This document shows positions 1-64,000 of a stretch of 64,000 bases of DNA, piece by piece. Below the pieces are notes generated by a model. That model saw nothing but the letters and a program-made list of their open reading frames with translations, was not told the origin of the DNA and searched no databases. The translations under genes were made by a program, and so were the position numbers. Location of the stretch: NCBI RefSeq assembly GCF_029222965.1, contig NZ_JARHUD010000006.1:1-64000 (forward strand), given 5' to 3'. Every line of letters begins with the position of its first letter. The stretch's first letter is position 1. Source of the stretch: Aquibaculum arenosum (GTDB taxonomy: Bacteria; Pseudomonadota; Alphaproteobacteria; Kiloniellales; DSM-21159).

Positions 1-219
1 CGACAGAGAGGACCGCCGACCTCCATAGCCCCGCCGAGGCTGCAGGGTAAGGCGAGCGCAATACTGAAGCACGGCGCGGCTTGGCTGCTTCAGAACATCA
101 AACCCGGTTGTTAGAGGTCCTCATCTGACTCTCGGTTTTCATCCTCAACTGGCGTTGCGCGGGCTTGTCCGTGCGTCCAGAGCGCCACCAATACGAGGCC
201 AGCGGCTTTTCAGGTGGAT

Positions 220-1308
220 TTAGACATGCGTTTTTAACGGAATTGCGCCTGATTTTTTCGCTCTTTCAACTAACCGAGTATAGGTGGCTCCATTCCCTGA
301 CGGGAAGTGCTTGCACCAGACTTCTAGAAACCGCTTCTCTCGATCAAAATCTTTGGCCTTGCGCAGGAGAATGGCAATCCTCATCGGATAGTGTGGCGCC
401 GGAATCTCGCCAGTTTCCAAATACCGATTGAAGGAATCGGTCACGGTATCGCACTGCCATCCAAGATCTTGGTCAGCCTGTTTCATGAAAATTCGAAAGG
501 ATTCTTCATCTTGGTTCAAAAATTCTGGTGCTCCTGACGCCTGACCATAGGTAATCCCTTCATCGAGCATCTTCGCCGTGGTGGCGCGTGTGGTTTGCCG
601 ATACAGAAGCTCCCGCTCGTTTTCGTCCATGACTGGTTTGTCGGCGAACAGGCGGATGAGTTCGTCGACCTTTCTGGCAAGATCGGATGACAATTGGCTG
701 TCCGATACCAGAGCTTTCCGGGGCGGTCGCTGCGCCAATTTAGCATCAATTCTGGACGAAATTTCTTTCGCAAGTCTCGTGAGCGCCGGCTTCTGCTTTT
801 CAGCTATTGTGATGAGGTCAACCGAAACACCTGCACGGCGATATTCGGCAATCTGCCATTCAAGCTGGTTTAGGTGACTGGTGACCTTAGCCTCCGGCTT
901 CCGGAGAGCCGTGATGCTTAGATCGGAATTCTCTGAAAGATATCGCTGTATCTCCTCGATCAGCTGTGCGCGATCGCGAATCTGCGCTTCCCAACGTTCA
1001 CGTCGATTCTCGACGTATGATGCGGAGTGCGGCGGATGTCGCGCTGGTTCTCCACGAAGGCGTGCGAGCGCTTCCTCCTGCGCTTCTCGCTTGTCGGAGT
1101 ATGCCTCGGAAAAGTACGGCTCCTCCCGATCTTCAATATCGGATATGCAATACTTCCACCCACGGTCTTGCTGAAAGACGGTGATGCGGGTTGAGCCTTC
1201 TATTAGCATCGGATTGCCGTTCTCCGAAACTGCCCAGCCAGCTCTGGCAGTTAGCGCCTTGTCTTTCCGCGCCTTCGATTTTCCGAATAGCCAGTCGAAC
1301 AATGCCAT
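220..1308 (-). CDS. hypothetical protein, unrecognised family
   Basis: I do not recognise this 362-residue protein. It starts with a short hydrophobic-aromatic segment followed by a basic stretch (MALFDWLFGKSKARK), which could touch a membrane but is not a signal peptide. The body is highly charged with helical stretches rich in Glu, Arg and Lys (about residues 75-290) and no enzyme motif I can name. The ATG lies about 75 bases from an IS630 remnant. Its sequence is richer in A/T than the housekeeping genes further right, and it lies beyond the 3' end of tRNA-Ala beside decayed insertion sequences, so horizontal acquisition is plausible. It is taken as real because the 1.1 kb frame is uninterrupted and has biased, protein-like composition. 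Confidence 0.6.
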   Translation of the reverse strand: MALFDWLFGKSKARKDKALTARAGWAVSENGNPMLIEGSTRITVFQQDRGWKYCISDIEDREEPYFSEAYSDKREAQEEALARLRGEPARHPPHSASYVENRRERWEAQIRDRAQLIEEIQRYLSENSDLSITALRKPEAKVTSHLNQLEWQIAEYRRAGVSVDLITIAEKQKPALTRLAKEISSRIDAKLAQRPPRKALVSDSQLSSDLARKVDELIRLFADKPVMDENERELLYRQTTRATTAKMLDEGITYGQASGAPEFLNQDEESFRIFMKQADQDLGWQCDTVTDSFNRYLETGEIPAPHYPMRIAILLRKAKDFDREKRFLEVWCKHFPSGNGATYTRLVERAKKSGAIPLKTHV

Positions 1309-1384
1309 CCCCCTAGGCCCCCAAGCTTCAAGTGTTGTCGATCAACGACTACAAAAGAAGAATAGCACCAATGGCCATTGATCA

Positions 1385-1621
1385 CTACTGATGTACCCAT
1401 TGGCCCCAACCGAGCGACATGATGCACCAAGGCTGGTCGATGAGCTTGCTCCAAGCATCGCAGCAGTGTTCGAGGGTTTCGTTGTCGGGCAGGATGAGCT
1501 GGTCGGTCATGTGCCATCCGACCTGATCGATGGCGTGGGTGCCGGGCTCGACCGCCAGGGCGGCCAGGCGATAGTTGTAAGCCTCCTCGACCTTGTCCTT
1601 CGGCATTTGATCAAGAATCAC
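1385..1621 (-). pseudogene. IS630-family transposase, C-terminal remnant with internal deletion
   Basis: The 78-residue frame matches the end of IS630-type transposases as I know them: a segment like GWHMTDQLILPDN, which precedes the catalytic Glu block, is joined directly to the terminal block CCDAWSKLIDQPW and SLGWGQW. The intervening stretch that normally carries the catalytic Glu (the proline-rich PELNPVENIW region) is missing and everything N-terminal of about residue 1 of this frame is lost. It therefore cannot encode an active transposase. It abuts an ISL3-type fragment on the opposite strand, so one element probably inserted into or recombined with the other. Confidence 0.7.
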
Positions 1622-1622
1622 G

Positions 1623-1958
1623 TTGAAGACCCGGGAGTCTTACATGACGCGCTCGTTCATAACGGTGCTGAAGGTGCTGGGCCGGTCCAACCGCGCCCGC
1701 AAGCTTTTGCCGCGCTTCCTGGCCCTGCTCGAGCAGTTTGCCAACAGCCCGGCCAAGGCTCTGGCCGAGACACTACGCTCTTGGCTCGAGCCCATTGTCC
1801 GGATGTGGCGCTTTTCCAAATCCAACGGCATCACCGAGGGATTTCATACCAAGATGGAGATGATCTCGCGCCGCGCTCTCGGCTTCAGGAACTTCCAGAA
1901 CTACCGTATGAGGGTCCTTGCCCTCTGCGGCTGGAACGGCGTCATCAATCGGGTCTGA
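1623..1958 (+). pseudogene. ISL3-family transposase, C-terminal remnant
   Basis: The frame encodes the conserved end of ISL3-type (DDE_Tnp_ISL3) transposases: the motif SNGITEGFHTKMEMISRRA followed by GFRNFQNYRMRVLALC is the family's signature C-terminus. Only about 105 residues remain of a protein that is normally about 400 residues, and the upstream sequence switches to an IS630 fragment on the other strand, so this is a truncated copy. The apparent TTG start is only where the open frame begins. A likely terminal inverted repeat follows 12 bases after the stop codon. Confidence 0.75.
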
Positions 1959-1970
1959 TGAATGCCCATC

Positions 1971-1991
1971 CCCCGATAATGGGGAAGAGCC
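1971..1991 (+). repeat. probable right terminal inverted repeat of the ISL3-type remnant
   Basis: The minus strand of this stretch begins GGCTCTTCCCC, which resembles the GGCTCTT-type ends of ISL3-family elements, and it sits 12 bases after the transposase stop, the expected place for the right end. It also contains a small CCCC-GATAAT-GGGG hairpin followed by five Ts. No left end was found, in agreement with a truncated element. Confidence 0.45.
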
Positions 1992-2008
1992 TTTTTATGT
2001 GGGGAATT

Positions 2009-2084
2009 TGGTGGAGCCGAGGGGAGTCGAACCCCTGACCTCAGCAGTGCGATTGCTGCGCTCTCCCAACTGAGCTACGGCCCC
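2009..2084 (-). tRNA. tRNA-Ala (anticodon CGC)
   Basis: The minus strand folds into a full cloverleaf of 76 nt. Acceptor stem GGGGCCG pairs with CGGCTCC and includes the G3:U70 wobble pair that identifies alanine tRNAs. The D arm is GCTC/GAGC, the anticodon arm CAGCA/TGCTG encloses loop ATCGCAC (anticodon CGC, reading GCG), and the T arm AGGGG/CCCCT encloses TTCGACT. The 3' CCA is encoded. The 3' end faces the insertion-sequence remnants, the usual side for integrative elements. Confidence 0.97.
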
Positions 2085-2370
2085 GACCTTGGGAAGCCTT
2101 GCCGGAGCGCCTGGGAGCGCCCTTGCGAGGCGGGCGGATAGTGTTCGGGCGGGCGGGGCTTGTCAAGCGCGTTGCCGGAGCCTTTTGCAAGCGGCCAGCG
2201 CGTCCGTCATAGGCCTCCGGGATCGCTCGTTCTGCCGGCGCTGCGCAGGGGTTCGCACCCTATCGGAGCGCCGCGCTCTCGCCCGGCTTGCGGGGCGGCG
2301 GGCGGGTCTTTAGGTTGTGCGCCGTATTGTCCCTGCCCCCGCATCGTCCCTGCCATGGAGCCGAAGCCCG

Positions 2371-2664
2371 ATGGTTGCTCTTTTCTACCTGATCGACACC
2401 GTGATCAACATCTACATCTGGCTGCTGATCATCTGGGCAGTGCTCAGCTGGCTGGTGGCCTTCAATGTGGTGAACACGAGCAACCGCCTCGTCTACCTGG
2501 TCGGGGACTTCCTCAACCGGATCACCGAGCCGGCCCTGCGGCCGATTCGGCGCATCATGCCCAACCTCGGCGGCATCGACATCTCGCCGATGATCCTGAT
2601 CCTGCTGCTGATCTTCCTGCGCAACCTGCTGCTCTACGACGTGGCGCCCGCCCTGCTGCGATGA
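2371..2664 (+). CDS. YggT family integral membrane protein
   Basis: A 97-residue membrane protein with two hydrophobic blocks (about residues 1-30 and 70-95) separated by the family's typical segment with [19 protein letters not shown], characteristic of YggT/Ycf19 proteins. These are small inner-membrane proteins implicated in osmotic tolerance, cell division or membrane organisation; the biochemical role is not settled. The ATG at 2371 is chosen because the family begins right at the first membrane segment; an upstream in-frame extension has no family similarity. Its stop overlaps the start of the following DUF167 gene (ATGA), a conserved yggT-yggU pairing in proteobacteria. Confidence 0.88.
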
Positions 2665-2978
2665 CCGCCTGGCAGCAGACACCGGAGGGTCTGCGCCTCT
2701 CGGTCCGGCTGCAGCCCGGCGCACGCAGTCTTGGCATCGAAGGAGTTGAGCGTCTGGCCGACGGCCGCGCGGTGCTGAAGGTCAAGGTCACGGCGGCGCC
2801 GGAAAGCGGCAAAGCCAATGCCGCGCTGATCGCCCTGCTGGCCAAGGAGTGGAAGCTGCGCAAGAGCGATCTGGAACTGATCGCGGGACAGAAGGCGCGC
2901 AACAAGACCCTGCTGCTGCGCGATTGCGGCACAGAGCTGCAAGAGATGCTGGCGGCACGCTACCCGTCGACCGGGTGA
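2661..2978 (+). CDS. DUF167 (YggU) family protein
   Basis: A 105-residue soluble protein of the DUF167/YggU family. The core runs from the initial strand ([12 protein letters not shown]) to the conserved [18 protein letters not shown] block and the end LLLRDCG. E. coli YggU has a small alpha/beta fold of unknown function. Translation is probably coupled to yggT through a 4-base ATGA overlap. The much longer open frame to the left of the ATG is not similar to the family and is ignored. Confidence 0.88.
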
Positions 2979-2985
2979 GTCGGAT

Positions 2986-3032
2986 GCGGGAGCAAAGTCG
3001 ACGCTTTCCGGCAGGCCGCATTTGTCTCCCGC
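2986..3032 (+). terminator. inverted repeat between DUF167 gene and folD (terminator or leader hairpin)
   Basis: GCGGGAG at 2986-2992 pairs with CTCCCGC at 3026-3032; flanking AT/AT bases and an inner AAAG/CTTT pair could extend it. There is no clear run of Ts. It could end the yggT-DUF167 transcript or act as a structured leader 65 bases before folD. Confidence 0.3.
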
Positions 3033-3096
3033 TGCATGATGGCGACCAACAGGCAGGGTCGCAGCCGACCCGACACAAAGCACAGAGGATGCAGGC

Positions 3097-4008
3097 ATGA
3101 GTGACAGCGCACAGGCCGAGAAAATCGCCGAGAAGATTATCGACGGCAAAGCCTTTGCGGCCGGACTGCGCGAGCGCGTGGGCGCCGCGGTGGCGAAGCT
3201 GAACGCCGAGCACGGCCTGACGCCGGGCCTGGCCGTGGTGCTGGTGGGCGAGGATCCGGCGAGCCAGGTCTATGTGCGCAACAAGGCCAAGCAGACCAAG
3301 GAGGCCGGCATGGCCTCCTTCGAGCACCGCCTGCCCGACACCACCAGCCAGGAGGAGCTGCTCGCCCTGGTGAAACAGCTCAACGAGGACCCGAGCGTCC
3401 ACGGCATCCTGGTGCAGCTTCCCCTGCCCAAGCAGATCGATTCGGCCGCGGTGCTCGACACCATCGATCCGGCCAAGGACGTGGACGGTTTCCACGTCAT
3501 CAACGCCGGCCGCCTGGCCACGGGTCAGGACGCCCTGGTGCCCTGCACGCCGCTGGGCTGCCTGATGCTGCTCAAGGACCGCCTGGGCGACCTCTCCGGC
3601 AAGCACGCGGTGGTGCTGGGCCGCTCCAACATCGTCGGCAAGCCCATGGCGCAGCTGCTCCTGGGCGCCAACTGCACCGTCACCATCGCCCACAGCCGCA
3701 CCAAAGACCTGCCCGCGGAGTGCCGCCGGGCCGACATTCTCGTGGCGGCGGTCGGCCGGCCGGAAATGGTGCGCGGCGACTGGATCGCGCCGGGCGCAAC
3801 GGTGATCGACGTGGGCATCAACCGCATCGAAGGCGCTGACGGCAAGAACCGCCTGGTGGGCGACGTGGCCTTCGAGGAGGCCGTCAAGGTGGCCGGCGCC
3901 ATCACCCCGGTGCCCGGCGGCGTGGGCCCCATGACCATCGCCTGCCTGCTGGCCAACACCCTAACCGCCGCCTGCCGCGCCAAGGGCCTGCCCGCGCCGG
4001 AACTGTGA
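3097..4008 (+). CDS. folD: bifunctional methylenetetrahydrofolate dehydrogenase/cyclohydrolase
   Basis: FolD interconverts 5,10-methylene-, 5,10-methenyl- and 10-formyl-tetrahydrofolate in the cytosol using NADP+, supplying one-carbon units for purine and formyl-Met-tRNA synthesis. The 303-residue length is normal. The catalytic YxxxK motif is at Y59/K63 (YVRNK), the substrate-binding block is [23 protein letters not shown], the dinucleotide site is [12 protein letters not shown], and the family's second signature [10 protein letters not shown] is near residue 275. The gene is convergent with the Nudix gene and follows yggT-DUF167. Confidence 0.97.
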
Positions 4009-4034
4009 GGGCCGGCAAACGAGGCTGCGCTGCC

Positions 4035-4523
4035 TTAAAGAAGGTCGCGCAGCAGCGCCACCAGCGGCTCGTCGGCCGGGGGCATGGGGTAGTCGGCAAG
4101 CCGCACCGGCTTGACCCAGGCGAGTTCTTGCCCCTCCTGGGCCGTGGGATTGCCCTGCCAGACCCGGCAGGCGAAGAGCGGCATCAGCAGATGGAAATCC
4201 GCGTAGGCGTGGCTGGCGAAGGCGATAGGGGCCAGGCAGCTCGCCCGCGTGTCCAGCCCCAGTTCCTCATGAAGCTCTCGCACCAGAGCCTGCTCCGGCG
4301 TCTCGCCGGGGACCACCTTGCCACCGGGAAACTCCCAGAGTCCGGCGAGCGGCTTGCCTTCCGGGCGGCGGGCGATCAGCACCCGGCCGTCTGCGTCCAC
4401 CAGGGCCGCGGCCGCCACCAGCAGGAGCGGCTTGCCTTCGGCCGCGGCCCGAGTGCCGGCCTCCCAGCAGCCTTGGGGCGCTTCGGTCTCGGCCACGTCT
4501 TGCGGACCCACCTGCCCGGTCAC
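4035..4523 (-). CDS. mutT: Nudix hydrolase, MutT-type 8-oxo-dGTP diphosphatase
   Basis: The Nudix box GX5EX7REUXEEXGU is intact at residues 68-90 (G68 to the EELGL end), and the preceding ARRPEGKPLAGLWEFPGGK is typical of MutT, which clears 8-oxo-dGTP from the nucleotide pool and so prevents A:T to C:G transversions. The 162-residue protein carries about 30 extra residues before the first strand, so the true start could be further inside. It lies 2 bases downstream of argJ on the same strand, the argJ-mutT order common in alphaproteobacteria. A different Nudix substrate cannot be excluded. Confidence 0.88.
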   Translation of the reverse strand: MTGQVGPQDVAETEAPQGCWEAGTRAAAEGKPLLLVAAAALVDADGRVLIARRPEGKPLAGLWEFPGGKVVPGETPEQALVRELHEELGLDTRASCLAPIAFASHAYADFHLLMPLFACRVWQGNPTAQEGQELAWVKPVRLADYPMPPADEPLVALLRDLL

Positions 4524-4525
4524 GC

Positions 4526-5755
4526 TCAGCTCCGATAGTCGGCGTTGATGTCGATGTAGCCGTGGGTCAGATCGCAGGTCCAGACCCGGGCCTTGCCGCG
4601 GCCAATGCCGATGTCGACCTGGATCAGGATGTCGCGGCCACGCATGTGCTCTGCCACCGGGGCCTCGTCATAGCCCTCGACCGGCTGGCCCTGCTCGGCG
4701 ATGGTCACGCCGCCGATGGCCACCGAGAGGCGGTCGCGGTCGGCCTTCTCGCCGGCCTTGCCCACGGCCATGACCACCCGGCCCCAGTTGGCATCCTCGC
4801 CGGCGATCGCGGTCTTGACCAGGGGCGAGTTCGCGATCGACAGGCCGATACGCCGCGCCGCGCGCGCACTGGCAGCGCCCCTGACCTCGATGGTCACGAA
4901 CTTCTGGGCGCCCTCCCCGTCGCGCACCACCTGCTGCGCCAGATCGATCAGCAGCGATTCCAGCGCGCGATAGAAGTCCCGCAGCCGCGGGTCGGCTGCA
5001 TCCTCCACTGCCGCGTTGCCTGCCGCGCTGGTGGCGGCCAGCAACAGGGTGTCGCTGGTGGAGGTGTCGCCATCCACCGTGATCGAATTGAAGGAGCGGT
5101 CGTTGGCCCGGGTCAGCAGGCGCTGCAGCACCGCCGGCGGCAGGGCCGCGTCGGTGGCAACGAAGGCCAGCATGGTGGCCATGTCCGGCGCGATCATGCC
5201 GGAGCCCTTGGCGATGCCGTTCAGCGTGACCTCGACGCCGTCGATGCGCGCCTTGCGGCTGGCGCCCTTGTGGAAGGTGTCGGTGGTCATGATCGCCCGC
5301 GCCGCCGCCTCCCAGCCATGCGGCGCCAGACGTTGCGCCAGGTCGCCCAGGTGCGCGGTGATCTTCTCGTCGGGCAGCACCTCGCCGATAACGCCGGTCG
5401 AGGCGATGAAGACTTCACTTTCCCGGCAGCCGATCTGATCGGCACTGGCCTTCACCGTGCGCCGCACCGACTCCATGCCCTTGCTGCCGGTGAAGGCGTT
5501 GGCATTGCCGGCGTTCACCAGGACGGCGCGCGCGCTACCCCCGGCCAGTGCCTCGCGGCACCAGACCACCGGCGCCCCGGCGGTCAGGGAGCGGGTGAGC
5601 ACTCCGGCCACCGCCGTGCCCTCGGCAAAGCGCATTAGCAGAACATCATCGCGCCCACGATAGCGGATGCCAGTGGCAGCGGTTGCCAGCTCGACACCGG
5701 GAATGGCCGGGAGGACCGGAAAGCCCTCCGGCGCCAGAGGAGATTTGGAAAGCAT
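4526..5755 (-). CDS. argJ: bifunctional glutamate N-acetyltransferase/amino-acid acetyltransferase
   Basis: ArgJ transfers acetyl from N-acetylornithine to glutamate (and in bifunctional forms makes N-acetylglutamate from acetyl-CoA) in the cyclic arginine pathway. The autoprocessing site is present: KGSGMIAPDMATML, with cleavage expected between Ala193 and Thr194, Thr194 being the nucleophile. The end GYIDINADYRS and the 409-residue length match the family. The start at 5755 (MLSKSPLAPEGFP) is chosen because the longer open frame upstream runs into the C-terminal coding region of the neighbouring isomerase and is not family-like. It sits 64 bases after the parvulin gene and just before mutT. 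Confidence 0.95.
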   Translation of the reverse strand: MLSKSPLAPEGFPVLPAIPGVELATAATGIRYRGRDDVLLMRFAEGTAVAGVLTRSLTAGAPVVWCREALAGGSARAVLVNAGNANAFTGSKGMESVRRTVKASADQIGCRESEVFIASTGVIGEVLPDEKITAHLGDLAQRLAPHGWEAAARAIMTTDTFHKGASRKARIDGVEVTLNGIAKGSGMIAPDMATMLAFVATDAALPPAVLQRLLTRANDRSFNSITVDGDTSTSDTLLLAATSAAGNAAVEDAADPRLRDFYRALESLLIDLAQQVVRDGEGAQKFVTIEVRGAASARAARRIGLSIANSPLVKTAIAGEDANWGRVVMAVGKAGEKADRDRLSVAIGGVTIAEQGQPVEGYDEAPVAEHMRGRDILIQVDIGIGRGKARVWTCDLTHGYIDINADYRS

Positions 5756-5819
5756 CGCTGAAGGGATCCTTACGGTCTCGCTGCCGGCCCGGAGGGCCTC
5801 ATCGGGGCTGAAGCCCGGG

Positions 5820-6722
5820 TTACTCTTCTTCGGGCTGCTCTTCCGGCTGCATGGCTTCTGGCTGAGCGGCGCCGCCGCTGAAGTCCTGGATCTCGATCTC
5901 GGCATCCTCGCGCAGTTGCGTGCGGATTTCCTCAATGGCTGCGGTCGCGATCATTTCCTGCAGCTCGCCGCGCACCTGATCGCGCGAGGGTTGCTCGGCC
6001 TCGCGGCGATCCTCTACCAGGATCACGTGCCAGCCAAACTGCGTTTCCACCGGCTCGGTGCTATGGCTGCCCGGCTCCATATCGAAGGCGGCATCGGCGA
6101 AGGGCGCCACCATGCGGTCGCGGGTGAAGTAGCCAAGGTCGCCGCCACGCCCCTCGGCGCTGGGGTCCGTGGAGTGCTCCTCCGCCAACGCTGAGAAATC
6201 GGCGCCCTCTTCAAGCTGCGCGATCAGGTCGCGGGCCTGCTCTTCCTCCTCGACCAGGATGTGGCGTGCCTTGACCTCATCTTGCGGCGGGTTCTCCGCC
6301 ACCCAGGCCTCATAGGCCTCGTCGAGCGCTTCTTCGGTCATGGCCGATTCCAGGCGCTGCTGCAGCCAGATCTGGCTGATGGCCTCGCTCTCGGCCTGGG
6401 CCACGCGGGCCTGCACGCGCTCGTTCTCCTCCAGGCCGTCTTCGCGGCCCTGTTGCTCCATCAGGCGCATGTCCACCAGGCGCTGCACCAACGCCGGGAA
6501 GACCTGCATCAGGTTCTGCTGATACTGGGCCGGCAGGTCCTGGGCCGAGCGGATCACGTCGGAGTAGCGAATTTCGCTGCCGTTGACCGTGGCAACCACA
6601 GGGTCTTCGCCCATGCCTTCCTGCTGTGCGGCGGCAGCACCGGCAAAGCCGATGGCCAGACCGGTCGCCAGCACGACGGCATGACAGAGGGGACGAACGG
6701 ATGACAGTAGCTCAAAGCGCAT
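5820..6722 (-). CDS. periplasmic parvulin-type peptidyl-prolyl isomerase
   Basis: A 300-residue exported protein with a signal peptide (hydrophobic to AGAAAAQ, cleavage near residue 33), a SurA/PrsA-like N-terminal helical chaperone region (about 40-135) and a PpiC rotamase domain (about 145-240) with the signatures VKARHILVE, GGDLGYFTRDRMVAPF and TQFGWHVILV. It should catalyse cis/trans proline isomerisation or help fold exported proteins. The C-terminal tail is strongly acidic (QPEEQPEEE). It is first in the minus-strand unit with argJ and mutT, an arrangement seen next to secA in related genomes. Confidence 0.93.
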   Translation of the reverse strand: MRFELLSSVRPLCHAVVLATGLAIGFAGAAAAQQEGMGEDPVVATVNGSEIRYSDVIRSAQDLPAQYQQNLMQVFPALVQRLVDMRLMEQQGREDGLEENERVQARVAQAESEAISQIWLQQRLESAMTEEALDEAYEAWVAENPPQDEVKARHILVEEEEQARDLIAQLEEGADFSALAEEHSTDPSAEGRGGDLGYFTRDRMVAPFADAAFDMEPGSHSTEPVETQFGWHVILVEDRREAEQPSRDQVRGELQEMIATAAIEEIRTQLREDAEIEIQDFSGGAAQPEAMQPEEQPEEE

Positions 6723-6808
6723 GAAGGACTCCCTTTCGGGGAATTTCTGTGTCGAGTGCAGGCCGGTCGGCGACCTCCCTTTCCGGGCTTCGCACTATGC
6801 AGAAGACT

Positions 6809-6828
6809 GCGCAAAGTACAAGTTGCGC
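6809..6828. promoter_or_regulatory. candidate operator: inverted repeat in divergent intergenic region
   Basis: GCGCAA and TTGCGC flank an 8-base spacer in the 256-base gap between the isomerase gene and the divergent CoA-transferase-fold operon. This is the only strong symmetry I see there. No regulator gene is adjacent, so assignment is tentative. Confidence 0.25.
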
Positions 6829-6978
6829 CTGCGTGGCGAAGGGCAGCCCAGGGCGCAATCCGGACCTTAGACGCGAGAGTGCCGCGGCCTTGCGTCGGGC
6901 GGTGCGTTGACAGCCCCCGGAGCCGGTCCTAGCGTTCCCCGGCTCCTAGGCTGGGCCCGCGATGCAGGCTCGAGCCGC

Positions 6979-7848
6979 ATGCGATCAGGAACACGACACC
7001 TCTTGTCCCGGCCACCCCCGTCCACACGCGACCAACTGGCCCAAGCGGCCACCTTCTTCCAGTCCGGCATGAGCCTGGCCCTGCCGGTGGACTATGCCGG
7101 GGTCTCAATGGCGCTGACCTGGCCGCTCTTGGCAAGCGGGACCAAGGACTTCGACCTGGTCTGCGTGCCGACCGGCGGATTGCAGGCCGACATCCTGATC
7201 GGCGCCGGGCGCGTGCGCTCGATCGAGACCAGCGCCATGACCCTGGGCGAGGCCGGCGGTGCACCCTGCTTCAACCGGGCGGTGCGCGAAGGCAGCATCG
7301 TGATCCGCGATGCCACCTGCCCGGCCATCCATGCCGGCCTGCAGGCCGCACAGCGCGGCGCCCCCTTCACGGCGATGCGCGGCCTGCTCGGCACCGACGT
7401 GCTGGCCCAGCGCAACGACTGGCGCGTGATCGACAATCCCTTTTCCGACGCGCCGGACCCGGTGGTGCTCATACCGGCCATCCGCCCGGACCTCGCGCTC
7501 TTTCACTGCCCGCTGGGCGACCGGCAGGGAAATGTTTGGATCGGACGCAGGCGCGAGCTGGCGACCATGGCCTATGCCGCCCGGCGCTCCCTGGTCACGG
7601 TCGAGCGGTTGGTGGACGACCTCTTCGCCACGGAAGAAACCGCCGCCGGGACGCTGCCCGCGCTCTATGTCGACCAGGTGATAGAGGTGCCGCAGGGTGC
7701 CAGGCCCTATGGGTTATGGGGCGTCTATGGCGGCGACCTGCCGGCGCTCAAGCGCTATGCCGCCGAGGCCCGCACCCCCGAAGGCTTCGCGGCCTGGCTG
7801 GAAGAGGCTCAAGCGGAAGCCGCCGGCATCAGGGGCGGCGCGCCATGA
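6979..7848 (+). CDS. CoA-transferase-fold subunit A (IpdA/glutaconate CoA-transferase-like)
   Basis: Subunit A of a two-gene family I CoA-transferase-fold enzyme. The recognisable body starts with LALPVDYAGVSMALTW and runs through CVPTGGLQADILIGAGRVRSIE, the conserved strand and substrate region of the family that includes IpdA, the ring-opening hydrolase of steroid C/D-ring degradation. The start is uncertain: ATG at 6979 keeps the first helix (TRDQLAQAATFFQ), ATG at 7069 would remove it, and the frame stays open back to 6907. It overlaps the start of subunit B by 4 bases. Whether the pair is a CoA transferase or a CoA-thioester hydrolase is discussed with subunit B. Confidence 0.8.
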   Translation: MRSGTRHLLSRPPPSTRDQLAQAATFFQSGMSLALPVDYAGVSMALTWPLLASGTKDFDLVCVPTGGLQADILIGAGRVRSIETSAMTLGEAGGAPCFNRAVREGSIVIRDATCPAIHAGLQAAQRGAPFTAMRGLLGTDVLAQRNDWRVIDNPFSDAPDPVVLIPAIRPDLALFHCPLGDRQGNVWIGRRRELATMAYAARRSLVTVERLVDDLFATEETAAGTLPALYVDQVIEVPQGARPYGLWGVYGGDLPALKRYAAEARTPEGFAAWLEEAQAEAAGIRGGAP

Positions 7849-8606
7849 CCGAGGCCTCCAAGCGCGAGATCATGATTGCCACCATCGCCGAACTGCTGCG
7901 CGGCGTGCGGCATGTGGCCGTCGGTGCGGCCTCGCCGATCCCGGCGGCCGGCGCCATGCTGCGCCGCGCGCTGGCCGAAGAGGAAGCAACACCGCCGGTC
8001 CGCCTGTCCATCCTCGGCTCGGTGGCGCACAACTTCTTCACCAACGGTTCGGTCGAGCTCTTCGACTGCGCCGGTCAGGGGCGGATCGACGCCTTCTTTT
8101 TGAGCGGCGGGCAGATCGACGGCCAGGGCAACGTCAATCTTGTGGGCGTGGGTGATTATCCCAACGGTAAGGTGCGCTGGCCCGGATCCTTCGGCTCCTC
8201 CTACCTCTACTTCGTGGTGCCGCGCGTCATCCTCTTCCGGGAGGAGCACAGCCCGCGCATCTTTGTGGAGAAGGTGGATTTCATTTCCGCCCCCGGCGCC
8301 TCGCCCGAGGGCGTCTACCGCCCGGGCGGGCCCAGCGCGCTGCTGACCGGCCTGGGGCTGTTCGACTTCGAGTCCAGCCGCCCCGGCTTCACGCTGCGCT
8401 CGGTGCATCCGGGCCACAGCCTGGAAGAGATCCGCGCGGCAACCGGCTTCAGCTTCGCGCACGAGCCGCAGCCGCCGCTAACGCAAGCGCCCACGCCCGA
8501 GACCCTCGCCCTGCTGCGCGGACGCGTACTGGATGAACTGGCCGAGACCTACCCCGGCTTCGCCGCCGAACTGGCCGCAGAGATCACCACGACCGGCGGT
8601 GACTGA
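7845..8606 (+). CDS. CoA-transferase-fold subunit B (IpdB-like)
   Basis: A 253-residue partner of the preceding gene, starting at an ATGA overlap. The family core is clear: IDAFFLSGGQIDGQGNVN followed by RWPGSFGSSYLYFVVPRVILF and the C-terminal RSVHPGHSLEEIRAATGF. In true glutaconate-type CoA transferases this subunit carries the catalytic Glu in an ESGG/ENG motif ahead of this block; here the corresponding stretch (LSILGSVAHN) has no Glu and is short, as in IpdAB-type hydrolases. The substrate is unknown. The operon continues with a molybdoenzyme and an acrylyl-CoA reductase. Confidence 0.82.
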   Translation: MTEASKREIMIATIAELLRGVRHVAVGAASPIPAAGAMLRRALAEEEATPPVRLSILGSVAHNFFTNGSVELFDCAGQGRIDAFFLSGGQIDGQGNVNLVGVGDYPNGKVRWPGSFGSSYLYFVVPRVILFREEHSPRIFVEKVDFISAPGASPEGVYRPGGPSALLTGLGLFDFESSRPGFTLRSVHPGHSLEEIRAATGFSFAHEPQPPLTQAPTPETLALLRGRVLDELAETYPGFAAELAAEITTTGGD

Positions 8607-8663
8607 CGACAGACACAAGATGAACCGTATCGGCTTTGCAGCCGATCAGAGGAAGCATGTGCC

Positions 8664-10982
8664 ATGAGTGACGTGAAGGCCGTACAACACGCCAGCCACT
8701 GGGGCGCCTATCGCGTCCTGGTGCAGGACGGCAGGATCGTCGGCACCGAGCCGATCCCCGAGGATCCGGCCCCCTCCCCCATCATCGGCTCGATCACCGA
8801 CTGGGTCGATCCGGCGCGGCGCATCGCCCAGCCCATGGCGCGGGAGAGCTGGCTCGAGGCCAAGCGCGCCGGCCGTCCCACCGACGGCAGCGGTCGCGGG
8901 CAGGAGCGTTTCGTGCCGCTGTCCTGGGAGGAGGCCTTTCGGCTCGTGGCCTCGGAGATCGACCGGGTGCGCCAGGACCACGGCAACGACGCCATCTTCG
9001 CCGGCTCCTACGGCTGGACGAGCTGCGGGCGCTTTCACCATGCCCCCTCGCAGTTGAAGCGCATGCTCAATCTGGTGGGCGGCTACACCGGCCATGTGGA
9101 CACCTACAGCATCGCCGCCGGCCCCGCGATCCTGCGGCATACGCTGGGCAGCGACGAGGCCTGCGTCGGCAAGGCCTCAACCTTTGACGCCATCGCCGAA
9201 CACACGCAGACACTGCTCGTCTTCGGCGCTCTGGCGCCCAGGACCGCGCAGAACGAGGCCGGCGGCATCGGCGCCCACACCCTGGAAGAGAACCTGAAGC
9301 GCATCGCCGAGCGCGGCGTGCGAGTGGTCCACATCTCTCCGGTGAAGGATGATCTGCCGGAGTGGGTCGGCGCCGAGTGGTGGCCGATCCGCCCCAACAG
9401 CGACACGGCGCTGATGCTGGCCCTGGCGCAGGAGATCCGCCGCGCCGGCAACCACGATCTGACCTTCCTGGAGCGCTACACCAGCGGAGCGGACCTCTTC
9501 CTCGACTACCTCGCCGGGCACAGCGATGGCGTGGAGAAGACCGCTGAGTGGGCCGCGACGCTCACCGGCCTGGATGCCCAGGCCATCCGCGATCTGGCGG
9601 CGCAGCTGCCCGCCACGCGCAGCATGATCACCGTGAGTTGGAGCCTGCAACGCGCCCAGCATGGCGAGCAGCCCTACTGGGCCGCGCTGGGCCTGGCCTC
9701 GGTGATCGGACAGATCGGCCTTCCCGGCGGCGGCGTGGGCTATGGCTACGGCTCGCTGGGCGGCATGGGCGCCGCCATCCCGCTTTCCCGCTCCCCGTCG
9801 CTGCCGCAGCTGACCAAGCCGAACCGGGCTTTCATCCCCGTGGCACGGATCACCGACCTGCTGCTCAATCCCGGCGGCGCCTTCGACTACGAGGGCAAGA
9901 CCTACCGCTACCCGGAGACCCGCATGGTCTACTGGGCCGGCGGCAATCCCTACCACCACCATCAGGACCTGAACCGCCTGGAGCGCGCCTGGGCGCGGCC
10001 GGAGACCATCGTGGTGCAGGACCCCTGCTGGACGGCAGCGGCGTTGCGTGCCGACATCGTCCTGCCGGCCACCACCTCGCTGGAGCGCAACGACATCGCA
10101 GGCAATCGCCGCTGCGACCTGATCATCGCCATGCAGAAGGCGGTGGAGCCCCTGGGCGAGGCCCGCAACGACTTCGACATCTTCTGCGGCCTGGCCAAGG
10201 AGCTGGGCGTGCTGGAGGACTTCACCGAAGGCCGCGACGAGATGGGCTGGTTGCGCCACATGTACGAGAAGGTCCGGCACAACAGTCAGGAGCGTTTTGG
10301 CCACGCGATGCCGGACTTCGACGGCTTCTGGGAAGCGGGCTACGTGCCGGTGCCCACGAAGGAGAATCACACCTATTTGGAGGCCTTCCGCGCGGACCCG
10401 GACGCCAGTCCCCTCACCACGGAAAGCGGGCGCATCGTGCTCGGCAGCCAGCTTCTGGCGGAACGCTGTTACGAGGATTGCCTGGCGCATCCGGCCTGGC
10501 TGCCGCCGCAGGAGTGGCTCGACGGCAAACGCGCGGGCTTCCACCTGCTGTCCAACCAGCCCACGGGGCGCCTGCACAGCCAGCTGCACCAGGGACCGAC
10601 CAGCCTGGCAGAAAAGCGCAACGGCCGCGAGCAGCTACGCCTCAACCCGGCCGATGCCGAGAAGCTCGCCATCGCCGACGGCGCGACGGTGCGCGTCTGG
10701 AACGAGCGTGGCAGCTGCCTCGCCACCGCCAGCCTGACCGACGCGGTCACACCGGGCGTGGTGGTGCTGCCCACCGGCTCCTGGCTCACCTACTCCCAGG
10801 ACGGTCGCCTCGAGCTCTCCGGCAATCCCAACGTCCTCACGCCGGACGTGCCCACCTCCAGCTTCGGCCAGGGCTGCGCGGCCCACACCTGCATGGTGCA
10901 GATCGAAGCCTATGACGGTCCGGCACCAGACCCCACCGACTACTATGACCGTAGCTTGCGCCAGGCCGTGGCGCAGGGTTAG
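8664..10982 (+). CDS. molybdopterin-dependent oxidoreductase, DMSO reductase family (BisC/TorA-like)
   Basis: A 772-residue single-subunit bis-MGD enzyme. There is no N-terminal Cys cluster for a 4Fe-4S centre and no Tat or Sec signal, so it should be cytoplasmic like biotin or methionine sulfoxide reductase BisC. The Tyr-x-Trp pair of S-oxide reductases is present (SYGWTS, Y116/W118) and the expected molybdenum ligand is Ser149 in DTYSIAAG. Cofactor-binding blocks include VYWAGGNPYHHHQD, VVQDPCWTAAALRADIVLPATT and the C-terminal dinucleotide-binding domain (LLSNQPTGRLHSQLHQG). Likely reaction: reduction of an S- or N-oxide; substrate unknown. It lies 57 bases after the CoA-fold pair. Molybdate uptake genes occur at 51.4-59.8 kb. 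Confidence 0.9.
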   Translation: MSDVKAVQHASHWGAYRVLVQDGRIVGTEPIPEDPAPSPIIGSITDWVDPARRIAQPMARESWLEAKRAGRPTDGSGRGQERFVPLSWEEAFRLVASEIDRVRQDHGNDAIFAGSYGWTSCGRFHHAPSQLKRMLNLVGGYTGHVDTYSIAAGPAILRHTLGSDEACVGKASTFDAIAEHTQTLLVFGALAPRTAQNEAGGIGAHTLEENLKRIAERGVRVVHISPVKDDLPEWVGAEWWPIRPNSDTALMLALAQEIRRAGNHDLTFLERYTSGADLFLDYLAGHSDGVEKTAEWAATLTGLDAQAIRDLAAQLPATRSMITVSWSLQRAQHGEQPYWAALGLASVIGQIGLPGGGVGYGYGSLGGMGAAIPLSRSPSLPQLTKPNRAFIPVARITDLLLNPGGAFDYEGKTYRYPETRMVYWAGGNPYHHHQDLNRLERAWARPETIVVQDPCWTAAALRADIVLPATTSLERNDIAGNRRCDLIIAMQKAVEPLGEARNDFDIFCGLAKELGVLEDFTEGRDEMGWLRHMYEKVRHNSQERFGHAMPDFDGFWEAGYVPVPTKENHTYLEAFRADPDASPLTTESGRIVLGSQLLAERCYEDCLAHPAWLPPQEWLDGKRAGFHLLSNQPTGRLHSQLHQGPTSLAEKRNGREQLRLNPADAEKLAIADGATVRVWNERGSCLATASLTDAVTPGVVVLPTGSWLTYSQDGRLELSGNPNVLTPDVPTSSFGQGCAAHTCMVQIEAYDGPAPDPTDYYDRSLRQAVAQG

Positions 10983-11005
10983 AGATTCAGCGAGAGGGCA
11001 CCGCA

Positions 11006-11578
11006 ATGAGCGAACAACCGATCAGCCGTTTTCCCGTTCCCCGTATGGCCGACCTGCCCGAGGATATCGCCGAGCGCATCCTGGCGGTGCAGGAGAAGTC
11101 GGGCTTCGTGCCCAACGTCTTCCTGGTGCTCGCGCACCGGCCGGACGAGTTCCGCGCCTTCTTCGCCTACCACGACGCCCTGATGGAGCGGCCGGGCAAT
11201 ATCACCAAGGCCGAGCGGGAGATGATCGTGGTGGCGACCAGTGCGGCCAACCAGTGCCAGTACTGCGTCATCGCCCACGGCGCGATCCTGCGCATCCGCA
11301 TGAAGAACCCGCTGATCGCCGACCAGGTGGCGATCAACTATCGCAAGGCGGACATCACGCCGCGCCAGCGCGCCATGCTCGACTTCGCGCTCAAGGTCTC
11401 AAAGCAAGCCGAAAGCGTGGAGGACGCGGACTTCGCGGCGCTGCAGGAGCAGGGCTTCACCGAGGACGACATCTGGGACATCGCCGCCATCTCCGCCTTC
11501 TTCGCCCTGTCCAACCGCCTGGCGAACGTGACGGGCATGCGTCCTAACGACGAGTTCTACACGCTGGGCCGCGGCTGA
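11006..11578 (+). CDS. AhpD-like peroxidase-related protein (carboxymuconolactone decarboxylase family)
   Basis: A 190-residue all-helical protein of the uncharacterised peroxidase-related subfamily of AhpD/CMD. The redox motif CxxC is present (Cys84-Gln-Tyr-Cys87) with the conserved His91 (QCQYCVIAH) and upstream Glu in the KAEREMI helix, the set used by AhpD for peroxide reduction or thiol exchange. It is 23 bases after the molybdoenzyme and 46 before the AcuI-type gene, so co-transcription is likely. It could protect the pathway from reactive sulfur or peroxide species, but this is inference. Confidence 0.85.
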   Translation: MSEQPISRFPVPRMADLPEDIAERILAVQEKSGFVPNVFLVLAHRPDEFRAFFAYHDALMERPGNITKAEREMIVVATSAANQCQYCVIAHGAILRIRMKNPLIADQVAINYRKADITPRQRAMLDFALKVSKQAESVEDADFAALQEQGFTEDDIWDIAAISAFFALSNRLANVTGMRPNDEFYTLGRG

Positions 11579-11624
11579 ACGCGGCGACCCGGAAAGACAA
11601 CCACAGCACGAGGGGCAGAACACC

Positions 11625-12611
11625 ATGGCCGAACGCTTCCAGGCACTGCTGATCGAAGAGGTCGAGGGCAAGCCGAAGGCACGCTTTGCCGAGCTGGGTC
11701 TCGACGACCTGCCGGACCATGAGGTGCTGGTGGAGGTCGCCTACTCGACACTGAACTACAAGGACGGCCTGGCAGTCAGCGGCAAGGGGCGCATCGCCCG
11801 GCGCCTGCCCATGGTGGCCGGCATCGACCTGGCCGGTACGGTGGTCGAGTCCCGCTCACCCGACTGGCAGTCCGGAGACAAGGTGCTGGTCAATGGCTGG
11901 GGCCTTTCGGAAAGCGAATGGGGTGGCTACAGCCGCTATCAGCGCCTGAAGGCGCAGTGGCTCACCCGCCTGCCCGATGCCTTCAGCCTGGAGCAGGCCA
12001 TGGCCATCGGCACGGCCGGCTACACCGCGGCGCTCTGCGTCCACGCCCTGGAGAAATGGGGCCTGCCGGCCGGGCGCGAGGTGCTGGTGACCGGCGCGGC
12101 CGGCGGCGTCGGCTCGGTTGCCGTCGCCCTGCTGTCCGCCCGCGGCCATCAGGTGACCGCCGCCACCGGGCGGCCCGAGACCCACGACTACCTGGCCGCG
12201 CTGGGCGCTGGCAGCTTCGTCGCCCGCGATGAACTCTCCGAGAAGGGCAAGCCGCTGCAGAAGGAGCGCTGGGGCGGGGCCGTGGACACCGTCGGCTCCA
12301 CGACCCTGGCCAACGTGCTGGCCCAGACCTGCTACGGCAGCGCGGTGGCAGCCTGCGGTCTCGCCGGCGGCCCCGACCTGCCGGCCACCGTCCTGCCGCA
12401 CATCCTGCGCAGCGTGGCCCTCATCGGCGTCGACTCGGTGATGGCGCCGCCGGCCCGGCGCGAGGAGGCCTGGGGCCTGCTGGCCGAAAGCCTCGATCCC
12501 AAGGCCCTGGCCAACATGACCCAAGTCGAGCCCCTGTCACGGCTGCCCGAGCTGGCCGACGAGATCCTGGCCGGTCAGGTTCGCGGCCGGGTGGTTATTG
12601 AGATCGGTTAA
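11625..12611 (+). CDS. acuI: acrylyl-CoA reductase-type NADPH oxidoreductase (AcuI/YhdH)
   Basis: A 328-residue medium-chain dehydrogenase/reductase of the YhdH/AcuI subgroup: LNYKDGLAVSGKGRI near residue 45, GIDLAGTVVES, the nucleotide motif TGAAGGVGSVA, and the family end AGQVRGRVVIEI. It lacks the zinc-binding Cys residues of alcohol dehydrogenases. AcuI reduces acryloyl-CoA to propionyl-CoA and protects cells from toxic acryloyl-CoA made during DMSP or 3-hydroxypropionate metabolism. It is last in the plus-strand operon and convergent with parE, leaving 14 bases between the stops. Confidence 0.88.
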   Translation: MAERFQALLIEEVEGKPKARFAELGLDDLPDHEVLVEVAYSTLNYKDGLAVSGKGRIARRLPMVAGIDLAGTVVESRSPDWQSGDKVLVNGWGLSESEWGGYSRYQRLKAQWLTRLPDAFSLEQAMAIGTAGYTAALCVHALEKWGLPAGREVLVTGAAGGVGSVAVALLSARGHQVTAATGRPETHDYLAALGAGSFVARDELSEKGKPLQKERWGGAVDTVGSTTLANVLAQTCYGSAVAACGLAGGPDLPATVLPHILRSVALIGVDSVMAPPARREEAWGLLAESLDPKALANMTQVEPLSRLPELADEILAGQVRGRVVIEIG

Positions 12612-12625
12612 ACGAGCAAGGCCGC

Positions 12626-14626
12626 CTATACATCCAGGCTATCAGCCGTGACGAAGCGGGCGTGTTCCTGGATGAAGGCGAAGCGCAGCTCGGCCTTGCG
12701 GCCCATGAGCTGCTCCACCCGCTCCTCGGCCAGGCGGCGTTCCGTGCCGTCTTCGTCCAGATCGGTGGCCTCCTGGATCACCACGCGCAGCAGCGTGCGC
12801 TTGTCGGGATCCATGGTGGTTTCCTTGAGCTGGCCCGGCGGCATCTCGCCCAAGCCCTTGAAGCGGCTCACCTCGACCTTGCCCTTGCCGCCGAAGCCTT
12901 CCAGCAGCCGCTCGCGATCCTCTTCGTCCCGGGCGTAGGCAACCTTGCCGCCCTGGCTGAGGCGATAGAGCGGCGGCTGGGCCAGGAAGAGGCGTCCAGC
13001 CTCGATCAGGCCCGGCATCTCGCGAAAGAAGAAGGTGATGAGCAGGCTCGCGATGTGGGCACCGTCCACGTCCGCGTCGGTCATGATGATGACCCGCTCG
13101 TAGCGCAGCTTGTTGACGTCGAAATCCTTGCGCAGCCCGCAGCCCAGAGCCAGACCGATGTCCTGGACCTCCTGGTTGCCGCGCAGCTTCTCCGGTGAGG
13201 CGGAAGCGACGTTCAGGATCTTGCCGCGCAGGGGGAGCACCGCCTGGGTGTCGCGCCGGCGTGCCTGCTTGGCCGAACCGCCGGCCGAATCGCCCTCCAC
13301 CAGGAAGAGTTCCGTTCCGTCCGCGCCGCTGCGCGCGCAGTCGGCAAGCTTGCCGGGGAGGCGCAGTTTCCGGTTGGTGGCCGTCTTGCGCGACTGCTCC
13401 TTCTCCTGGCGCCGGCGCAAGCGCTCCTCTGCGCGCTCCACCAGACGATCGAGCAATGCCGAAGCGCGCGCCGGATCGGCCGAAAGCCAGTGGTCGAAGT
13501 GATCCTTGATCGCGGCTTCCACCAGCTTGGCCGCCTCGGGGGAGGAGAGCTTTTCTTTTGTTTGCCCCTGGAACTGGGGATCGGGAATGAAGAGTGACAG
13601 GAGGGCGCAGGAGCCGCCCAGCACGTCATCGCCGGTGATCTGCGCCACCTTGCGATTGCCGATCATCTCGCCGTGCGCCTTGATCGCCCGCAAAAGGGCC
13701 GAGCGCAGGCCCTGCTCATGGCTGCCGCCCTCGGGCGTGGGCACGGTGTTACAGTAAGAGGAGGTGAAGCCGTCGTCGCGGTCGGCCGGCCAGGTGACGG
13801 CCCACTCGACACGGCCCGCCTTACCGGAAAATTCCGCCTGCCCGGCAAAGGGCTCGGGCACCAGGGTCGCCCGCTCGCCCATGACCGCCTGCAGGAAGTC
13901 CCGCAGACCGTCTGGGAAGTGCAGCGTCGCCTCCGGCGGCGTCTTGTCCCCCTCGCCCAGCAGAGCGGAATCACAACTCCAACGTATCTCGACACCGCGG
14001 TGGAGATAAGCCTTGGAGCGGGCCATGCGGTAGAGCCGTGCCGGGATGAAGCGGGCGTGGGCGCCGAAGATCTCGGGGTCGGGCTGAAAGACGATGGTCG
14101 TGCCCCGGCGGTTGTGCACCGCACCTGCGGGCTCCAGTGGCCCTTGGGGCAGGCCGCGGGCATAGACCTGGCGCCAGAGCTTGCGGTCGCGCGCCACCTC
14201 GACGGTCAATTCCTGCGCCAACGCGTTCACCACCGACAGACCGACACCATGCAGCCCGCCCGAGGTCTGATAGGCTTTGGCCGTGAACTTGGCGCCCGAA
14301 TGCAGCGTGGTGAGAATCACCTCCAGTGCAGACTTGTCGCGGAACTTGGGATGCGGGTCGATGGGAATGCCGCGTCCGTTGTCGCGCACGCTCACCCGGT
14401 TGCCCTGCTCGAGCGCCACCTCGATGCGTGTGGCATGCCCGGCCACCGCCTCGTCCATGGCATTGTCGAGAAGTTCGGCGACCAGGTGATGCAGCGCCCG
14501 CTCATCCGTTCCCCCGATGTACATACCGGGGCGGCGGCGTACGGGTTCAAGACCCTCCAGGACTTCGATGTCCTTGGCGGAGTAGCCCTGCTCGTCTTCG
14601 GGAAGCGTTTGAAAGAGATCGGCCAT
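12626..14626 (-). CDS. parE: DNA topoisomerase IV subunit B
   Basis: An ATPase subunit of the type IIA topoisomerase that decatenates daughter chromosomes. GHKL ATPase motifs are ELLDNAMDEA, DNGRGIP and GGLHGVGLSVVNALA; the TOPRIM domain has FLVEGDSAGGSA and MTDADVDGAHI. The length near 666 residues, the motif LPLRGKILNVASASPEKL and the lack of the large GyrB insertion favour ParE over GyrB. The start at ATG 14626 (MADLFQTLP) is preferred; in-frame ATGs at 14635 and 14647 are possible. parC is not in the window. Confidence 0.95.
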   Translation of the reverse strand: MADLFQTLPEDEQGYSAKDIEVLEGLEPVRRRPGMYIGGTDERALHHLVAELLDNAMDEAVAGHATRIEVALEQGNRVSVRDNGRGIPIDPHPKFRDKSALEVILTTLHSGAKFTAKAYQTSGGLHGVGLSVVNALAQELTVEVARDRKLWRQVYARGLPQGPLEPAGAVHNRRGTTIVFQPDPEIFGAHARFIPARLYRMARSKAYLHRGVEIRWSCDSALLGEGDKTPPEATLHFPDGLRDFLQAVMGERATLVPEPFAGQAEFSGKAGRVEWAVTWPADRDDGFTSSYCNTVPTPEGGSHEQGLRSALLRAIKAHGEMIGNRKVAQITGDDVLGGSCALLSLFIPDPQFQGQTKEKLSSPEAAKLVEAAIKDHFDHWLSADPARASALLDRLVERAEERLRRRQEKEQSRKTATNRKLRLPGKLADCARSGADGTELFLVEGDSAGGSAKQARRRDTQAVLPLRGKILNVASASPEKLRGNQEVQDIGLALGCGLRKDFDVNKLRYERVIIMTDADVDGAHIASLLITFFFREMPGLIEAGRLFLAQPPLYRLSQGGKVAYARDEEDRERLLEGFGGKGKVEVSRFKGLGEMPPGQLKETTMDPDKRTLLRVVIQEATDLDEDGTERRLAEERVEQLMGRKAELRFAFIQEHARFVTADSLDV

Positions 14627-14718
14627 GCGCGGCATTATAGGAGTCACCTTCTACGTCGCAAGCAGATGCGGTATTTCAATACGCGAAGCTCCACGAAATA
14701 TGGTAGAGATCGCCACCT

Positions 14719-15114
14719 ATGACTGCTGACCCGTCACCACCGCGCGAGCAGCCCGCTCTGCGCACCCAGGCCATGCCCGCCGATGCGAATGTCAACGGCG
14801 ACATCTTCGGTGGCTGGGTGCTGGCGCAGATGGACCTCGCGGGCGCCGTGCCGGCCCACGCACGGGCCCGGGGTCGTATCGCCACGGTGGCAGTCGAGGC
14901 CATGCGCTTCCACAAGCCGGTTTTCGTCGGTGATCTGGTGTCCTGTTATGCCCGTTTGGCCCGTGTCGGCACCACCTCGCTCACCGTGGTGATCGAGACC
15001 TGGGCCAAGCGACATCTCTCCGACGAGGAGGTGAAGGTGACCGAGGGCACCTTCGTTTATGTGGCCATTGATGAACAGGGGCGCCCACGCACACTGCCGG
15101 CGGTCAATCCATGA
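14719..15114 (+). CDS. acyl-CoA thioesterase, hotdog fold (YciA-like)
   Basis: A 131-residue hotdog-fold protein with the YciA/BACH signature DANVNGDIFGGWVLAQMD (Asp of the active site at the end), followed by AVEAMRFHKPVFVGDLVSCYA and VTEGTFVYVAID. It should hydrolyse acyl-CoA thioesters; the acyl range cannot be read from sequence. It is divergent from parE by about 90 bases and shares a 4-base ATGA overlap with the PAS gene that follows. Confidence 0.9.
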   Translation: MTADPSPPREQPALRTQAMPADANVNGDIFGGWVLAQMDLAGAVPAHARARGRIATVAVEAMRFHKPVFVGDLVSCYARLARVGTTSLTVVIETWAKRHLSDEEVKVTEGTFVYVAIDEQGRPRTLPAVNP

Positions 15115-15641
15115 CGCCGCTACGCCAGCCTATTCGACTGGCCGACCTTGGTAACGAGCGACTTCATCAGCTCTACAATTATTGGCGCGAGCGCTGCCCG
15201 CCTGAGGGGCACCCCATGCCACGCGCCGCGCTGGACCCGATCCCGCTCGGGCCGCTGCTGCCCTATATCATGCTTATAGAAGTTGTCTCTCCAGGCGAGG
15301 CAGGCAGCTTTCCTGACATGCGCTTCCGCCTGGTCGGCGACGAGATCGAGGGTCGTTATGGCCGCTCACTCAAAGGTGCCACGCTCGATGAGACCTTTCC
15401 GCTGGTCCAGCGCAGCGACACCTCGCACCAGTGGAGCGAAATCTTGACCGACTGGACGCCCAAGTATCGCTGCGGTCCCATGAACTTTCCCAACGGCCGA
15501 CGCTTCGAGGCCGAACGCATTCTGCTCCCGCTGTCTCAGGGAGAAGCGCCCGTCGCCTTCCTGCTCGGCGCCATCTTCTATCAGCCCCTGGCAACCGATC
15601 AGGACGAACACCAAACCGTGGCCGGCGATCTGGAGGCGTGA
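15111..15641 (+). CDS. PAS-domain protein (PAS_5 family)
   Basis: A 176-residue protein of the alphaproteobacterial PAS_5 family: an N-terminal helix with LHQLYNYWRERCP, the block LLPYIMLIEV, the core MRFRLVGDEIEGRYGRSLKG and the later strand FEAERILLPL. There is no output domain. Such stand-alone PAS proteins are usually annotated by domain only; ligand and partner are unknown. It is translationally coupled to the thioesterase gene. Confidence 0.75.
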   Translation: MTPLRQPIRLADLGNERLHQLYNYWRERCPPEGHPMPRAALDPIPLGPLLPYIMLIEVVSPGEAGSFPDMRFRLVGDEIEGRYGRSLKGATLDETFPLVQRSDTSHQWSEILTDWTPKYRCGPMNFPNGRRFEAERILLPLSQGEAPVAFLLGAIFYQPLATDQDEHQTVAGDLEA

Positions 15642-15710
15642 TACCAGGATTCACCAATAGCGCTGCGGAGCCTGGTCCGCTGCGCAGTGCGCCAGAGAGG
15701 ACGACTGCCA

Positions 15711-16880
15711 ATGCGCATCCTTGCGATTGAGGAGGCCACCGCCTCCATCGCCTCGGACATCCGCAACGCTTACATCGACTTCAGCCGCATGGATGTCTCG
15801 GTGGTGAAGATCACCACCGACGTGCAGCGCGATGGGCGGCCCGTCGTGGGCTATGGCTTCAACAGCAACGGCCGCTACGCCCAGGCGGGCATCCTGCGCG
15901 AGCGCATTCTTCCCCGCCTGCGCGATGCCGCGCCCGAGGAATTGCTCGATCGCGAACGGGACAATCTCTGCCCCTTCCAGGCCTGGAATGTGATGCTGCG
16001 CAACGAAAAGCCCGGTGGGCATGGAGAGCGCTCTGTCGCTGTGGGCGTGGTTGACATGGCGCTCTGGGATGTCGTCGCCAAAATCGAGGAGAAGCCGCTG
16101 CAACAGCTCCTGGCTGAGCGCTATGGCAATGGCACTGCGGCAAACTCCGCCTTCGTCTATGCCGCCGGCGGATACTACTATCCGGAGAAGGGCTTGCCGG
16201 GGTTGCAGGAGGAGATGCGCGGCTACCTGGATCTCGGCTATGACACGGTGAAAATGAAGATCGGCGGTGCGTCGCTGCAGGATGACTGCGCGCGCATCGA
16301 GGCGGTGCTGGACCTGCTGGGCGGCGATGGCCAGCGCCTGGCGGTGGACGCCAATGGCCGCTTTGATCTGGAAACCGCCATCGCCTACGCCAAGGCCCTC
16401 TCCCCTTACGGACTGCGCTGGTACGAGGAGCCGGGCGATCCGCTGGATTTCGCGCTGCAGGCCACGCTGGCTGCGTTCTACGACGGCCCCATGGCCACGG
16501 GCGAGAACCTCTTCTCGCACCAGGATGCCCGCAACCTGCTGCGCTACGCCGGGATGCGGCCGGATCGCGATGTGCTGCAGTTCGACCCCGCGCTCTCCTA
16601 TGGCCTGGTGGAGTATCTGCGCACGCTCGACGCCATGCGCAGCGCCGGCTGGTCACCGGCCCGCTGCATCCCACATGGCGGCCACCAGTTCGCGCTTTGC
16701 ATCGCCGCCGGATTGGGGCTGGGCGGCAATGAGTCCTACCCCGGCATCTTCGCGCCCTTCGGCGGCTTTGCCGACGACATACCCATTGATAATGGTCAGG
16801 TCCGCCTGCCGGCTGTGCCGGGTGTTGGCTTCGAGACAAAGGCTGCCCTGATGGACCTGTTCCGGCAGCTCTTCGACTAG
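15711..16880 (+). CDS. tarD: D(-)-tartrate dehydratase, enolase superfamily
   Basis: A 389-residue mandelate-racemase-type member of the enolase superfamily. The base motif KxK is at about 181-183 (VKMKIGG), the Mg2+ ligands are Asp213 (VDANGRF), Glu239 (WYEEPGDP) and Glu265 (ATGENLF), and the second acid/base is His322 (IPHGGHQ). These residues and positions agree with those I know for the Bradyrhizobium D-tartrate dehydratase, which converts D-tartrate to oxaloacetate. The ATG at 15711 has GAGAGGA upstream; a TTG further out is less likely. No tartrate transporter is adjacent; the gene is followed by a palindromic repeat. Confidence 0.9.
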   Translation: MRILAIEEATASIASDIRNAYIDFSRMDVSVVKITTDVQRDGRPVVGYGFNSNGRYAQAGILRERILPRLRDAAPEELLDRERDNLCPFQAWNVMLRNEKPGGHGERSVAVGVVDMALWDVVAKIEEKPLQQLLAERYGNGTAANSAFVYAAGGYYYPEKGLPGLQEEMRGYLDLGYDTVKMKIGGASLQDDCARIEAVLDLLGGDGQRLAVDANGRFDLETAIAYAKALSPYGLRWYEEPGDPLDFALQATLAAFYDGPMATGENLFSHQDARNLLRYAGMRPDRDVLQFDPALSYGLVEYLRTLDAMRSAGWSPARCIPHGGHQFALCIAAGLGLGGNESYPGIFAPFGGFADDIPIDNGQVRLPAVPGVGFETKAALMDLFRQLFD

Positions 16881-16886
16881 ACCGGG

Positions 16887-17006
16887 TCGCGTTCAATCTG
16901 AACCACAAGGTTTCAGATTGAACGCGTGAATCCGGTCTAACACCAAAGAGATAGTGCAGATTCACGCGGTCCACTTGGATCGCAAAGCGATACCAATTGA
17001 ACGCGA
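16887..17006. repeat. palindromic intergenic repeat, double-unit copy
   Basis: This 120-base element ends in an 11-base inverted repeat: TCGCGTTCAAT at 16887-16897 and ATTGAACGCGA at 16996-17006. A perfect 15-bp stem (16888-16902 with 16912-16926, 9-base loop) fills the left half; GCGTGAATC at 16924-16932 is mirrored by GATTCACGC at 16959-16967; GTGCAGAT at 16954-16961 pairs with ATCTGCAC at 17006-17013. It is thus two similar units head to head. A related single unit lies at 51313-51374. Both sit between convergent genes and may end transcription. Confidence 0.75.
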
Positions 17007-17032
17007 TCTGCACTGAGATCCCTGTGCGCGCC

Positions 17033-19726
17033 TCACCACCAGCGGCGTCGCACTGCCTTCTCAATCTCGACGATGCCGAAGAGCAGCAGGCCGCCACCGA
17101 AGATCAAGGCCCATTCCTGCCCGCCCAGTGAAGCCGAGCCGAAGAGCAACTGCATCGGCGGCGCATAGGTAAAGAGGCCCTGAAGCACCACCACCACCCC
17201 GATAGCGATCAGGACCGGTCGACTGCCGGTCAGCGCTTCCCAGGAGAGACAGGAGGCACGCAGATGGCGCGTGTTGATGAGGTAGGTGATCTCCCCGACG
17301 ACCAAGGCATTCACCGCTGCGGTACGTGCCACCTCCAGTGAGGCCCCTTGCTGAATGAGCCAGAGGAAAAGGCCGAGTGCAGCGCCGAGCAGAAGGAGCG
17401 AAACCAGCAGAATGCGCCAGAGCAGGAAGCCGGATAGCAGCGGTTCACGCGGCGGGCGGGGCGGCCGGTCCATGATGTCCAGCTCCGCCTTCTCGAAAGC
17501 CAGGGCCAGCGCCAGGGTGACAGCGGTGATCATGTTCACCCAGAGGATCTGCACCGGCGTGATCGGCAGGGAGAGGCCCAGAAGGATCGCAGCGATGATA
17601 ACAAAAGCCTCGCCGCCATTGGTCGGGAGGATGAAGAGGATGGCTTTGTTCAGATTGTCGTAGACCCGGCGCCCCTCCTCGACCGCCTGTGCGATGGACG
17701 CGAAGTTGTCGTCGGCCAACACCATTTCGCTGGCTTCCTTGGCCGCCTCCGTACCCTTGTGTCCCATAGCCACGCCGACGTCGGCCGTCTTGAGTGCCGG
17801 CGCATCGTTGACACCATCACCTGTCATGGCCACGACTTCGCCGCGACGCTGCAGAGCCTCCACCAGTCGCAGCTTCTGCTCCGGCGTGGTGCGGGCGAAG
17901 ACCTCGACCTCACCCGCCGCTCCTTCCAACGCTGCCTGGTCCATGGTGGCCAGGTCCTGCCCGGTCAGCACCTTGCCGTTCTGCCCCAACCCCAGCTTGC
18001 GCGCGATGGCCAGCGCGGTCGCGCCGTGGTCCCCGGTGATCATGCGCACGGCGATCCCGGCCCGATGACAGCGGGCAACCGCGGCGATGGCCTCGTCGCG
18101 CGGCAGGTCGATGATGCCGTAGATGCCGAGCAGGGTCAGGCCGCCCTTCACGTCATCAAAGGTCAAAGCCAGCTTGTCAGGCGCCGCGTCGGCTTCAGCA
18201 ATGGCCAACACTCGCATGCCCTGGTCAGCGAGGGCTTCGATCCGGGACAGCCATGCCTCCCGATCGATGGGGCGCCGTTCCGCCTCGGCCAGTTCCCGGT
18301 CGCAGCGCTCCAGCACGATCTCCGGGGCGCCCTTCACATAGATCATTCGCTGCCCGCGGTGATCGTGGTGCAGGCTTGCCATGAACTTGTGCTCGGACTC
18401 GAAGGGGATCACATCGCTGCGCGGGCAAGCCTTCTGCTCATAGCCCAGATCCCTGCCCGCCTTGGCTGCCAACGCCAGCAGGGCCCCGTCCGTCGGATTG
18501 CCCTGCAGGATCCAGCCTTCAGCGGTCTCGTGTAGTTCAGCGTCGTTGCAGCGCAGCCCGCCCAGCAACGCAGCCTCCACAGCCCGCAAATCCTTAGGAT
18601 CACAGCGGTTGCCGTCGCAAGAGAAGGTGCCTTCAGGTCCGTAGCCCGTGCCGCTCACCTCGAGGTCGTACTCTGCGGTGATCAGACGCTGAACCGAAAG
18701 TTCGTTGCGCGTCAGCGTGCCGGTCTTGTCGGAACAGATCACCGTGACCGAGCCCAGGGTCTCCACGGCCGGCAGCCGCCGGATGATGGCATTGCGCCCG
18801 GCCATGCGGGTGACCCCGATCGCCAGCGTAATGGTCAGGATCGCCGGAAGGCCTTCCGGAATGGCTGCCACCGCCAGACCGACAGCCGCCAGAAACATCT
18901 CGCTGGCATCGTAGTCGCGCAACAGGATGCCGAAAGCGAAGGTAAGCGCCGCGAGCACCAGGATTCCAAGGCTGAGCCAGCGGCCGAACTGCGCCATCTT
19001 GCGCAGCAGCGGCGTGGTCATGGGCGCGACATCCGCCATCATGCCGCTGATGCGACCGATTTCCGTACGCGGGCCCGTCGCCACCACCACACCGGCCGCC
19101 TTGCCCTGGGTCACCAGCGTGCCGGCATAGGCCATGGAGCGACGATCACCCAGCAGAGCATCGATCTCGACCGGCTCGCTGTCCTTCTCGCTCGGCAGCG
19201 ATTCGCCGGTCAATGCTGCCTCCTGCACCTGGAGGCTGCGAGTCTGGTGCAGGCGCAGGTCCGCCGGCACCTTGTCGCCGGATTTCAGCAGCACCAGATC
19301 GCCTGGCACCAGCGTACCGGCATCGATGGTCCTGCGCTGGCCGTCGCGCACAACGGTGGCTTCCGGCGAGAGCATGTCGCGGATGGCTTCCAGCGCGCGC
19401 TCGGCCTTGCCTTCCTGAAAGAAGCCGACAGCGGCGTTGATGATCACGACGCCTAATATGACGGCGCTGTCGATCCAATGTCCCAGCAGCGCCGTGATTA
19501 GGGCCGCCACGACCAGAACCTGGATCAGGACATTCTCGAACTGCGCCAAGAAGCGCCGCAGCGGGCCGCGCCCCTTCGGAGGCTGAAGACGGTTGGGCCC
19601 GTGCTCCTCCAGCCGGCGCTCGGCCTCTGCATCCGCCAGCCCTCTTTCAGAGGTCGCGAGCTCCTCGAAGATTTCGCGAACCGGCCGGTGATGCCAGGGT
19701 GGAGGAGTGTCGCTCGCGTCGGGCAT
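17033..19726 (-). CDS. P-type cation-transporting ATPase, P2-like
   Basis: A large inner-membrane ion pump of about 897 residues. Motifs: TGES actuator loop (AALTGESLPSEK), TM4 PEGLPA, phosphorylation site DKTGTLTRNE, nucleotide-binding KGAPE, and hinge MTGDGVNDAPAL. It is SERCA/PMR1-like in TM5 (LPTNGGE keeps Asn and Glu) but TM6 reads WVNMITAVTLALA, where calcium pumps have Asp after the Thr; here it is Ala. Ion specificity is therefore open (Ca2+, Mn2+, Na+ or H+). The start ATG at 19726 has AAAGGA six bases upstream, which decides against the longer frame to 19804. Confidence 0.92.
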   Translation of the reverse strand: MPDASDTPPPWHHRPVREIFEELATSERGLADAEAERRLEEHGPNRLQPPKGRGPLRRFLAQFENVLIQVLVVAALITALLGHWIDSAVILGVVIINAAVGFFQEGKAERALEAIRDMLSPEATVVRDGQRRTIDAGTLVPGDLVLLKSGDKVPADLRLHQTRSLQVQEAALTGESLPSEKDSEPVEIDALLGDRRSMAYAGTLVTQGKAAGVVVATGPRTEIGRISGMMADVAPMTTPLLRKMAQFGRWLSLGILVLAALTFAFGILLRDYDASEMFLAAVGLAVAAIPEGLPAILTITLAIGVTRMAGRNAIIRRLPAVETLGSVTVICSDKTGTLTRNELSVQRLITAEYDLEVSGTGYGPEGTFSCDGNRCDPKDLRAVEAALLGGLRCNDAELHETAEGWILQGNPTDGALLALAAKAGRDLGYEQKACPRSDVIPFESEHKFMASLHHDHRGQRMIYVKGAPEIVLERCDRELAEAERRPIDREAWLSRIEALADQGMRVLAIAEADAAPDKLALTFDDVKGGLTLLGIYGIIDLPRDEAIAAVARCHRAGIAVRMITGDHGATALAIARKLGLGQNGKVLTGQDLATMDQAALEGAAGEVEVFARTTPEQKLRLVEALQRRGEVVAMTGDGVNDAPALKTADVGVAMGHKGTEAAKEASEMVLADDNFASIAQAVEEGRRVYDNLNKAILFILPTNGGEAFVIIAAILLGLSLPITPVQILWVNMITAVTLALALAFEKAELDIMDRPPRPPREPLLSGFLLWRILLVSLLLLGAALGLFLWLIQQGASLEVARTAAVNALVVGEITYLINTRHLRASCLSWEALTGSRPVLIAIGVVVVLQGLFTYAPPMQLLFGSASLGGQEWALIFGGGLLLFGIVEIEKAVRRRWW

Positions 19727-19831
19727 GGATATCCTTTCCGTGTGAAGGGATGAAACCAGCCTTGATAGGGCCGCCAAGCGGCGGAGAGACATGACATGAA
19801 TCAAACTCCGGGCGGAAGCTGCCCTGGCCGC

Positions 19832-22795
19832 CTATGCTTCGGAGCGCAATGCCTGCTGCAGCACGCGCGCCACGTGCAACGCTTCGCGCTGGCTTCCGTC
19901 GGCGATCTGGTGGCGGCAGGAAGTGCCATCCGCCACGATCAAGGTGTCCGCGGAGGCGGCGCGCACCGCCGGCAGGAGGTCGGCCTCGCCCATGGCGCGC
20001 GAAACCTCAAGGGTTTCCGCCTGATAGCCGAAGGCACCAGCCATGCCGCAGCAGGAGGTCTCCACCGTTTCCACCGAAAGGCCCGGGATCAGCTTCAGCA
20101 CCCGTTCCACCGGCTTGAAAGCGGCGAAGGCCTTCTGGTGGCAATGCCCATGCAGCAGTGCACGGGTCTGCGGCAAGGCCTGCAGCGGCAGTTCCAGCCA
20201 GCCTTCGTCCAGCCCCAGGGCCAGGAATTCCTCGAAGAGCAACGCCTTGCGCGAAAGGCGGTCGGTTTCCGCGCCCGGCTGCAGCGCCATGGCCTCGTCG
20301 CGGAAGGTAAGCAGGCAGGAGGGCTCGAGCCCGATCACCGGCAGATCGCGCTCCAGGAAGGGTCGCAGCGCCGCCAGTGTGCGCCCCTGCTCGGCCCGCG
20401 CCTCATCCACTAGGCCCGCTGCGAGATAGGTGCGCCCGCAGCACAGCGGACGCCCGCCATCCGGCGCCTTGGCCAGATGTACCCGGCAGCCCGCAGCCAC
20501 CAGCACGGCGCAGGCGGCCTCCAGGTTCTCCGGCTCGAACCAGCGATTGAAGCTGTCGGCGAGCAGAACGACCTCCCGCCCCTCGACCGGTCCCATTGCA
20601 TTCTCCCGCGGCAGAAAGGGCCGCGAGGACCAACGGGGCAGTCGCCGTTCTGCCGCCAGACCCAGCAGCTTCTCGCTGAGCCGCGCTGCGCCCGGTAAGT
20701 CGTCTCGCATGTTCGCCAGCCAGGGAACCTTCGCCACCCAGGGGGCATAGCGCGGCAGGTGGGCAATCAGGCGCTCACGCAGCGGCACACCCTTGGCCTG
20801 GGCGCGCTGATGCTGCACCTCGATCTTCATGCGCGCCATATCGACGCCGGTCGGGCACTCGCGCTTGCAGCCCTTGCAGGAGACGCAGAGCTTCAAGGTT
20901 TCCGCCATCTCGTCCGACGTAAGGGCATCGGGTCCCAACTGGCCCGACAGCGCCAAGCGCAGGCTGTTGGCCCGGCCGCGCACCAGATGCTGCTCGTCGC
21001 GGGTGACCCGATAGGAGGGGCACATCACCCCAGCATCGAACTTGCGGCATGCGCCGTTGTTGTTGCACATCTCCACCGCCCCGGCGAAACCGCCCCAGGC
21101 AGCCCAGTCCAGCGCCGTGTCGAGCGGCGAGACGCCGTAGTCCGGCGGATAGCGCATCAGGCTGCGGTCATCCATGGCCGGCGGCGCGACGATCTTGCCC
21201 GGGTTCAGCCGCCACTCGGGGTCCAGGCGTTGCTTCACCTCGCCGAAAGCGCCCAGGAGACGCTCGCCGAACATCTGCCGATGGGCTTCGGAGCGCACCA
21301 GGCCGTCACCATGCTCGCCCGAATGGCTGCCTTCATAGGCCCGCACCAACTCGAAGGCCTCCTCGGCAATGGCCCGCATGGTGCTGGCGCCCACCGGGTC
21401 CTTCATATTCAGGACCGGGCGCACATGCAGGCAGCCGACCGAGGCATGGGCATACCAGGTGCCGGTGGTGCCGTGGCGCTCGAAAACCTCGGTCAGGCGC
21501 CGCGTGTACTCGGCCAGGTCCTCCAGGCGCACAGCACAGTCCTCGACGAAGGAGACGGGTTTGCCGTCGCCCTTCATCGACATCATGATGTTGAGGCCCT
21601 GCTTTCGGACCTCCCAGATGGCGGACTGGAAGGCCGGGTCCACCGCCTTCACCACGGCGCCGGGATGGCCCAGGTCGCCCATCAGTTCCATCAGCCTGTC
21701 CAGCCGGCGCAGGTTCTCGGCCTGGTCTTCCTCGGCGAACTCCACAAGCAACAGGGCGTCGGGTTCTCCCTGCACGAACTGATCCACGACCTCACGAAAG
21801 GCCGGAATGTCGCGCGACAGACCGAGCATGGTGCGGTCGACCAGTTCCACTGCCGTCGGCCCGAGCTCAACGATGTGCTGCGGCGCCTGCATGGCCTGGT
21901 AGAAGGTGGGAAAGTGGCAGACGCCGAGCACCTTGTTGCGCGGCAGGGGCGCAAGCCGCAGTTCGATCTGCTTGAAGTAGGCCAGCGTGCCTTCAGAGCC
22001 GACCAGCAGGTGCGCCAGGTTGGGTGGGTCGCCGGGCCGCCGCGCGATCTCGCCGGACAGCGCTTCTCCGGCCGGCAGGAGTGCGTCGAGGTTGTAGCCG
22101 CCCACCCGACGCATCAGACGGGGAAAGCGCGTGGCGATCTCCTCGCGCTCACGCGTGGCGATCCCAAGCAGGTCGTCGATCAGGTCCTGCTGCGCGGAGG
22201 GGTGATTGCTGCGCGGCGCACCAGCTTCCAGCACGCCGCAGTCGAGCGGGCTGCCATCGGCCAGCACCGCGGCGATGCCTTCTACATTGTCGCGCATGGT
22301 GCCGTAGCGCAGCGAGCGTGAGCCGCAGGAGTTGTTGCCGGTCATGCCGCCAATGGTGGCGCGACTCGCGGTGGAGACATCGACGGGAAACCAGAGACCG
22401 TGCGGTTTGAGTTGCCGGTTCAGGTGATCCAGCACGATCCCCGGCTGCACCGTCGCGCGCCGCGCCTCGACATCGAGGGAGACGAGCCCGCGCAGGTACT
22501 TGGAGAGATCGAGCACCAAGGCCTCGCCCACTGTCTGGCCGCATTGGGAGGTGCCGCCACCGCGGGGCAACACCGGCACGCCTTCCTCGCGGGCAATGGT
22601 GAGCGCCTTCTCGACGTCGTTCTCGCTGCGAGGCACCACCACGCCCAGCGGCTGGATCTGGTAAATCGAGGCATCGGTGGCGTAACGCCCCCGACTGAAG
22701 CCATCGAAGAGCACCTCCCCTTCCAGCTCCGCCGACAGGCGGCGGGCCAGGGCAGAATCGCTCGCATCGGCCCCGGCGGACTGGTCGAGTGGCAT
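19832..22795 (-). CDS. FAD-linked and Fe-S D-2-hydroxyacid dehydrogenase (YdiJ-like)
   Basis: A 987-residue fusion: FAD-binding PCMH/oxidase domain (about 40-270, with VLPRGGGTSQCGQ and IGGMTGNNSCGSRSLRYGT), FAD-oxidase C-terminal domain to about 540 (SGEHGDG), a ferredoxin-like segment (CVSCKGCKRECPTGVD plus an earlier GACRKFDAGVMCPSYR), and CCG cysteine-rich motifs (PLCCGRTYLA, ETSCCGMAGAFG). E. coli YdiJ, of the same size and layout, oxidises D-2-hydroxyglutarate; D-lactate is the other possibility. The start has AAGGAGAG upstream. Electrons should go to the quinone pool or another carrier. Confidence 0.92.
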   Translation of the reverse strand: MPLDQSAGADASDSALARRLSAELEGEVLFDGFSRGRYATDASIYQIQPLGVVVPRSENDVEKALTIAREEGVPVLPRGGGTSQCGQTVGEALVLDLSKYLRGLVSLDVEARRATVQPGIVLDHLNRQLKPHGLWFPVDVSTASRATIGGMTGNNSCGSRSLRYGTMRDNVEGIAAVLADGSPLDCGVLEAGAPRSNHPSAQQDLIDDLLGIATREREEIATRFPRLMRRVGGYNLDALLPAGEALSGEIARRPGDPPNLAHLLVGSEGTLAYFKQIELRLAPLPRNKVLGVCHFPTFYQAMQAPQHIVELGPTAVELVDRTMLGLSRDIPAFREVVDQFVQGEPDALLLVEFAEEDQAENLRRLDRLMELMGDLGHPGAVVKAVDPAFQSAIWEVRKQGLNIMMSMKGDGKPVSFVEDCAVRLEDLAEYTRRLTEVFERHGTTGTWYAHASVGCLHVRPVLNMKDPVGASTMRAIAEEAFELVRAYEGSHSGEHGDGLVRSEAHRQMFGERLLGAFGEVKQRLDPEWRLNPGKIVAPPAMDDRSLMRYPPDYGVSPLDTALDWAAWGGFAGAVEMCNNNGACRKFDAGVMCPSYRVTRDEQHLVRGRANSLRLALSGQLGPDALTSDEMAETLKLCVSCKGCKRECPTGVDMARMKIEVQHQRAQAKGVPLRERLIAHLPRYAPWVAKVPWLANMRDDLPGAARLSEKLLGLAAERRLPRWSSRPFLPRENAMGPVEGREVVLLADSFNRWFEPENLEAACAVLVAAGCRVHLAKAPDGGRPLCCGRTYLAAGLVDEARAEQGRTLAALRPFLERDLPVIGLEPSCLLTFRDEAMALQPGAETDRLSRKALLFEEFLALGLDEGWLELPLQALPQTRALLHGHCHQKAFAAFKPVERVLKLIPGLSVETVETSCCGMAGAFGYQAETLEVSRAMGEADLLPAVRAASADTLIVADGTSCRHQIADGSQREALHVARVLQQALRSEA

Positions 22796-22839
22796 GGCTC
22801 TCTCCTTCGGCGCTTTCGCGCCAACTGTTTCTTATCGTC

Positions 22840-23433
22840 TCAGGCGTGCGCCTGCTGGGACCGGCGCCGGGCCTGTTGCCGTTCGATCTCGCGTCTCAGC
22901 TTGAGCTTGAGCCCGACAACTTCATACATGCCGAGATCGGTGATTTCCGCAATGTCGCGCAAAGGCAGGCCCGTTTCCAGCAGCAGCACGCGCGCGAAGT
23001 CGCCGCGCGGCATGGATCGGTCACTGCGTGGCTGATTGTGCCGCCCGCGCTTGGAATCAGCACGACGCTGGGCTTCCTCCTCGCGCTGGCGGCGGGCGAC
23101 CTCCTCGCGGTGGCGCTGGCGCGCCCGGCTTGCCGCGGCCTCCCAGGCATAGCCGGCCCAGGCGGCCCGACGCATGGAGGGACTCATGCTCTCGGTCCAG
23201 CCCGGCTCCATCTCTGCGCCTGCCGGTCGGCTCGGGCCGGCAGCCTCGTGCTCCTGTTGCTCCTGGCGCCCACAGGCGCGCGCCGCCTCCTCCAGGTCCA
23301 TGCCCGCAGAATCGGCCATGCGTTCGGCCGCGGCCAAAGCCGCCTCGCGTTCGCCCGCGAAGGGGCTCTCCGCCGCAAGCGTGAGGAGCTTGCGGAAGCG
23401 CTGCTGTTGGGAGCTGCTCAAGGACTGTGTCAT
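22840..23433 (-). CDS. DUF2786 domain protein
   Basis: The first 50 residues (FRKLLTLAAESPFAGEREAALAAAERMA) fit the DUF2786 module, a helical segment found in phage and bacterial proteins of unknown function. A charged Arg/Glu-rich linker (about 90-135) leads to a C-terminal segment that looks like a small helix-turn-helix (FARVLLLETGLPLRDIAEITDLGMYEVVGLKLKLRRE, split here as motif ends). The protein might bind DNA, but no target is evident. It lies 44 bases upstream of the YdiJ-like gene on the same strand. Confidence 0.65.
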   Translation of the reverse strand: MTQSLSSSQQQRFRKLLTLAAESPFAGEREAALAAAERMADSAGMDLEEAARACGRQEQQEHEAAGPSRPAGAEMEPGWTESMSPSMRRAAWAGYAWEAAASRARQRHREEVARRQREEEAQRRADSKRGRHNQPRSDRSMPRGDFARVLLLETGLPLRDIAEITDLGMYEVVGLKLKLRREIERQQARRRSQQAHA

Positions 23434-23500
23434 AACAAACGATCACTATAACGTCAGACGCCCCGGGCGCGGCGAAAATTCAACGAGGAGCCCGTGCTGC

Positions 23501-24238
23501 ATGCGCCTGTTTGAAGAACTGGACCATCGGGAAACCCCGATCGGCCCCTTGAGCCTTCGCCGCCGGCAGGAGCTTTCTCTGAAGGTCGAGGTCTATGAGA
23601 TCAAGCTCGGCGACGAATTTCTCATGTCGAGCCTCTTCACCGCTTCCGAGATTGCCCTGGCGCACCTGGGCCTCGATGCCCTGGCCAAGCAGGAAGGCGC
23701 TGCGGTGTTGGTCGGCGGCCTGGGCCTGGGCTACACCGCGCAAGCAGCGCTCGAACACCCCATCGGGTCGCTCCTGGTCATCGACCTGCTGGAGCCGGTG
23801 ATCGACTGGCACCGCCAGGGCCTCTTGCCCATGGGGCGCGCCCTTGCCGAGGATGAGCGTTGTCGTCTGCTGGCCGGCGACTTCTTTGCCCTGGCGCGCA
23901 GCGAAGCCGGTTTCGATCCCGAGCAGCCAAGCCGCCGCTTCGATGCCATCCTCCTCGACATCGACCATTCCCCGGACGCCCTACTCGATGACCGCAGCAC
24001 CGCGTTCTATCGCCCCGAAGGCCTGCAGGCTCTGGCGCGCCACCTGCGGCCGGGCGGCATTTTCGGACTCTGGTCCAACGAGCCGCCGGACCCCAACTTC
24101 TCGCAGCGCATGGAAGCCGCCTTCGCCCAGGCCCGGGCGGCGCCGGTGGAATTTTACAACCCCTTGCAGGACCGCAACGTCGTTCAGACGGTTTACCTGG
24201 GGCGGAAGGCCGAAAAGGGTTCGCAAGCGGAAAGCTGA
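23501..24238 (+). CDS. spermidine-synthase-like methyltransferase-fold protein
   Basis: A 245-residue class I Rossmann protein related to spermidine synthases: VLVGGLGLGYTAQAAL is the nucleotide or SAM motif I, LLVIDLLEPVIDWH the acidic motif II, and FDAILLDIDHSPD the motif that holds the catalytic Asp in polyamine aminopropyltransferases. The N-terminal tetramerisation strands are short, so it may be a methyltransferase rather than a true synthase. The ATG at 23501 is preceded by GAGGAG at 10 bases. It stops 7 bases before the convergent GntR gene's stop. Confidence 0.75.
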   Translation: MRLFEELDHRETPIGPLSLRRRQELSLKVEVYEIKLGDEFLMSSLFTASEIALAHLGLDALAKQEGAAVLVGGLGLGYTAQAALEHPIGSLLVIDLLEPVIDWHRQGLLPMGRALAEDERCRLLAGDFFALARSEAGFDPEQPSRRFDAILLDIDHSPDALLDDRSTAFYRPEGLQALARHLRPGGIFGLWSNEPPDPNFSQRMEAAFAQARAAPVEFYNPLQDRNVVQTVYLGRKAEKGSQAES

Positions 24239-24245
24239 GGGGGCT

Positions 24246-24956
24246 TCAGTCGGCCAGCGCTTCCGCCTGGTCGAGCACCGCGAGGCCATGCGCCCGGAAA
24301 CTGCGCTGGCCTTCCCGCAACGCCGCCACGAGCGTGTCGCGTACGATGCGGGTATGGGCGATCACGGCGGCGGCCGCTTCGTCAGGGCGACCCTGGGCGA
24401 TGAATTGCAGAATCTCGCGGTGCTCGCGCAGGGAATCCGCCCGCCCCTGCTCGGACTTGGCCATCATCCAGCGCGCACGCGCGATACGGGTGACCGTGTC
24501 CTGCACCGCCCGCGCCAGAAAGCGATTGCCACTGAGGCGCGCGAAGCTGACATGCACCTCGGTGCCGACGTCGAACCAGGTTTCCGGCGAGTCGTCTCCC
24601 TCGACTCGATCGAGCATGCGCGCCACCTCGGCCAAGTCTTTCGCCTTGGCACGCCGACAGGCCAAGCGTACCGCTTCCGCTTCGATCGCTTCACGGTACT
24701 CGAAGACTTCAAGCAACTCGGCCAGATCGATGGGGGCGACGCGCAGGCTGCGGCCCTCGCGGCTGACCAGCCCTTCCACTTCGAGGCGCAGCAAGGCCTC
24801 GCGGATCGGCGTGCGCGAACTGCCAAGCCTCGCCTCCAGCGCCCGTTCGGAAATGCGCTCCCCGGGCAGCAGATGCAGGCTCAGGATATCCGCACGCAAA
24901 CGCTCATAGACGCCTACGCCGCCATTTCCCGCCTGACGTGATTCCACTGCCTCCAC
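24246..24956 (-). CDS. GntR family transcriptional regulator, FCD subfamily
   Basis: A 236-residue regulator with an N-terminal winged helix (VYERLRADILSLHLLPGERISERALEARLGSSRTPIREALLRL in outline; the recognition part is SSRTPIREAL) and an FCD effector domain from about 85 onward, whose helices carry metal-coordinating Asp and His candidates (DVGTEVHVSF, EHREILQFI). It is divergent from the HMG-CoA-lyase/CaiB/TRAP genes, so it most likely represses them until the transported carboxylic acid or its CoA product is present. A matching palindrome lies in the intergenic region. Confidence 0.9.
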   Translation of the reverse strand: MEAVESRQAGNGGVGVYERLRADILSLHLLPGERISERALEARLGSSRTPIREALLRLEVEGLVSREGRSLRVAPIDLAELLEVFEYREAIEAEAVRLACRRAKAKDLAEVARMLDRVEGDDSPETWFDVGTEVHVSFARLSGNRFLARAVQDTVTRIARARWMMAKSEQGRADSLREHREILQFIAQGRPDEAAAAVIAHTRIVRDTLVAALREGQRSFRAHGLAVLDQAEALAD

Positions 24957-25003
24957 GCTGACACCCCTTTTCCTGCTCCGCTTGACCGGCTAGGATAACG
25001 GTA

Positions 25004-25016
25004 TACCAATTTGGTA
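25004..25016. promoter_or_regulatory. candidate GntR operator
   Basis: TACCAATTTGGTA is a perfect 13-base palindrome around a central T, 47 bases upstream of the GntR start and 72 upstream of the lyase start. FCD-type regulators typically bind short TGGTnnnACCA-like palindromes. It is the only strong symmetry in this divergent intergenic region. Confidence 0.6.
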
Positions 25017-25088
25017 CGCCAGAAAACGGGAAAGCGTCCGAACCGACAGCGGTCCCGCCGATAGACACCCTTGAGGAGCAAGCGCGTT

Positions 25089-26060
25089 ATGCCCGACGGA
25101 ACGATCAAAGCCCCCCGCCCGGACGGCTTTCCAGCCAAGGCGCGAGTCGTCGAAGTTGGCACCCGCGATGGCTTCCAGGCGGAATCGGAGTGGATTCCCA
25201 CGGAAACGAAGATCGAGGTGCTGAACGCACTGATCGAGGCGGGCGTGCCGCAGTTCGAGGCGACGGCCTTTGTCTCTCCGCGCGCCGTGCCGCAGATGCG
25301 CGATGCCGCCGAAGTCATGGCCGGCGTGACGCGCAAGGCGGGCGCCAAGCTGACGGCCCTGGTGCCCAATGCCCGCGGTGCCGAAGGGGCTGCCAAGGCC
25401 GGTGTCGATGCCATGGTGGTCTTCGTCTCGGCCTCCGAGAGCCACAACCTCAAGAACATGAACAGCCCGCGGGCAAAAACCCTGGCCGGCTTCCGCGACG
25501 TCTGCCGGATTGCCGAAGAGGCCGGGATCGAGGTGCAGGGCGCCATCGCCACCTCCTTCGGCTGCCCCTTCGAGGGCAACGTGCCCGTCGAGTCGGTGCT
25601 GGAGATCGCCCGCGCCTACCGCGACCTCGGCATCACCCATGTGGCCCTAGGCGACACCACCGGCATGGCGACCCCGCCGCTGGTGACCGCACTGTGCCGC
25701 GCGATGAAGGCAGAACTGCCGGACGCCGACCTGGCGCTGCACTTCCACAACACGCGTGGCGTCGGGCTCGTGAACGTCTACGCCGGACTCGCCGAAGGCA
25801 TTTCCACCTTCGAGTCCTCCATCGGCGGCATCGGCGGCTGCCCCTTCGCGCCAGGTGCCACCGGCAACATCTGCACCGAGGATCTGGTCTACCTGCTGCA
25901 CGAGTGCGGCGTGGAAACCGGCATTGACCTCGAGCGCCTCTGCAGCGTGGCGCAGCGCGTGGAAGAGGTCGTCGGCCGCACGCTTCCCGGCCAGGTGATG
26001 AAGGCGGGGCCGCGGCTGCGCCTCAGCGCGCTCGACGAAGTGGCGACGGCCTGCGGGTGA
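25089..26060 (+). CDS. hydroxymethylglutaryl-CoA lyase family enzyme
   Basis: A 323-residue TIM-barrel lyase of the HMGL-like family, which cleaves 3-hydroxy-3-methylglutaryl-CoA to acetyl-CoA and acetoacetate. The catalytic Arg-Asp pair is in VGTRDGFQAE, the metal-binding HxH in LHFHNTRG (human enzyme has HDTYG, so Asp to Asn here), and the active-site Cys loop is IGGCPFAPGATGN. The ATG at 25089 has GAGGAG upstream. Its stop overlaps the GTG start of the CaiB gene, pointing to a coupled pathway. A related 3-hydroxyacyl-CoA could also be the substrate. Confidence 0.88.
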   Translation: MPDGTIKAPRPDGFPAKARVVEVGTRDGFQAESEWIPTETKIEVLNALIEAGVPQFEATAFVSPRAVPQMRDAAEVMAGVTRKAGAKLTALVPNARGAEGAAKAGVDAMVVFVSASESHNLKNMNSPRAKTLAGFRDVCRIAEEAGIEVQGAIATSFGCPFEGNVPVESVLEIARAYRDLGITHVALGDTTGMATPPLVTALCRAMKAELPDADLALHFHNTRGVGLVNVYAGLAEGISTFESSIGGIGGCPFAPGATGNICTEDLVYLLHECGVETGIDLERLCSVAQRVEEVVGRTLPGQVMKAGPRLRLSALDEVATACG

Positions 26061-27238
26061 GCCAGAACATGCGTCAGCCATTGGATGGCATTCGGGTGGT
26101 CGACCTCACCCGGGTGCTCTCGGGACCCTTCTGCACCATGCTGCTGGGCGACATGGGCGCCGAGGTCATCAAGATCGAGCCCCCCGGCAAGGGCGACCCC
26201 GTTCGCGCGCAGGGCGGGATTCGCGACGGCCTGAGCTGGTACTTCGCCTCCTTTAATCGCAACAAAAAGTCGGTCGAGCTCGACCTCTACGGCGAGGAAG
26301 GCAAGGCACAGCTCGCCAAGCTCATCCAGACCGCCGACGTCCTGGTGGACAATTTCCGCCCGGGCGTGATGGCCCGCATGGGCTTCGGGCCGGAGCGACT
26401 CAAACAGCTGAACCCGCAGCTGGTGACCGCCAACATTAATGGCTACGGCAGCACAGGTCCCTACGTCGACCGGCCGGCCTTCGACTTTATCACCCAAGCC
26501 ATGAGCGGCTTCATGAGCGTCAACGGCCGCGCGGATCAGGAGCCGCTGCGCAGCGGACAGCCGATCACCGACCTGGTCGCCGGCCTCTATGCCGCCTTTG
26601 GCATCGTCAACGCCTTGCGCGCCCGCGACATCAACGGCAAGGGCCAGCACGTGGAGAGCGCGATGCTGAACGGCATCCTCTCCTTCATGGCCTATCTCGG
26701 CAGCGAGCATCTCATGAGCGGGGAGCTGCCGCCGCGCACCGGCAACGACCACCCCCTGGTCGCGCCCTACGGCCTCTACAAGGCCAGCGACGGCGAAGTG
26801 GCGGTGGCACCCAGCAACGAGGTCATCCTGCGGCGCTTCATGCGCACCATTGGGCTGGAAGAGCTGCTGGACGACCCGCGCTTCGATCACAACGACAAGC
26901 GCTTTGCTCGCCGCGACGAGCTGAATGCCCTGATTTCCCAGCGCATGCAGAGCGAAACCCAGGCCACGTGGATCGAACGCCTGAACGCCGCCGGCGTGCC
27001 GAGCGGACGGGTCCAGAATCTGGCGGAGGTCTTTGCCGACCCCCAGGTCCTGGCCCAGGAAATGGTGATGGAAGTGGAACACCCGGGACACGGTACCGTG
27101 CGCATGCTCGGCTTTCCGGTGAAACTCGATGGCACACCCTGTAGAGTCCGTTTGCCCGCGCCCGATCTGGGTGCGCACAATGATGAAGTGCTGGGGGCAC
27201 TGCGGGATCTGCCGCAACGCGCCGCAAACGATGATTAG
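26057..27238 (+). CDS. CaiB/BaiF (family III) CoA-transferase
   Basis: A 393-residue family III CoA-transferase. The N-terminal block IRVVDLTRVLSGPFCTMLLGD, the EPPGKGDPVR loop and FNRNKKSVELDL are typical; the catalytic Asp that carries CoA is Asp172 in GQPITDLVAG. The GTG start overlaps the lyase stop (GTGA); ATG at 26069 is an alternative. Human SUGCT, in the same family, moves CoA from succinyl-CoA to glutarate or hydroxymethylglutarate, so here the enzyme may activate an imported acid for the adjacent lyase. This is inferred from context. Confidence 0.9.
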   Translation: MSQNMRQPLDGIRVVDLTRVLSGPFCTMLLGDMGAEVIKIEPPGKGDPVRAQGGIRDGLSWYFASFNRNKKSVELDLYGEEGKAQLAKLIQTADVLVDNFRPGVMARMGFGPERLKQLNPQLVTANINGYGSTGPYVDRPAFDFITQAMSGFMSVNGRADQEPLRSGQPITDLVAGLYAAFGIVNALRARDINGKGQHVESAMLNGILSFMAYLGSEHLMSGELPPRTGNDHPLVAPYGLYKASDGEVAVAPSNEVILRRFMRTIGLEELLDDPRFDHNDKRFARRDELNALISQRMQSETQATWIERLNAAGVPSGRVQNLAEVFADPQVLAQEMVMEVEHPGHGTVRMLGFPVKLDGTPCRVRLPAPDLGAHNDEVLGALRDLPQRAANDD

Positions 27239-27284
27239 TGCGGCGTAACGTCTTGCAAGAGCTATGAGAGGGAGGAAGAACCTT

Positions 27285-28295
27285 ATGAATCTCAGAACTG
27301 GACTTCTCAGCCGTACGGCGCTGGCCGCTTCGGTTGCCCTGTCCCTGGGCCTGGTCGCGACAGCCCAGGCACAGGATGTGATCGAGGTGCACAACACCAT
27401 GAGCGCCGGCGGTTCCGAAGAAGCGGCCATGCTGCGCTTCAAGGAGATCGTCGAAGAGCGCTCCGACGGCAGCTTCGAAGTCAACGTCTACTCGGGCGGG
27501 CAGCTCGGCGACGAAGTCGAGGTGCTGGAGCTGCTCAACCTCGGCCAGACGCAGATGGCCCTCACCGGCGGCGCCTTCATGGGCCAGTACGCGCCGGAGT
27601 ATGACGCCGTCTCCGTGCCCTTCGTCTTCCCCAACTGGGGCGCGGTCGAGCACTACATCATGGAGACTGAGTCCGGTCAGGCCATGCAGCAGGTCTCGCG
27701 GGAGCGCGGCAACCTGCACTACATTGGCCCGCAGATGCGCGCTTTCCGGCACATGACCTCCACACCGGCAATCAATTCACCGGACGATCTCGAAGGCCTG
27801 AAGATGCGGCTGCCGCAGATTCCGGTCTGGGTGGACGTCTGGGAGGAGCTGGGCGTACAGGCCGTGGTGATCCCGGCGCCGGACATCTATCTGGCCATGC
27901 GTACAGGCCAGGTCGAGGCACATGAGAACAGCCTCGCCTCCCCCTATACGCGCCAGCTCTGGGAGGTGCAGGACCACATCATCACCACCTCTCACCTCTC
28001 CTTCCCCTGGCACTGGGTCGCATCAGCCCCCTGGTGGGATGGTCTGGACGAAGCCGACCAGGAGATGCTGACCGAGGCCGTGCACGAAGCCCGTCAGCAT
28101 GGCTACGAGGTCGAGCTGGAGAAGGACGAGTTCTATCGCGAAGGCCTGATCGAAAATGGCATGACCTTCATCGACGTCGATCAGGCACCCTTCCGCGAGA
28201 AGGCCGCCCCGGCGGTTGAGCGCGCGCTCGCCGACAAGGCGGACAGCGTGGCCGCCGACATTGAAGCGGCAATCGCTGCCACCGAAGGGCAGTAA
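27285..28295 (+). CDS. TRAP transporter substrate-binding protein (DctP family)
   Basis: A periplasmic binding protein of 336 residues with a signal peptide (basic start, hydrophobic core, ATAQAQD cleavage site near 29). The body has the DctP pattern: VNVYSGGQLGDEVEVLELLNLGQTQM, then FPFVFPNWG-like and the conserved KMRLPQIPVW with the Arg that binds the carboxylate. Substrate is therefore expected to be an organic acid. ATG at 27285 has GGAGGAAG upstream. It is first of a PQM set following the CoA genes. Confidence 0.93.
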   Translation: MNLRTGLLSRTALAASVALSLGLVATAQAQDVIEVHNTMSAGGSEEAAMLRFKEIVEERSDGSFEVNVYSGGQLGDEVEVLELLNLGQTQMALTGGAFMGQYAPEYDAVSVPFVFPNWGAVEHYIMETESGQAMQQVSRERGNLHYIGPQMRAFRHMTSTPAINSPDDLEGLKMRLPQIPVWVDVWEELGVQAVVIPAPDIYLAMRTGQVEAHENSLASPYTRQLWEVQDHIITTSHLSFPWHWVASAPWWDGLDEADQEMLTEAVHEARQHGYEVELEKDEFYREGLIENGMTFIDVDQAPFREKAAPAVERALADKADSVAADIEAAIAATEGQ

Positions 28296-28303
28296 TCAGG
28301 TAG

Positions 28304-28326
28304 GGGGGCGTCGTCACGACGCCCCC
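28304..28326 (+). terminator. strong hairpin between TRAP dctP and dctQ genes
   Basis: A perfect 10-bp stem, GGGGGCGTCG with CGACGCCCCC, around a 3-base loop, 8 bases after the binding-protein stop and 33 bases before the small permease start. No T-run follows, so it likely acts as a partial terminator or a 3' stabiliser that raises binding-protein mRNA over permease mRNA. Confidence 0.6.
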
Positions 28327-28359
28327 ATTCCCTTGGCCAGCCCGGATACAGGAACTCCT

Positions 28360-28887
28360 ATGACCCTGGAGCGGATCGAAGCCGCCATCGCGCGGGTGCT
28401 GGAGATTGTCGCGCTGATCCTGATGCTCACGCTCGTGGTGGTCATCGCCTGGTCGGTGGTCGGACGTCAGGTCTTTCACGTCTCCGTGCCCTGGTCCGAG
28501 GAGATCGGAGCAGGATTGCTGATGTGGATGGTCATGCTGGGCGCCGCGGCCACTTGGTCACGCCGCCGCCACATCACCATCGACGTGCTGTTGCGACGTA
28601 TCGGACTGCGGCCGCGCTACGCGCTCAGTATCTTCATTGAGCTCGCCTCGCTGCTGCTCTTCGCCGTGGCCTTCAAGGGCGCGTTTTCGATGATGTCGGT
28701 CAGCGCCAACAACTCCACCACGGCGCTGGGCATCAGCTACAGCTATCTCTACCTCGCCCTGGTTATCGGCCTGGGCGCCATGATCATTTTCAGCCTGCTG
28801 CATCTCGGGCGCCTGCTGCGCCGGGGGCCGAGCATGGTGGCCGTCACGGAAACGGAAACGGAATGGAATACCTCGTCGTCTTCCTAG
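28360..28887 (+). CDS. TRAP transporter small permease (DctQ family)
   Basis: A 175-residue membrane protein with four hydrophobic helices (about 14-37, 50-67, 87-107, 128-150) and the DctQ signature PWSEEIGAGLLMWMVMLGAA followed by the RRRHITIDVL motif. It should pair with the large permease to move substrate with Na+. ATG at 28360 matches the family start. Its end overlaps the large permease gene by 25 bases. Confidence 0.92.
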   Translation: MTLERIEAAIARVLEIVALILMLTLVVVIAWSVVGRQVFHVSVPWSEEIGAGLLMWMVMLGAAATWSRRRHITIDVLLRRIGLRPRYALSIFIELASLLLFAVAFKGAFSMMSVSANNSTTALGISYSYLYLALVIGLGAMIIFSLLHLGRLLRRGPSMVAVTETETEWNTSSSS

Positions 28888-30152
28888 GCCTGATGGTGCT
28901 GCTCTTCGCGCTGGGCGTTCCCGTCGCGATCTCCATCGGCCTGACCTGCCTGGCTGTCTTGGCGATCGATGGTGGCATTTCCGCCATACCCACGGAGCTG
29001 TTCGCGCTGCAGATGATGCGCGGGCTCAACAGCTTCCCCATCCTGGCGATCCCCTTTTTCATCTTTGCTGCCTCGTTAATGAACGTGGGCTCTGTGACGA
29101 ACCGGATCTTCGACTTCGCCAACGCACTGGTCGGTCACATTCGCGGTGGGCTCGGCCATGTGAACGTGGTGGCCAGCATGATCTTCGCCGGCATGTCCGC
29201 CACGGCGGTCGCCGACGTGGCTGGCATCGGGCAGCTGGAACTGAAAGCGATGCGCGACCGGGGCTACCCGATGCGTTTTGCCGCCGGCATCACCGGCGCA
29301 GCCTCCATCATCAGCCCGGTCATCCCACCGTCGATCGCCATGGTGGTCTACGGCTGGCTCTCGGGCACCTCCATTGCCGCGCTCTTCATCGCCGGCCTGA
29401 TCCCCGGCATCATCATCGGCCTGGCGCTCATGGCCACGAGCTTCATCGTCTCCTTCTGGATCGACCTGCCGCGCTCGCCGCGCGCGTCCTGTCTGGAGAT
29501 CGCCCGGCTGTTCTGGCGTGCCCTGCCGCCGCTGCTCACTCCACTGATTATCGTGGGCGGCATCTGGAGTGGCATCTTCACGCCGACCGAGGCCGGCGCC
29601 GTGGCCTGTGTCTACGCCCTGTTCCTCGCCTTTGTCGTCTATCGCGACGTCAGTGTCCGCGATCTGGTGGGCGTCCTGGAACGCACCGTGCGTTTTACTT
29701 CGGTGATCATGTTCATCATCGCAATCGCCACCTTTTACGGCTGGCTGCTGGTGCGCCTGCGCATTCCGCAGGAACTGGCCCTGGCGCTCACCAGCCTGGA
29801 TGTCAGCCTGACGGTCATTCTCTTCCTCATCGCCGCCTTCTTCCTTGTGATCGGCTGCTTCATGAGCGTGGTGGAGGCCGTCCTGATCTTCACGCCGATC
29901 TTCATGCTCACGGTGCAGTCGCTCGGCATCGATCCACTGTTCTTCGGCGTTCTGATGGTCATCACCCTGTCGGTCGGCGTGATCACCCCGCCGTTTGGCA
30001 ACGTGCTCTTCGTCTTGGTGGAGATCGTCGGCATACCCTTCGAGAAGGTCGTGCGCGCCGTCCTGCCCTTCCTCATTCCGATCATAACGGTGATCGTGCT
30101 GCTCATCCTGGTGCCGGATCTGGTCACCTGGCTGCCCAGCATCATCCAGTGA
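28863..30152 (+). CDS. TRAP transporter large permease (DctM family)
   Basis: A 429-residue inner-membrane protein with about 12 hydrophobic segments. Family marks are GVPVAISIGL, the LNSFPILAIPFFIFAA region, GMSATAVADVAGIG, the hairpin SIISPVIPPSIAMVVYG and its second-half counterpart GVITPPFGNVLFV. It is the catalytic Na+-coupled elevator subunit of the transporter formed with the two preceding products. Confidence 0.95.
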   Translation: MEYLVVFLGLMVLLFALGVPVAISIGLTCLAVLAIDGGISAIPTELFALQMMRGLNSFPILAIPFFIFAASLMNVGSVTNRIFDFANALVGHIRGGLGHVNVVASMIFAGMSATAVADVAGIGQLELKAMRDRGYPMRFAAGITGAASIISPVIPPSIAMVVYGWLSGTSIAALFIAGLIPGIIIGLALMATSFIVSFWIDLPRSPRASCLEIARLFWRALPPLLTPLIIVGGIWSGIFTPTEAGAVACVYALFLAFVVYRDVSVRDLVGVLERTVRFTSVIMFIIAIATFYGWLLVRLRIPQELALALTSLDVSLTVILFLIAAFFLVIGCFMSVVEAVLIFTPIFMLTVQSLGIDPLFFGVLMVITLSVGVITPPFGNVLFVLVEIVGIPFEKVVRAVLPFLIPIITVIVLLILVPDLVTWLPSIIQ

Positions 30153-30159
30153 CGCCACC

Positions 30160-31425
30160 GTGAGCACCACAAGCGAGGACAGTAAATCACAGCCGCCGGC
30201 AGCACGCGGCGCAGGCGCGTTGTTGCTGGGCCTGCCGGGTGTGCTGGCGGCCACGCTGCTCACCCAGGGGATCGGTGCCTGGGCCGTGTTGGCCCTGGCC
30301 GCCATCGCGCCCACGGTGGCAGAAGCCTTCGACCTGCCGCCGGTTCTGGTGGGCTATCAGATCACGATCATCTACTTCGTGGCCACCGGCACCTCCCTCA
30401 TCGCCGGCGGGCTGGTCTCGCGCTGGGGGCCCTGCCGGATCAGCCAAGTATCCCTGCTCTGCTGCGCGCTGGGCTGCGCCATCGTCGTGCTGCCGGCCCT
30501 GCCCGCCATTGCAGTGGCCTCGATTGCTATCGGCTTTTCCTATGGCCTGACCAATCCTTCGGCGGCGCACATCCTGGCGCGCTACACCACGACGCGGAAC
30601 CGCAGCTTCGTATTCTCCATCAAGCAAACCGGCGTGCCCATCGGCGGCATCGCCGCTGGCCTGCTCACACCCTGGATCGCTGTGAACTGGGGCTGGCAGC
30701 CGGCAGTGGCCGTCATCGTTCCCGTGGCCCTGTTGCTGGCAGTGACACTCTCCCCAGCCCGGGAAACCTGGGACTGCGACCGCCGGGGCGATGCCCCCAT
30801 CGGGCTTGGTGCACTGCGCGGCGCGGGGCGGGTTTTCGCCCAGCCGGCGCTGCGGTGGCTCTGCTTTTGCGGCTTCTGCTTTGGCGCGATCCAGCTCTGC
30901 CTGATGACCTTCGTGGTCTCCTTGGCCGTGACGGAACTGGCCTTCGGCGCCGTGCTGGCAGGCTCGCTGCTGGCCACGGTGCAGGTCTTCGGCGTCGCGG
31001 GGCGCCTTTCCTGGGGCCTGGTGGCCGACCGGCTGCAGCGCAACGCACTGGTCCTGGCGATCGTAGGTTTGATCACCGCCGCCTGCTGCCTCGGCTTTTC
31101 GCAGCTCAACGGCGACTCCCCGCGCTGGCTCGCCTTTGCCATCGCCGCTGTCTTTGGCGCCTCGGCGGTGGGCTGGAATGGCGTTTTCCTCTCCGAGGTG
31201 GTGCGTCTCACCCCACCGTCCATGGTGGGCACCTCCACGGGTGTCGCCACCTTCTGCACCTTCTCGGGGGTGCTGGTGGGCCCGGCAATCTTCGTCCAGC
31301 TCTATGGCTGGATCGACAGCTACGCCGCCACCTACGCCCTGCTGATTGCCCCGGCGCTGATCGGCGGCGCCGCCGGCCTGCTCACCCTGCGCTACAGCCG
31401 CCGCAGCGCGAAGGTGGGGGCCTAG
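30160..31425 (+). CDS. MFS transporter
   Basis: A 421-residue major facilitator protein with 12 predicted helices. Loop motifs include GLVSRWGPCRISQ (between TM2 and TM3), IKQTGVPIGGIAAG (TM5 region, common in carboxylate or cyanate-type MFS carriers) and RLSWGLVADRLQR in the second half. Seven bases separate it from the TRAP large permease, so it is probably in the same transcript and handles a related acid or an exported product. GTG is the likely start. Confidence 0.85.
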   Translation: MSTTSEDSKSQPPAARGAGALLLGLPGVLAATLLTQGIGAWAVLALAAIAPTVAEAFDLPPVLVGYQITIIYFVATGTSLIAGGLVSRWGPCRISQVSLLCCALGCAIVVLPALPAIAVASIAIGFSYGLTNPSAAHILARYTTTRNRSFVFSIKQTGVPIGGIAAGLLTPWIAVNWGWQPAVAVIVPVALLLAVTLSPARETWDCDRRGDAPIGLGALRGAGRVFAQPALRWLCFCGFCFGAIQLCLMTFVVSLAVTELAFGAVLAGSLLATVQVFGVAGRLSWGLVADRLQRNALVLAIVGLITAACCLGFSQLNGDSPRWLAFAIAAVFGASAVGWNGVFLSEVVRLTPPSMVGTSTGVATFCTFSGVLVGPAIFVQLYGWIDSYAATYALLIAPALIGGAAGLLTLRYSRRSAKVGA

Positions 31426-31440
31426 CCTCCCCCACAGCGC

Positions 31441-32346
31441 TCACATCCGGCGCAGAACCGTTCCGTCCTCGTCGCGCAGGGTGTCCGGGTCCAGGATCTC
31501 GAAGATGGAGCGGTCATCCATCTCTTCGCGCTCCTCCACCTCCAGGGCCGGCAGGCGCACGACCTGGAAGCCCTGGGTGTGCAGTTCGATGCGGTCCGAA
31601 TCGAGCGATCGGGCGCTCCAGCGCCCTTGCAGAAACAGTTCGAGATCGACCGGTTCAGGCATGCCTTGGGCACTGAGGTCGAGGCGGGAGTGTGCATTGC
31701 CCGAATACTCCCCGCCTTGCCCGAACTCCAGAAGGATGGTGAGCACGATGGGCTGCGCCATGCCGTCGAAATGCTCGCGCATCTCGGCCTGCCAGCGGCC
31801 CGGCAGCAGGGCTTGAGGATCGGAACCGGCGGCCTCGGCTGTGGGCCGCGCCGGTGCGGGTGCCGCCACGACAGGGGGCGCCGCGGACAGCAGCGCAGCC
31901 AGGGGTGTATCGCGCAAAGGCGCCCAATCGGCCATGCCGTCGAACCACACCAGCGTATCGGCCGAGGCCCGGCCTTCGGCAAGGCGCGAGGCAACGTCGT
32001 CACGGGTAAGGGGCGCCGATGCGGCGCCGGTTTCGTCGAGGAAGTACTCCCGCTCATCCGGGGGTTCGCTGGCCGCTGCGGGCAGCGGCGGTGGTGCCAC
32101 CGCCCTGCGGACGGGGGCTTGCAGTTCCGCAAAGCCGCTCAGCGGAGCCCAGTCGGCTTCTCCCTCGCGCCAGACCAGAGTATCGGGCGCCAGATGCTGC
32201 ACCTGGAGTTCCTCGGCCGTGAAGGGGCCCTGGGCGTCACCCTCGATGGCCGCATACCATTCCGCGGGCTGCTCCGCCTGTGCCGGCAAGGCGAAGGACA
32301 GCAGTGCTGCGAGGGCGAGGGATAGGGTGATACCGTGCTTTCTCAT
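31441..32346 (-). CDS. exported protein with two GYF_2 domains
   Basis: A 301-residue protein with a signal peptide (LALAALLSFALPAQAEQ, cleavage near 24). Two GYF_2 (DUF4339) modules follow: residues about 28-75 (EWYAAIEGDAQGPFTAEEL ... DTLVWREGEADWAPL) and 100-152 (ADTLVWFDGMADWAPL). A proline-rich linker (VAPPPLPAA) lies between them. The C-terminal 130 residues (GRWQAEMREHF onward) form an unknown domain. GYF folds bind proline-rich peptides in other systems; the next gene upstream on this strand encodes an exported protein with PPPLP repeats. Confidence 0.8.
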   Translation of the reverse strand: MRKHGITLSLALAALLSFALPAQAEQPAEWYAAIEGDAQGPFTAEELQVQHLAPDTLVWREGEADWAPLSGFAELQAPVRRAVAPPPLPAAASEPPDEREYFLDETGAASAPLTRDDVASRLAEGRASADTLVWFDGMADWAPLRDTPLAALLSAAPPVVAAPAPARPTAEAAGSDPQALLPGRWQAEMREHFDGMAQPIVLTILLEFGQGGEYSGNAHSRLDLSAQGMPEPVDLELFLQGRWSARSLDSDRIELHTQGFQVVRLPALEVEEREEMDDRSIFEILDPDTLRDEDGTVLRRM

Positions 32347-32403
32347 GCTCTCAGACTTTCCTTGTGACCGGCCCCGGTTCCTGCGAAGCCTTGCCTGAAC
32401 ATG

Positions 32404-33765
32404 TCATCGGGGTGCGTTCTCGAGCCTTACCCAGTTTTCGTGCGGAAAGAGTTCATGAGCTCGAAACTCCGGGTTCGTGGACATGAGAAGCTCGCCCTGC
32501 GGGTTGCGGTAGAAGCTCTCGTAATGCTGGGGAAGCTCGAAGCTCTCACCGGTTTGGGGGTCGCGCAACGGCCGCACCTCCCGGATCTGGTCGCTGGTGA
32601 GCGCCATCATGCGGTCGGCGCTCTGTTGCCGGTTCTCCCAGCCCTGCATCTGGATGTCGGAGATCTGGCGGCTCGTTTCCGCCCAGATCGCGCTGCGATC
32701 TGCAGCGCCCTTGCGGGCGATTTCGCCCATCTTCGCGCGATGCGCTGCCATGGCGGCTTCCCAGCGTGGGCTGAAGCGCAAGGACGAGAAGATCGCGGTG
32801 AACAGAGGCTCCGCCTGCTCGCGCGCCCCCGCCGGATAGCGCATGAGCAGGACCGGCAGACCGTTCACGTCGGAGCTGATTGTGGCCGCGCCGTCGGCCA
32901 TGGGCAGGCGCGTGGCCATGCGCCAGCCGGAGAAGAGAAGCATCTCCTCCACCGGCCCGGCAGGGGTTTGCCGCTGCAGGCGGTAGCTCTCAGCCAGCGG
33001 CATCATGCGCACGTCGAGGCCCGCCGTCTGGATCTGCCCCAGTTCCCGCTCCACATAGGCCAACACGTCGGGCACCGGCTCGCGGTCGATGATACGGGCA
33101 TCGGGGCGCAGACCGGGCAGGAAGGCATCCTCGGCCAGGCCCTCGACGCCCGTGCGCGGCGTGAGGCGACAGAAGCTGCCGGGACGATGCATGCTGCTTT
33201 CCGCCTGCTCCATGAGCGGGCGAAGCATCAAGGCCTCGTGATCCAGCGCGCCGGTTAAACCCGGGAACAGTGTGGCGCCGGAGAGATCGAGCTCATACCA
33301 GACGGTCTTGGGTGCCGGCAGGACCTCAATCCCCCAGAGTCCATCCACGCTGCCAGCCTGCAGAAGCAGTTGGGCGTCGCTGGCCATACAGGAAAGAGAG
33401 GGCGACACCCCGGCCCAGACGATCTCGCCCTCCACCTCCCAGTCAGTCGGCAGCAAGGCGGCAGCCGCTTCCACAGCCTGTCCGAAACCTTGACGGTCAT
33501 AGAAGACATGCTGCCGGAGCCGCAGCATCGGCGGCAGTGCATGACCAGCCTGATCGGTCCGCATGGGCGGCGGCACACCTGCCGCGCCACCGGGCAAGGG
33601 CGGTGGGCCGGCTTTGGGAAGAGGCGGCGGCCCTGCCCGCCCGCCGGTCCCGGCCGTGGGCAGCGGCGGCGGCTCCGCCGAGCGTGTCTCCAACGAGGCG
33701 AAGAACACTGCGACACCCGCAACCAAGGCGGCTACGAGGGCAAAGCTTATGCGGGATCGTGTCAT
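32404..33765 (-). CDS. exported proline-rich protein, unknown function
   Basis: I do not recognise the 420-residue body. It begins with a signal or anchor helix (ISFALVAALVAGVAVFFA) and then a proline-rich stretch with PPPLP at about 32-36, 46-50 and 54-58 plus a PPPM. The rest is probably a folded extracytoplasmic domain with conserved-looking segments (LPTDWEVEGEIVWAG, VDGLWGIEVLPA, MLLFSGWRMATRLP) and a charged C-terminal helical region. The ATG at 33765 puts the start just ahead of the signal helix. It lies 57 bases upstream of the GYF_2 gene and probably shares its transcript. Confidence 0.7.
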   Translation of the reverse strand: MTRSRISFALVAALVAGVAVFFASLETRSAEPPPLPTAGTGGRAGPPPLPKAGPPPLPGGAAGVPPPMRTDQAGHALPPMLRLRQHVFYDRQGFGQAVEAAAALLPTDWEVEGEIVWAGVSPSLSCMASDAQLLLQAGSVDGLWGIEVLPAPKTVWYELDLSGATLFPGLTGALDHEALMLRPLMEQAESSMHRPGSFCRLTPRTGVEGLAEDAFLPGLRPDARIIDREPVPDVLAYVERELGQIQTAGLDVRMMPLAESYRLQRQTPAGPVEEMLLFSGWRMATRLPMADGAATISSDVNGLPVLLMRYPAGAREQAEPLFTAIFSSLRFSPRWEAAMAAHRAKMGEIARKGAADRSAIWAETSRQISDIQMQGWENRQQSADRMMALTSDQIREVRPLRDPQTGESFELPQHYESFYRNPQGELLMSTNPEFRAHELFPHENWVRLENAPR

Positions 33766-34010
33766 CACCCTGGCCCCTATGCCGGCCGGCCCGTCGCCGG
33801 CCGCCGGACGAGTATAGGCGGACACTGCGACTTCCCCTAGTCCCTCCAAAGCGAAACGCAATCATTCCGCACGCGCCTGTGCCGTGGCAGGTGTAAAGCC
33901 TTTGGTAACTATACCGATTTCGAGGGCTACCCTGGATAGTCCGCCGAAGCTTGACGACAGAAATCCCCAACTGGCAGTCTCCCTTTGAATCAGCACACGG
34001 GAGGATGGTC

Positions 34011-35237
34011 ATGGCGTCGGTCGAGCGCACGACAACGCGCATCCAGGGCTTCGCCTCGGGAGAGCTTGATTTCCAGTTGATGCGGCTGCTCGGGAGTTGC
34101 ACCTCCGGCGGCGGCAGCCCCGGCGAGATCATGGCCGCCCGCGCGCGCATGGGCAGCGATGATCCCACCGCCTGGCCGGCGGCCTTCGGCAGTCTTGCCG
34201 ACGGCTTGATGACCTTGGCGAGCCAGGCGGAGGAGCGGGGCCACAGCGTCTCCGCTCGCGAGCACTTCCTGCGCGCATCGAGCTACTATCGCTCGGCCGA
34301 GTACTTCTGCGACCCTTTCGGCGAAGAGGCGCAACGCCTGGGACTGGCCTCCGCCGGGGCCTTCGCGCGTGCCGCAAAGCACCTTCCCTACGTCGTCGAA
34401 CCGGTCGAGGTTCCCTACGAAGGGCTAACGCTGCCCGGCTTCCTGGCACGTCCGGATTACAGCGCCTCGCCGAACAAGACGCTTATCTGCATGACGGGCT
34501 TCGACGGCACAACGGAGGAGCTCTGGTACCAGGCCGCTCGCGACGGATTGGAACGCGGATGGACAGTTTTGAGCGTCCAAGGCCCGGGCCAGGTCGGCAC
34601 GATGCGCCGTCACCCACAGCTCACTTTCCGGCCCGACTATGAGGTGCCCGTGCGGGCGATCGTCGACTTTGTGCTGGCACGGGCGGATGTGGATCCGCAG
34701 CGACTGGCGCTCTATGGCATCAGCTTCGGCGGCTACTTTTCCGTGCGGGCAGCGGCCCACGAGCCGCGCCTCCAGGCCTTGATCGCCAACGCCCCTATCG
34801 TGAATCTGGACGCCTATATGTCGGGTTTCCTCAAGGGCAGTTCGGGCGCGTCCGACCAGGCCGACGACCTTCGGCTTGATGAGGTCGACAGCGTGCCGGA
34901 CGAGGTGATGCCGCCAGCCACGAAGCTCAACTTCAAAGCGACCTGCCGGCGTTATGGGGTACAGAGCTTCAGTGAGTGGATCGAGGCACTGAAAGACTAC
35001 CGGGTGGACAACCTACCCGATATACGCTGCCCGGCACTTGCGCTCGCGGGTGATGGTGAGGGTCAGGAAACCCTGCGCCAGGTCGAGGCCTTTGCCAACA
35101 CCATCTCCGGCCCTGTGAGAAAGCGCATCTTCACGACGGCCGAAGGCGCGGACATGCACTGCCAGGTCGGCAATCTCCCGCTGGCCAACGCCGTGATCTA
35201 TGACTGGCTTGACGAGCTCTTCGCGGACTCGCGCTGA
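34011..35237 (+). CDS. alpha/beta hydrolase, FrsA/DUF1100-like
   Basis: A 408-residue hydrolase with an N-terminal helical region and an alpha/beta domain from about residue 120. The nucleophile elbow is GISFGG, the acid is probably in LAGDGEGQE and the base His in GADMHCQVG. The architecture resembles 2,6-dihydroxypseudooxynicotine hydrolase and FrsA-type esterases that act on C-C or ester bonds. The ATG at 34011 is chosen because GGGAGG lies six bases upstream; ATG at 34005 is too close. The substrate is unknown. Confidence 0.85.
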   Translation: MASVERTTTRIQGFASGELDFQLMRLLGSCTSGGGSPGEIMAARARMGSDDPTAWPAAFGSLADGLMTLASQAEERGHSVSAREHFLRASSYYRSAEYFCDPFGEEAQRLGLASAGAFARAAKHLPYVVEPVEVPYEGLTLPGFLARPDYSASPNKTLICMTGFDGTTEELWYQAARDGLERGWTVLSVQGPGQVGTMRRHPQLTFRPDYEVPVRAIVDFVLARADVDPQRLALYGISFGGYFSVRAAAHEPRLQALIANAPIVNLDAYMSGFLKGSSGASDQADDLRLDEVDSVPDEVMPPATKLNFKATCRRYGVQSFSEWIEALKDYRVDNLPDIRCPALALAGDGEGQETLRQVEAFANTISGPVRKRIFTTAEGADMHCQVGNLPLANAVIYDWLDELFADSR

Positions 35238-35248
35238 GGAGCCGCGCC

Positions 35249-35863
35249 TTGCCCCTGCCCCGCATCCGCTTTGCCTCCGCACCCCAGCGCCTCGACGCCC
35301 TCTCGGACGGGGTCTTCGCCATCGTGCTGACCCTGCTGGCGCTGGAACTGCGCATCCCCGACCGGGAGGCCGGCGAGAGTTTCCTGAGGGTCCTGCTGGC
35401 GAACACAGCGGTGCTGGAGAGCTACATAATCTCCTTCTTCGTGGTCGGCGTGTTGTGGCGGTTGCAGCACATGGCAAGCGAGCTGACACCGCGCGGTACA
35501 GCCTTCCACCACTCGCTCACCCTGGCCTTCCTGGCCACGGTGACGCTTACCCCCTGGAGCCTCAGCAACATCACCTCCTTCCCCGACGATCCCGTGGCGG
35601 TGATGGGCTTCTCCGGCACCCTGCTTGTGAGCTGGGCCCTGCTGATCGCCGTTCTGACCTTCGCGCAGCGCATCGCCTCGGCCGACACACTGGACGAGAT
35701 TCGCGCGGCCAGGCGCAGCCTTTTCGGCGGCCCGCTTGTCGCGTGCATTTCGCTGGCCATCGCGCCGCTCTCGACGGCCGGAGCGCTCTATGTCTGGCTG
35801 CTGCTGATCCCCTACGGCTTCTATGCCCGGCGGTCGGTAACCGATGCAATAGATCAGAAGTAA
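35249..35863 (+). CDS. TMEM175/DUF1211 family membrane protein, possible K+ channel
   Basis: A 204-residue protein with six hydrophobic helices. The first has the TMEM175-type motif RLDALSDGVFAIVLTLLALEL (family consensus R-x3-FSDG; here Leu replaces Phe). Bacterial members form tetrameric potassium channels or leak pathways. The TTG start follows GAGGAG and is 11 bases downstream of the hydrolase gene, so the two are probably co-transcribed. Confidence 0.85.
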   Translation: MPLPRIRFASAPQRLDALSDGVFAIVLTLLALELRIPDREAGESFLRVLLANTAVLESYIISFFVVGVLWRLQHMASELTPRGTAFHHSLTLAFLATVTLTPWSLSNITSFPDDPVAVMGFSGTLLVSWALLIAVLTFAQRIASADTLDEIRAARRSLFGGPLVACISLAIAPLSTAGALYVWLLLIPYGFYARRSVTDAIDQK

Positions 35864-35890
35864 CAGAGGAGTCGCCGGACAACGGGAATC

Positions 35891-35911
35891 CCCAGACAGG
35901 ATCAGTCTGGG
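35891..35911 (+). terminator. candidate bidirectional terminator hairpin
   Basis: CCCAGAC at 35891-35897 pairs with GTCTGGG at 35905-35911 around a 7-base loop. It lies between the channel gene and the convergent toxin gene and overlaps the toxin stop codon. Only a short T-containing tail follows. Confidence 0.4.
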
Positions 35912-36243
35912 TCTTGGGCATGCGGCGATCGCTGCCGCGTAACACTTCTACTCATCCAGTCAGCACCGCCGTAGGTGACCGAATACACCATCACTTCGCG
36001 CCGGGCGTCATCGACTGAGAAAGCAACGACCGCCTTCCGGCCGACTGGAATAGCACGCAATCCAGGGGCAATCTCGTCCCTGACTGATCCTCTATGCGGC
36101 ATTTCCGCAAGGCTCATCACTGCAGCTTCGATCTCAGACAGTTTGAGCACCGCTGTCTGGGGCCCGGCGTAATCGAACAGCCAACGGCCAATAGCCTCAA
36201 AGTCGCCAGCTACAGCAGGGTGTAACCAGACCGCGTAGCTCAC
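35902..36243 (-). CDS. ParE/RelE-type toxin
   Basis: A 113-residue toxin of the RelE/ParE superfamily: N-terminal helices with LHPAVAGDFEAIGRWLFDYAG, the mid block MPHRGSVRDEIAPGLRAIPVGRK (split motif), and a beta hairpin with VMVYSVTYGGADW. ParE types poison gyrase, RelE types cleave mRNA; the long helical hairpin favours ParE. The GTG start overlaps the stop of the antitoxin gene (GTGA), the standard coupled antitoxin-toxin layout. Confidence 0.85.
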   Translation of the reverse strand: MSYAVWLHPAVAGDFEAIGRWLFDYAGPQTAVLKLSEIEAAVMSLAEMPHRGSVRDEIAPGLRAIPVGRKAVVAFSVDDARREVMVYSVTYGGADWMSRSVTRQRSPHAQDPD

Positions 36244-36509
36244 ACCTTGCGCGTCGCCTGAAGAGCTATTCGGGCCTGAGCAAAAGCAACCTTCGGCTCT
36301 ACGAACTCCGCCCTTGGCGTTTTCATTCGGGCAACAATCTCATCTGCCGCCGCCGCAAGGGCGGTGCTGCGCTCTTCCTCATCGCGGATTACCTGTTCCA
36401 AGGCCGCAGCGACTGCCGCGCTCGGCGAGGCATACTCGCCCTGCGCAACCTTTTCCTGCAGGTAACGATGGTGCCGTTCGGTAAAGCTAAGCGTGGTCTT
36501 TACGGTCAC
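36240..36509 (-). CDS. ParD/CopG-type antitoxin
   Basis: An 89-residue partner for the adjacent toxin. The first 45 residues form a ribbon-helix-helix DNA-binding unit (VKTTLSFTERHHRYLQEKV then GEYASPSAAVAAALEQVI), typical of ParD, which represses its own operon. The C-terminal part (about 50-89) is helical and should wrap the toxin. The 114-base gap to the next gene upstream holds its presumed promoter. Confidence 0.85.
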   Translation of the reverse strand: MTVKTTLSFTERHHRYLQEKVAQGEYASPSAAVAAALEQVIRDEEERSTALAAAADEIVARMKTPRAEFVEPKVAFAQARIALQATRKV

Positions 36510-36623
36510 AGGCCCCTCCAGAGGTTAGATCTGAATCACGCAACACGACAGCGGTGCTTATGGAATATCATGTGCCGCTCCCGCTAGCGCAACCTCTGTA
36601 GTAGAGGTTCGACCAGTCTGCTA

Positions 36624-38018
36624 TCACGCCGGCAGCACCTTGCCCGGGTTCATGATGCCGTCGGGGTCCAGGGCCTGCTTGATCTGGCGCATCAGGGCCA
36701 CGGCCTCGCCGTGTTCGGCCTGCAGGAAGGGGATCTTGCCGTAGCCGACGCCGTGTTCTCCGGTGCAGGTGCCGCCCATGGCGATGGCGCGCATCACCAT
36801 GCGGTCGTTGTGGGCACTGGCGCGGCGATACTCCTCCTCATCACCTTCAGCCAATAGGTAGACGAGGTGGAAGTTGCCGTCGCCCACGTGCCCCACCAGC
36901 GGCGCAAGCAGTCCGCTTTCCTCGATGTCCCGTTTGGTCTCCATGATGCACTCGGCGAGGCGGGAGATCGGCACGCAGACATCGGTGGCCCAACCGCCGC
37001 TGCCGGGTTTAAGGGCCTTGGCGGCCCAGTAAGCATCGTGGCGCGCCTGCCAGAGCCGCGTGCGATCCTCCTGCTGGGTGGCCCACTGGAAGTCGCGTCC
37101 GCCGAACTCGCTCGCCAACTCGGCAACCCGCTCGGCCTGCTCCTTCACGCCGGCTTCGGTGCCGTGGAACTCAAAAAAGAGGGTCGGCAGCGCCGGATAG
37201 CCGAGATCCGAGTACTCGGAGCAGGCGCCCATCTGCACCTCGTCCAGCAGCTCGATGCGGGCGACCGGAATGCCGGACTGAATCGTCAAGATGACGGTGT
37301 TCACCGCCCCCTCCAGGGTTTCGAAAGGGCAGACAGCGGCCGAGATGGCCTCAGGGATGCCATGCAGGCGTAGCTGCACCTCGGTGATGACGCCCAGCGT
37401 GCCCTCGGATCCAACGAAAAGGCGCGTCAGGTCGTAGCCGGCCGACGACTTGCGTGCCCGCCCGCCGGTGCGGATGATGCGGCCGTCGGCGGTCACCACG
37501 GTGAGGCCCAGCACGTTCTCGCGCATGGTGCCGTAGCGCACCGCGTTGGTGCCGCTCGCCCGCGTTGCCGCCATGCCGCCTAGAGACGCATCGGCGCCGG
37601 GATCAATGGGGAAAAACAGCCCCGTATCGCGCAGATACTCGTTCAGTTGCTTGCGAGTGACCCCGGCCTGGACGCGGCAATCGAGATCTTCGCCGTTGAC
37701 CTCGATGATGCTGTTCATGCGGCCCAGGTCGATGCAGACCCCGCCTTTCAGGGCAGAGATGTGCCCTTCCAGGGAGGTGCCGGTGCCAAAAGGAACGATC
37801 GGTGTCTTATGCGCCGCGCAAAGGCGCACGATCTCTGCCACCTCCTCGGTGGTTTCGGCGAAGGCCACGGCATCGGGCGGATGGCCTTCGTGGAAGCTCA
37901 CGTCCTTGCCATGCTGCTCGCGCACCGCGGCAGAGGTAGAGAGCCGCTCGCCCAGCAGGGCCTTCAAAGCATCCATCAGTTCATCTGTGACGGCGGTCAC
38001 TGCGCCCATTGCTTTCAT
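36624..38018 (-). CDS. FAD-binding D-lactate/glycolate-type dehydrogenase
   Basis: A 464-residue FAD-linked oxidase (GlcD/DLD family). The PCMH FAD domain has VPFGTGTSLEGHISAL and GGMAATRASGTNAVRYGTMREN; the C-terminal cap has LVGHVGDGNFH with metal-binding His residues and GGTCTGEHGVGYGK. There is no Fe-S domain, so it resembles the cytochrome-linked D-lactate dehydrogenases (DLD). D-2-hydroxyglutarate is an alternative substrate. It is transcribed alone and is the second D-hydroxyacid dehydrogenase of the window besides the YdiJ-like protein. Confidence 0.9.
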   Translation of the reverse strand: MKAMGAVTAVTDELMDALKALLGERLSTSAAVREQHGKDVSFHEGHPPDAVAFAETTEEVAEIVRLCAAHKTPIVPFGTGTSLEGHISALKGGVCIDLGRMNSIIEVNGEDLDCRVQAGVTRKQLNEYLRDTGLFFPIDPGADASLGGMAATRASGTNAVRYGTMRENVLGLTVVTADGRIIRTGGRARKSSAGYDLTRLFVGSEGTLGVITEVQLRLHGIPEAISAAVCPFETLEGAVNTVILTIQSGIPVARIELLDEVQMGACSEYSDLGYPALPTLFFEFHGTEAGVKEQAERVAELASEFGGRDFQWATQQEDRTRLWQARHDAYWAAKALKPGSGGWATDVCVPISRLAECIMETKRDIEESGLLAPLVGHVGDGNFHLVYLLAEGDEEEYRRASAHNDRMVMRAIAMGGTCTGEHGVGYGKIPFLQAEHGEAVALMRQIKQALDPDGIMNPGKVLPA

Positions 38019-38177
38019 CCTCCGACTGTTGCAGCCGACTCTAATCGCCTACACCTGTGGCACAAGTGTGGATCGTGCGCCCAGCCGCCCGACAGTTCGG
38101 TGGCCACTCCCGAAAGTCGCCCGCAGGAGGCTCGACAGGCCGGAGGGCATAGGCTAGAAGGCGCGAACGATAGTGGT

Positions 38178-38193
38178 TCGCATTTGCATGCGA
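38178..38193. promoter_or_regulatory. candidate operator upstream of exbB (Fur-like palindrome)
   Basis: TCGCAT-TTGC-ATGCGA is a perfect 6-bp inverted repeat centred about 66 bases before the exbB start; an overlapping GCGAAC/GTTCGC pair extends symmetry to 38163. GC-rich Fur-type boxes can look like this, and TonB motors are usually iron-regulated, but the match to any consensus was judged by eye only. Confidence 0.35.
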
Positions 38194-38251
38194 GACACCG
38201 CTCCCACGGATCAGCAATCCCTGGAGCCGTGTCGAAAGCGAGGACAGCAGT

Positions 38252-39130
38252 ATGGACGAAAGCGAAACGCCCGCCGCCGAAGGCACCACCCCAGGCGCGA
38301 CCACGGCCGAACCGGCGGCGGCAGAGGCAACCGGTCCCGAGGTTGACCCCATCGCCAACGGCAACGATGGCCTCGACGGTATGGCCGATGCAGCGCCACC
38401 GGAAATTCTGGGACTGCCCGCCGAGATGTTGAGCCCGCTCGCCGAGCCGCTGGCACTGCTTCAGGCAGGCGGCGCGGTCGTTGCGATCCTGCTGGTGCTT
38501 TCGGTCGTGGCTCTTGCCATCATCCTGATGAAGCTGTGGCAGTTCGGGCGCCTGGGCGTCGGCATCAACCGTCGCGCCCGCGCCGCCCTCGCGCTTTATC
38601 GCAGTGGCCGGGCGGAGGAGGCGCTGAACCGCCTGACCGGCGCGCGAAACCCGGGCGCGCGACTGCTCGCGCTGGCGATCCGCGGCCGCTTGCGCGACGA
38701 CCTGCCCGAGCCGATGCTGCGTGAGGAACTGGCACGCCTCGGCAGCGAGGAAGTCGAGGCTCTGCGTGGCGGCTTCCGACCGCTGGAAGTGATCGGCGCG
38801 CTGGCGCCGCTGCTGGGTCTCTTCGGCACGGTACTGGGCATGATCGCCGCCTTCCAGGCGTTGGAACAGGCGGGCAATCGGGTGGATCCCTCGATCCTGT
38901 CCGGCGGCATCTGGGAAGCCCTGCTGACCACCGCGGTGGGCCTTGCCGTGGCCATTCCGGTGGTGGCGCTCTTGAACCTGCTGGAGCGCCGGGTCGAGCG
39001 CCAGGCGCTCGAAATGGAAAGCCTGGTTACCCAGGTCTTCACTGTCGATCTCACCGCAGCGCCCCGCGTCCAGCGGCCTGCGCCGGACAGCCACGAAGGA
39101 GCACTGCGCCTGCATGCCGCCGGGGAATGA
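38252..39130 (+). CDS. exbB: ExbB/TolQ/MotA-family proton channel protein
   Basis: A 292-residue inner-membrane protein. After a low-complexity Ala/Glu/Thr/Pro segment (about 1-60) comes TM1 (GGAVVAILLVLSVVALAIILM), a cytoplasmic domain, then TM2 (PLLGLFGTVLGMIAAF) and TM3 (LLTTAVGLAVAIPVVALLNLL) with the Thr residues that line the channel. It forms the pentameric stator around ExbD and drives TonB. The N-terminal extension is longer than in E. coli ExbB. The gene overlaps exbD1 by 17 bases. Confidence 0.92.
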   Translation: MDESETPAAEGTTPGATTAEPAAAEATGPEVDPIANGNDGLDGMADAAPPEILGLPAEMLSPLAEPLALLQAGGAVVAILLVLSVVALAIILMKLWQFGRLGVGINRRARAALALYRSGRAEEALNRLTGARNPGARLLALAIRGRLRDDLPEPMLREELARLGSEEVEALRGGFRPLEVIGALAPLLGLFGTVLGMIAAFQALEQAGNRVDPSILSGGIWEALLTTAVGLAVAIPVVALLNLLERRVERQALEMESLVTQVFTVDLTAAPRVQRPAPDSHEGALRLHAAGE

Positions 39131-39560
39131 CAGCGCCGCCGGACGCTTTGCCATTGCGCGTCCCCGCAGCCGCCGCGCCGGCATCTCGCTGACGCCGCTG
39201 ATCGACGTCGTTTTCATCCTTCTGGTCTTCTTCATGCTGGCGTCCAATTTCATGGAATGGCGCGCTTACGATATGGGCACGCCGGTCCAGACGGCTGCGG
39301 CGGGCAGCGACGAAGGCGCAATGCTGGTGGAGCTGCGCGCAGCCGACCAGGGTGCTGGAGTGATCCTGCACCTGGCCGGTGAGCGGATCAGCGTCGTCGA
39401 GCTGGAACAACGGCTGCGCACCCGCCTAGAGCGGGTGCCGGATCAGCGCGTGCTGCTGAGGGCCGGCCCGGGCGTACCACTGCAGGAGACGGTGCGCGTA
39501 CTGGACCGACTGGACAGCCTGGGCCTGCAGGAGCTGGCCCTGCTGCCGCCGGCGGGCTGA
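39114..39560 (+). CDS. exbD: ExbD family protein, first copy (Asp present)
   Basis: A 148-residue single-span protein with a periplasmic domain. The transmembrane segment reads SLTPLIDVVFILLVFFMLA; Asp31 is the proton-carrying residue equivalent to Asp25 of E. coli ExbD. The rest (about 55-148) is the peptidoglycan- or TonB-facing domain. It overlaps exbB and precedes a second copy by 11 bases, so the two ExbD proteins are made together. Confidence 0.92.
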   Translation: MPPGNDSAAGRFAIARPRSRRAGISLTPLIDVVFILLVFFMLASNFMEWRAYDMGTPVQTAAAGSDEGAMLVELRAADQGAGVILHLAGERISVVELEQRLRTRLERVPDQRVLLRAGPGVPLQETVRVLDRLDSLGLQELALLPPAG

Positions 39561-39571
39561 GGAGGCAATCC

Positions 39572-39988
39572 GTGCGCTTTGCTCCCAGACATCGGCGTCG
39601 CAGCAGCGAAGACTCGCTGCTGCCCCTCATCAACATCGTCTTTCTGTTGCTGATCTTCTTTATGGTGGCTGGTCGCCTGACCAGCAGTGATCCCTTCGAA
39701 GTAGAGGCACCTGAATCCATCAGTGAGGGCCTGCCGCAGCCGGAGATCCCGAACCTGCTGCTGGGGCGTGACGGCAGCTTGGCGCTGAACGGCGAGATTG
39801 TCTCGCGCGACAAGCTGGGACAGCACCTGGCCCCGCTTCTGGATGGAGAGGGACCGGCGAAGCTGCGGCTGCGCGCCGACGGCCGGGCTGACACGCCGGA
39901 GGTGGTGGCCCTGATGGAGGAGTTGCGCGGCCACGGCATCGAGCGGCTGCAGCTCATCACCCAGCCCCAGCGAGACGCCCAACCGTGA
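39572..39988 (+). CDS. ExbD family protein, second copy with Asp-to-Asn change in the membrane helix
   Basis: A 138-residue ExbD paralogue starting at GTG. The helix reads LLPLINIVFLLLIFFMVAG; position 21 is Asn (codon AAC) where ExbD/TolR proteins have the essential Asp. The periplasmic domain (LRLRADGRADTPEVVALMEELRGHGIERLQLIT) is of normal type. Because the first copy keeps Asp, an ExbD heterodimer with a single protonatable site is likely. The stop overlaps the GTG start of tonB. Confidence 0.88.
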   Translation: MRFAPRHRRRSSEDSLLPLINIVFLLLIFFMVAGRLTSSDPFEVEAPESISEGLPQPEIPNLLLGRDGSLALNGEIVSRDKLGQHLAPLLDGEGPAKLRLRADGRADTPEVVALMEELRGHGIERLQLITQPQRDAQP

Positions 39989-41274
39989 CGCCAAGTCAAC
40001 TGCGTCCCCGGCACTGGATCCTGGCGCTGTTGATCGCGCTCGGTCTGCATGCAGCGCTGCTGGCGGCCTTCATCCAGACGCCTACCCCCGGTGCCGCCGC
40101 CACCGGCGAGGGCGGCGTGGAGATCGCGCTCGGCCCCGCCGGGAGCGCACCCGGCAGTGTCGCCGCGACCGCCGCCAGCGAGACGGCGGAGCCGAGCGAA
40201 GAAAGCGAGACCGCCAGCCAAACCGAACCACCGCAGCCCGAAACGCCGCCGGAGGATCGCCCGCTTGAGGAGACTGTGAGCGAGACGCTGGAGCAGGCGG
40301 AACTGCCGGAAACCGTACCTGTGGAGACGACACAGGTCGCCGAGGCACAGCCCAGCACGCCACAACCCCAAGCCCAGGTGGATCAGGTGTCCACCGCTCA
40401 GCCTGAAGTCCATTCCACTGCGGCGGAGAGCCAAGAGGTGCCGGACGCTGCGGTTGCCGAAGTCGTTCCGCTGGAGAGCGAGCTGGAGGCCGAGGCACAG
40501 CCTGAAGCGTTGGCAGATGCCTCGACTGAGACTGAGGCTGTTGTCGATGAAAGCGAGCCAGTCACCGAGCCTGAATCGGTCGAGGCCGAAGAAGCCGCGG
40601 TATCGCCCTTAGAGCCGACACCGGAAGAGACGTCGGATAACACGCCCGCAGAGGCGGTGGAGGCGCCGAACGAAGCGGTGATCGCCGCCGAACCCGAACG
40701 TCGCCCAGCCCCCACCGCGGCACCGCCACCCAAACCCCGCTCTGCGCCCCGACCAACTCCGGAGCCTGCCCCGGCACCTGCCCCGGAACCGCAGACGACT
40801 CCGGCACCACAGGAAGCAGCAGACACACCGGAACCGGCGGAACCGGCGGAACCGGCGAATGCCCCGGCGCCCGACAGCGGCGAGGCGGAAACGAGCGACA
40901 TTGCCGGCAATCAGGGCACGGCGGGCAGCGCGGCGGAAGACGAGGCCGGAGACGGGCCGGACAGCAGCAGCGGCGGCAATCCCGGCGCCGAGGCCGACTA
41001 TCACGCGCTGCTGCTCGCCTGGCTCGAACGGCACAAGGATTATCCGCGGCGCGCGCAGCGCCTGCGGCAGGAGGGAACGGCCCAGTTGCGTGTCGAGATG
41101 GACCGCGAGGGCCGCGTGCTAAACTACGAGATCGTGCGCAGTGCCGGCCAGCAAGTGCTGGACCAGGCGGTGGAGGAGATGATCCGCCGCGCCGACCCCC
41201 TGCCCCCGTTGCCGCCGGAGATCGGCGGGCAACGCTACAGCTTCACCGTACCCGTGATCTTCTCGCTGCGCTGA
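39985..41274 (+). CDS. tonB: TonB family protein
   Basis: A 429-residue energy transducer. The N-terminal helix HWILALLIALGLHAALLAAFI contains His22, equivalent to the His needed in E. coli TonB. A very long periplasmic spacer (about 40-330) is rich in Glu, Pro, Ala, Thr, including a PxPxP-like stretch (APRPTPEPAPAPAPEP) and a triple 9-base repeat (40830-40856). The C-terminal domain (about 340-429) has YPRRAQRLRQEGTAQLRVEMD and the final strands. The linker is longer and more acidic than in E. coli. No TonB-dependent receptor lies in the window. Confidence 0.92.
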   Translation: MTPSQLRPRHWILALLIALGLHAALLAAFIQTPTPGAAATGEGGVEIALGPAGSAPGSVAATAASETAEPSEESETASQTEPPQPETPPEDRPLEETVSETLEQAELPETVPVETTQVAEAQPSTPQPQAQVDQVSTAQPEVHSTAAESQEVPDAAVAEVVPLESELEAEAQPEALADASTETEAVVDESEPVTEPESVEAEEAAVSPLEPTPEETSDNTPAEAVEAPNEAVIAAEPERRPAPTAAPPPKPRSAPRPTPEPAPAPAPEPQTTPAPQEAADTPEPAEPAEPANAPAPDSGEAETSDIAGNQGTAGSAAEDEAGDGPDSSSGGNPGAEADYHALLLAWLERHKDYPRRAQRLRQEGTAQLRVEMDREGRVLNYEIVRSAGQQVLDQAVEEMIRRADPLPPLPPEIGGQRYSFTVPVIFSLR

Positions 41275-41342
41275 AGCGACCTTTTCTCGACGCGGCTGGA
41301 GCGGCATGATCGCCGGCGCTGCGAAACGGATTTGAGGGTGGA

Positions 41343-42446
41343 ATGGAGCGCATAGATTGCGTTGTGATCGGCGCCGGCGTGGTGGGCTTGGCCTGCGCCC
41401 GAGCCCTGGCGCAGGCTGGGCGGGACGTCATCGTGTTGGAGGCGGCAACGGCGATCGGCACCGAGACCTCCTCCCGCAACAGCGAGGTGATCCATGCCGG
41501 GATCTATTACCCCCAGGACTCGCGCAAAGCCCTTAGCTGCGTACGCGGCAAGGCGCTGCTCTACGACTACCTGGCCAGCCGCGGCATCGCGCACCGCCGC
41601 TGCGGCAAGCTGATCGTCGCCACGGAGGAGGCACAGCTCCCGGTTTTGGAGACGTTGCAGCACAAGGCCACGGCCAATGGCGTGGACGACCTGGTGTTCC
41701 TCTCGGCGGCCGAGGTGAAGGCGCGCGAGCCAGCGCTTGCCAGCGTGGGCGCCCTGCTCTCCCCCTCAACCGGCATTCTCGACAGCCATGGCCTGATGCT
41801 CTCCTACCAAGGCGAGGCGGAGGATGCCGGCGCCATGCTGGCCTTCGACGCAGCGGTCACCGGCGGCGGCGTGGAAGATGGCGGTATCCGCCTGGAAGTG
41901 GGCGGCGCCGCACCCATGACGCTGCTGGCGGGCCAGGTGGTGAATGCCGCTGGCCTGCACGCGCCCCGTCTGGCGTCCAGCCTGGAGGGCTTTCCCGCGA
42001 GTGCCGTGCCCCAGGCTTGGTATTGCAAGGGAAGCTACTACACGCTCGCCGGCCGGGCGCCCTTCAGCCACCTGATCTATCCGGTGCCGGAAGCCGCCGG
42101 ATTGGGCGTGCACTTAACCCTCGATCTCGGCGGGCAGGCGCGCTTCGGCCCCGATGTGGAATGGGTCGAGGGGCCGGAGGAACTGGATGTGGACCCAACC
42201 CGGGCCGAAACCTTTTACGCGGCGGTGCGCCGTTACTGGCCCGAACTTCCCGACGCCTCTCTGCTGCCAGGCTATGCCGGCATCCGCCCCAAGCTCACGC
42301 CACCGGGCGCGCCGGCCTCCGACTTCGTGATCCAGGGCACGGCGGAGCATGGCGTGGCCGGCCTGGTCAATCTCTTCGGAATTGAGAGTCCTGGTCTGAC
42401 CGCGAGCCTGGCCCTGGCGGAAGAGGTCGCCGGCCTGCTGGACTGA
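41343..42446 (+). CDS. FAD-dependent oxidoreductase, L-2-hydroxyglutarate oxidase-like
   Basis: A 367-residue DAO-type flavoprotein: N-terminal Rossmann motif [16 protein letters not shown], then [17 protein letters not shown], the signature of L-2-hydroxyglutarate oxidase LhgO and relatives, and a C-terminal GYAGIRPKL and [20 protein letters not shown]. It should oxidise an L-2-hydroxyacid to a 2-oxoacid and pass electrons to the quinone pool. It is 69 bases after tonB and convergent with the ParB-like gene. Confidence 0.88.
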
Positions 42447-42458
42447 ACTGAACCTCGC

Positions 42459-43787
42459 TCAGGCCCGCAGCTTGCGATAGAGCCGGTCGATCACACCGTC
42501 CGATCTCGCCGGTGCCTCTCCCTCACCCAGAAGATAGGCCGCCTGGGCCTGCAGCGCGGCCATGTCAGCGCGCAGCCGGCGGCGCTGCTTGTCGTTCAGC
42601 GTCTCCGGCGTCAGGTCGCCCAGCATCTCCTTCGCCTTGGAGACACGTGCCAGCGCACGCGCCGGGGCACGCCGTTCGTGGTGCTCGGCGCGCAGCGCCT
42701 CCATCACTTCATAGAGCAGCTTGGCGTTGCGTGCACTGTGCTGCGGGCTGGCGAAGATGAGATCGACATCCTCCTGCCAGCCGGAGCCGTCGATGCCTGC
42801 GGTATCGTTGCCTTCTTCCTCGGCCACCACCATCGCCCGCTCCTGCGCAAAGCGCCGCAGCGCCTGGCTGGGGATCTGTTCAGGCACGGGAGCTGCAAAG
42901 GGAAAGTAGCTGCCCATCGGCCCCTGCACTGCCTGCCGGCCATCGATCAGCGTGAAGCCGGCCAAACGCCAATGCCCCCGCAACTCCTTGGGTAAGGCTG
43001 CCAATTGCTCCTGCAGGCCGGCGAAAAGTGCTTCGCAGTCGCCCACCAGGCCGTAGTGGCCCGGCTCCTCGCGAAAATTCTCCAGGTAGTCTTCGACCAG
43101 AGCCAGCTGGGCAATCTCACGGTCGAGCTGTTCCGGTTCGTCGATCCGATAGGCTTCGCAGATCCGCTCCGGCGCCAGCTTCAAGGTGTCGCGCTGGTGC
43201 TTCAGCTTCATGCGACGGTTGACCCAGCCGTAGGCCAGCTTGGTCTCGGGCGCCATCTGCAGGGCGGCTTCCACGAACTCGACGTCGGCCGGCTCGATAT
43301 CCGCCGGCAGCACCGCCACGCGCAGCTCGGCAAAGCCGGCATAGCGCTGCGCATCCCCGTGCAGGAGTTCGCGCATCGCGGCTAGGCGTCGATTGCCGTT
43401 GACCACGACGCCGTCCACGGTGATCAGCAGAGGCTCGATCTGCTGCGCCTGACGCTCCAGCTCCTGATAGATCGGGCCCTGAGGATCGCGTGCTTTGTCC
43501 AGCAGCAATTCGTGCAGCGTAACCTGCACCTCGCGGCTGTCCTGCTCGCGCTGCCAAGCCTCGCGTTCCAGCCCGCGGCCCAGCAGATACTCCTGCATTT
43601 CAGCAATCAGGCGCCCATTGTCGGCGCGATAGATCAACAGATCATGGGAAAGGGTGATGACCGGAGCAGTGATATAGCTGCCGCGAAAGGGAACGTAGTA
43701 TTCGGCGCTGGTCTGGCGGTAGTCGCGGTCGATGCTCTGCCGGCGCGTTTCGAGCGACGGCGTTTCGGGGACGCTGTTCTCTGACAT
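42459..43787 (-). CDS. ParB/sulfiredoxin-like domain protein, unknown function
   Basis: A 442-residue protein whose N-terminal third contains a ParB/Srx-like fold: LLITVDGVVVNGNRRLAAM with the GxRR-type signature at about 130-136. In ParB this motif binds nucleotide. No HTH typical of ParB CTP switches is obvious; the middle (about 220-330) is alpha-helical and includes AGFTLIDGRQAVQGPMG, the C-terminus is highly basic and helical (KAKEMLGDLTPETLNDKQRRRLRA). The ATG at 43787 has GGGAG eight bases upstream. It follows an unrecognised gene on the same strand by 62 bases. I do not assign a function. Confidence 0.7.
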   Translation of the reverse strand: MSENSVPETPSLETRRQSIDRDYRQTSAEYYVPFRGSYITAPVITLSHDLLIYRADNGRLIAEMQEYLLGRGLEREAWQREQDSREVQVTLHELLLDKARDPQGPIYQELERQAQQIEPLLITVDGVVVNGNRRLAAMRELLHGDAQRYAGFAELRVAVLPADIEPADVEFVEAALQMAPETKLAYGWVNRRMKLKHQRDTLKLAPERICEAYRIDEPEQLDREIAQLALVEDYLENFREEPGHYGLVGDCEALFAGLQEQLAALPKELRGHWRLAGFTLIDGRQAVQGPMGSYFPFAAPVPEQIPSQALRRFAQERAMVVAEEEGNDTAGIDGSGWQEDVDLIFASPQHSARNAKLLYEVMEALRAEHHERRAPARALARVSKAKEMLGDLTPETLNDKQRRRLRADMAALQAQAAYLLGEGEAPARSDGVIDRLYRKLRA

Positions 43788-43849
43788 CAAATCTCCCTTT
43801 CCCGGCCTGCCGGCAACTGCGGAGCGAGCCACCAGCGGGGCGCGAAGCC

Positions 43850-44809
43850 CTATGATACAGCTTTCGACATAAGAAGCCGGCGTTGGTCCAACAAGGCAGC
43901 GGCCTCGGCCACCGCCTCCTGCCGCACCGACAGCACCGGCGCCGCTTCCCGCTCGGTCAGCAGCGTCATCAGGGCGCACTCGGCGGCCAAGTCCGGATCC
44001 TCGCCGTAACCGACCCAGGTGAGGCATCGCGCCAATTCGCTGGGCTCAAGCGGTACATAGCCGAGCTTTGCTTCCAAGTCGTCGTGATCCTGGCCGTGAT
44101 TGCGCAGGAAGAGCAGAACCCCGGCCGTGGGCTGCGCTTGCGGATCATAGATCGCGTTGCCGGCGAAGATACCGCCGGAGAGATTTCCGGGCAGCGTCGG
44201 GAGGTGAAAGGACATGAAGTAGGTCCCGGCATTGGCGTCGCACTGCAGCACCAACTGGCCGCTGCGGCCGTCTTCCGCCCCCTCGCCGCTGAAGCGCACG
44301 CAGCGCCCCAGCAGCTGCTCGCTGTAGACGGCGGAGAGGCCCTCCTTGCAGGGCTCGAAGCGGATCGCGCCCAGCAGCAGTTGCCCCCGGGCCAGGGGCG
44401 ACCAGGCCGCGCTCAGAACGAGAAAGCTGCCTTGCAGCAGCGAAGCGTTGCGCCAGCTTGCCGGCGTCTGCATTGCCTCCCTGCGACCTCGCCCCGAGAG
44501 ACCCAGGGGTTCCAAGGCCGAGGCCGGCAGCGCAAAGCGCTGGCTCAGGGCAGCAGCAAAGTCCGGCAGGCTCGACGACATGATGAAGTGGGGGCCTTCG
44601 GGCAAGCCCAGAACCTGCGCCCAGTCCTCGAACAGGCTGAAATTGCGTGGCGCGGCACGCCCGCTCATCCAGTTGTAGCTGTTCTGCACCGTCAGCACGG
44701 TGCTGGGATTGACCCGCTCGAAAGCCGCGCAAAGTTCCTTTCGAGTAAGACAACCCAAGGCGGTGGCCGTCAACTCGAGTTTTCTTCCAATTTCAACCAG
44801 ATGGCGCAT
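43850..44809 (-). CDS. hypothetical protein with possible N-terminal helix-turn-helix
   Basis: I do not recognise this roughly 319-residue protein. Residues 15-60 (CLTRKELCAAFERVNPSTVLTVQNSYNWMSGRA) look like a small DNA-binding or winged region. A probable beta-rich domain follows (GQLLLGAIRFEP, GQLVLQCDANAGTYFMSFHLP, SGGIFAGNAIYD). The start is uncertain: ATG 44809 or an upstream GTG at 44824; the open frame runs to 45073 without similarity. The gene is divergent from the secretion translocator and lies upstream of the ParB-like gene, so the two may be one operon and one module. Confidence 0.6.
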   Translation of the reverse strand: MRHLVEIGRKLELTATALGCLTRKELCAAFERVNPSTVLTVQNSYNWMSGRAAPRNFSLFEDWAQVLGLPEGPHFIMSSSLPDFAAALSQRFALPASALEPLGLSGRGRREAMQTPASWRNASLLQGSFLVLSAAWSPLARGQLLLGAIRFEPCKEGLSAVYSEQLLGRCVRFSGEGAEDGRSGQLVLQCDANAGTYFMSFHLPTLPGNLSGGIFAGNAIYDPQAQPTAGVLLFLRNHGQDHDDLEAKLGYVPLEPSELARCLTWVGYGEDPDLAAECALMTLLTEREAAPVLSVRQEAVAEAAALLDQRRLLMSKAVS

Positions 44810-45095
44810 TGCGGTCCCGTGCACTTCTTTTATGCCTTTTACGACAAACAGCAAAACAATGCGAATCACTACGAGGGACAGGCCACCCGAAAGGGGTGCA
44901 TAGTAGGTTCGGGCAGCCCAAAAGGGGGGTGGGGAATGCCAAGATGCCCCAAGCATCGATCCCCGAGCTTCGGGACTGGGAGACGCTGTTGCCCCATGCA
45001 GCGTCTCCCTCTCTTCCCGGCCCTTCCGATTGTTCACAACGGACCGGCCAGCGGGTCCGATCACCCATGTCACGAGTAGGACCCAGCTTCCAGAG
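44810..45095. other. divergent intergenic region, 286 bases
   Basis: Contains an AT-rich patch (about 44826-44880) in otherwise GC-rich DNA, upstream of the minus-strand unknown gene, and a small CCCGA/TCGGG hairpin near 44964. No sigma-70 promoter could be assigned with confidence. No small gene is seen. Confidence 0.4.
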
Positions 45096-46811
45096 ATGCC
45101 ACAGTGTTGTGCCGCACCCCAACGATCGCTTTTAAAACGGCTGCGGCAACGTGCCCAGCTCTCACTCGCCTTGCTGTTTGCCCCGGTTTTCCTGGCCGGA
45201 GCCCCTGGGGCCCAGGCTCAGAACCGTGCGATCCAGAACGTCATCGTCGAACAGAACCGGGTGATACAGGAGTTCCGGCCGCCGCTGGAAATGCAGCGCC
45301 GGGTCGCGCTTTCCGTACCCCTGGAGCGGCGCAGTCTCGTGGACCTGCCGGAAACGGCCTTCCGCCTGACCCAGGTCGAGATCAGCGGGGCCCAATACCT
45401 GACGCGCAACGAACTCGCGCCGCTTTGGCAGCCGCTGCTCGAGCAGGGCATCGGCCGCAGCGATATCGAGGCACTGATCGAAGCGATCGAGCGCTATTAT
45501 CGCGAGTCCGATGTTTACGCGCGCGCCCTGGTCACCTCCTGGAACACCGGCAGCGGCGTGCTCAGCATCGAGGTGTTCGAGGGCTATTTGGAAGAGGTGA
45601 CGGTCGAGAGCGAGATTCCCGGCATCACAGAGCGCCTGCAGCCTTACATCGACCGGATGGTCGGCCAGGTGCCCCTGCGGGTGTCCCAGTTGGAGCGGCA
45701 ACTGCTGCTGATCGCCGACTTGGAAGGCATCGATGTCGATGCGCTGCTGGAGCAGGTTCCCGAACGTGTGGGGGCCGGGCGCCTGACCCTGGCGATCTCT
45801 CGCATTCCCAGCTCGGCCGTCACGCAACTCGACAATTTTACCAACGAGGATACGGGCCCGCTGCAGCTCACCCTCGTCGGCACGGGTCCCAACCTGCTCG
45901 ACCAGTTCGAGCAGAGCATGCTGGTGGGTGTGGTCAACCCGATTACCCCGCGCCGCTTCCGCCTGGGCCAGTTCACCCAGAGCTACCCCTTGGGCACAAA
46001 CGGGCTCAGCGCCGGCTACAGCCTGACCTATGTCCGCTCCACGCCGGGCGGTGATGCACGCAAGCAGGACCTGCAAGTGCACAGCCGCGTGGGAACGCTT
46101 TGGCTGAAGTACCCTTTCCTGCGTCGCATCCAGCACAACCTGATTGGCCAGGTAGAACTCTCTGGGCAGAACGACAGCATCCACGCCGGGTCGCTTGAGG
46201 TGGTGGACGACCGCAAACGCTGGCTGAGCGTCAGTGCCAGCTACGACCGCAGTTTGACGCGCGGCGGTCTGCTGGCCCGCCTGAACGTCTCACAGGGACT
46301 GAATGCATTCGGTGCCACGGCTGCGGACGACCCGATGAGCGCGCGCTTCAAGGGCCGCCCTGATTTCACTCTCCTATCCAGTGATCTGAACATCAGTCAC
46401 GGACTGACGGACAGCCTCCGTGCAGACTTCGGTGCGCGCGCCCAGGTGGCGCTGACCCGCCTGCCGTCGGCGGCACGCCTGTCCATTGGCAGCGATAGCC
46501 TCGGCCGCGGCTTTGCGGCTGCCTCGCTTTCCGGCGACAGCGGCGTCACCGGTTCTCTGAGCCTGATACATGACCTTGCCTCGCACAGCGACGCGCTGTC
46601 CGGCTTCTCCGCCTTCGCCTTCGGCGACTACGCCTGGCTGCGCAATCAGATGGACGACATGGATTTCCGCTCGGCTCATGTCACGGCGGTGGGCGTCGGC
46701 ATCACCTACAAGAATTATCTGCAGGTTGGCATCTCGACCCCGGCCTACAGCAGCCGCCACGTCGACGACCTGGGAACCCGCGCCTTCTTCAAGCTGAGCT
46801 ATCAATTCTGA
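45096..46811 (+). CDS. two-partner secretion outer-membrane translocator (TpsB, ShlB/FhaC/HecB family)
   Basis: A 571-residue Omp85-superfamily protein. Signal peptide (LSLALLFAPVFLAGAPGAQAQ), POTRA_2-type domain (FRLTQVEISGAQYLTRNELAP to the end EGYLEEVTVES), second POTRA, then a 16-strand barrel. The loop 6 motif appears as GRGFAAASLSGDSGV (VRGF-type) and the final residue is Phe (LSYQF), as for BAM-assembled barrels. The ATG at 45096 is chosen as the first ATG ahead of the signal peptide. TpsB proteins export a large haemagglutinin-like partner; none is next to it. Confidence 0.9.
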   Translation: MPQCCAAPQRSLLKRLRQRAQLSLALLFAPVFLAGAPGAQAQNRAIQNVIVEQNRVIQEFRPPLEMQRRVALSVPLERRSLVDLPETAFRLTQVEISGAQYLTRNELAPLWQPLLEQGIGRSDIEALIEAIERYYRESDVYARALVTSWNTGSGVLSIEVFEGYLEEVTVESEIPGITERLQPYIDRMVGQVPLRVSQLERQLLLIADLEGIDVDALLEQVPERVGAGRLTLAISRIPSSAVTQLDNFTNEDTGPLQLTLVGTGPNLLDQFEQSMLVGVVNPITPRRFRLGQFTQSYPLGTNGLSAGYSLTYVRSTPGGDARKQDLQVHSRVGTLWLKYPFLRRIQHNLIGQVELSGQNDSIHAGSLEVVDDRKRWLSVSASYDRSLTRGGLLARLNVSQGLNAFGATAADDPMSARFKGRPDFTLLSSDLNISHGLTDSLRADFGARAQVALTRLPSAARLSIGSDSLGRGFAAASLSGDSGVTGSLSLIHDLASHSDALSGFSAFAFGDYAWLRNQMDDMDFRSAHVTAVGVGITYKNYLQVGISTPAYSSRHVDDLGTRAFFKLSYQF

Positions 46812-48299
46812 TCAGCCGATAAGCCACATCAGGATCAGCGGCATGGGAAGGGTGCCGGCCAACACCACGGGCAAGGCCCAGCGCAGCAGTCGTCCCTCTT
46901 GGCCCGTGCACTGGGTCACGGTCGCCGCCAGCACCACCCGCCCGGGAGAAGCCAGGGTGGCATTGGCGGCGGCCGCGTTCTGAGCGGCGGCAACGGCGTC
47001 GCTGGGAAAGGCCAGCGCCTGAGCCGAGGTCACCTGGAACTGCATGAACATGGCATTGGCGCCGGCGTTGCTGGCGGTGAGAAAGCCGCCCAATGCACCG
47101 ATGAAGGGCATCAGCAACAGCATGTTGGCGCCCAGCGCCGCGGCGATGCGCTCCGCCAAAGCAGCGATCATGCCGGCATCGAACATCACCTGCGCCATGC
47201 ACAGAAAGCCGGCCACCGCCAGGGTTGCCACCGCCCACTGGCGCAAGGCCTGGCCGGACAGGCGAACCACCTCACTGCCGCTGAGAGAAAGCGCGAAGAC
47301 GCCGGTGATCGCACCCAGCAGCATCCAGAAGCCCGGATGATGCAAAAGCGGAAGCGCGAAGCCCAGCCGCTCCACCTCGAACACTAGCAGGCCGCTGCTC
47401 AGTTCCCGCAGTGCGGGCCAGAGCCGGGTGAGCAGCAAGCCCAGCAGGAGCACCGAGACCGGCAGCAGGGCGCGGGCAAGCGCACCTTGAGGCCTCCGTT
47501 CCTCCGGCTGTGTCGCTGAGTCACGCCGTGCCACTGGGGCACGCCGCCCGCTGAGCAGACCCAGGAGCGTCACGGCCAATCCGGCCAAAATGCCGGCCAG
47601 TTCCACCCCGACCCAAAGCGAGGCGAGCCAGAGCACTGCGCACAGCAGTGCGGCGTAGGCCAGAAGCTGAAGCGCCCGCTTGGGCAGCGGGCGCCACTGC
47701 CCGGCCACCACCATGGCCAAGGCGCCGCAAAGCAGGATGAAAGGCCAGGACAGCAGCACCCCAAGGGTGCCCAGAACGCTGGCCGGCACGCCCGACAACT
47801 GGCTTCCGAGGATGGTGCCGATCGCCAGCGCGCCCCAGGGCACCGCGCACTGCCCAAGGAGGGCCAGGAAGGCCGCACGCAGGGGCGTGAAGCCCAGCGC
47901 CAGGAACAGCGGCGCGCAGACCACGATCCCGATACCGAAACCAGTGGCTGACTCGAAGAAGACGGATACGCCCAGCACCAGGGTGAAGAGTCGGTGGGCC
48001 GGGTCGGGAATGGCCCGCGCCACGGCCGCCGAGAGGGTCTCCAGCGCGCCGCCCGCACGCATCACCTGATAGAGCAGCACGCCGCCGAGCAGGACGTAGG
48101 CGACCACCAGGGTGGTAAGCGCGCCGCGCAGCACCGCATCGAGCAGAGCCGCAGGCATCAGCCGGAACTGTGCCAGCGCGAGGGCAAGCACGATCGCCGT
48201 CAACAGGCCGAGCAATCCGGCGCGAGTGGCTGACTGGCGGGCAAACAGCAGGGCGCCGGCGGACAGCAGCACCGGCGAAGCCGCCAGCAGCAGCGTCAT
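46812..48299 (-). CDS. L-lactate/glycolate permease family transporter (LctP)
   Basis: A 495-residue membrane protein of the LctP family with about 13 hydrophobic segments and the conserved FESATGFGIGIVV and GFLTASNAGANAMFMQFQ motifs. E. coli LldP and GlcA import lactate and glycolate by proton symport. Its start overlaps the stop of the AraC-type gene by 4 bases, and its stop directly abuts that of the secretion translocator (tga/tca). With the dehalogenase upstream it may import a haloacid or its glycolate product. Confidence 0.9.
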   Translation of the reverse strand: MTLLLAASPVLLSAGALLFARQSATRAGLLGLLTAIVLALALAQFRLMPAALLDAVLRGALTTLVVAYVLLGGVLLYQVMRAGGALETLSAAVARAIPDPAHRLFTLVLGVSVFFESATGFGIGIVVCAPLFLALGFTPLRAAFLALLGQCAVPWGALAIGTILGSQLSGVPASVLGTLGVLLSWPFILLCGALAMVVAGQWRPLPKRALQLLAYAALLCAVLWLASLWVGVELAGILAGLAVTLLGLLSGRRAPVARRDSATQPEERRPQGALARALLPVSVLLLGLLLTRLWPALRELSSGLLVFEVERLGFALPLLHHPGFWMLLGAITGVFALSLSGSEVVRLSGQALRQWAVATLAVAGFLCMAQVMFDAGMIAALAERIAAALGANMLLLMPFIGALGGFLTASNAGANAMFMQFQVTSAQALAFPSDAVAAAQNAAAANATLASPGRVVLAATVTQCTGQEGRLLRWALPVVLAGTLPMPLILMWLIG

Positions 48300-49300
48300 G
48301 TCGGAAGGCTGCCCAATCCTCGCCGCCGTGTCTCGCTTGGGTTCTCGCCGAAGGCCAGGCGATACTGGCGGCTGAAGTGGCCCTGCTGCTGGAAACCGCA
48401 GGACAGGCTGATCTCCGTGACTGATAGCGCGGAGTGGGCCAGAAGACGCCGGGCCTTCTGCAGGCGGCGCTCCAGGTAGTACTTCTTCGCCGTGGTCTTG
48501 ATCTGGCTGCGGAAGAGCCGCTCCAGTTGGCGGGTGGAGATGTCCACCGCATCGGCCAGATCCCTGATCGCCAGCGGCTCCTCCAGGTTCTCCTCCATCA
48601 GCTCCACGACCTTACGCAGCCGCGGATGGGAGATGCGCAGCCGGATCGAAAGCGGCAGAGGCCCGCGCGCGCCATGCTCTTGTTCGCGCAGGTAGAGGAA
48701 GTAGTCGGAGACTTGGTCAGCCAGGGCGGGACCGAAATCCCGCTCGATGAACTGCAGCATCATCTCGAAGGCCGCCGTACCGCCGGAGCAGGTGATGATG
48801 TTGCCGTCCACCAGGAAGGAGTCGGGCCGCACATCGATTTCCGGATAGCTCTCGACAAAACCGTCAAGGCAGGTCCAGTGGATGACGCTGCGCCGGTTGG
48901 TCAGCAAACCCGCCTTAGCGAGCACGAATGTCGCATCGCCCAGCGCGCCCACCACGATGCCGCTGCGCGCCGCCCGGCGCAGCCAGGCCTGCAGGGCCTC
49001 GTCCGTGAAGCGATGCGCCTGCAGGCCCGAGCACACGAGGATCAGATCATAGCCCTTGGGCTCGGCTGGCAGGGCCTGCACTTCGAAACCGATGCCGCAG
49101 GAGGCCTCGGCGCGCGGTCCGGTCGCCGCAAACAGATCCCACGCGTAGGCCTCATGCCCCAGAAAGCGGTTGGCCGCCCGCAGAGGTTCGATGGCCGAAC
49201 TGAAGGGGAGCAGTGCAAACTCGGGCAAAAGCACCAGGGCGATTCGCCGCTTGGTCGTGTGCGAGTCTTCCGTTCGAGCTGTTTGCGTGGCCGTGGTCAT
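48296..49300 (-). CDS. GlxA-type AraC family transcriptional regulator
   Basis: A 334-residue regulator: an N-terminal DJ-1/PfpI-like domain (about 20-185, IALVLLPEFALLPFSSAIEPLRAAN; GDATFVLAKAGLL at the nucleophile position lacks the usual Cys) and a C-terminal AraC HTH pair (about 220-325, AIRDLADAVDISTRQLERLFR and SVTEISLSCGFQQQGHFSR). Relatives control glycine betaine, carnitine and other small-acid catabolism. It is upstream of, and coupled to, the LctP permease gene and 122 bases downstream of the dehalogenase gene. Confidence 0.9.
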   Translation of the reverse strand: MTTATQTARTEDSHTTKRRIALVLLPEFALLPFSSAIEPLRAANRFLGHEAYAWDLFAATGPRAEASCGIGFEVQALPAEPKGYDLILVCSGLQAHRFTDEALQAWLRRAARSGIVVGALGDATFVLAKAGLLTNRRSVIHWTCLDGFVESYPEIDVRPDSFLVDGNIITCSGGTAAFEMMLQFIERDFGPALADQVSDYFLYLREQEHGARGPLPLSIRLRISHPRLRKVVELMEENLEEPLAIRDLADAVDISTRQLERLFRSQIKTTAKKYYLERRLQKARRLLAHSALSVTEISLSCGFQQQGHFSRQYRLAFGENPSETRRRGLGSLPT

Positions 49301-49422
49301 GATGCCCCAAGCTTCTGGCGAGCGGGGGTTAAAGGCAAGGCCCCGCAACCGTCCCCGACGGTGGCGAATGAAAGCGGCCGCTCACCGCCGCGCGCGTGGA
49401 CTGGCGGTGCCTGCGCTGCCGC

Positions 49423-50304
49423 CTACTGTCCGAAGAAGCGACGCAGCGCGTCCGCCGTGCGATCCGGCGCCTCTTCGGGCAGGAAATGGCCGCAGCCTGC
49501 GAAGCCCTTGCCCTCCACATGTTCGGCCCAGCGGCGCCAGACAGCCAGCGGCGATTCGCCGCCATGGCCGAGATAGTCCCGTCCCCAAAGCACCAGCATC
49601 GGACAGGTGATCCTGCGCCCTGCCTCGCGATCCTGGCGGTCATGCTCGCGGTCCAGCGTGGCGCCGGCGCGATAGTCCTCGCAGGTGGCCGCGATCACTG
49701 CCGGGTCGCGGAAATGCGTCAGGCAGTCCTCGAGCGCGGCGGGATCGAGGGCGGTCACATCCGCGGCCCAGCGCTCCAGCAGGTGGCGGAGATAGAAGTC
49801 CGGATCCGAACCGATCAGCCGTTCCGGCACCGGCGCGGGCACGGCCAGGAAGGGCCAGTGATAGGTGGCGAGCGCGCCGTCCGCGTCCATTGCCTCCCAG
49901 ACCTCCAGGGTCGGGATCACATCGAGGCTGGCATAGCGCGTGACCCGTTCCGGGTGATCCAGGCAGAGGCGGTAGCCGACGCGCGCGCCCCGATCGTGCC
50001 CTGCCACGCCGAAGGTTTCGAAGCCGAGACGCTCCATCACCGCCACCATGTCGCCGGCCATGGCGCGCTTCGAATAGTGGCGATGCGCCGGATCGGGCGC
50101 GGGGCCCCGGCTGCGGCCGTAGCCCCGCAGATCGGGCATGACCAGCGTGAAGCGCTCCGCCAAGGTCGCGGCGATACGGTTCCAGATGACATGGGTCTGC
50201 GGATAGCCGTGGAGCAGCAGCAACGGTGGTCCGGAACCACCACAGCGCAGATAGATCTCCGCTTCGTCCAGCGCGATCCGATGTTCCTCAAAGGCGTCCA
50301 GCAT
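49423..50304 (-). CDS. alpha/beta hydrolase, haloacetate (fluoroacetate) dehalogenase-like
   Basis: A 293-residue hydrolase with an Asp nucleophile: GHDRGARVGYR in place of GxSxG, as in fluoroacetate dehalogenases. Substrate-binding Arg residues are in DLRGYGRSRGP, the halide-binding His-Trp in TYHWPFLAVPAPVPERLIG, and the base His in GCGHFLPEEAP. The equivalent Delftia and Rhodopseudomonas enzymes hydrolyse haloacetates to glycolate; epoxide hydrolase is less likely because of the HW pair. ATG at 50304 (MLDAFEEHR). Neighbouring AraC regulator and LctP permease suggest uptake and control of a related acid. Confidence 0.85.
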   Translation of the reverse strand: MLDAFEEHRIALDEAEIYLRCGGSGPPLLLLHGYPQTHVIWNRIAATLAERFTLVMPDLRGYGRSRGPAPDPAHRHYSKRAMAGDMVAVMERLGFETFGVAGHDRGARVGYRLCLDHPERVTRYASLDVIPTLEVWEAMDADGALATYHWPFLAVPAPVPERLIGSDPDFYLRHLLERWAADVTALDPAALEDCLTHFRDPAVIAATCEDYRAGATLDREHDRQDREAGRRITCPMLVLWGRDYLGHGGESPLAVWRRWAEHVEGKGFAGCGHFLPEEAPDRTADALRRFFGQ

Positions 50305-50524
50305 GCTCTCGACCCTTCCAAGTCCGTGGCCTGCGCGGGCGGGGCAATGGAATGACTGCTCTTGTAGCACAGGAGGCGACGGCTCGGACGATCGCAAGGC
50401 ATCGCATCGTCGAGAGCGCTGCTGCGACGAAAAGTCAGACTCCCTGCCTTGCCGTCGCGCCGGTCGAGGGGCAAGCTTGCCGGCACGCGGCGCAGCGATT
50501 GCACGGTAGGAAAGGAGCGCGACC

Positions 50525-51304
50525 TTGAGCGAGATTCAGTTGGCCCGGGAGCCGGGCGGCGTGGTGGTGGTCACACTGAACCGGCCGGAACGGCGCAACT
50601 GCCTTACGCTCGCGCTCTGGCGCCGACTTGCCGAGCTCTATCGCAGCTTTGCCGACGATCCCGAAGTCCGCTGCGTCATCCTGACCGGCGCCGGCGGGCA
50701 ATTCTGTGCCGGCGCCGACATCTCGGAATTCTCGACGGTCCGCGCCACACCGGAACAGGCCGAAGCCTATGCCGAGGCGGTGGACGAGGCCAACGATGCC
50801 ATGCTGAAGTTGCCCCAGCCGACCATCGCCGCCATCGCCGGCTACTGCGTGGGCGGCGGCTGCGGCCTTGCGGTGGCGAACGACTTTCGCATTGCCGAGT
50901 CCAATGCGATCTTCTCGGTGCCCGCCGCCCGGCTGGGGATCGTCTATGGCGTGAAGGAAACCCGCAATCTGCTCAACGTGGTCGGGCTGACCAACGCCAA
51001 GCGCATCCTCTTCGCCGCCGAGCGGCTACCGGCCGGGCAGGCGCAGGAAATGGGCCTGGTGGACGAGTTGGTGGAGATCGACGCCCTGGCCTCTGCACGT
51101 GAGTTGGCTGGGCGACTGGCCCGCAACGCCCCGCTGTCGATCGCCGGCGCCAAGGCCATCCTCGGTCAACTGTCCGACGGCACCAAAGACCTGGACCAGG
51201 CCGTGATCGAGGCCGTGGAGCGACGGGCCATGGAGAGTGAAGACTATCGCAAAGCAGTGCAGGCCTTCGTCGAAAAGCGACAGCCCCACTTCCAGGGGCG
51301 CTGA
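50525..51304 (+). CDS. enoyl-CoA hydratase/isomerase family protein lacking both catalytic Glu
   Basis: A 259-residue crotonase-fold protein. The CoA-binding and oxyanion features are present: LNRPERRNCLT, CAGADISEF and the GGGCGLA turn. In rat enoyl-CoA hydratase the two catalytic Glu are at 144 (GGGCE) and 164 (PE); here the same positions, 20 residues apart, are Gly114 (GGGCG) and Ala134 (VPAARLG). A classical hydratase reaction is therefore unlikely. The C-terminus VEKRQPHFQGR is normal. It is divergent from the dehalogenase and followed by a palindromic repeat. Confidence 0.88.
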   Translation: MSEIQLAREPGGVVVVTLNRPERRNCLTLALWRRLAELYRSFADDPEVRCVILTGAGGQFCAGADISEFSTVRATPEQAEAYAEAVDEANDAMLKLPQPTIAAIAGYCVGGGCGLAVANDFRIAESNAIFSVPAARLGIVYGVKETRNLLNVVGLTNAKRILFAAERLPAGQAQEMGLVDELVEIDALASARELAGRLARNAPLSIAGAKAILGQLSDGTKDLDQAVIEAVERRAMESEDYRKAVQAFVEKRQPHFQGR

Positions 51305-51312
51305 TCCAGCCG

Positions 51313-51374
51313 GATCGCATTTAATCCGAACCTCCCTGGGCTCGGATTAAATGCGTGAATCGGTCTAAATCAAA
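51313..51374. repeat. palindromic intergenic repeat, single-unit copy
   Basis: A perfect 13-bp stem, GCATTTAATCCGA at 51317-51329 with TCGGATTAAATGC at 51342-51354, followed by GCGTGAATCGGTCTAA and CAAAG as in the copy near 16.9 kb. Compared with that copy, three positions of each arm differ and every change is compensated in the other arm. It lies between convergent genes and may be a terminator. Confidence 0.75.
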
Positions 51375-51393
51375 GTGTTAGAGCCAACTGGTT

Positions 51394-52281
51394 CTAGCCT
51401 GCATCAAGCACTTTCCCGCTTTCGGAGATGTCATAGCCCCCCAGCGCCTTGGCCTTGGCGGCGAAGGACGGCGTGCGGATGAAGGCGAAGAGCGCCTGCA
51501 GCGGTTGCTGAAAGTAGGCCCGGCGGCGAACCGCGATATCGAAGCGCTCCTGCACCAGCGGCACGAAATCCAAGCGGTAGTGTGCCGCGACGGAAGCGAT
51601 CGCCAGGCCGCAGTCCGCCTCGCCGTCAGCGATGAAGGAGGCCACGTCACTCTCAGTGAGGGCCGGCCGCTCGAGGGTGTGCAGGCTGCCGAGAGTCAAT
51701 CCGGACTCGGAAAGCAGGTGCAGTAACAACTGCTGCGCGCCTGCCCCGCTCTGTCGCAACACCAGGCGTCCCTTGCTCTTTGCCAGATCGGACAGGGAGC
51801 GGATGTTCAGCGGATTGCCCGGCGCCACCAACAGACCCTGCTGCCGCCAGGCCCAGTGCAGCAGCACGGCGTCGTAGAGCCCACCGGCCTCACGTAGGGC
51901 GGGGAGATTGTACTCGCCGCTGTCCGAGTCGCGCAGATGCATGGCAGCCGCCATGGCCTCGCCGCGCGCCAGGCGCGACAGCCCCTCCCCGCTGCCCTCC
52001 GAGAGAATGGCCAGCCCGGAGCCGGATTCCCGCAGGGCCCATTCCAGCAGCGGGTCACTGCTTCCGGCCACGATGGGCGGCGGCTCACTTAGATCCGGCC
52101 CCTCCATCGCTACCTCGCGCTCGATCCACATGTCGATCAGGCGCCGGGGAAAGAGCAGTTTTCCACTCACGCGTGAGCAGGGAATGCTCTTGCGTCGGAC
52201 GAGATCGTACACCGTGCGCTCCCCCAGCCGAAGATACTCGGCGACCTCCGCCGTGGTCATTAACTCCGGAGCCTTCTGCAT
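51394..52281 (-). CDS. HTH plus PBP-like-domain regulator of molybdate/tungstate genes
   Basis: A roughly 295-residue regulator: an excisionase-type HTH_17 (LMTTAEVAEYLRLGERTVYDLVRRKSIPCSRVSGKLLFPRR in outline, residues 7-50) joined to a periplasmic-binding-protein-like domain (about 75-290, with LLVAPGNPLNIRSLSDLA and SGAGAQQLL). This layout occurs in regulators beside tungstate or molybdate transporters, where the domain probably senses the oxyanion. It is divergent from tupB with 81 bases between. ATG at 52281 is preferred; the frame is open to 52338. Confidence 0.85.
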   Translation of the reverse strand: MQKAPELMTTAEVAEYLRLGERTVYDLVRRKSIPCSRVSGKLLFPRRLIDMWIEREVAMEGPDLSEPPPIVAGSSDPLLEWALRESGSGLAILSEGSGEGLSRLARGEAMAAAMHLRDSDSGEYNLPALREAGGLYDAVLLHWAWRQQGLLVAPGNPLNIRSLSDLAKSKGRLVLRQSGAGAQQLLLHLLSESGLTLGSLHTLERPALTESDVASFIADGEADCGLAIASVAAHYRLDFVPLVQERFDIAVRRRAYFQQPLQALFAFIRTPSFAAKAKALGGYDISESGKVLDAG

Positions 52282-52287
52282 TGTTAA

Positions 52288-52336
52288 GCAAAATCCTGCA
52301 CTGATTACATCCTTGGCTAAATCATAGAGGATTTGC
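52288..52336. promoter_or_regulatory. candidate operator arms in the regulator-tupB intergenic region
   Basis: GCAAAATCCT at 52288-52297 and AGGATTTGC at 52328-52336 are inverted arms 30 bases apart in the short divergent gap. Such spaced arms suit a dimeric regulator and overlap the expected promoters. Confidence 0.4.
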
Positions 52337-52362
52337 ATACTGTCTGCAAAGGACGGAGGGGA

Positions 52363-53064
52363 ATGGGACAGGAAAACGCTTTTCTGGCCGCGTGGCGACT
52401 CATCGTAGAACTGGATCCAGCGCTCGTTGAGATCGTCATACTGTCGCTGCGTGTCAGCCTGACAGCGGTGCTGCTTGCCTCGCTCCTCGGCCTGCCGATC
52501 GGAGCGGCATTGGCGATCTATCGATTCCGCGGCCGGGGCGCGGCCATCGTCATCTTCAACGCCATGATGGGTCTCCCGCCAGTGGTTGCCGGGCTGGTGG
52601 TCTACCTGCTGCTTTCGCGCTCAGGGCCCTTTGGCGGGCTCGGCCTGCTCTTCACGCCCACCGCCATGATCATCGCGCAGACGGTGCTGATCCTGCCCAT
52701 CGTCGTCTCGCTCACCCGACAGGTCATCGAGGACCTCTGGCAGGAGTATGAGGAGCAGCTGCGCTCGCTTGGCTCCAGCACCGCTCGTGCCATCCCCACC
52801 CTGCTCCGTGACGCGCGCTTCAGCCTGATCACCTCCGTTTTGGCCGGTTTCGGCCGCGCGAGTGCTGAGGTGGGCGCGGTGCTGATCGTCGGTGGCAACA
52901 TCGCCGGGTACACCCGGACCATGACCACGGCTATCGCGCTGGAGACCGCCCGTGGGGACTTGGCACTGGCGCTGGGCCTGGGCATCCTGCTCATCCTCCT
53001 CACCCTGCTGCTGAACACACTGGCCTATGGAACCGGGCGCTTTGCGCAGCGAACCACGGGTTGA
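52363..53064 (+). CDS. tupB: tungstate ABC transporter permease
   Basis: A 233-residue inner-membrane permease with about five helices and the BPD_transp_1 EAA loop (EQLRSLGSSTARAIPTLLRDARF). The C-terminal GGNIAGYTRTMTTAIALETARGDL is characteristic of TupB-type permeases. ATG at 52363 has GGAGGGG just upstream. It forms the channel of the TupABC importer and is followed by tupC and tupA. Confidence 0.9.
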   Translation: MGQENAFLAAWRLIVELDPALVEIVILSLRVSLTAVLLASLLGLPIGAALAIYRFRGRGAAIVIFNAMMGLPPVVAGLVVYLLLSRSGPFGGLGLLFTPTAMIIAQTVLILPIVVSLTRQVIEDLWQEYEEQLRSLGSSTARAIPTLLRDARFSLITSVLAGFGRASAEVGAVLIVGGNIAGYTRTMTTAIALETARGDLALALGLGILLILLTLLLNTLAYGTGRFAQRTTG

Positions 53065-53068
53065 GTTG

Positions 53069-53794
53069 ATGCACGGGGTTCCAAGCATACTCCCCTTGCG
53101 CCTAGAGGCTGTGAGTTTTGCCGTTCGCGGCAAGCCGCTGCTGACAGACATCGGGCTAGAGGTCACTTCCGGTCAGCGCATCATGGTGCTCGGCCCCAAC
53201 GGGGCTGGCAAAAGCCTGACACTGCGTCTCTGCCACGGACTACTGCAGCCCACGAAAGGACGAGTGACATGGTTGGGTGCCGGCGCAAATACCCCGCGTC
53301 GCCGCCACGCCATGGTCTTCCAGCGCCCGGTGATGCTGCGGCGTTCTGCCTTGGCAAACATAACCCACGCCCTGGCGCTCCAGGGCATTGGCCGCGCACA
53401 GCGCAAGGAGCAGGCGCTGGCGGCCCTACGGCATTTCGGGCTGGAAGCCCTGGCGGACCGTCCGGCCAGGGTGCTGTCCGGCGGCGAACAGCAGCGCCTG
53501 GCCATGGCCCGCGCCTGGGCTCTACGCCCCGAAGTGCTCTTCCTCGATGAGCCCTGCGCGGCGCTCGATCCGGGGGCAACCCACGCCATCGAGGAGATGA
53601 TCCAGGCCTTTCACCGCGCCGGCGTCACCATCGTGATGACGACCCACAACATGGGCCAGGCACGTCGCCTCGCCGACGAGGTGATCTTTTTGCACCACGG
53701 TCGACTGCTGGAGCAGACACCGGCAGCCGAGTTCTTTGAACAGCCTCGCAGCGAGGCTGCAGATGCCTTCATGAAAGGAGAGCTACTATGGTAA
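53069..53794 (+). CDS. tupC: tungstate ABC transporter ATP-binding protein
   Basis: A 241-residue ABC ATPase: Walker A GPNGAGKS, Q-loop VFQRPVML, signature LSGGEQQRLAMARA, Walker B EVLFLDEP and switch His in MTTHNMGQA. It powers TupB. The ATG at 53069 follows the permease stop; the frame is open upstream but overlaps tupB. There is no C-terminal TOBE/Mop extension; a separate Mop gene lies downstream. Confidence 0.9.
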   Translation: MHGVPSILPLRLEAVSFAVRGKPLLTDIGLEVTSGQRIMVLGPNGAGKSLTLRLCHGLLQPTKGRVTWLGAGANTPRRRHAMVFQRPVMLRRSALANITHALALQGIGRAQRKEQALAALRHFGLEALADRPARVLSGGEQQRLAMARAWALRPEVLFLDEPCAALDPGATHAIEEMIQAFHRAGVTIVMTTHNMGQARRLADEVIFLHHGRLLEQTPAAEFFEQPRSEAADAFMKGELLW

Positions 53795-54648
53795 AGCACA
53801 CGAACGCGCGTGAATTCAATTCGACGCGGAGGAACATCCTCGCCGGTGCCGCCATGGGATTGGCCGGGCTGTCGGCCCTTGCCTTGAGCAGCACCCAGGC
53901 CCTGGCCCAGGAGGAGTTCATCACCGTCGCCTCGACCACCTCTACCGAGCAGTCCGGTCTGTTCGACCACATCCTGCCCCTCTTCGAGGAGGAGACGGGC
54001 ATTGAGGTCCGGGTGATTGCCCAGGGCACCGGGCAGGCGCTCGACACCGGGCGGCGCGGCGACGCGGATGTGGTCTTTGTCCACGCGAAGGCCGCCGAGG
54101 AGGAGTTCGTCGAAGGAGGTTACGGCGTCGAGCGATTTGAGGTCATGTACAATGACTTCGTCGTGGTTGGGCCGAACAGCGATCCGGCCGGGGTCGCGGG
54201 CTCGGATGACGTTGTGGAGGCCTTTGCCACCATTGCCGAGACCGAAAGCACCTTTGCGTCCCGCGGCGACGATTCCGGTACCCATAAGGCCGAATTGGCC
54301 CTGTGGGGTATGGCCGATGTCGAGCCGGGCGGAAACTGGTATCGCGAAACCGGCTCCGGCATGGGGCCGACGCTGAACACTGCCGCCCAGATGCCGGCCT
54401 ATGCCTTGGCCGACCGCGGCACCTGGATCAGCTTCCAGAACCGCGGCGACCTGGAGATCGTGGTCGAGGGCGATGATCGCCTCTTCAACCAATATGGAGT
54501 CATCCTGGTGAACCCAGAGATGCACGAACACGTCAAGGCGGAGGAGGGCCAGGCTTTCATCGACTGGCTGGTCTCCGAGGAAGGGCAGGAAGCCATTGGC
54601 TCTTATGAGCTCAACGGCGAGCAGCTCTTCTATCCGAACGCCTCGTGA
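53788..54648 (+). CDS. tupA: tungstate ABC transporter substrate-binding protein
   Basis: A 286-residue binding protein. The start has a Tat-like twin-arginine (STRRNILAGAAMG) and the mature protein begins near residue 41 with the TupA signature ITVASTTSTEQSGLFDHILP, whose Ser/Thr residues bind the oxyanion. Other family marks are TGQALDTGRRGDADVVFVH and SRGDDSGTHKAEL. Its start overlaps tupC by 7 bases, with AAAGGAG upstream. TupA proteins prefer tungstate over molybdate. Confidence 0.93.
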   Translation: MVKHTNAREFNSTRRNILAGAAMGLAGLSALALSSTQALAQEEFITVASTTSTEQSGLFDHILPLFEEETGIEVRVIAQGTGQALDTGRRGDADVVFVHAKAAEEEFVEGGYGVERFEVMYNDFVVVGPNSDPAGVAGSDDVVEAFATIAETESTFASRGDDSGTHKAELALWGMADVEPGGNWYRETGSGMGPTLNTAAQMPAYALADRGTWISFQNRGDLEIVVEGDDRLFNQYGVILVNPEMHEHVKAEEGQAFIDWLVSEEGQEAIGSYELNGEQLFYPNAS

Positions 54649-54661
54649 GGAGCGGCTCACC

Positions 54662-55459
54662 ATGCGTCTGGCTTTGCTGTTGAGCCTCTGCATGCTTGCC
54701 CCTGCCGTCCAGGCTGCCGAACCGCTGCAACTGCATGCGGCCGGCAGCCTGCGCGCGGCCATGAACGAAGCGATCGAGGCCTTCTCCGCCGAGACGGGGG
54801 TGGCGGTGGAAGCCACCTACGCTCCCTCGGGTCTGCTGCGCGAGCGGCTGGCCGACGGTGAAGCCTCCGATCTCTTCGCTTCGGCAAACATGAAGCACCC
54901 GCAAGCGCTGCGCAGCGAAAGCACGAGTCCGGTGGTACAATTCACTGGGAATCGGCTGTGCGGTTTGTCGCGACCGGGATTGGGCATCACCGGGGACAAC
55001 CTCCTCGAGCGCATGCTCGATCCGGAGGTGCGGCTGGCGATTTCGACGCCCGGCGCCGATCCTTCCGGGGACTATGCCTGGGCACTCTTCGGCAGGGCCG
55101 AAGCAGTTCAGGCCGGTGCCCAGGAGGCACTGGAAGCCAAAGCCATGCAACTGGTGGGTGGGCCGGACTCCCCGGAGCCGCCGCCGGATCGCACGCTTTA
55201 CGGGCTTTTGCTCGAAGAGGAGGAGGCGGACCTCTTCCTGACCTACTGCACCAATGCGGTGCTGGCAGCGCGGGAAGTTCCCGGCCTCGAGGTGATCCAA
55301 GTGCCTTCGGCCTTGAATGTGGGCGCCAGCTACGGCCTGATTGTGCTCTCGCAGCGCATCGAGGCCGCCAACCTGGCCTTCTTCCTGCTTTCGGAAGCAG
55401 GACAGTCGATCCTCTCCTCCTACGGCTTCGATGCGCCGCTGCTTGAAGATTCCAACTAG
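54662..55459 (+). CDS. modA: molybdate ABC transporter substrate-binding protein without own ABC genes
   Basis: A 265-residue ModA-like protein with signal peptide (LALLLSLCMLAPAVQAAE). HAAGSLRAAMNEAIEAF is the typical oxyanion-binding N-terminus; later APSGLLRERLADGEASDLFAS and DPSGDYAWALFG. modB and modC are absent; the protein follows tupA by 13 bases with GAGGAG before the ATG, so it may donate substrate to TupBC or to a permease elsewhere. Confidence 0.88.
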   Translation: MRLALLLSLCMLAPAVQAAEPLQLHAAGSLRAAMNEAIEAFSAETGVAVEATYAPSGLLRERLADGEASDLFASANMKHPQALRSESTSPVVQFTGNRLCGLSRPGLGITGDNLLERMLDPEVRLAISTPGADPSGDYAWALFGRAEAVQAGAQEALEAKAMQLVGGPDSPEPPPDRTLYGLLLEEEEADLFLTYCTNAVLAAREVPGLEVIQVPSALNVGASYGLIVLSQRIEAANLAFFLLSEAGQSILSSYGFDAPLLEDSN

Positions 55460-55469
55460 GAGTGAAGTG

Positions 55470-55676
55470 ATGAAACTCAGCGCACGCAATCTGCTCAAGG
55501 GCCGCGTTGTCGAGGTCCAGAAGGGCCAGACCACGGCGCATGTCCGCATCGAGGTCGGCGGCGGAGCGGTGATCACCGCCTCCATCACCAACGAAGCAGT
55601 CGACGATCTCGATCTCAAAACCGGGGACGAGGCGACCGCCGTCATCAAGGCGAGCGACGTGCTCGTCGGCAAGTAG
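55470..55676 (+). CDS. molbindin, single Mop/TOBE domain
   Basis: A 68-residue Mop protein: MKLSARNLLKGRVVEVQKG, followed by HVRIEVGGGAVITASITNEAV and the end VIKASDVLVGK, the full TOBE domain. Molbindins form hexamers that store molybdate or tungstate in the cytosol. AGGAG precedes the ATG by 8 bases and the modA stop is 10 bases upstream. Confidence 0.92.
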   Translation: MKLSARNLLKGRVVEVQKGQTTAHVRIEVGGGAVITASITNEAVDDLDLKTGDEATAVIKASDVLVGK

Positions 55677-55709
55677 GACCTGGAAGCCGGCGCATGGAAT
55701 CCACAAGCT

Positions 55710-55742
55710 TTCCGGATCCCGTGCGCCGCCCCAGATCCGGAA
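55710..55742 (+). terminator. hairpin between Mop gene and MOT1 gene
   Basis: TTCCGGATC at 55710-55718 pairs with GATCCGGAA at 55734-55742 around a 15-base loop, 34 bases after the Mop stop. There is no T-run. It could attenuate the transcript between the binding-protein group and the following transporters. Confidence 0.4.
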
Positions 55743-55844
55743 CGGTAAAGCAGGGACACCTTGGTTGCTGACGCGCGTCGACCACCTCCGCCCGGCCTTC
55801 GCCGCCGCGAACATGCGCGTCGTGGCTGGTTGCCGGATGTTCTG

Positions 55845-57005
55845 GTGCGCTGTCAGCGCCAAGGCCCCGATGAAAAACCTCTTTTTGCACGTCCGCGCCT
55901 AAGCGGAGACATCCGCGAGTTCTCGGGCGCGCTCGGCGACTTGGGGACGCTGCTGCCCTATCTGCTGGGCGCGATCGTTGCCGTCGGCATGCCGGCTGTG
56001 GGCATGCTGTTCGGCTTTGGGCTCTTCCTCATCGCCACGGGCCTCATCTTCGCCGTCCCGCTGGCCGTTCAGCCGATGAAGGCGGTTGGTGCGGCGATGG
56101 TGGCGCTGCCGATGACGCCGGGCGCCGTAACCGCTTCCGGCCTGTTGATCGGCCTGTTCTTCCTTGTGGCATCGCTCACTGGGCTTCTCAATTGGCTGGC
56201 CCGCCTCATTGGCCCCGTCATCGCCAGCGGGCTGCAGCTTGGCCTCGCGCTGTTGCTTGCCCTGGCCTCGCTGTCACTGCTCCAAAGCGCGCCGGCAACC
56301 GGCGGCTTGACTCTCGCCGCCCTCCTGCTGTGCATGTGGCGCGCGCCCCGCCTGCCAGCAGCGCTCATCGTGCTGCCGCTGGCAACTCTGCTCTACTGGA
56401 CACTGCACGGCTTTCCCGCCGTTCCGTCGCTCAGTCTGACCTTCGCTCTGCCCGAGCTGCATCTGCCCTCGGGCGAGGCCTGGCTGGACGGACTTCTGCA
56501 TGGAGCGGTGCCACAAGTCCCGCTGACCCTCGCCAACGCCATCGTGGTCACTGCGGCGCTGACCCGCCGCTACTATCCCAACGAACTGCATCCGGTAAAC
56601 GAACGAAAACTCGGCATCTCGACCGGGTTGGGCAACCTGCTGACCGCTCCCTTCGGTGCCATCCCCATGTGTCACGGCGCCGGCGGGCTGGCTGCGCAGT
56701 ACCGGCTTGGCGCGCGCAGCGGCACCGCACCGATCGCGCTCGGACTGCTGTTGCTCTCCTGCGGCCTCCTGCTCGGGGAGCAATCGGCGCTTCTGCTCCA
56801 GAGCATCCCTGAGGCCGTGCTGGGAGCGCTGCTGCTGCTGGCTGCCTTTGAACTCGGCCGGACCAGCAACGTGCACCAGCGTCGCGGCCGTCCCCTGCTG
56901 CTCCTGGTCGTTACCGCAGGTGTGGCCGTGGCCATCGATCTGGCCCTGGCCCTGCTGGTCGGACTTTTGCTGGAACGCCTGATCGGAAAGGAGACGCCGT
57001 CATGA
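55845..57005 (+). CDS. MOT1-type molybdate/sulfate transporter
   Basis: A membrane protein of about 386 residues from the SulP-related MOT1 group. Its signatures are FSGALGDLGTLLPYLLG near the start and IPMCHGAGGLAAQYRLGARSG in the second half; about 10 hydrophobic helices. MOT1 proteins carry molybdate in plants and algae and have bacterial relatives. No ATG precedes the first helix, so the start is GTG 55845 or a TTG at 55761. The stop overlaps the molA-like start by 4 bases. Confidence 0.85.
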   Translation: MRCQRQGPDEKPLFARPRLSGDIREFSGALGDLGTLLPYLLGAIVAVGMPAVGMLFGFGLFLIATGLIFAVPLAVQPMKAVGAAMVALPMTPGAVTASGLLIGLFFLVASLTGLLNWLARLIGPVIASGLQLGLALLLALASLSLLQSAPATGGLTLAALLLCMWRAPRLPAALIVLPLATLLYWTLHGFPAVPSLSLTFALPELHLPSGEAWLDGLLHGAVPQVPLTLANAIVVTAALTRRYYPNELHPVNERKLGISTGLGNLLTAPFGAIPMCHGAGGLAAQYRLGARSGTAPIALGLLLLSCGLLLGEQSALLLQSIPEAVLGALLLLAAFELGRTSNVHQRRGRPLLLLVVTAGVAVAIDLALALLVGLLLERLIGKETPS

Positions 57006-58039
57006 CTCGCAAGCTGCTGTCCCTTGTTCTCCTTCTCCTGTTCCTGCCGCTCTCCGTTCTGGCGCAGGACCGCGTGGTCGAGGACGCCACCGGCCGCAGC
57101 ATCACCGTGCCCGAGCAGGTGGAACGTGTCTTCGCCGCCGGCCCGCCGGCCTCACTTTTTGTCTACGCCATCGCTCCCGAGACGCTGCTCGGCTGGACCC
57201 GGACACCCCGGCCGGATGAGGCGGCGCTGCTGCCGGAAACCTATGCCAGTCTGCCCACCGTGGGACGACTGACCGGGCGCGGTGGATCGGCAAATCTCGA
57301 AGCGGTCATGGCGCTTGCGCCCGACCTGATCATCGACGTCGGATCGACCGCACCAACCTATCGCGATCTGGCGGTGCGCGTGCAGAGCCAAAGCGGCATT
57401 CCAACCCTGCTTTTCGACGGACGCTTCCACGCCACGGCCGATACCTTCCGCACGCTCGGCGCGCTGTTGGGTCATCCGGAGCGGGGGGCAGAACTGGCTG
57501 ATTGGGTGGAGCAGGAGGTGGAGACAATCCGCACGCGCATCGCTCAGATACCGGAGACAACACGTCCGCGAGTCTATTATGCGCGCGGGCCGGCAGGCCT
57601 CGAAACCGCTCTCTCCGGCTCGATCAATGTGGAGGTTTTGGCTCTGCTTGGCGTTACCAATGTTGCGGGCGAACGTCTCGGGCGCGGTGGACTTGCTTCA
57701 GTATCGATGGAGCAGATCCTCGACTGGGATCCTGAGATCATCGTCACAGTCGATCCGCATTTTGCCGCAAATGCAGAGCCGGATCCGCTATGGCAGCAGG
57801 TGACGGCCGTGCGCGAAGGGCAGGTATACTCGGCGCCGCGTAGCCCCTTCCCCTGGGTCGATTTCCCGCCAGGCCCCAACCGCTTGATCGGTCTGTCCTG
57901 GCTGGCAAGCCTGCTCTATCCTGAACACTTCTCTCAGGATGGCATCGAGGCGAAGGTGAAGGACTTCTACCGGCTCTTCTATCACCGCGAGCCGACGACA
58001 GAGGAGGTGCAAGCCCTTCTGCGTCCCAGCGCGGAATAG
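57002..58039 (+). CDS. molA: ABC transporter substrate-binding protein, MolA-like (BtuF fold)
   Basis: A 345-residue class III binding protein with a signal peptide (LSLVLLLLFLPLSVLAQD). RVVEDATGRSITVPEQVERVFAAG and the ALAPDLIIDVG strand are typical of BtuF/FhuD-type proteins. Haemophilus MolA of this fold binds molybdate and tungstate. The sequence itself cannot exclude iron-siderophore or cobalamin; the operon context with Tup, Mop and MOT1 supports molybdate/tungstate. Confidence 0.82.
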   Translation: MTRKLLSLVLLLLFLPLSVLAQDRVVEDATGRSITVPEQVERVFAAGPPASLFVYAIAPETLLGWTRTPRPDEAALLPETYASLPTVGRLTGRGGSANLEAVMALAPDLIIDVGSTAPTYRDLAVRVQSQSGIPTLLFDGRFHATADTFRTLGALLGHPERGAELADWVEQEVETIRTRIAQIPETTRPRVYYARGPAGLETALSGSINVEVLALLGVTNVAGERLGRGGLASVSMEQILDWDPEIIVTVDPHFAANAEPDPLWQQVTAVREGQVYSAPRSPFPWVDFPPGPNRLIGLSWLASLLYPEHFSQDGIEAKVKDFYRLFYHREPTTEEVQALLRPSAE

Positions 58040-58041
58040 GA

Positions 58042-59067
58042 ATGCGCAAGGGACGCGACTTCCTGCTCGATTGGCGTTTGGGCGCGGCGCTGGCAGCGCT
58101 GGGCGCCGGCGTCTTGCTGGCACTTTCCCTCGGCTCCTATCCTCTTGGCCCAGACGAGCTCTTCGCCTGGGCCACGGCCCGGCTGAGCGGCCAGACGCCA
58201 ATGATCGACCAGGCGGCCGTGGCGGTCATCGAGCGGGTGCGGGGCCCGCGCGTGCTGGTGGCCATCGTTGTCGGGGCAGCCCTGGCAACGGCAGGTGCAG
58301 CCTACCAGGGACTCTTCCGTAACCCTCTGGTGTCACCGGACATTCTCGGTGTTTCGTCGGGCGCGGCTCTGGGCGCCGTGCTCGGCATCTTCCTGTCGCT
58401 GCCGATCATCGCGATACAGGGCATGGCCTTCGTCGGCGGACTTGCCGCCGTCAGCGCAGTGATGCTGACCGCTGCCATGCTGCGCCAGCACGACCGCATT
58501 TTGGTCCTGGTACTGGGTGGCATCGTGATCGGCACACTCTTCGGCTCCGGCGTCGCGCTCCTCAAGGTCCTGGCCGATCCCTACAACCAGCTCCCCGCCA
58601 TCACCTTCTGGCTGCTGGGCAGCCTGGCCGGCGTCGGGCTCGATGAGCTCTGGTCCGTTGCCCCCGCCTTCCTGCTCGGCGCCTTGCCCCTGCTGCTCCT
58701 GCATTGGCGCCTCAACGTCATGACCCTGGGAGAAGAGGAGGCGCGGGCCTTGGGGGTGGAAACCGGCCGGCTGCGCGGCCTCACCGTAGTCTGTGCCACA
58801 CTGATGACCGCTGCCGTGGTTTCGGTCAGCGGCATCGTCGGCTGGGTCGGCCTGCTGATTCCCCATCTCGCCCGCTTCCTGGTCGGCCCCTCTTTCGGAC
58901 GCCTGCTCCCGACCTCGGCCCTGCTGGGCGCGGCCTTCCTCCTGCTGGTGGACACGGCCGCGCGCAGCCTCGGTCGCCTGGAGATCCCTCTGGGCGTGCT
59001 GACCGCCATCATCGGCACGCCGGTCTTCATCTGGGTGCTCGCGCGCAGCCGGCGGGGGTGGCAATGA
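58042..59067 (+). CDS. molB: ABC transporter permease, FecCD family, MolB-like
   Basis: A 341-residue permease with about 10 helices and the FecCD motifs RGPRVLVAIVVGAALATAGAAYQGLFRNPL, SPDILGVSSGAALGA and GIVGWVGLLIPHLARFLVGP. This type II importer permease partners with the preceding binding protein and the following ATPase. Three bases separate it from molA; its stop overlaps the molC start (ATGA). Confidence 0.88.
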   Translation: MRKGRDFLLDWRLGAALAALGAGVLLALSLGSYPLGPDELFAWATARLSGQTPMIDQAAVAVIERVRGPRVLVAIVVGAALATAGAAYQGLFRNPLVSPDILGVSSGAALGAVLGIFLSLPIIAIQGMAFVGGLAAVSAVMLTAAMLRQHDRILVLVLGGIVIGTLFGSGVALLKVLADPYNQLPAITFWLLGSLAGVGLDELWSVAPAFLLGALPLLLLHWRLNVMTLGEEEARALGVETGRLRGLTVVCATLMTAAVVSVSGIVGWVGLLIPHLARFLVGPSFGRLLPTSALLGAAFLLLVDTAARSLGRLEIPLGVLTAIIGTPVFIWVLARSRRGWQ

Positions 59068-59840
59068 CACGCTCGCGGCTTTCGGTGGAAGAGCTGGTCA
59101 TCGGGCACGACGGCAAGCCCATCGGCCGCGACATCAGCTTTTCGCTCACTGCAGGCGAAACACTGAGCCTCTTGGGCCCAAACGGCAGCGGCAAGACCAC
59201 GCTCTTCAAGAGCCTGCTGCGGCTGATCGAACCCATTGGGGGCAGCGTGCGTGTCGACGGCCAGGACGTCGGCGGCTGGTCCCGGCCCGCCATGGCGCGC
59301 TGCTTCGGCTATGTGCCGCAAGCCGGCGGCGGCTACTTCCCCTTCTCGGTGCGGGAGATGGTCCTCATGGGGCGCACCGCGCACCTTTCGGCCTTCGCCA
59401 GCCCAGGACACCGCGACCAGGACGCGGCTGAAGCAGCGCTTAAGCAACTAGGCATCACCCACCTGGCCGAACGGCCCTATCCGCAGCTCAGCGGTGGCGA
59501 GCGGCAGCTCAGCCTCATTGCCCGCGCGCTGGCCCAGGAACCTCGCTTCCTGATCCTGGACGAGCCCACCGCCTCACTCGACTTCGGCAATCAGGTACGG
59601 GTGCTACAGCAGATTCGGCGCCTGGCCGACAGCGGCATCGGCATCGTGCTCTCTACCCACCACCCGGACCAAGCATTCATGCTGGGGGGGCGGGCCATCC
59701 TGCTGCGCGATGGAGGGCTCGCTGCTTCGGGACCCGTGTCGGAGGTCATCACGCCACCTCACCTCAAGGCGCTCTATGGTATCGAGGTTCAGGTGCTCGA
59801 GACCGCAGAGGGCCGCATCTGCGTACCGCACTACGGCTGA
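59064..59840 (+). CDS. molC: ABC transporter ATP-binding protein, MolC-like
   Basis: A 258-residue ATPase: Walker A GPNGSGKTTL, Q-loop YVPQAG, signature LSGGERQLSLIARA, Walker B FLILDEPTASLD and switch His in STHHPDQA. It completes the MolABC set. The ATG at 59064 is coupled to the permease stop. The 63 bases that follow contain no clear terminator. Confidence 0.9.
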   Translation: MTRSRLSVEELVIGHDGKPIGRDISFSLTAGETLSLLGPNGSGKTTLFKSLLRLIEPIGGSVRVDGQDVGGWSRPAMARCFGYVPQAGGGYFPFSVREMVLMGRTAHLSAFASPGHRDQDAAEAALKQLGITHLAERPYPQLSGGERQLSLIARALAQEPRFLILDEPTASLDFGNQVRVLQQIRRLADSGIGIVLSTHHPDQAFMLGGRAILLRDGGLAASGPVSEVITPPHLKALYGIEVQVLETAEGRICVPHYG

Positions 59841-59903
59841 GGCAAACTTGACTTTGTCAGGGATGACGGCGAAGCCTCCCCTCGTCTGAAGAGGTGAGGT
59901 GTC

Positions 59904-60770
59904 TTGTCCAAACTCTACGCCATCAGCGACCTGCACGCCGCCATCGAGAGCAACCGCAACGCGGTGGAGGAGCTGGGCGAACATCCTAATGACTGGTTGA
60001 TCGTTGCCGGCGACGTCGCCGAGCGGCCGGACTCCCTGTGGGATGTGCTGGAAGCGCTCTGCGCGCGCTTTGCCAAGGTGATCTGGACCCCGGGCAACCA
60101 TGAGCTCTGGACCCTGCGCGACGACCAGGGAAGCGTTGCCGGCGAAGCCAAGTACGAGCTGATGGTGGAAACAGCGCGCGCCGCCGGTGCCATCACCCCG
60201 GAAGATGCCTTTCCGCGCTGGACCGGCCCCGGGGGCGAGTGTGTGATTGCGCCGCTCTTCCTTCTGTATGACTACAGCTTCCGGCCCTCGGAGGTCGCCC
60301 TGGAGGGGGTGGTGGACTGGGCTGCCGAAGAGCGTTCTGTCTGTTCCGATGAAGTGCTGCTTTCGCCGGACCCGCACCCCTCGCGCCAAGCCTGGTGTGC
60401 GGATCGCATCAACCGCACGGCCGGGCGGCTCGAGCGGGAAGTGCCGGCGCACCTGCCGACCATCCTGGTGAACCACTATCCGCTGCGCCAGGAGTTCGTC
60501 TATCTGCCGCGCATCCCGCGCTTCGCCCCCTGGTGCGGCACCCGGGCCACCGAGACCTGGCACCGCCGCTATCGCGCGCTCGCCTGTATCAGCGGGCATC
60601 TGCACATCCGCCGCACCGACTGGCGCGACGGTACGCGCTTCGAGGAGGTCTCGCTGGGCTATCCCAAGCAGTGGCGGCAGAGCCAGGGCCTCAAGCCCTA
60701 TCTGCGGGAGATCCTGCCCGGCCCACCGCCACCGGCCGAGGAACCCGGCACGATCTTTCACGGGCGCTGA
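59904..60770 (+). CDS. metallophosphoesterase similar to phosphopantetheinyl hydrolase PptH
   Basis: A 288-residue calcineurin-type phosphoesterase. Metal ligands are D9 and H11 (SDLH), D37 (GDV), N65/H66 (GNHE), His in VNHYP and GHLH. The segments DDWLIVAGDVAER-like (here NDWLIVAGDVAER), FAKVIWTPGNHELWT, FLLYDYSF, WCGTRAT and RFEEVSLGYP match what I remember of mycobacterial PptH (Rv2795c), which removes 4'-phosphopantetheine from carrier proteins. Next to it, convergent, is an Sfp-type transferase. A TTG start follows GAGGTGAGG. Substrate is inferred. Confidence 0.82.
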   Translation: MSKLYAISDLHAAIESNRNAVEELGEHPNDWLIVAGDVAERPDSLWDVLEALCARFAKVIWTPGNHELWTLRDDQGSVAGEAKYELMVETARAAGAITPEDAFPRWTGPGGECVIAPLFLLYDYSFRPSEVALEGVVDWAAEERSVCSDEVLLSPDPHPSRQAWCADRINRTAGRLEREVPAHLPTILVNHYPLRQEFVYLPRIPRFAPWCGTRATETWHRRYRALACISGHLHIRRTDWRDGTRFEEVSLGYPKQWRQSQGLKPYLREILPGPPPPAEEPGTIFHGR

Positions 60771-60813
60771 AACCCCCAGGGGCTGAAACCCCCAGCCGCT
60801 GAAACCCTCAGCG
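60766..60813. repeat. three tandem 16-bp repeats bridging two convergent stop codons
   Basis: Units start at 60766, 60782 and 60798, each beginning GCTGAAACCC and then CCAG or TCAG. The first unit contains the plus-strand hydrolase stop, the third contains the minus-strand transferase stop, and the units can form small CTG/CAG hairpins. It fills the whole 37-base intergenic space. Confidence 0.8.
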
Positions 60814-61530
60814 GTCCGGCAGGTCTTGCAGCAGGCGCCAGCGCAAGGAAGGCGGTCCGGCCGGCTCCCGCTGACTCACCGCGACGATGAAGCCTTCGGG
60901 CAACTGGCGCTGCTCGAAATGCCAGGTGCTAGGGTCGTCATCCACCGCGGGCGTGAAGGTGAGCCGGAAGGGATCGAGGTCGAAGGCGAAGGAATCCAGC
61001 GGCATGCGTAGGCCGATACCGCTGCCCTTGAGGTAGGCCTCCTTCAGGGTCCAGATCCGAAAAAAGCGGTCCCAGCGCTCGCTCTCAACCGGATGCTCGA
61101 GCTGGGCCACTTCACTGGGCGCGAAGAGCCTGCGTCCGACCTCGGCCGCCGTGCGCCGGTCCCGGCTTTCCACATCGACCCCGATGGCCGGGCGGCGCCC
61201 CACCAGGCAGGCGACGCAGCCCCGGGTGTGGGAAATGTTGAAGTAGAGCCGATCCGCCTGCCCGGGCTGCAATTCCGGCTTACCGCCGGGGCCGGGGCGA
61301 AAGCGCCAGTCGCGCGGATCACGCGGCGCGGCAGCGCTGAGCAAGAGACGCAGCAGGCCGTGGGCAAAGCGATAGTCCCGGCGGTCGCGCTCGAAGGCAA
61401 AGCGTGCGGCGCGTGCCTGCTCCTCGGCGCTCAGCAGGCCGGCCATGGCCATTTCGCGGTCGAACGCAAGCCTGCCGGTGGGCAGCACCCAGACCTCCGC
61501 CTCCACGTCTTCCAGCACCGCTCCTTGCAT
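60808..61530 (-). CDS. 4'-phosphopantetheinyl transferase, Sfp family
   Basis: A protein of about 240 residues that transfers phosphopantetheine from CoA to a Ser of acyl or peptidyl carrier proteins. Motifs: GKPELQPG, LYFNISHTRGCVACLVG, the Mg-binding IGVDVES and the WTLKEAYLKGSGIGL block. ATG at 61530 is favoured because GGCGAGG lies upstream; ATG at 61551 is possible. No polyketide or peptide synthase is in the window, so the target may be elsewhere. Confidence 0.9.
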   Translation of the reverse strand: MQGAVLEDVEAEVWVLPTGRLAFDREMAMAGLLSAEEQARAARFAFERDRRDYRFAHGLLRLLLSAAAPRDPRDWRFRPGPGGKPELQPGQADRLYFNISHTRGCVACLVGRRPAIGVDVESRDRRTAAEVGRRLFAPSEVAQLEHPVESERWDRFFRIWTLKEAYLKGSGIGLRMPLDSFAFDLDPFRLTFTPAVDDDPSTWHFEQRQLPEGFIVAVSQREPAGPPSLRWRLLQDLPDR

Positions 61531-61676
61531 ACCCTCGCCTTCCAACTCCATATCCCGAGGAAGCCCAAGTATAAACGTGCTCAGGCTACACCTATGGGCC
61601 CGGCTCTGCTAAACCCCCGCAGACGCCCGCACAAGTCGGGCTCCTGAACGCTTAAAGAACGAGGAAGACGCAAGCC

Positions 61677-63119
61677 ATGTCAGACGTCCATCGCAACCTC
61701 ATCAACGGCGAGTGGATTGACGCCACCGACGCCGGCAAGAACATCAACCCCTCGAACACGGACGACGTGGTCGGCCTCTACGCCTCGGCCACCGCCGACG
61801 AGACGCAGCAGGCCATCGCCGCCGCCAAGGCTGCAGCCCCAGCCTGGGGAACCTCCTCGATCCAGCAGCGCCACGACATCCTGAAGGCCGCTTCGGACGA
61901 GATCCTCTCCCGCAAGGAAGAGCTCGGTCGCCTGCTCGCCCGCGAAGAAGGCAAGACGCTGGCCGAGGGCATCGGCGAGGCGGCGCGTGCCGGGCAGATC
62001 TTCGGCTTCTTCGCCGGCGAATGCCTGCGCCTGTCCGGCGAGATGCTCGACAGTGTGCGCCCCGGCGTCTCGGTCACCATGACACGCGAGCCCATGGGCG
62101 TGGTGGGCATCATCACCCCCTGGAACTTCCCGATTGCAATCCCTGCCTGGAAGATCGCGCCGGCCCTGGCCTACGGCAATACGGTAGTGTTCAAGCCGGC
62201 CGACCTGGTGCCGGGCTGCGGCTGGGCACTGGTGGACATCCTGCAGCGCGCGGGCCTGCCAGCGGGTGTGCTGAATCTCGTCATGGGCAAGGGCTCCGTG
62301 GTCGGTCAGGCCATCCTGGACCACGACGACATCGACGCCGTGACCTTCACCGGCTCGGTCGCCACCGGCAAGCGCGTCGCCGCCGCCTGCGCGGAGAAGA
62401 TGCGCAAGGTGCAGCTCGAGATGGGCGGCAAGAACCCGCTGGTGGTGCTGGACGACGCCGATCTCAAGACGGCGGTCGAGGCCGCAGTCAATGGCGCCTT
62501 CTTCTCCACCGGCCAGCGTTGCACCGCCTCCTCGCGCCTGGTGGTCACCGAAGGCATCCATGATCGCTTCGTCGATGCGGTCACCGAGCGGCTCCAGGGC
62601 CTGGTGGTGGATGATGCTCTCAAGGAAGGCACCCACATCGGTCCCGTCGTGGATGAGCGGCAGTTGGAACAGGATATCTCCTACATCGACATTGGCCGCC
62701 AGGAAGGTGCAAAGCTGCACTGGGGCGGCGAGCGTTTGAACCGGGCCACCCCGGGCTTCTATCTGCAGCCGGCGCTGTTCACCGAGACCAACAACGACAT
62801 GCGGATCAACCGGGAGGAAATCTTCGGCCCGGTCGCGACTGTCATCAAGGTCGCGGACTACGACGAAGCACTGGCGGTCGCCAATGACACCAACTTTGGC
62901 CTTTCGTCGGGCATCTGCACCGGCAGCTTGAAGTACGCGAGCCACTTCCGCCGTTATTCCCAAGCCGGCATGGTAATGGTCAACCTGCCGACGGCGGGCG
63001 TGGACTACCACGTGCCCTTCGGCGGCCGGAAGGGCTCCTCCCTCGGTGCGCGCGAGCAGGGTCGCTACGCCGCCGAGTTCTACACCACGGTCAAGACCAG
63101 CTACACCCTGCCGCTCTGA
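61677..63119 (+). CDS. aldehyde dehydrogenase, 2-ketoglutarate semialdehyde dehydrogenase-type
   Basis: A 480-residue NAD(P)-dependent aldehyde dehydrogenase. Catalytic Cys is in TGQRCTASSR, Glu in LEMGGKNP, and the cofactor Asn in TPWNFP. The C-terminal VNLPTAGVDYHVPFGGRKGSS is typical of 2,5-dioxopentanoate (ketoglutarate semialdehyde) dehydrogenases as in Azospirillum, which end the non-phosphorylating arabinose, glucarate and hydroxyproline routes; succinate semialdehyde is the alternative. It has its own 125-base upstream region and a strong terminator. Confidence 0.88.
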   Translation: MSDVHRNLINGEWIDATDAGKNINPSNTDDVVGLYASATADETQQAIAAAKAAAPAWGTSSIQQRHDILKAASDEILSRKEELGRLLAREEGKTLAEGIGEAARAGQIFGFFAGECLRLSGEMLDSVRPGVSVTMTREPMGVVGIITPWNFPIAIPAWKIAPALAYGNTVVFKPADLVPGCGWALVDILQRAGLPAGVLNLVMGKGSVVGQAILDHDDIDAVTFTGSVATGKRVAAACAEKMRKVQLEMGGKNPLVVLDDADLKTAVEAAVNGAFFSTGQRCTASSRLVVTEGIHDRFVDAVTERLQGLVVDDALKEGTHIGPVVDERQLEQDISYIDIGRQEGAKLHWGGERLNRATPGFYLQPALFTETNNDMRINREEIFGPVATVIKVADYDEALAVANDTNFGLSSGICTGSLKYASHFRRYSQAGMVMVNLPTAGVDYHVPFGGRKGSSLGAREQGRYAAEFYTTVKTSYTLPL

Positions 63120-63130
63120 CCGGCGTTACA

Positions 63131-63163
63131 GCCCCGGCCGCAGTCTTCTGCTGCGGCCGGGGC
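63131..63163 (+). terminator. intrinsic terminator after the aldehyde dehydrogenase gene
   Basis: A perfect 13-bp GC-rich stem, GCCCCGGCCGCAG with CTGCGGCCGGGGC, and a 7-base loop, 12 bases after the stop codon; a CT-rich tail follows. Confidence 0.75.
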
Positions 63164-63200
63164 GCTCTCTCACTATTGCGGTTCGAAGGTCACACGCACG

Positions 63201-64000
63201 ATGGCAAAAGCACGGATTTTTATCGACGGCGAAGCCGGAACCACCGGACTGCAGATCCGCGGCCGGCTGGAACAGCGCCCCGACATCGAGCTGTTGACCA
63301 TCGACCCGGAGCTGCGCAAGGACACCGCCGAACGCCGTCGCCTGCTCAATGCCGCCGATCTGGTGGTTTTGTGCCTGCCGGACGATGCGGCACGAGACTC
63401 CGTGGCCATGATCGAGCGGCCAGGCGTAAAGGTGCTGGACGCCTCCTCCGCCCACCGCGTTGCCGATGGCTGGGCCTACGGCTTTCCCGAGATGACGCGC
63501 GCACAGCAGGCCACGGTCGCCGAGGCCGGGCGCGTCGCCAACCCCGGCTGCTACCCGACCGGGGCGATCGCGCTGCTGCGCCCGCTCACCGACGCCGGCC
63601 TGCTGCCTGCCGACTATCCAGTCGCCGTTCACGGCGTTTCCGGCTACAGCGGCGGCGGCCGGCAGTTGATCGAGTCCTTCGAGGGGCGCGGCGACAATCC
63701 CACGCAGGAGAACTACCGGCTCTATGCCCTGGGCCTGGCCCACAAGCACCTGCCGGAAATGCAGCGCTACGCCGGTCTGGCGCACAAGCCGGTGTTCTTT
63801 CCGGCGGTCGGGCGCTTCCGCCAGGGCATGCTGGTGCAGGTGCCACTGCAGCTCTGGTCCCTGCCAAAGCAGCCGAGCGGGCGCGACGTCCATGCCGTGC
63901 TGACCGAGCATTATGAAGGCCAGTGCTACGTCCGCGTTCAGCCCCTAGCTGAGTCGCCGCCCACCGGCCTGGAGCCGGAAGCGCTCAACGACAGCAATGA
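63201..64000 (+). CDS. argC: N-acetyl-gamma-glutamyl-phosphate reductase, short type, cut by window end
   Basis: The frame from ATG 63201 runs to the window edge without a stop (266 codons of about 310). It encodes the short AGPR type 2 found in many alphaproteobacteria: [16 protein letters not shown] as the nucleotide-binding start, [20 protein letters not shown], the catalytic Cys117 in NPGCYPTGA, and [14 protein letters not shown]. ArgC reduces N-acetylglutamyl phosphate to the semialdehyde in arginine synthesis. argJ lies at 4.5 kb, so the arginine genes are scattered. Confidence 0.93.

Follow-up and report, generated by a model that had tools for sequence, protein, structure and literature searches.

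A predicted PptH-type hydrolase gene converges on the sole phosphopantetheinyl transferase gene of an AcpS-less alphaproteobacterium

The hydrolase PptH has been published without a known purpose. A gene of this type lies beside a 4'-phosphopantetheinyl transferase (PPTase) gene in the window, by which we mean the whole 64,000-nucleotide stretch of Aquibaculum arenosum DNA that was analysed. The question raised by this locus is why a cell should keep an opponent beside its only carrier-charging enzyme. The first-pass annotation had described a PptH-like protein, convergent with a PPTase and with 37 bases between the stop codons, and this arrangement is confirmed (Table 1). The span that it assigned to the pair, 59904–61530, begins correctly but ends too early, as the PPTase gene reaches 61551. 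We consider it highly probable that PptH opposes a lone Sfp-type PPTase in a genome from which acpS was deleted, with the resetting of carriers as a tentatively favoured role.

Table 1. Features of the convergent gene pair in the window
Feature	Position	Strand	Basis
PptH-type 4'-phosphopantetheinyl hydrolase (metallophosphoesterase)	59904..60770	+	ORF, 288 aa, similarity to 6unc
Sfp-type 4'-phosphopantetheinyl transferase, 247 aa	60808..61551	-	PF01648 + PF22624, Sfp 1qr0 match
Gap between convergent stop codons, 37 bp	60771..60807	.	sequence
Hairpin across PPTase stop codon	60795..60815	.	sequence + RNA fold
Three tandem 16-bp repeats (xxGCTGAAACCCyCAG) across both stop codons	60764..60811	.	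read from sequence

The hydrolase ORF starts with a TTG codon, which is preceded by GAGGTGAGG. It contains all the segments, non-catalytic ones included, on which the likeness to PptH had been based (NDWLIVAGDVAER, FAKVIWTPGNHELWT, WCGT, and RFEEVSLGYP). A phmmer search of PDB sequences matched the protein to 6unc over residues 4–275 with an E-value of 5e-82, and no second PDB sequence matched at E below 0.3. The same structure, labelled as M. tuberculosis PptH, was the top Foldseek result (E 3e-31). The AlphaFold model of the hydrolase (pLDDT 86.7) can be superimposed onto 6unc with a Z-score of 35.3 over 273 aligned residues, and the runner-up structure reached 16.0 (VIA). Alignment to M. 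tuberculosis PptH (Rv2795c) extends over the full length, with 49.6% identity in 270 aligned residues. The metal ligands and C225, H246, and H248 of the M. tuberculosis enzyme are all retained: residues D9, H11, D37, N65, H66, H191, C211, H232, and H234 of the window hydrolase correspond to D22, H24, D51, N79, H80, H205, C225, H246, and H248. In the 6unc chain, the last three are C228, H249, and H251; the numbering was checked against the residues named in PMC8557913, where the exchange H246N or C225R inactivates M. tuberculosis PptH. PF04336 has no match in the hydrolase, which thus does not belong to the HD-type AcpH family, and both the profile searches and the fold searches assign it to PptH rather than to another phosphoesterase family. 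Taken together, the sequence and the predicted model firmly indicate a true PptH-type enzyme.

The partner of the hydrolase is a two-domain protein, which matches PF01648 with 58.6 bits (E 7.6e-16, cut-off 25) and PF22624 with 29.3 bits (cut-off 27). Its N-terminal part is an AASDHPPT_N domain, and its best PDB match is Sfp (E 1.7e-18). The W-x-x-KEA motif of Sfp-type PPTases is present as IWTLKEAYLKG, and the protein has neither the [KR]FAAKEA motif nor the short single-domain build of AcpS. The last of the three repeats makes the hairpin over the PPTase stop codon, which consists of an 8-bp stem with one G-U pair and a 5-nt loop. The RNA fold of positions 60790–60815 has an energy of -12.8 kcal/mol, and the hairpin is a possible bidirectional terminator for the convergent pair. 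An RNA-family search of the window found tRNA alone. The pair is flanked by a FecCD-type ABC transporter operon upstream of the hydrolase and by an aldehyde dehydrogenase on the far side of the PPTase. The GC and GC3 of both genes resemble those of the window and give no sign of a recent horizontal acquisition.

The window PPTase is the only PF01648 protein in its genome, and no AcpS was found there. A survey of 58 genomes of the window's order, for which nearly every PF01648 domain was fetched and read, detected AcpS (with the motif KRFAAKEA or KRFAVKEA) in 52 of the 54 relatives that lack PptH, whereas all four PptH-bearing genomes in the window's family are without it (Fisher p 3.5e-5, uncorrected for shared ancestry). 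The ancestral site has the order pdxJ-acpS-lepB, as in G002. In G006 and G010, lepB directly follows pdxJ and acpS is gone from between them; in G000 and G001, which belong to the window's genus, both pdxJ and acpS are gone before lepB. Accordingly, each of the four family members that carry PptH has lost acpS from this site. Across the 14 alphaproteobacterial PptH genomes checked, an Sfp-type PPTase is always present and AcpS is missing in eight. The loss of AcpS is not required for the presence of PptH, since the other six genomes retain it. The suggested co-occurrence of such hydrolases with PPTases in proteobacteria is thus borne out, and it is strengthened by the sole PPTase and the acpS deletion. 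As a separate observation, the six other family members checked all have pdxJ, which is missing from the window's genus (contigs L199 and L197); this genus may make or obtain vitamin B6 by another route.

PptH has been described as a protein found only in mycobacteria (PMC8557913). This is not correct, because PptH occurs in alphaproteobacteria and in other phyla. Scanning named genomes yielded 133 relatives, of which 80 were retained, mainly from Streptomyces, Actinomadura, and other actinomycetes. The non-actinomycetes among them are one member of Chloroflexota (Thermosporothrix), three of Myxococcota, and a 'Rhodospirillaceae bacterium' of the window's genus. Full-type PptH is encoded by 11 of 385 genomes of the window's class, its own counted, and a sample of 398 genomes of the phylum added two more, both of the same class. 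Together with G001, G006, and G010, the alphaproteobacterial PptH genomes number 16, and PptH is therefore rare but widespread across the class. A fully supported branch of the tree splits actinomycete PptH, including that of M. tuberculosis, from the alphaproteobacterial, myxobacterial, and Chloroflexota proteins. The first-pass annotation was right to place PptH outside mycobacteria, but the window is not an isolated escape from them, as the protein is common in other Actinomycetota and also occurs in Chloroflexota and Myxococcota. A search of the literature accessible without subscription found no paper that describes PptH outside mycobacteria. Weak class-level matches in genus g60 (G092, G245, and G342) were not counted, as they represent a different metallophosphoesterase; the one protein read, from G092, is 35% identical, has 254 residues, and lacks the WCGT motif. 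Its gene (L188, 6042–6806) adjoins asparagine-synthetase-like and ABC-transporter genes in what resembles a lasso-peptide-type cluster.

The linkage of the two genes was examined using a PPTase profile derived from 28 domains and a distance limit of 1.5 kb. Of the 80 PptH loci from named genomes, almost all of them actinomycete, 45 have a PPTase gene within this distance and 35 have none; a second, iterated profile left the count at 45. The PPTase is located directly downstream on the same strand at 43 of the linked loci, whereas the locus from the window's genus is convergent and that of Nonomuraea glycinis is divergent. Three alphaproteobacterial families contain convergent pairs, in a total of seven genomes: G000, G001, G006, G219, G319, G183, and, as a split pair, G010. 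The stop codons are separated by 24 bp in G001, 2 bp in G006, 165 bp in G219, and 3 bp in G319, and the gene ends overlap in G183. In G010, pptH and the PPTase gene finish at two contig ends (L184 and L185), both in matching CTAG stops, and the IS-like ends that follow, GAGCTTGTCCG and GAGCCTGTCCG, resemble each other. We read this as an IS-like insertion at CTAG that has interrupted the same convergent pair, with both ORFs apparently intact. The genes are in tandem in G445 and G818, in opposite orders, and lie on one strand about 3 kb apart in G295 and G384. Pairing of PptH with a PPTase is frequent but not obligatory, because a near PPTase is absent both from the 35 named loci and from five alphaproteobacterial PptH genomes (G191, G258, G353, G461, and G545). 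The gene order around the G445 pair (L239) is ketopantoate reductase (panE/apbA), pptH, PPTase, and type I PKS.

In relatives from several families, PPTase genes recur near pptH, in three orientations. Neither of the two refutations named in the first-pass annotation that computation can check, a different phosphoesterase family or an unconserved neighbourhood, is thus borne out, and its interpretation is supported. The surrounding genes, read in G000, G001, G006, G219, G319, and G445, vary between genera, which indicates that the two genes stay together even as their neighbours are exchanged. An ordinary phosphoesterase that came to lie beside a PPTase gene by accident would agree with the five alphaproteobacterial genomes in which the two genes are apart. 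However, such an explanation is contradicted by the recurrence of the linkage in many families amid unrelated flanking genes and by the low number of PPTases, one to seven per genome, and we regard it as extremely unlikely. The PPTases at the 45 linked loci are for the most part PptT-like, a type seen among the actinomycete partners with the motif FSAKESVYKAW, and that of the window is of the WTLKEAYLK type. Because non-orthologous PPTases adjoin a single hydrolase family, the sequences speak for a functional link between the two activities. G010, G006, G219, and G319 cluster together both in the PptH tree and in the full-length PPTase tree, the PPTase trees being weakly supported.

The link also bears on whether the hydrolase might be a PptH descendant that acts on a small phosphodiester instead of a carrier protein. 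The metallophosphoesterase superfamily is functionally diverse, and about half of the positions differ from M. tuberculosis PptH. Nevertheless, the C225 region and many non-catalytic residues are invariant across a set of 84 sequences, and the association with a PPTase has either persisted or arisen anew with a partner that is not orthologous, the partner subtype differing from that of actinomycetes. A changed substrate is therefore very unlikely. By analogy with M. tuberculosis PptH, the predicted window hydrolase would release phosphopantetheine from holo-carriers, and we likewise infer the carriers that it may serve in vivo.

The carriers with a PF00550 domain in the window's genome are a 79-residue AcpP of the fatty-acid synthase type, a second ACP in a 100-residue frame, a type I PKS frame, and a 914-residue frame with ligase and acyltransferase parts. 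The other AcpS-less PptH genomes contain many very long multi-carrier frames, of up to 8,890 residues. G295 (L235) and G384 (L236) have low GC and are AcpS-less, with 1,518,636 and 1,481,191 bp, respectively, and huge NRPS/PKS frames; pptH and the PPTase gene are both intact in these 1.5-Mb genomes.

We propose that the two-metal PptH would cut the bond between the carrier serine and 4'-phosphopantetheine to give an apo-carrier and phosphopantetheine. Its substrate would be the holo-carrier, and probably also a blocked or misacylated carrier. The convergent Sfp-type PPTase would run the opposite reaction, using CoA. With acpS deleted, the window PPTase alone would have to charge every carrier of the cell: the fatty-acid ACP, the second small ACP, the type I PKS, and the acyl-ligase/ACP fusion. 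Sfp-type PPTases transfer acylated arms. The lone PPTase may thus load acyl or damaged arms, which PptH would remove before the PPTase reloads the carrier.

Such a reset of misloaded carriers is the role that we tentatively favour for PptH. What is known of the reaction, and of the broad range of carriers, comes from M. tuberculosis PptH, which removes an arm with an S-blocking group (biotin-PEG) and accepts E. coli and Pseudomonas ACPs as substrates (PMC8557913). The reset role is favoured because the M. tuberculosis enzyme takes bulky thiol-blocked arms and carriers from several organisms, and because PptH always occurs with an Sfp-type PPTase in the 14 alphaproteobacterial genomes checked, which are often NRPS/PKS-rich. 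In actinomycetes, family 12 ORFs lie near pptH at ten loci (L081 and nine others) and include a type II thioesterase-like protein, identified by eye. The presence of this family near pptH would fit the clearing of misloaded carriers.

The first-pass annotation had suggested that the pair is a reversible switch. In such a switch, the balance of PptH and PPTase would set the holo/apo ratio of carriers as growth state or the supply of CoA varies. The opposed activities are encoded by closely linked genes, and a shifted balance would reach fatty-acid synthesis since the PPTase is unique in its genome. However, most alphaproteobacterial pairs are convergent and are therefore not one transcription unit, no conserved regulatory gene adjoins the pair, and a futile cycle on an essential ACP would carry a high cost. 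Moreover, ppGpp or CoA at 1 mM reduces the activity of M. tuberculosis PptH by at most 50% (PMC8557913). A switch is thus one possible role, which we judge rather unlikely, and the carrier reset fits the distribution of PptH at least as well. Alternatively, PptH may salvage the arm from surplus carriers for CoA synthesis, in agreement with the ketopantoate reductase gene of the CoA pathway beside the G445 pair. This neighbour occurs in one genome only, and a role in CoA salvage was not found in M. tuberculosis (PMC8557913), making recycling distinctly unlikely.

PptH and an Sfp-type PPTase might form a portable set/reset cassette, which displaced AcpS as the sole charging system in several alphaproteobacterial lineages. 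The modification of the essential fatty-acid ACP would then be reversible and edited, and the eraser would make a single promiscuous PPTase tolerable. We offer this wider proposal as a speculation that is possible but doubtful. Alphaproteobacteria with a lone PPTase and without AcpS provide natural contrasts for testing the purpose of PptH. The enzyme could also be a tool for carrier-protein engineering. The only phenotype seen upon the loss of pptH from M. tuberculosis is resistance to a PptT inhibitor (PMC8557913), and PptH therefore bears on drugs directed at PptT.

The kind of enzyme was already known; new are its presence in alphaproteobacteria, its convergent pairing with a transferase other than PptT, and the fact that the paired PPTase has taken the place of AcpS. 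PptH of M. tuberculosis (Rv2795c, 6UNC) resembles the window protein in fold, full-length sequence (50% identity), metal ligands, C225, H246, H248, and a neighbouring PPTase gene. In contrast, the window protein belongs to a separate clade from the actinomycete proteins, and its gene is convergent with that of a Sfp/HetI-like rather than PptT-like partner. M. tuberculosis has both AcpS and PptT (PMC8557913), whereas the window's genome has the partner PPTase only. AcpH of E. coli and Pseudomonas carries out the same net reaction, published for AcpH and expected for the window hydrolase, but the folds are unrelated. PF04336 is absent from all 58 genomes of the order, the window's own and its 57 relatives, and the E. 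coli control was positive. Lone Sfp-type PPTases also serve AcpS-less bacteria, as PcpS in P. aeruginosa and HetI-type enzymes in cyanobacteria. As would have to be the case in the window's genome, a single broad-range PPTase charges the carriers of fatty-acid and secondary metabolism in these systems. We know of no PptH neighbour described for PcpS or HetI-type PPTases, whereas the window PPTase has one. In actinomycete natural-product clusters, metallophosphoesterase genes are listed beside PPTase genes as abmK/abmL (PMC5819245) and I-NTF S/T (PMC8312574), and near NypF (PMC2942817), and carry no PptH label in the gene tables of these papers. Judging from the tables, they probably represent the same pairing, and the gene labelled 'metallophosphoesterase' in several actinomycete antibiotic clusters is probably an unrecognised PptH.
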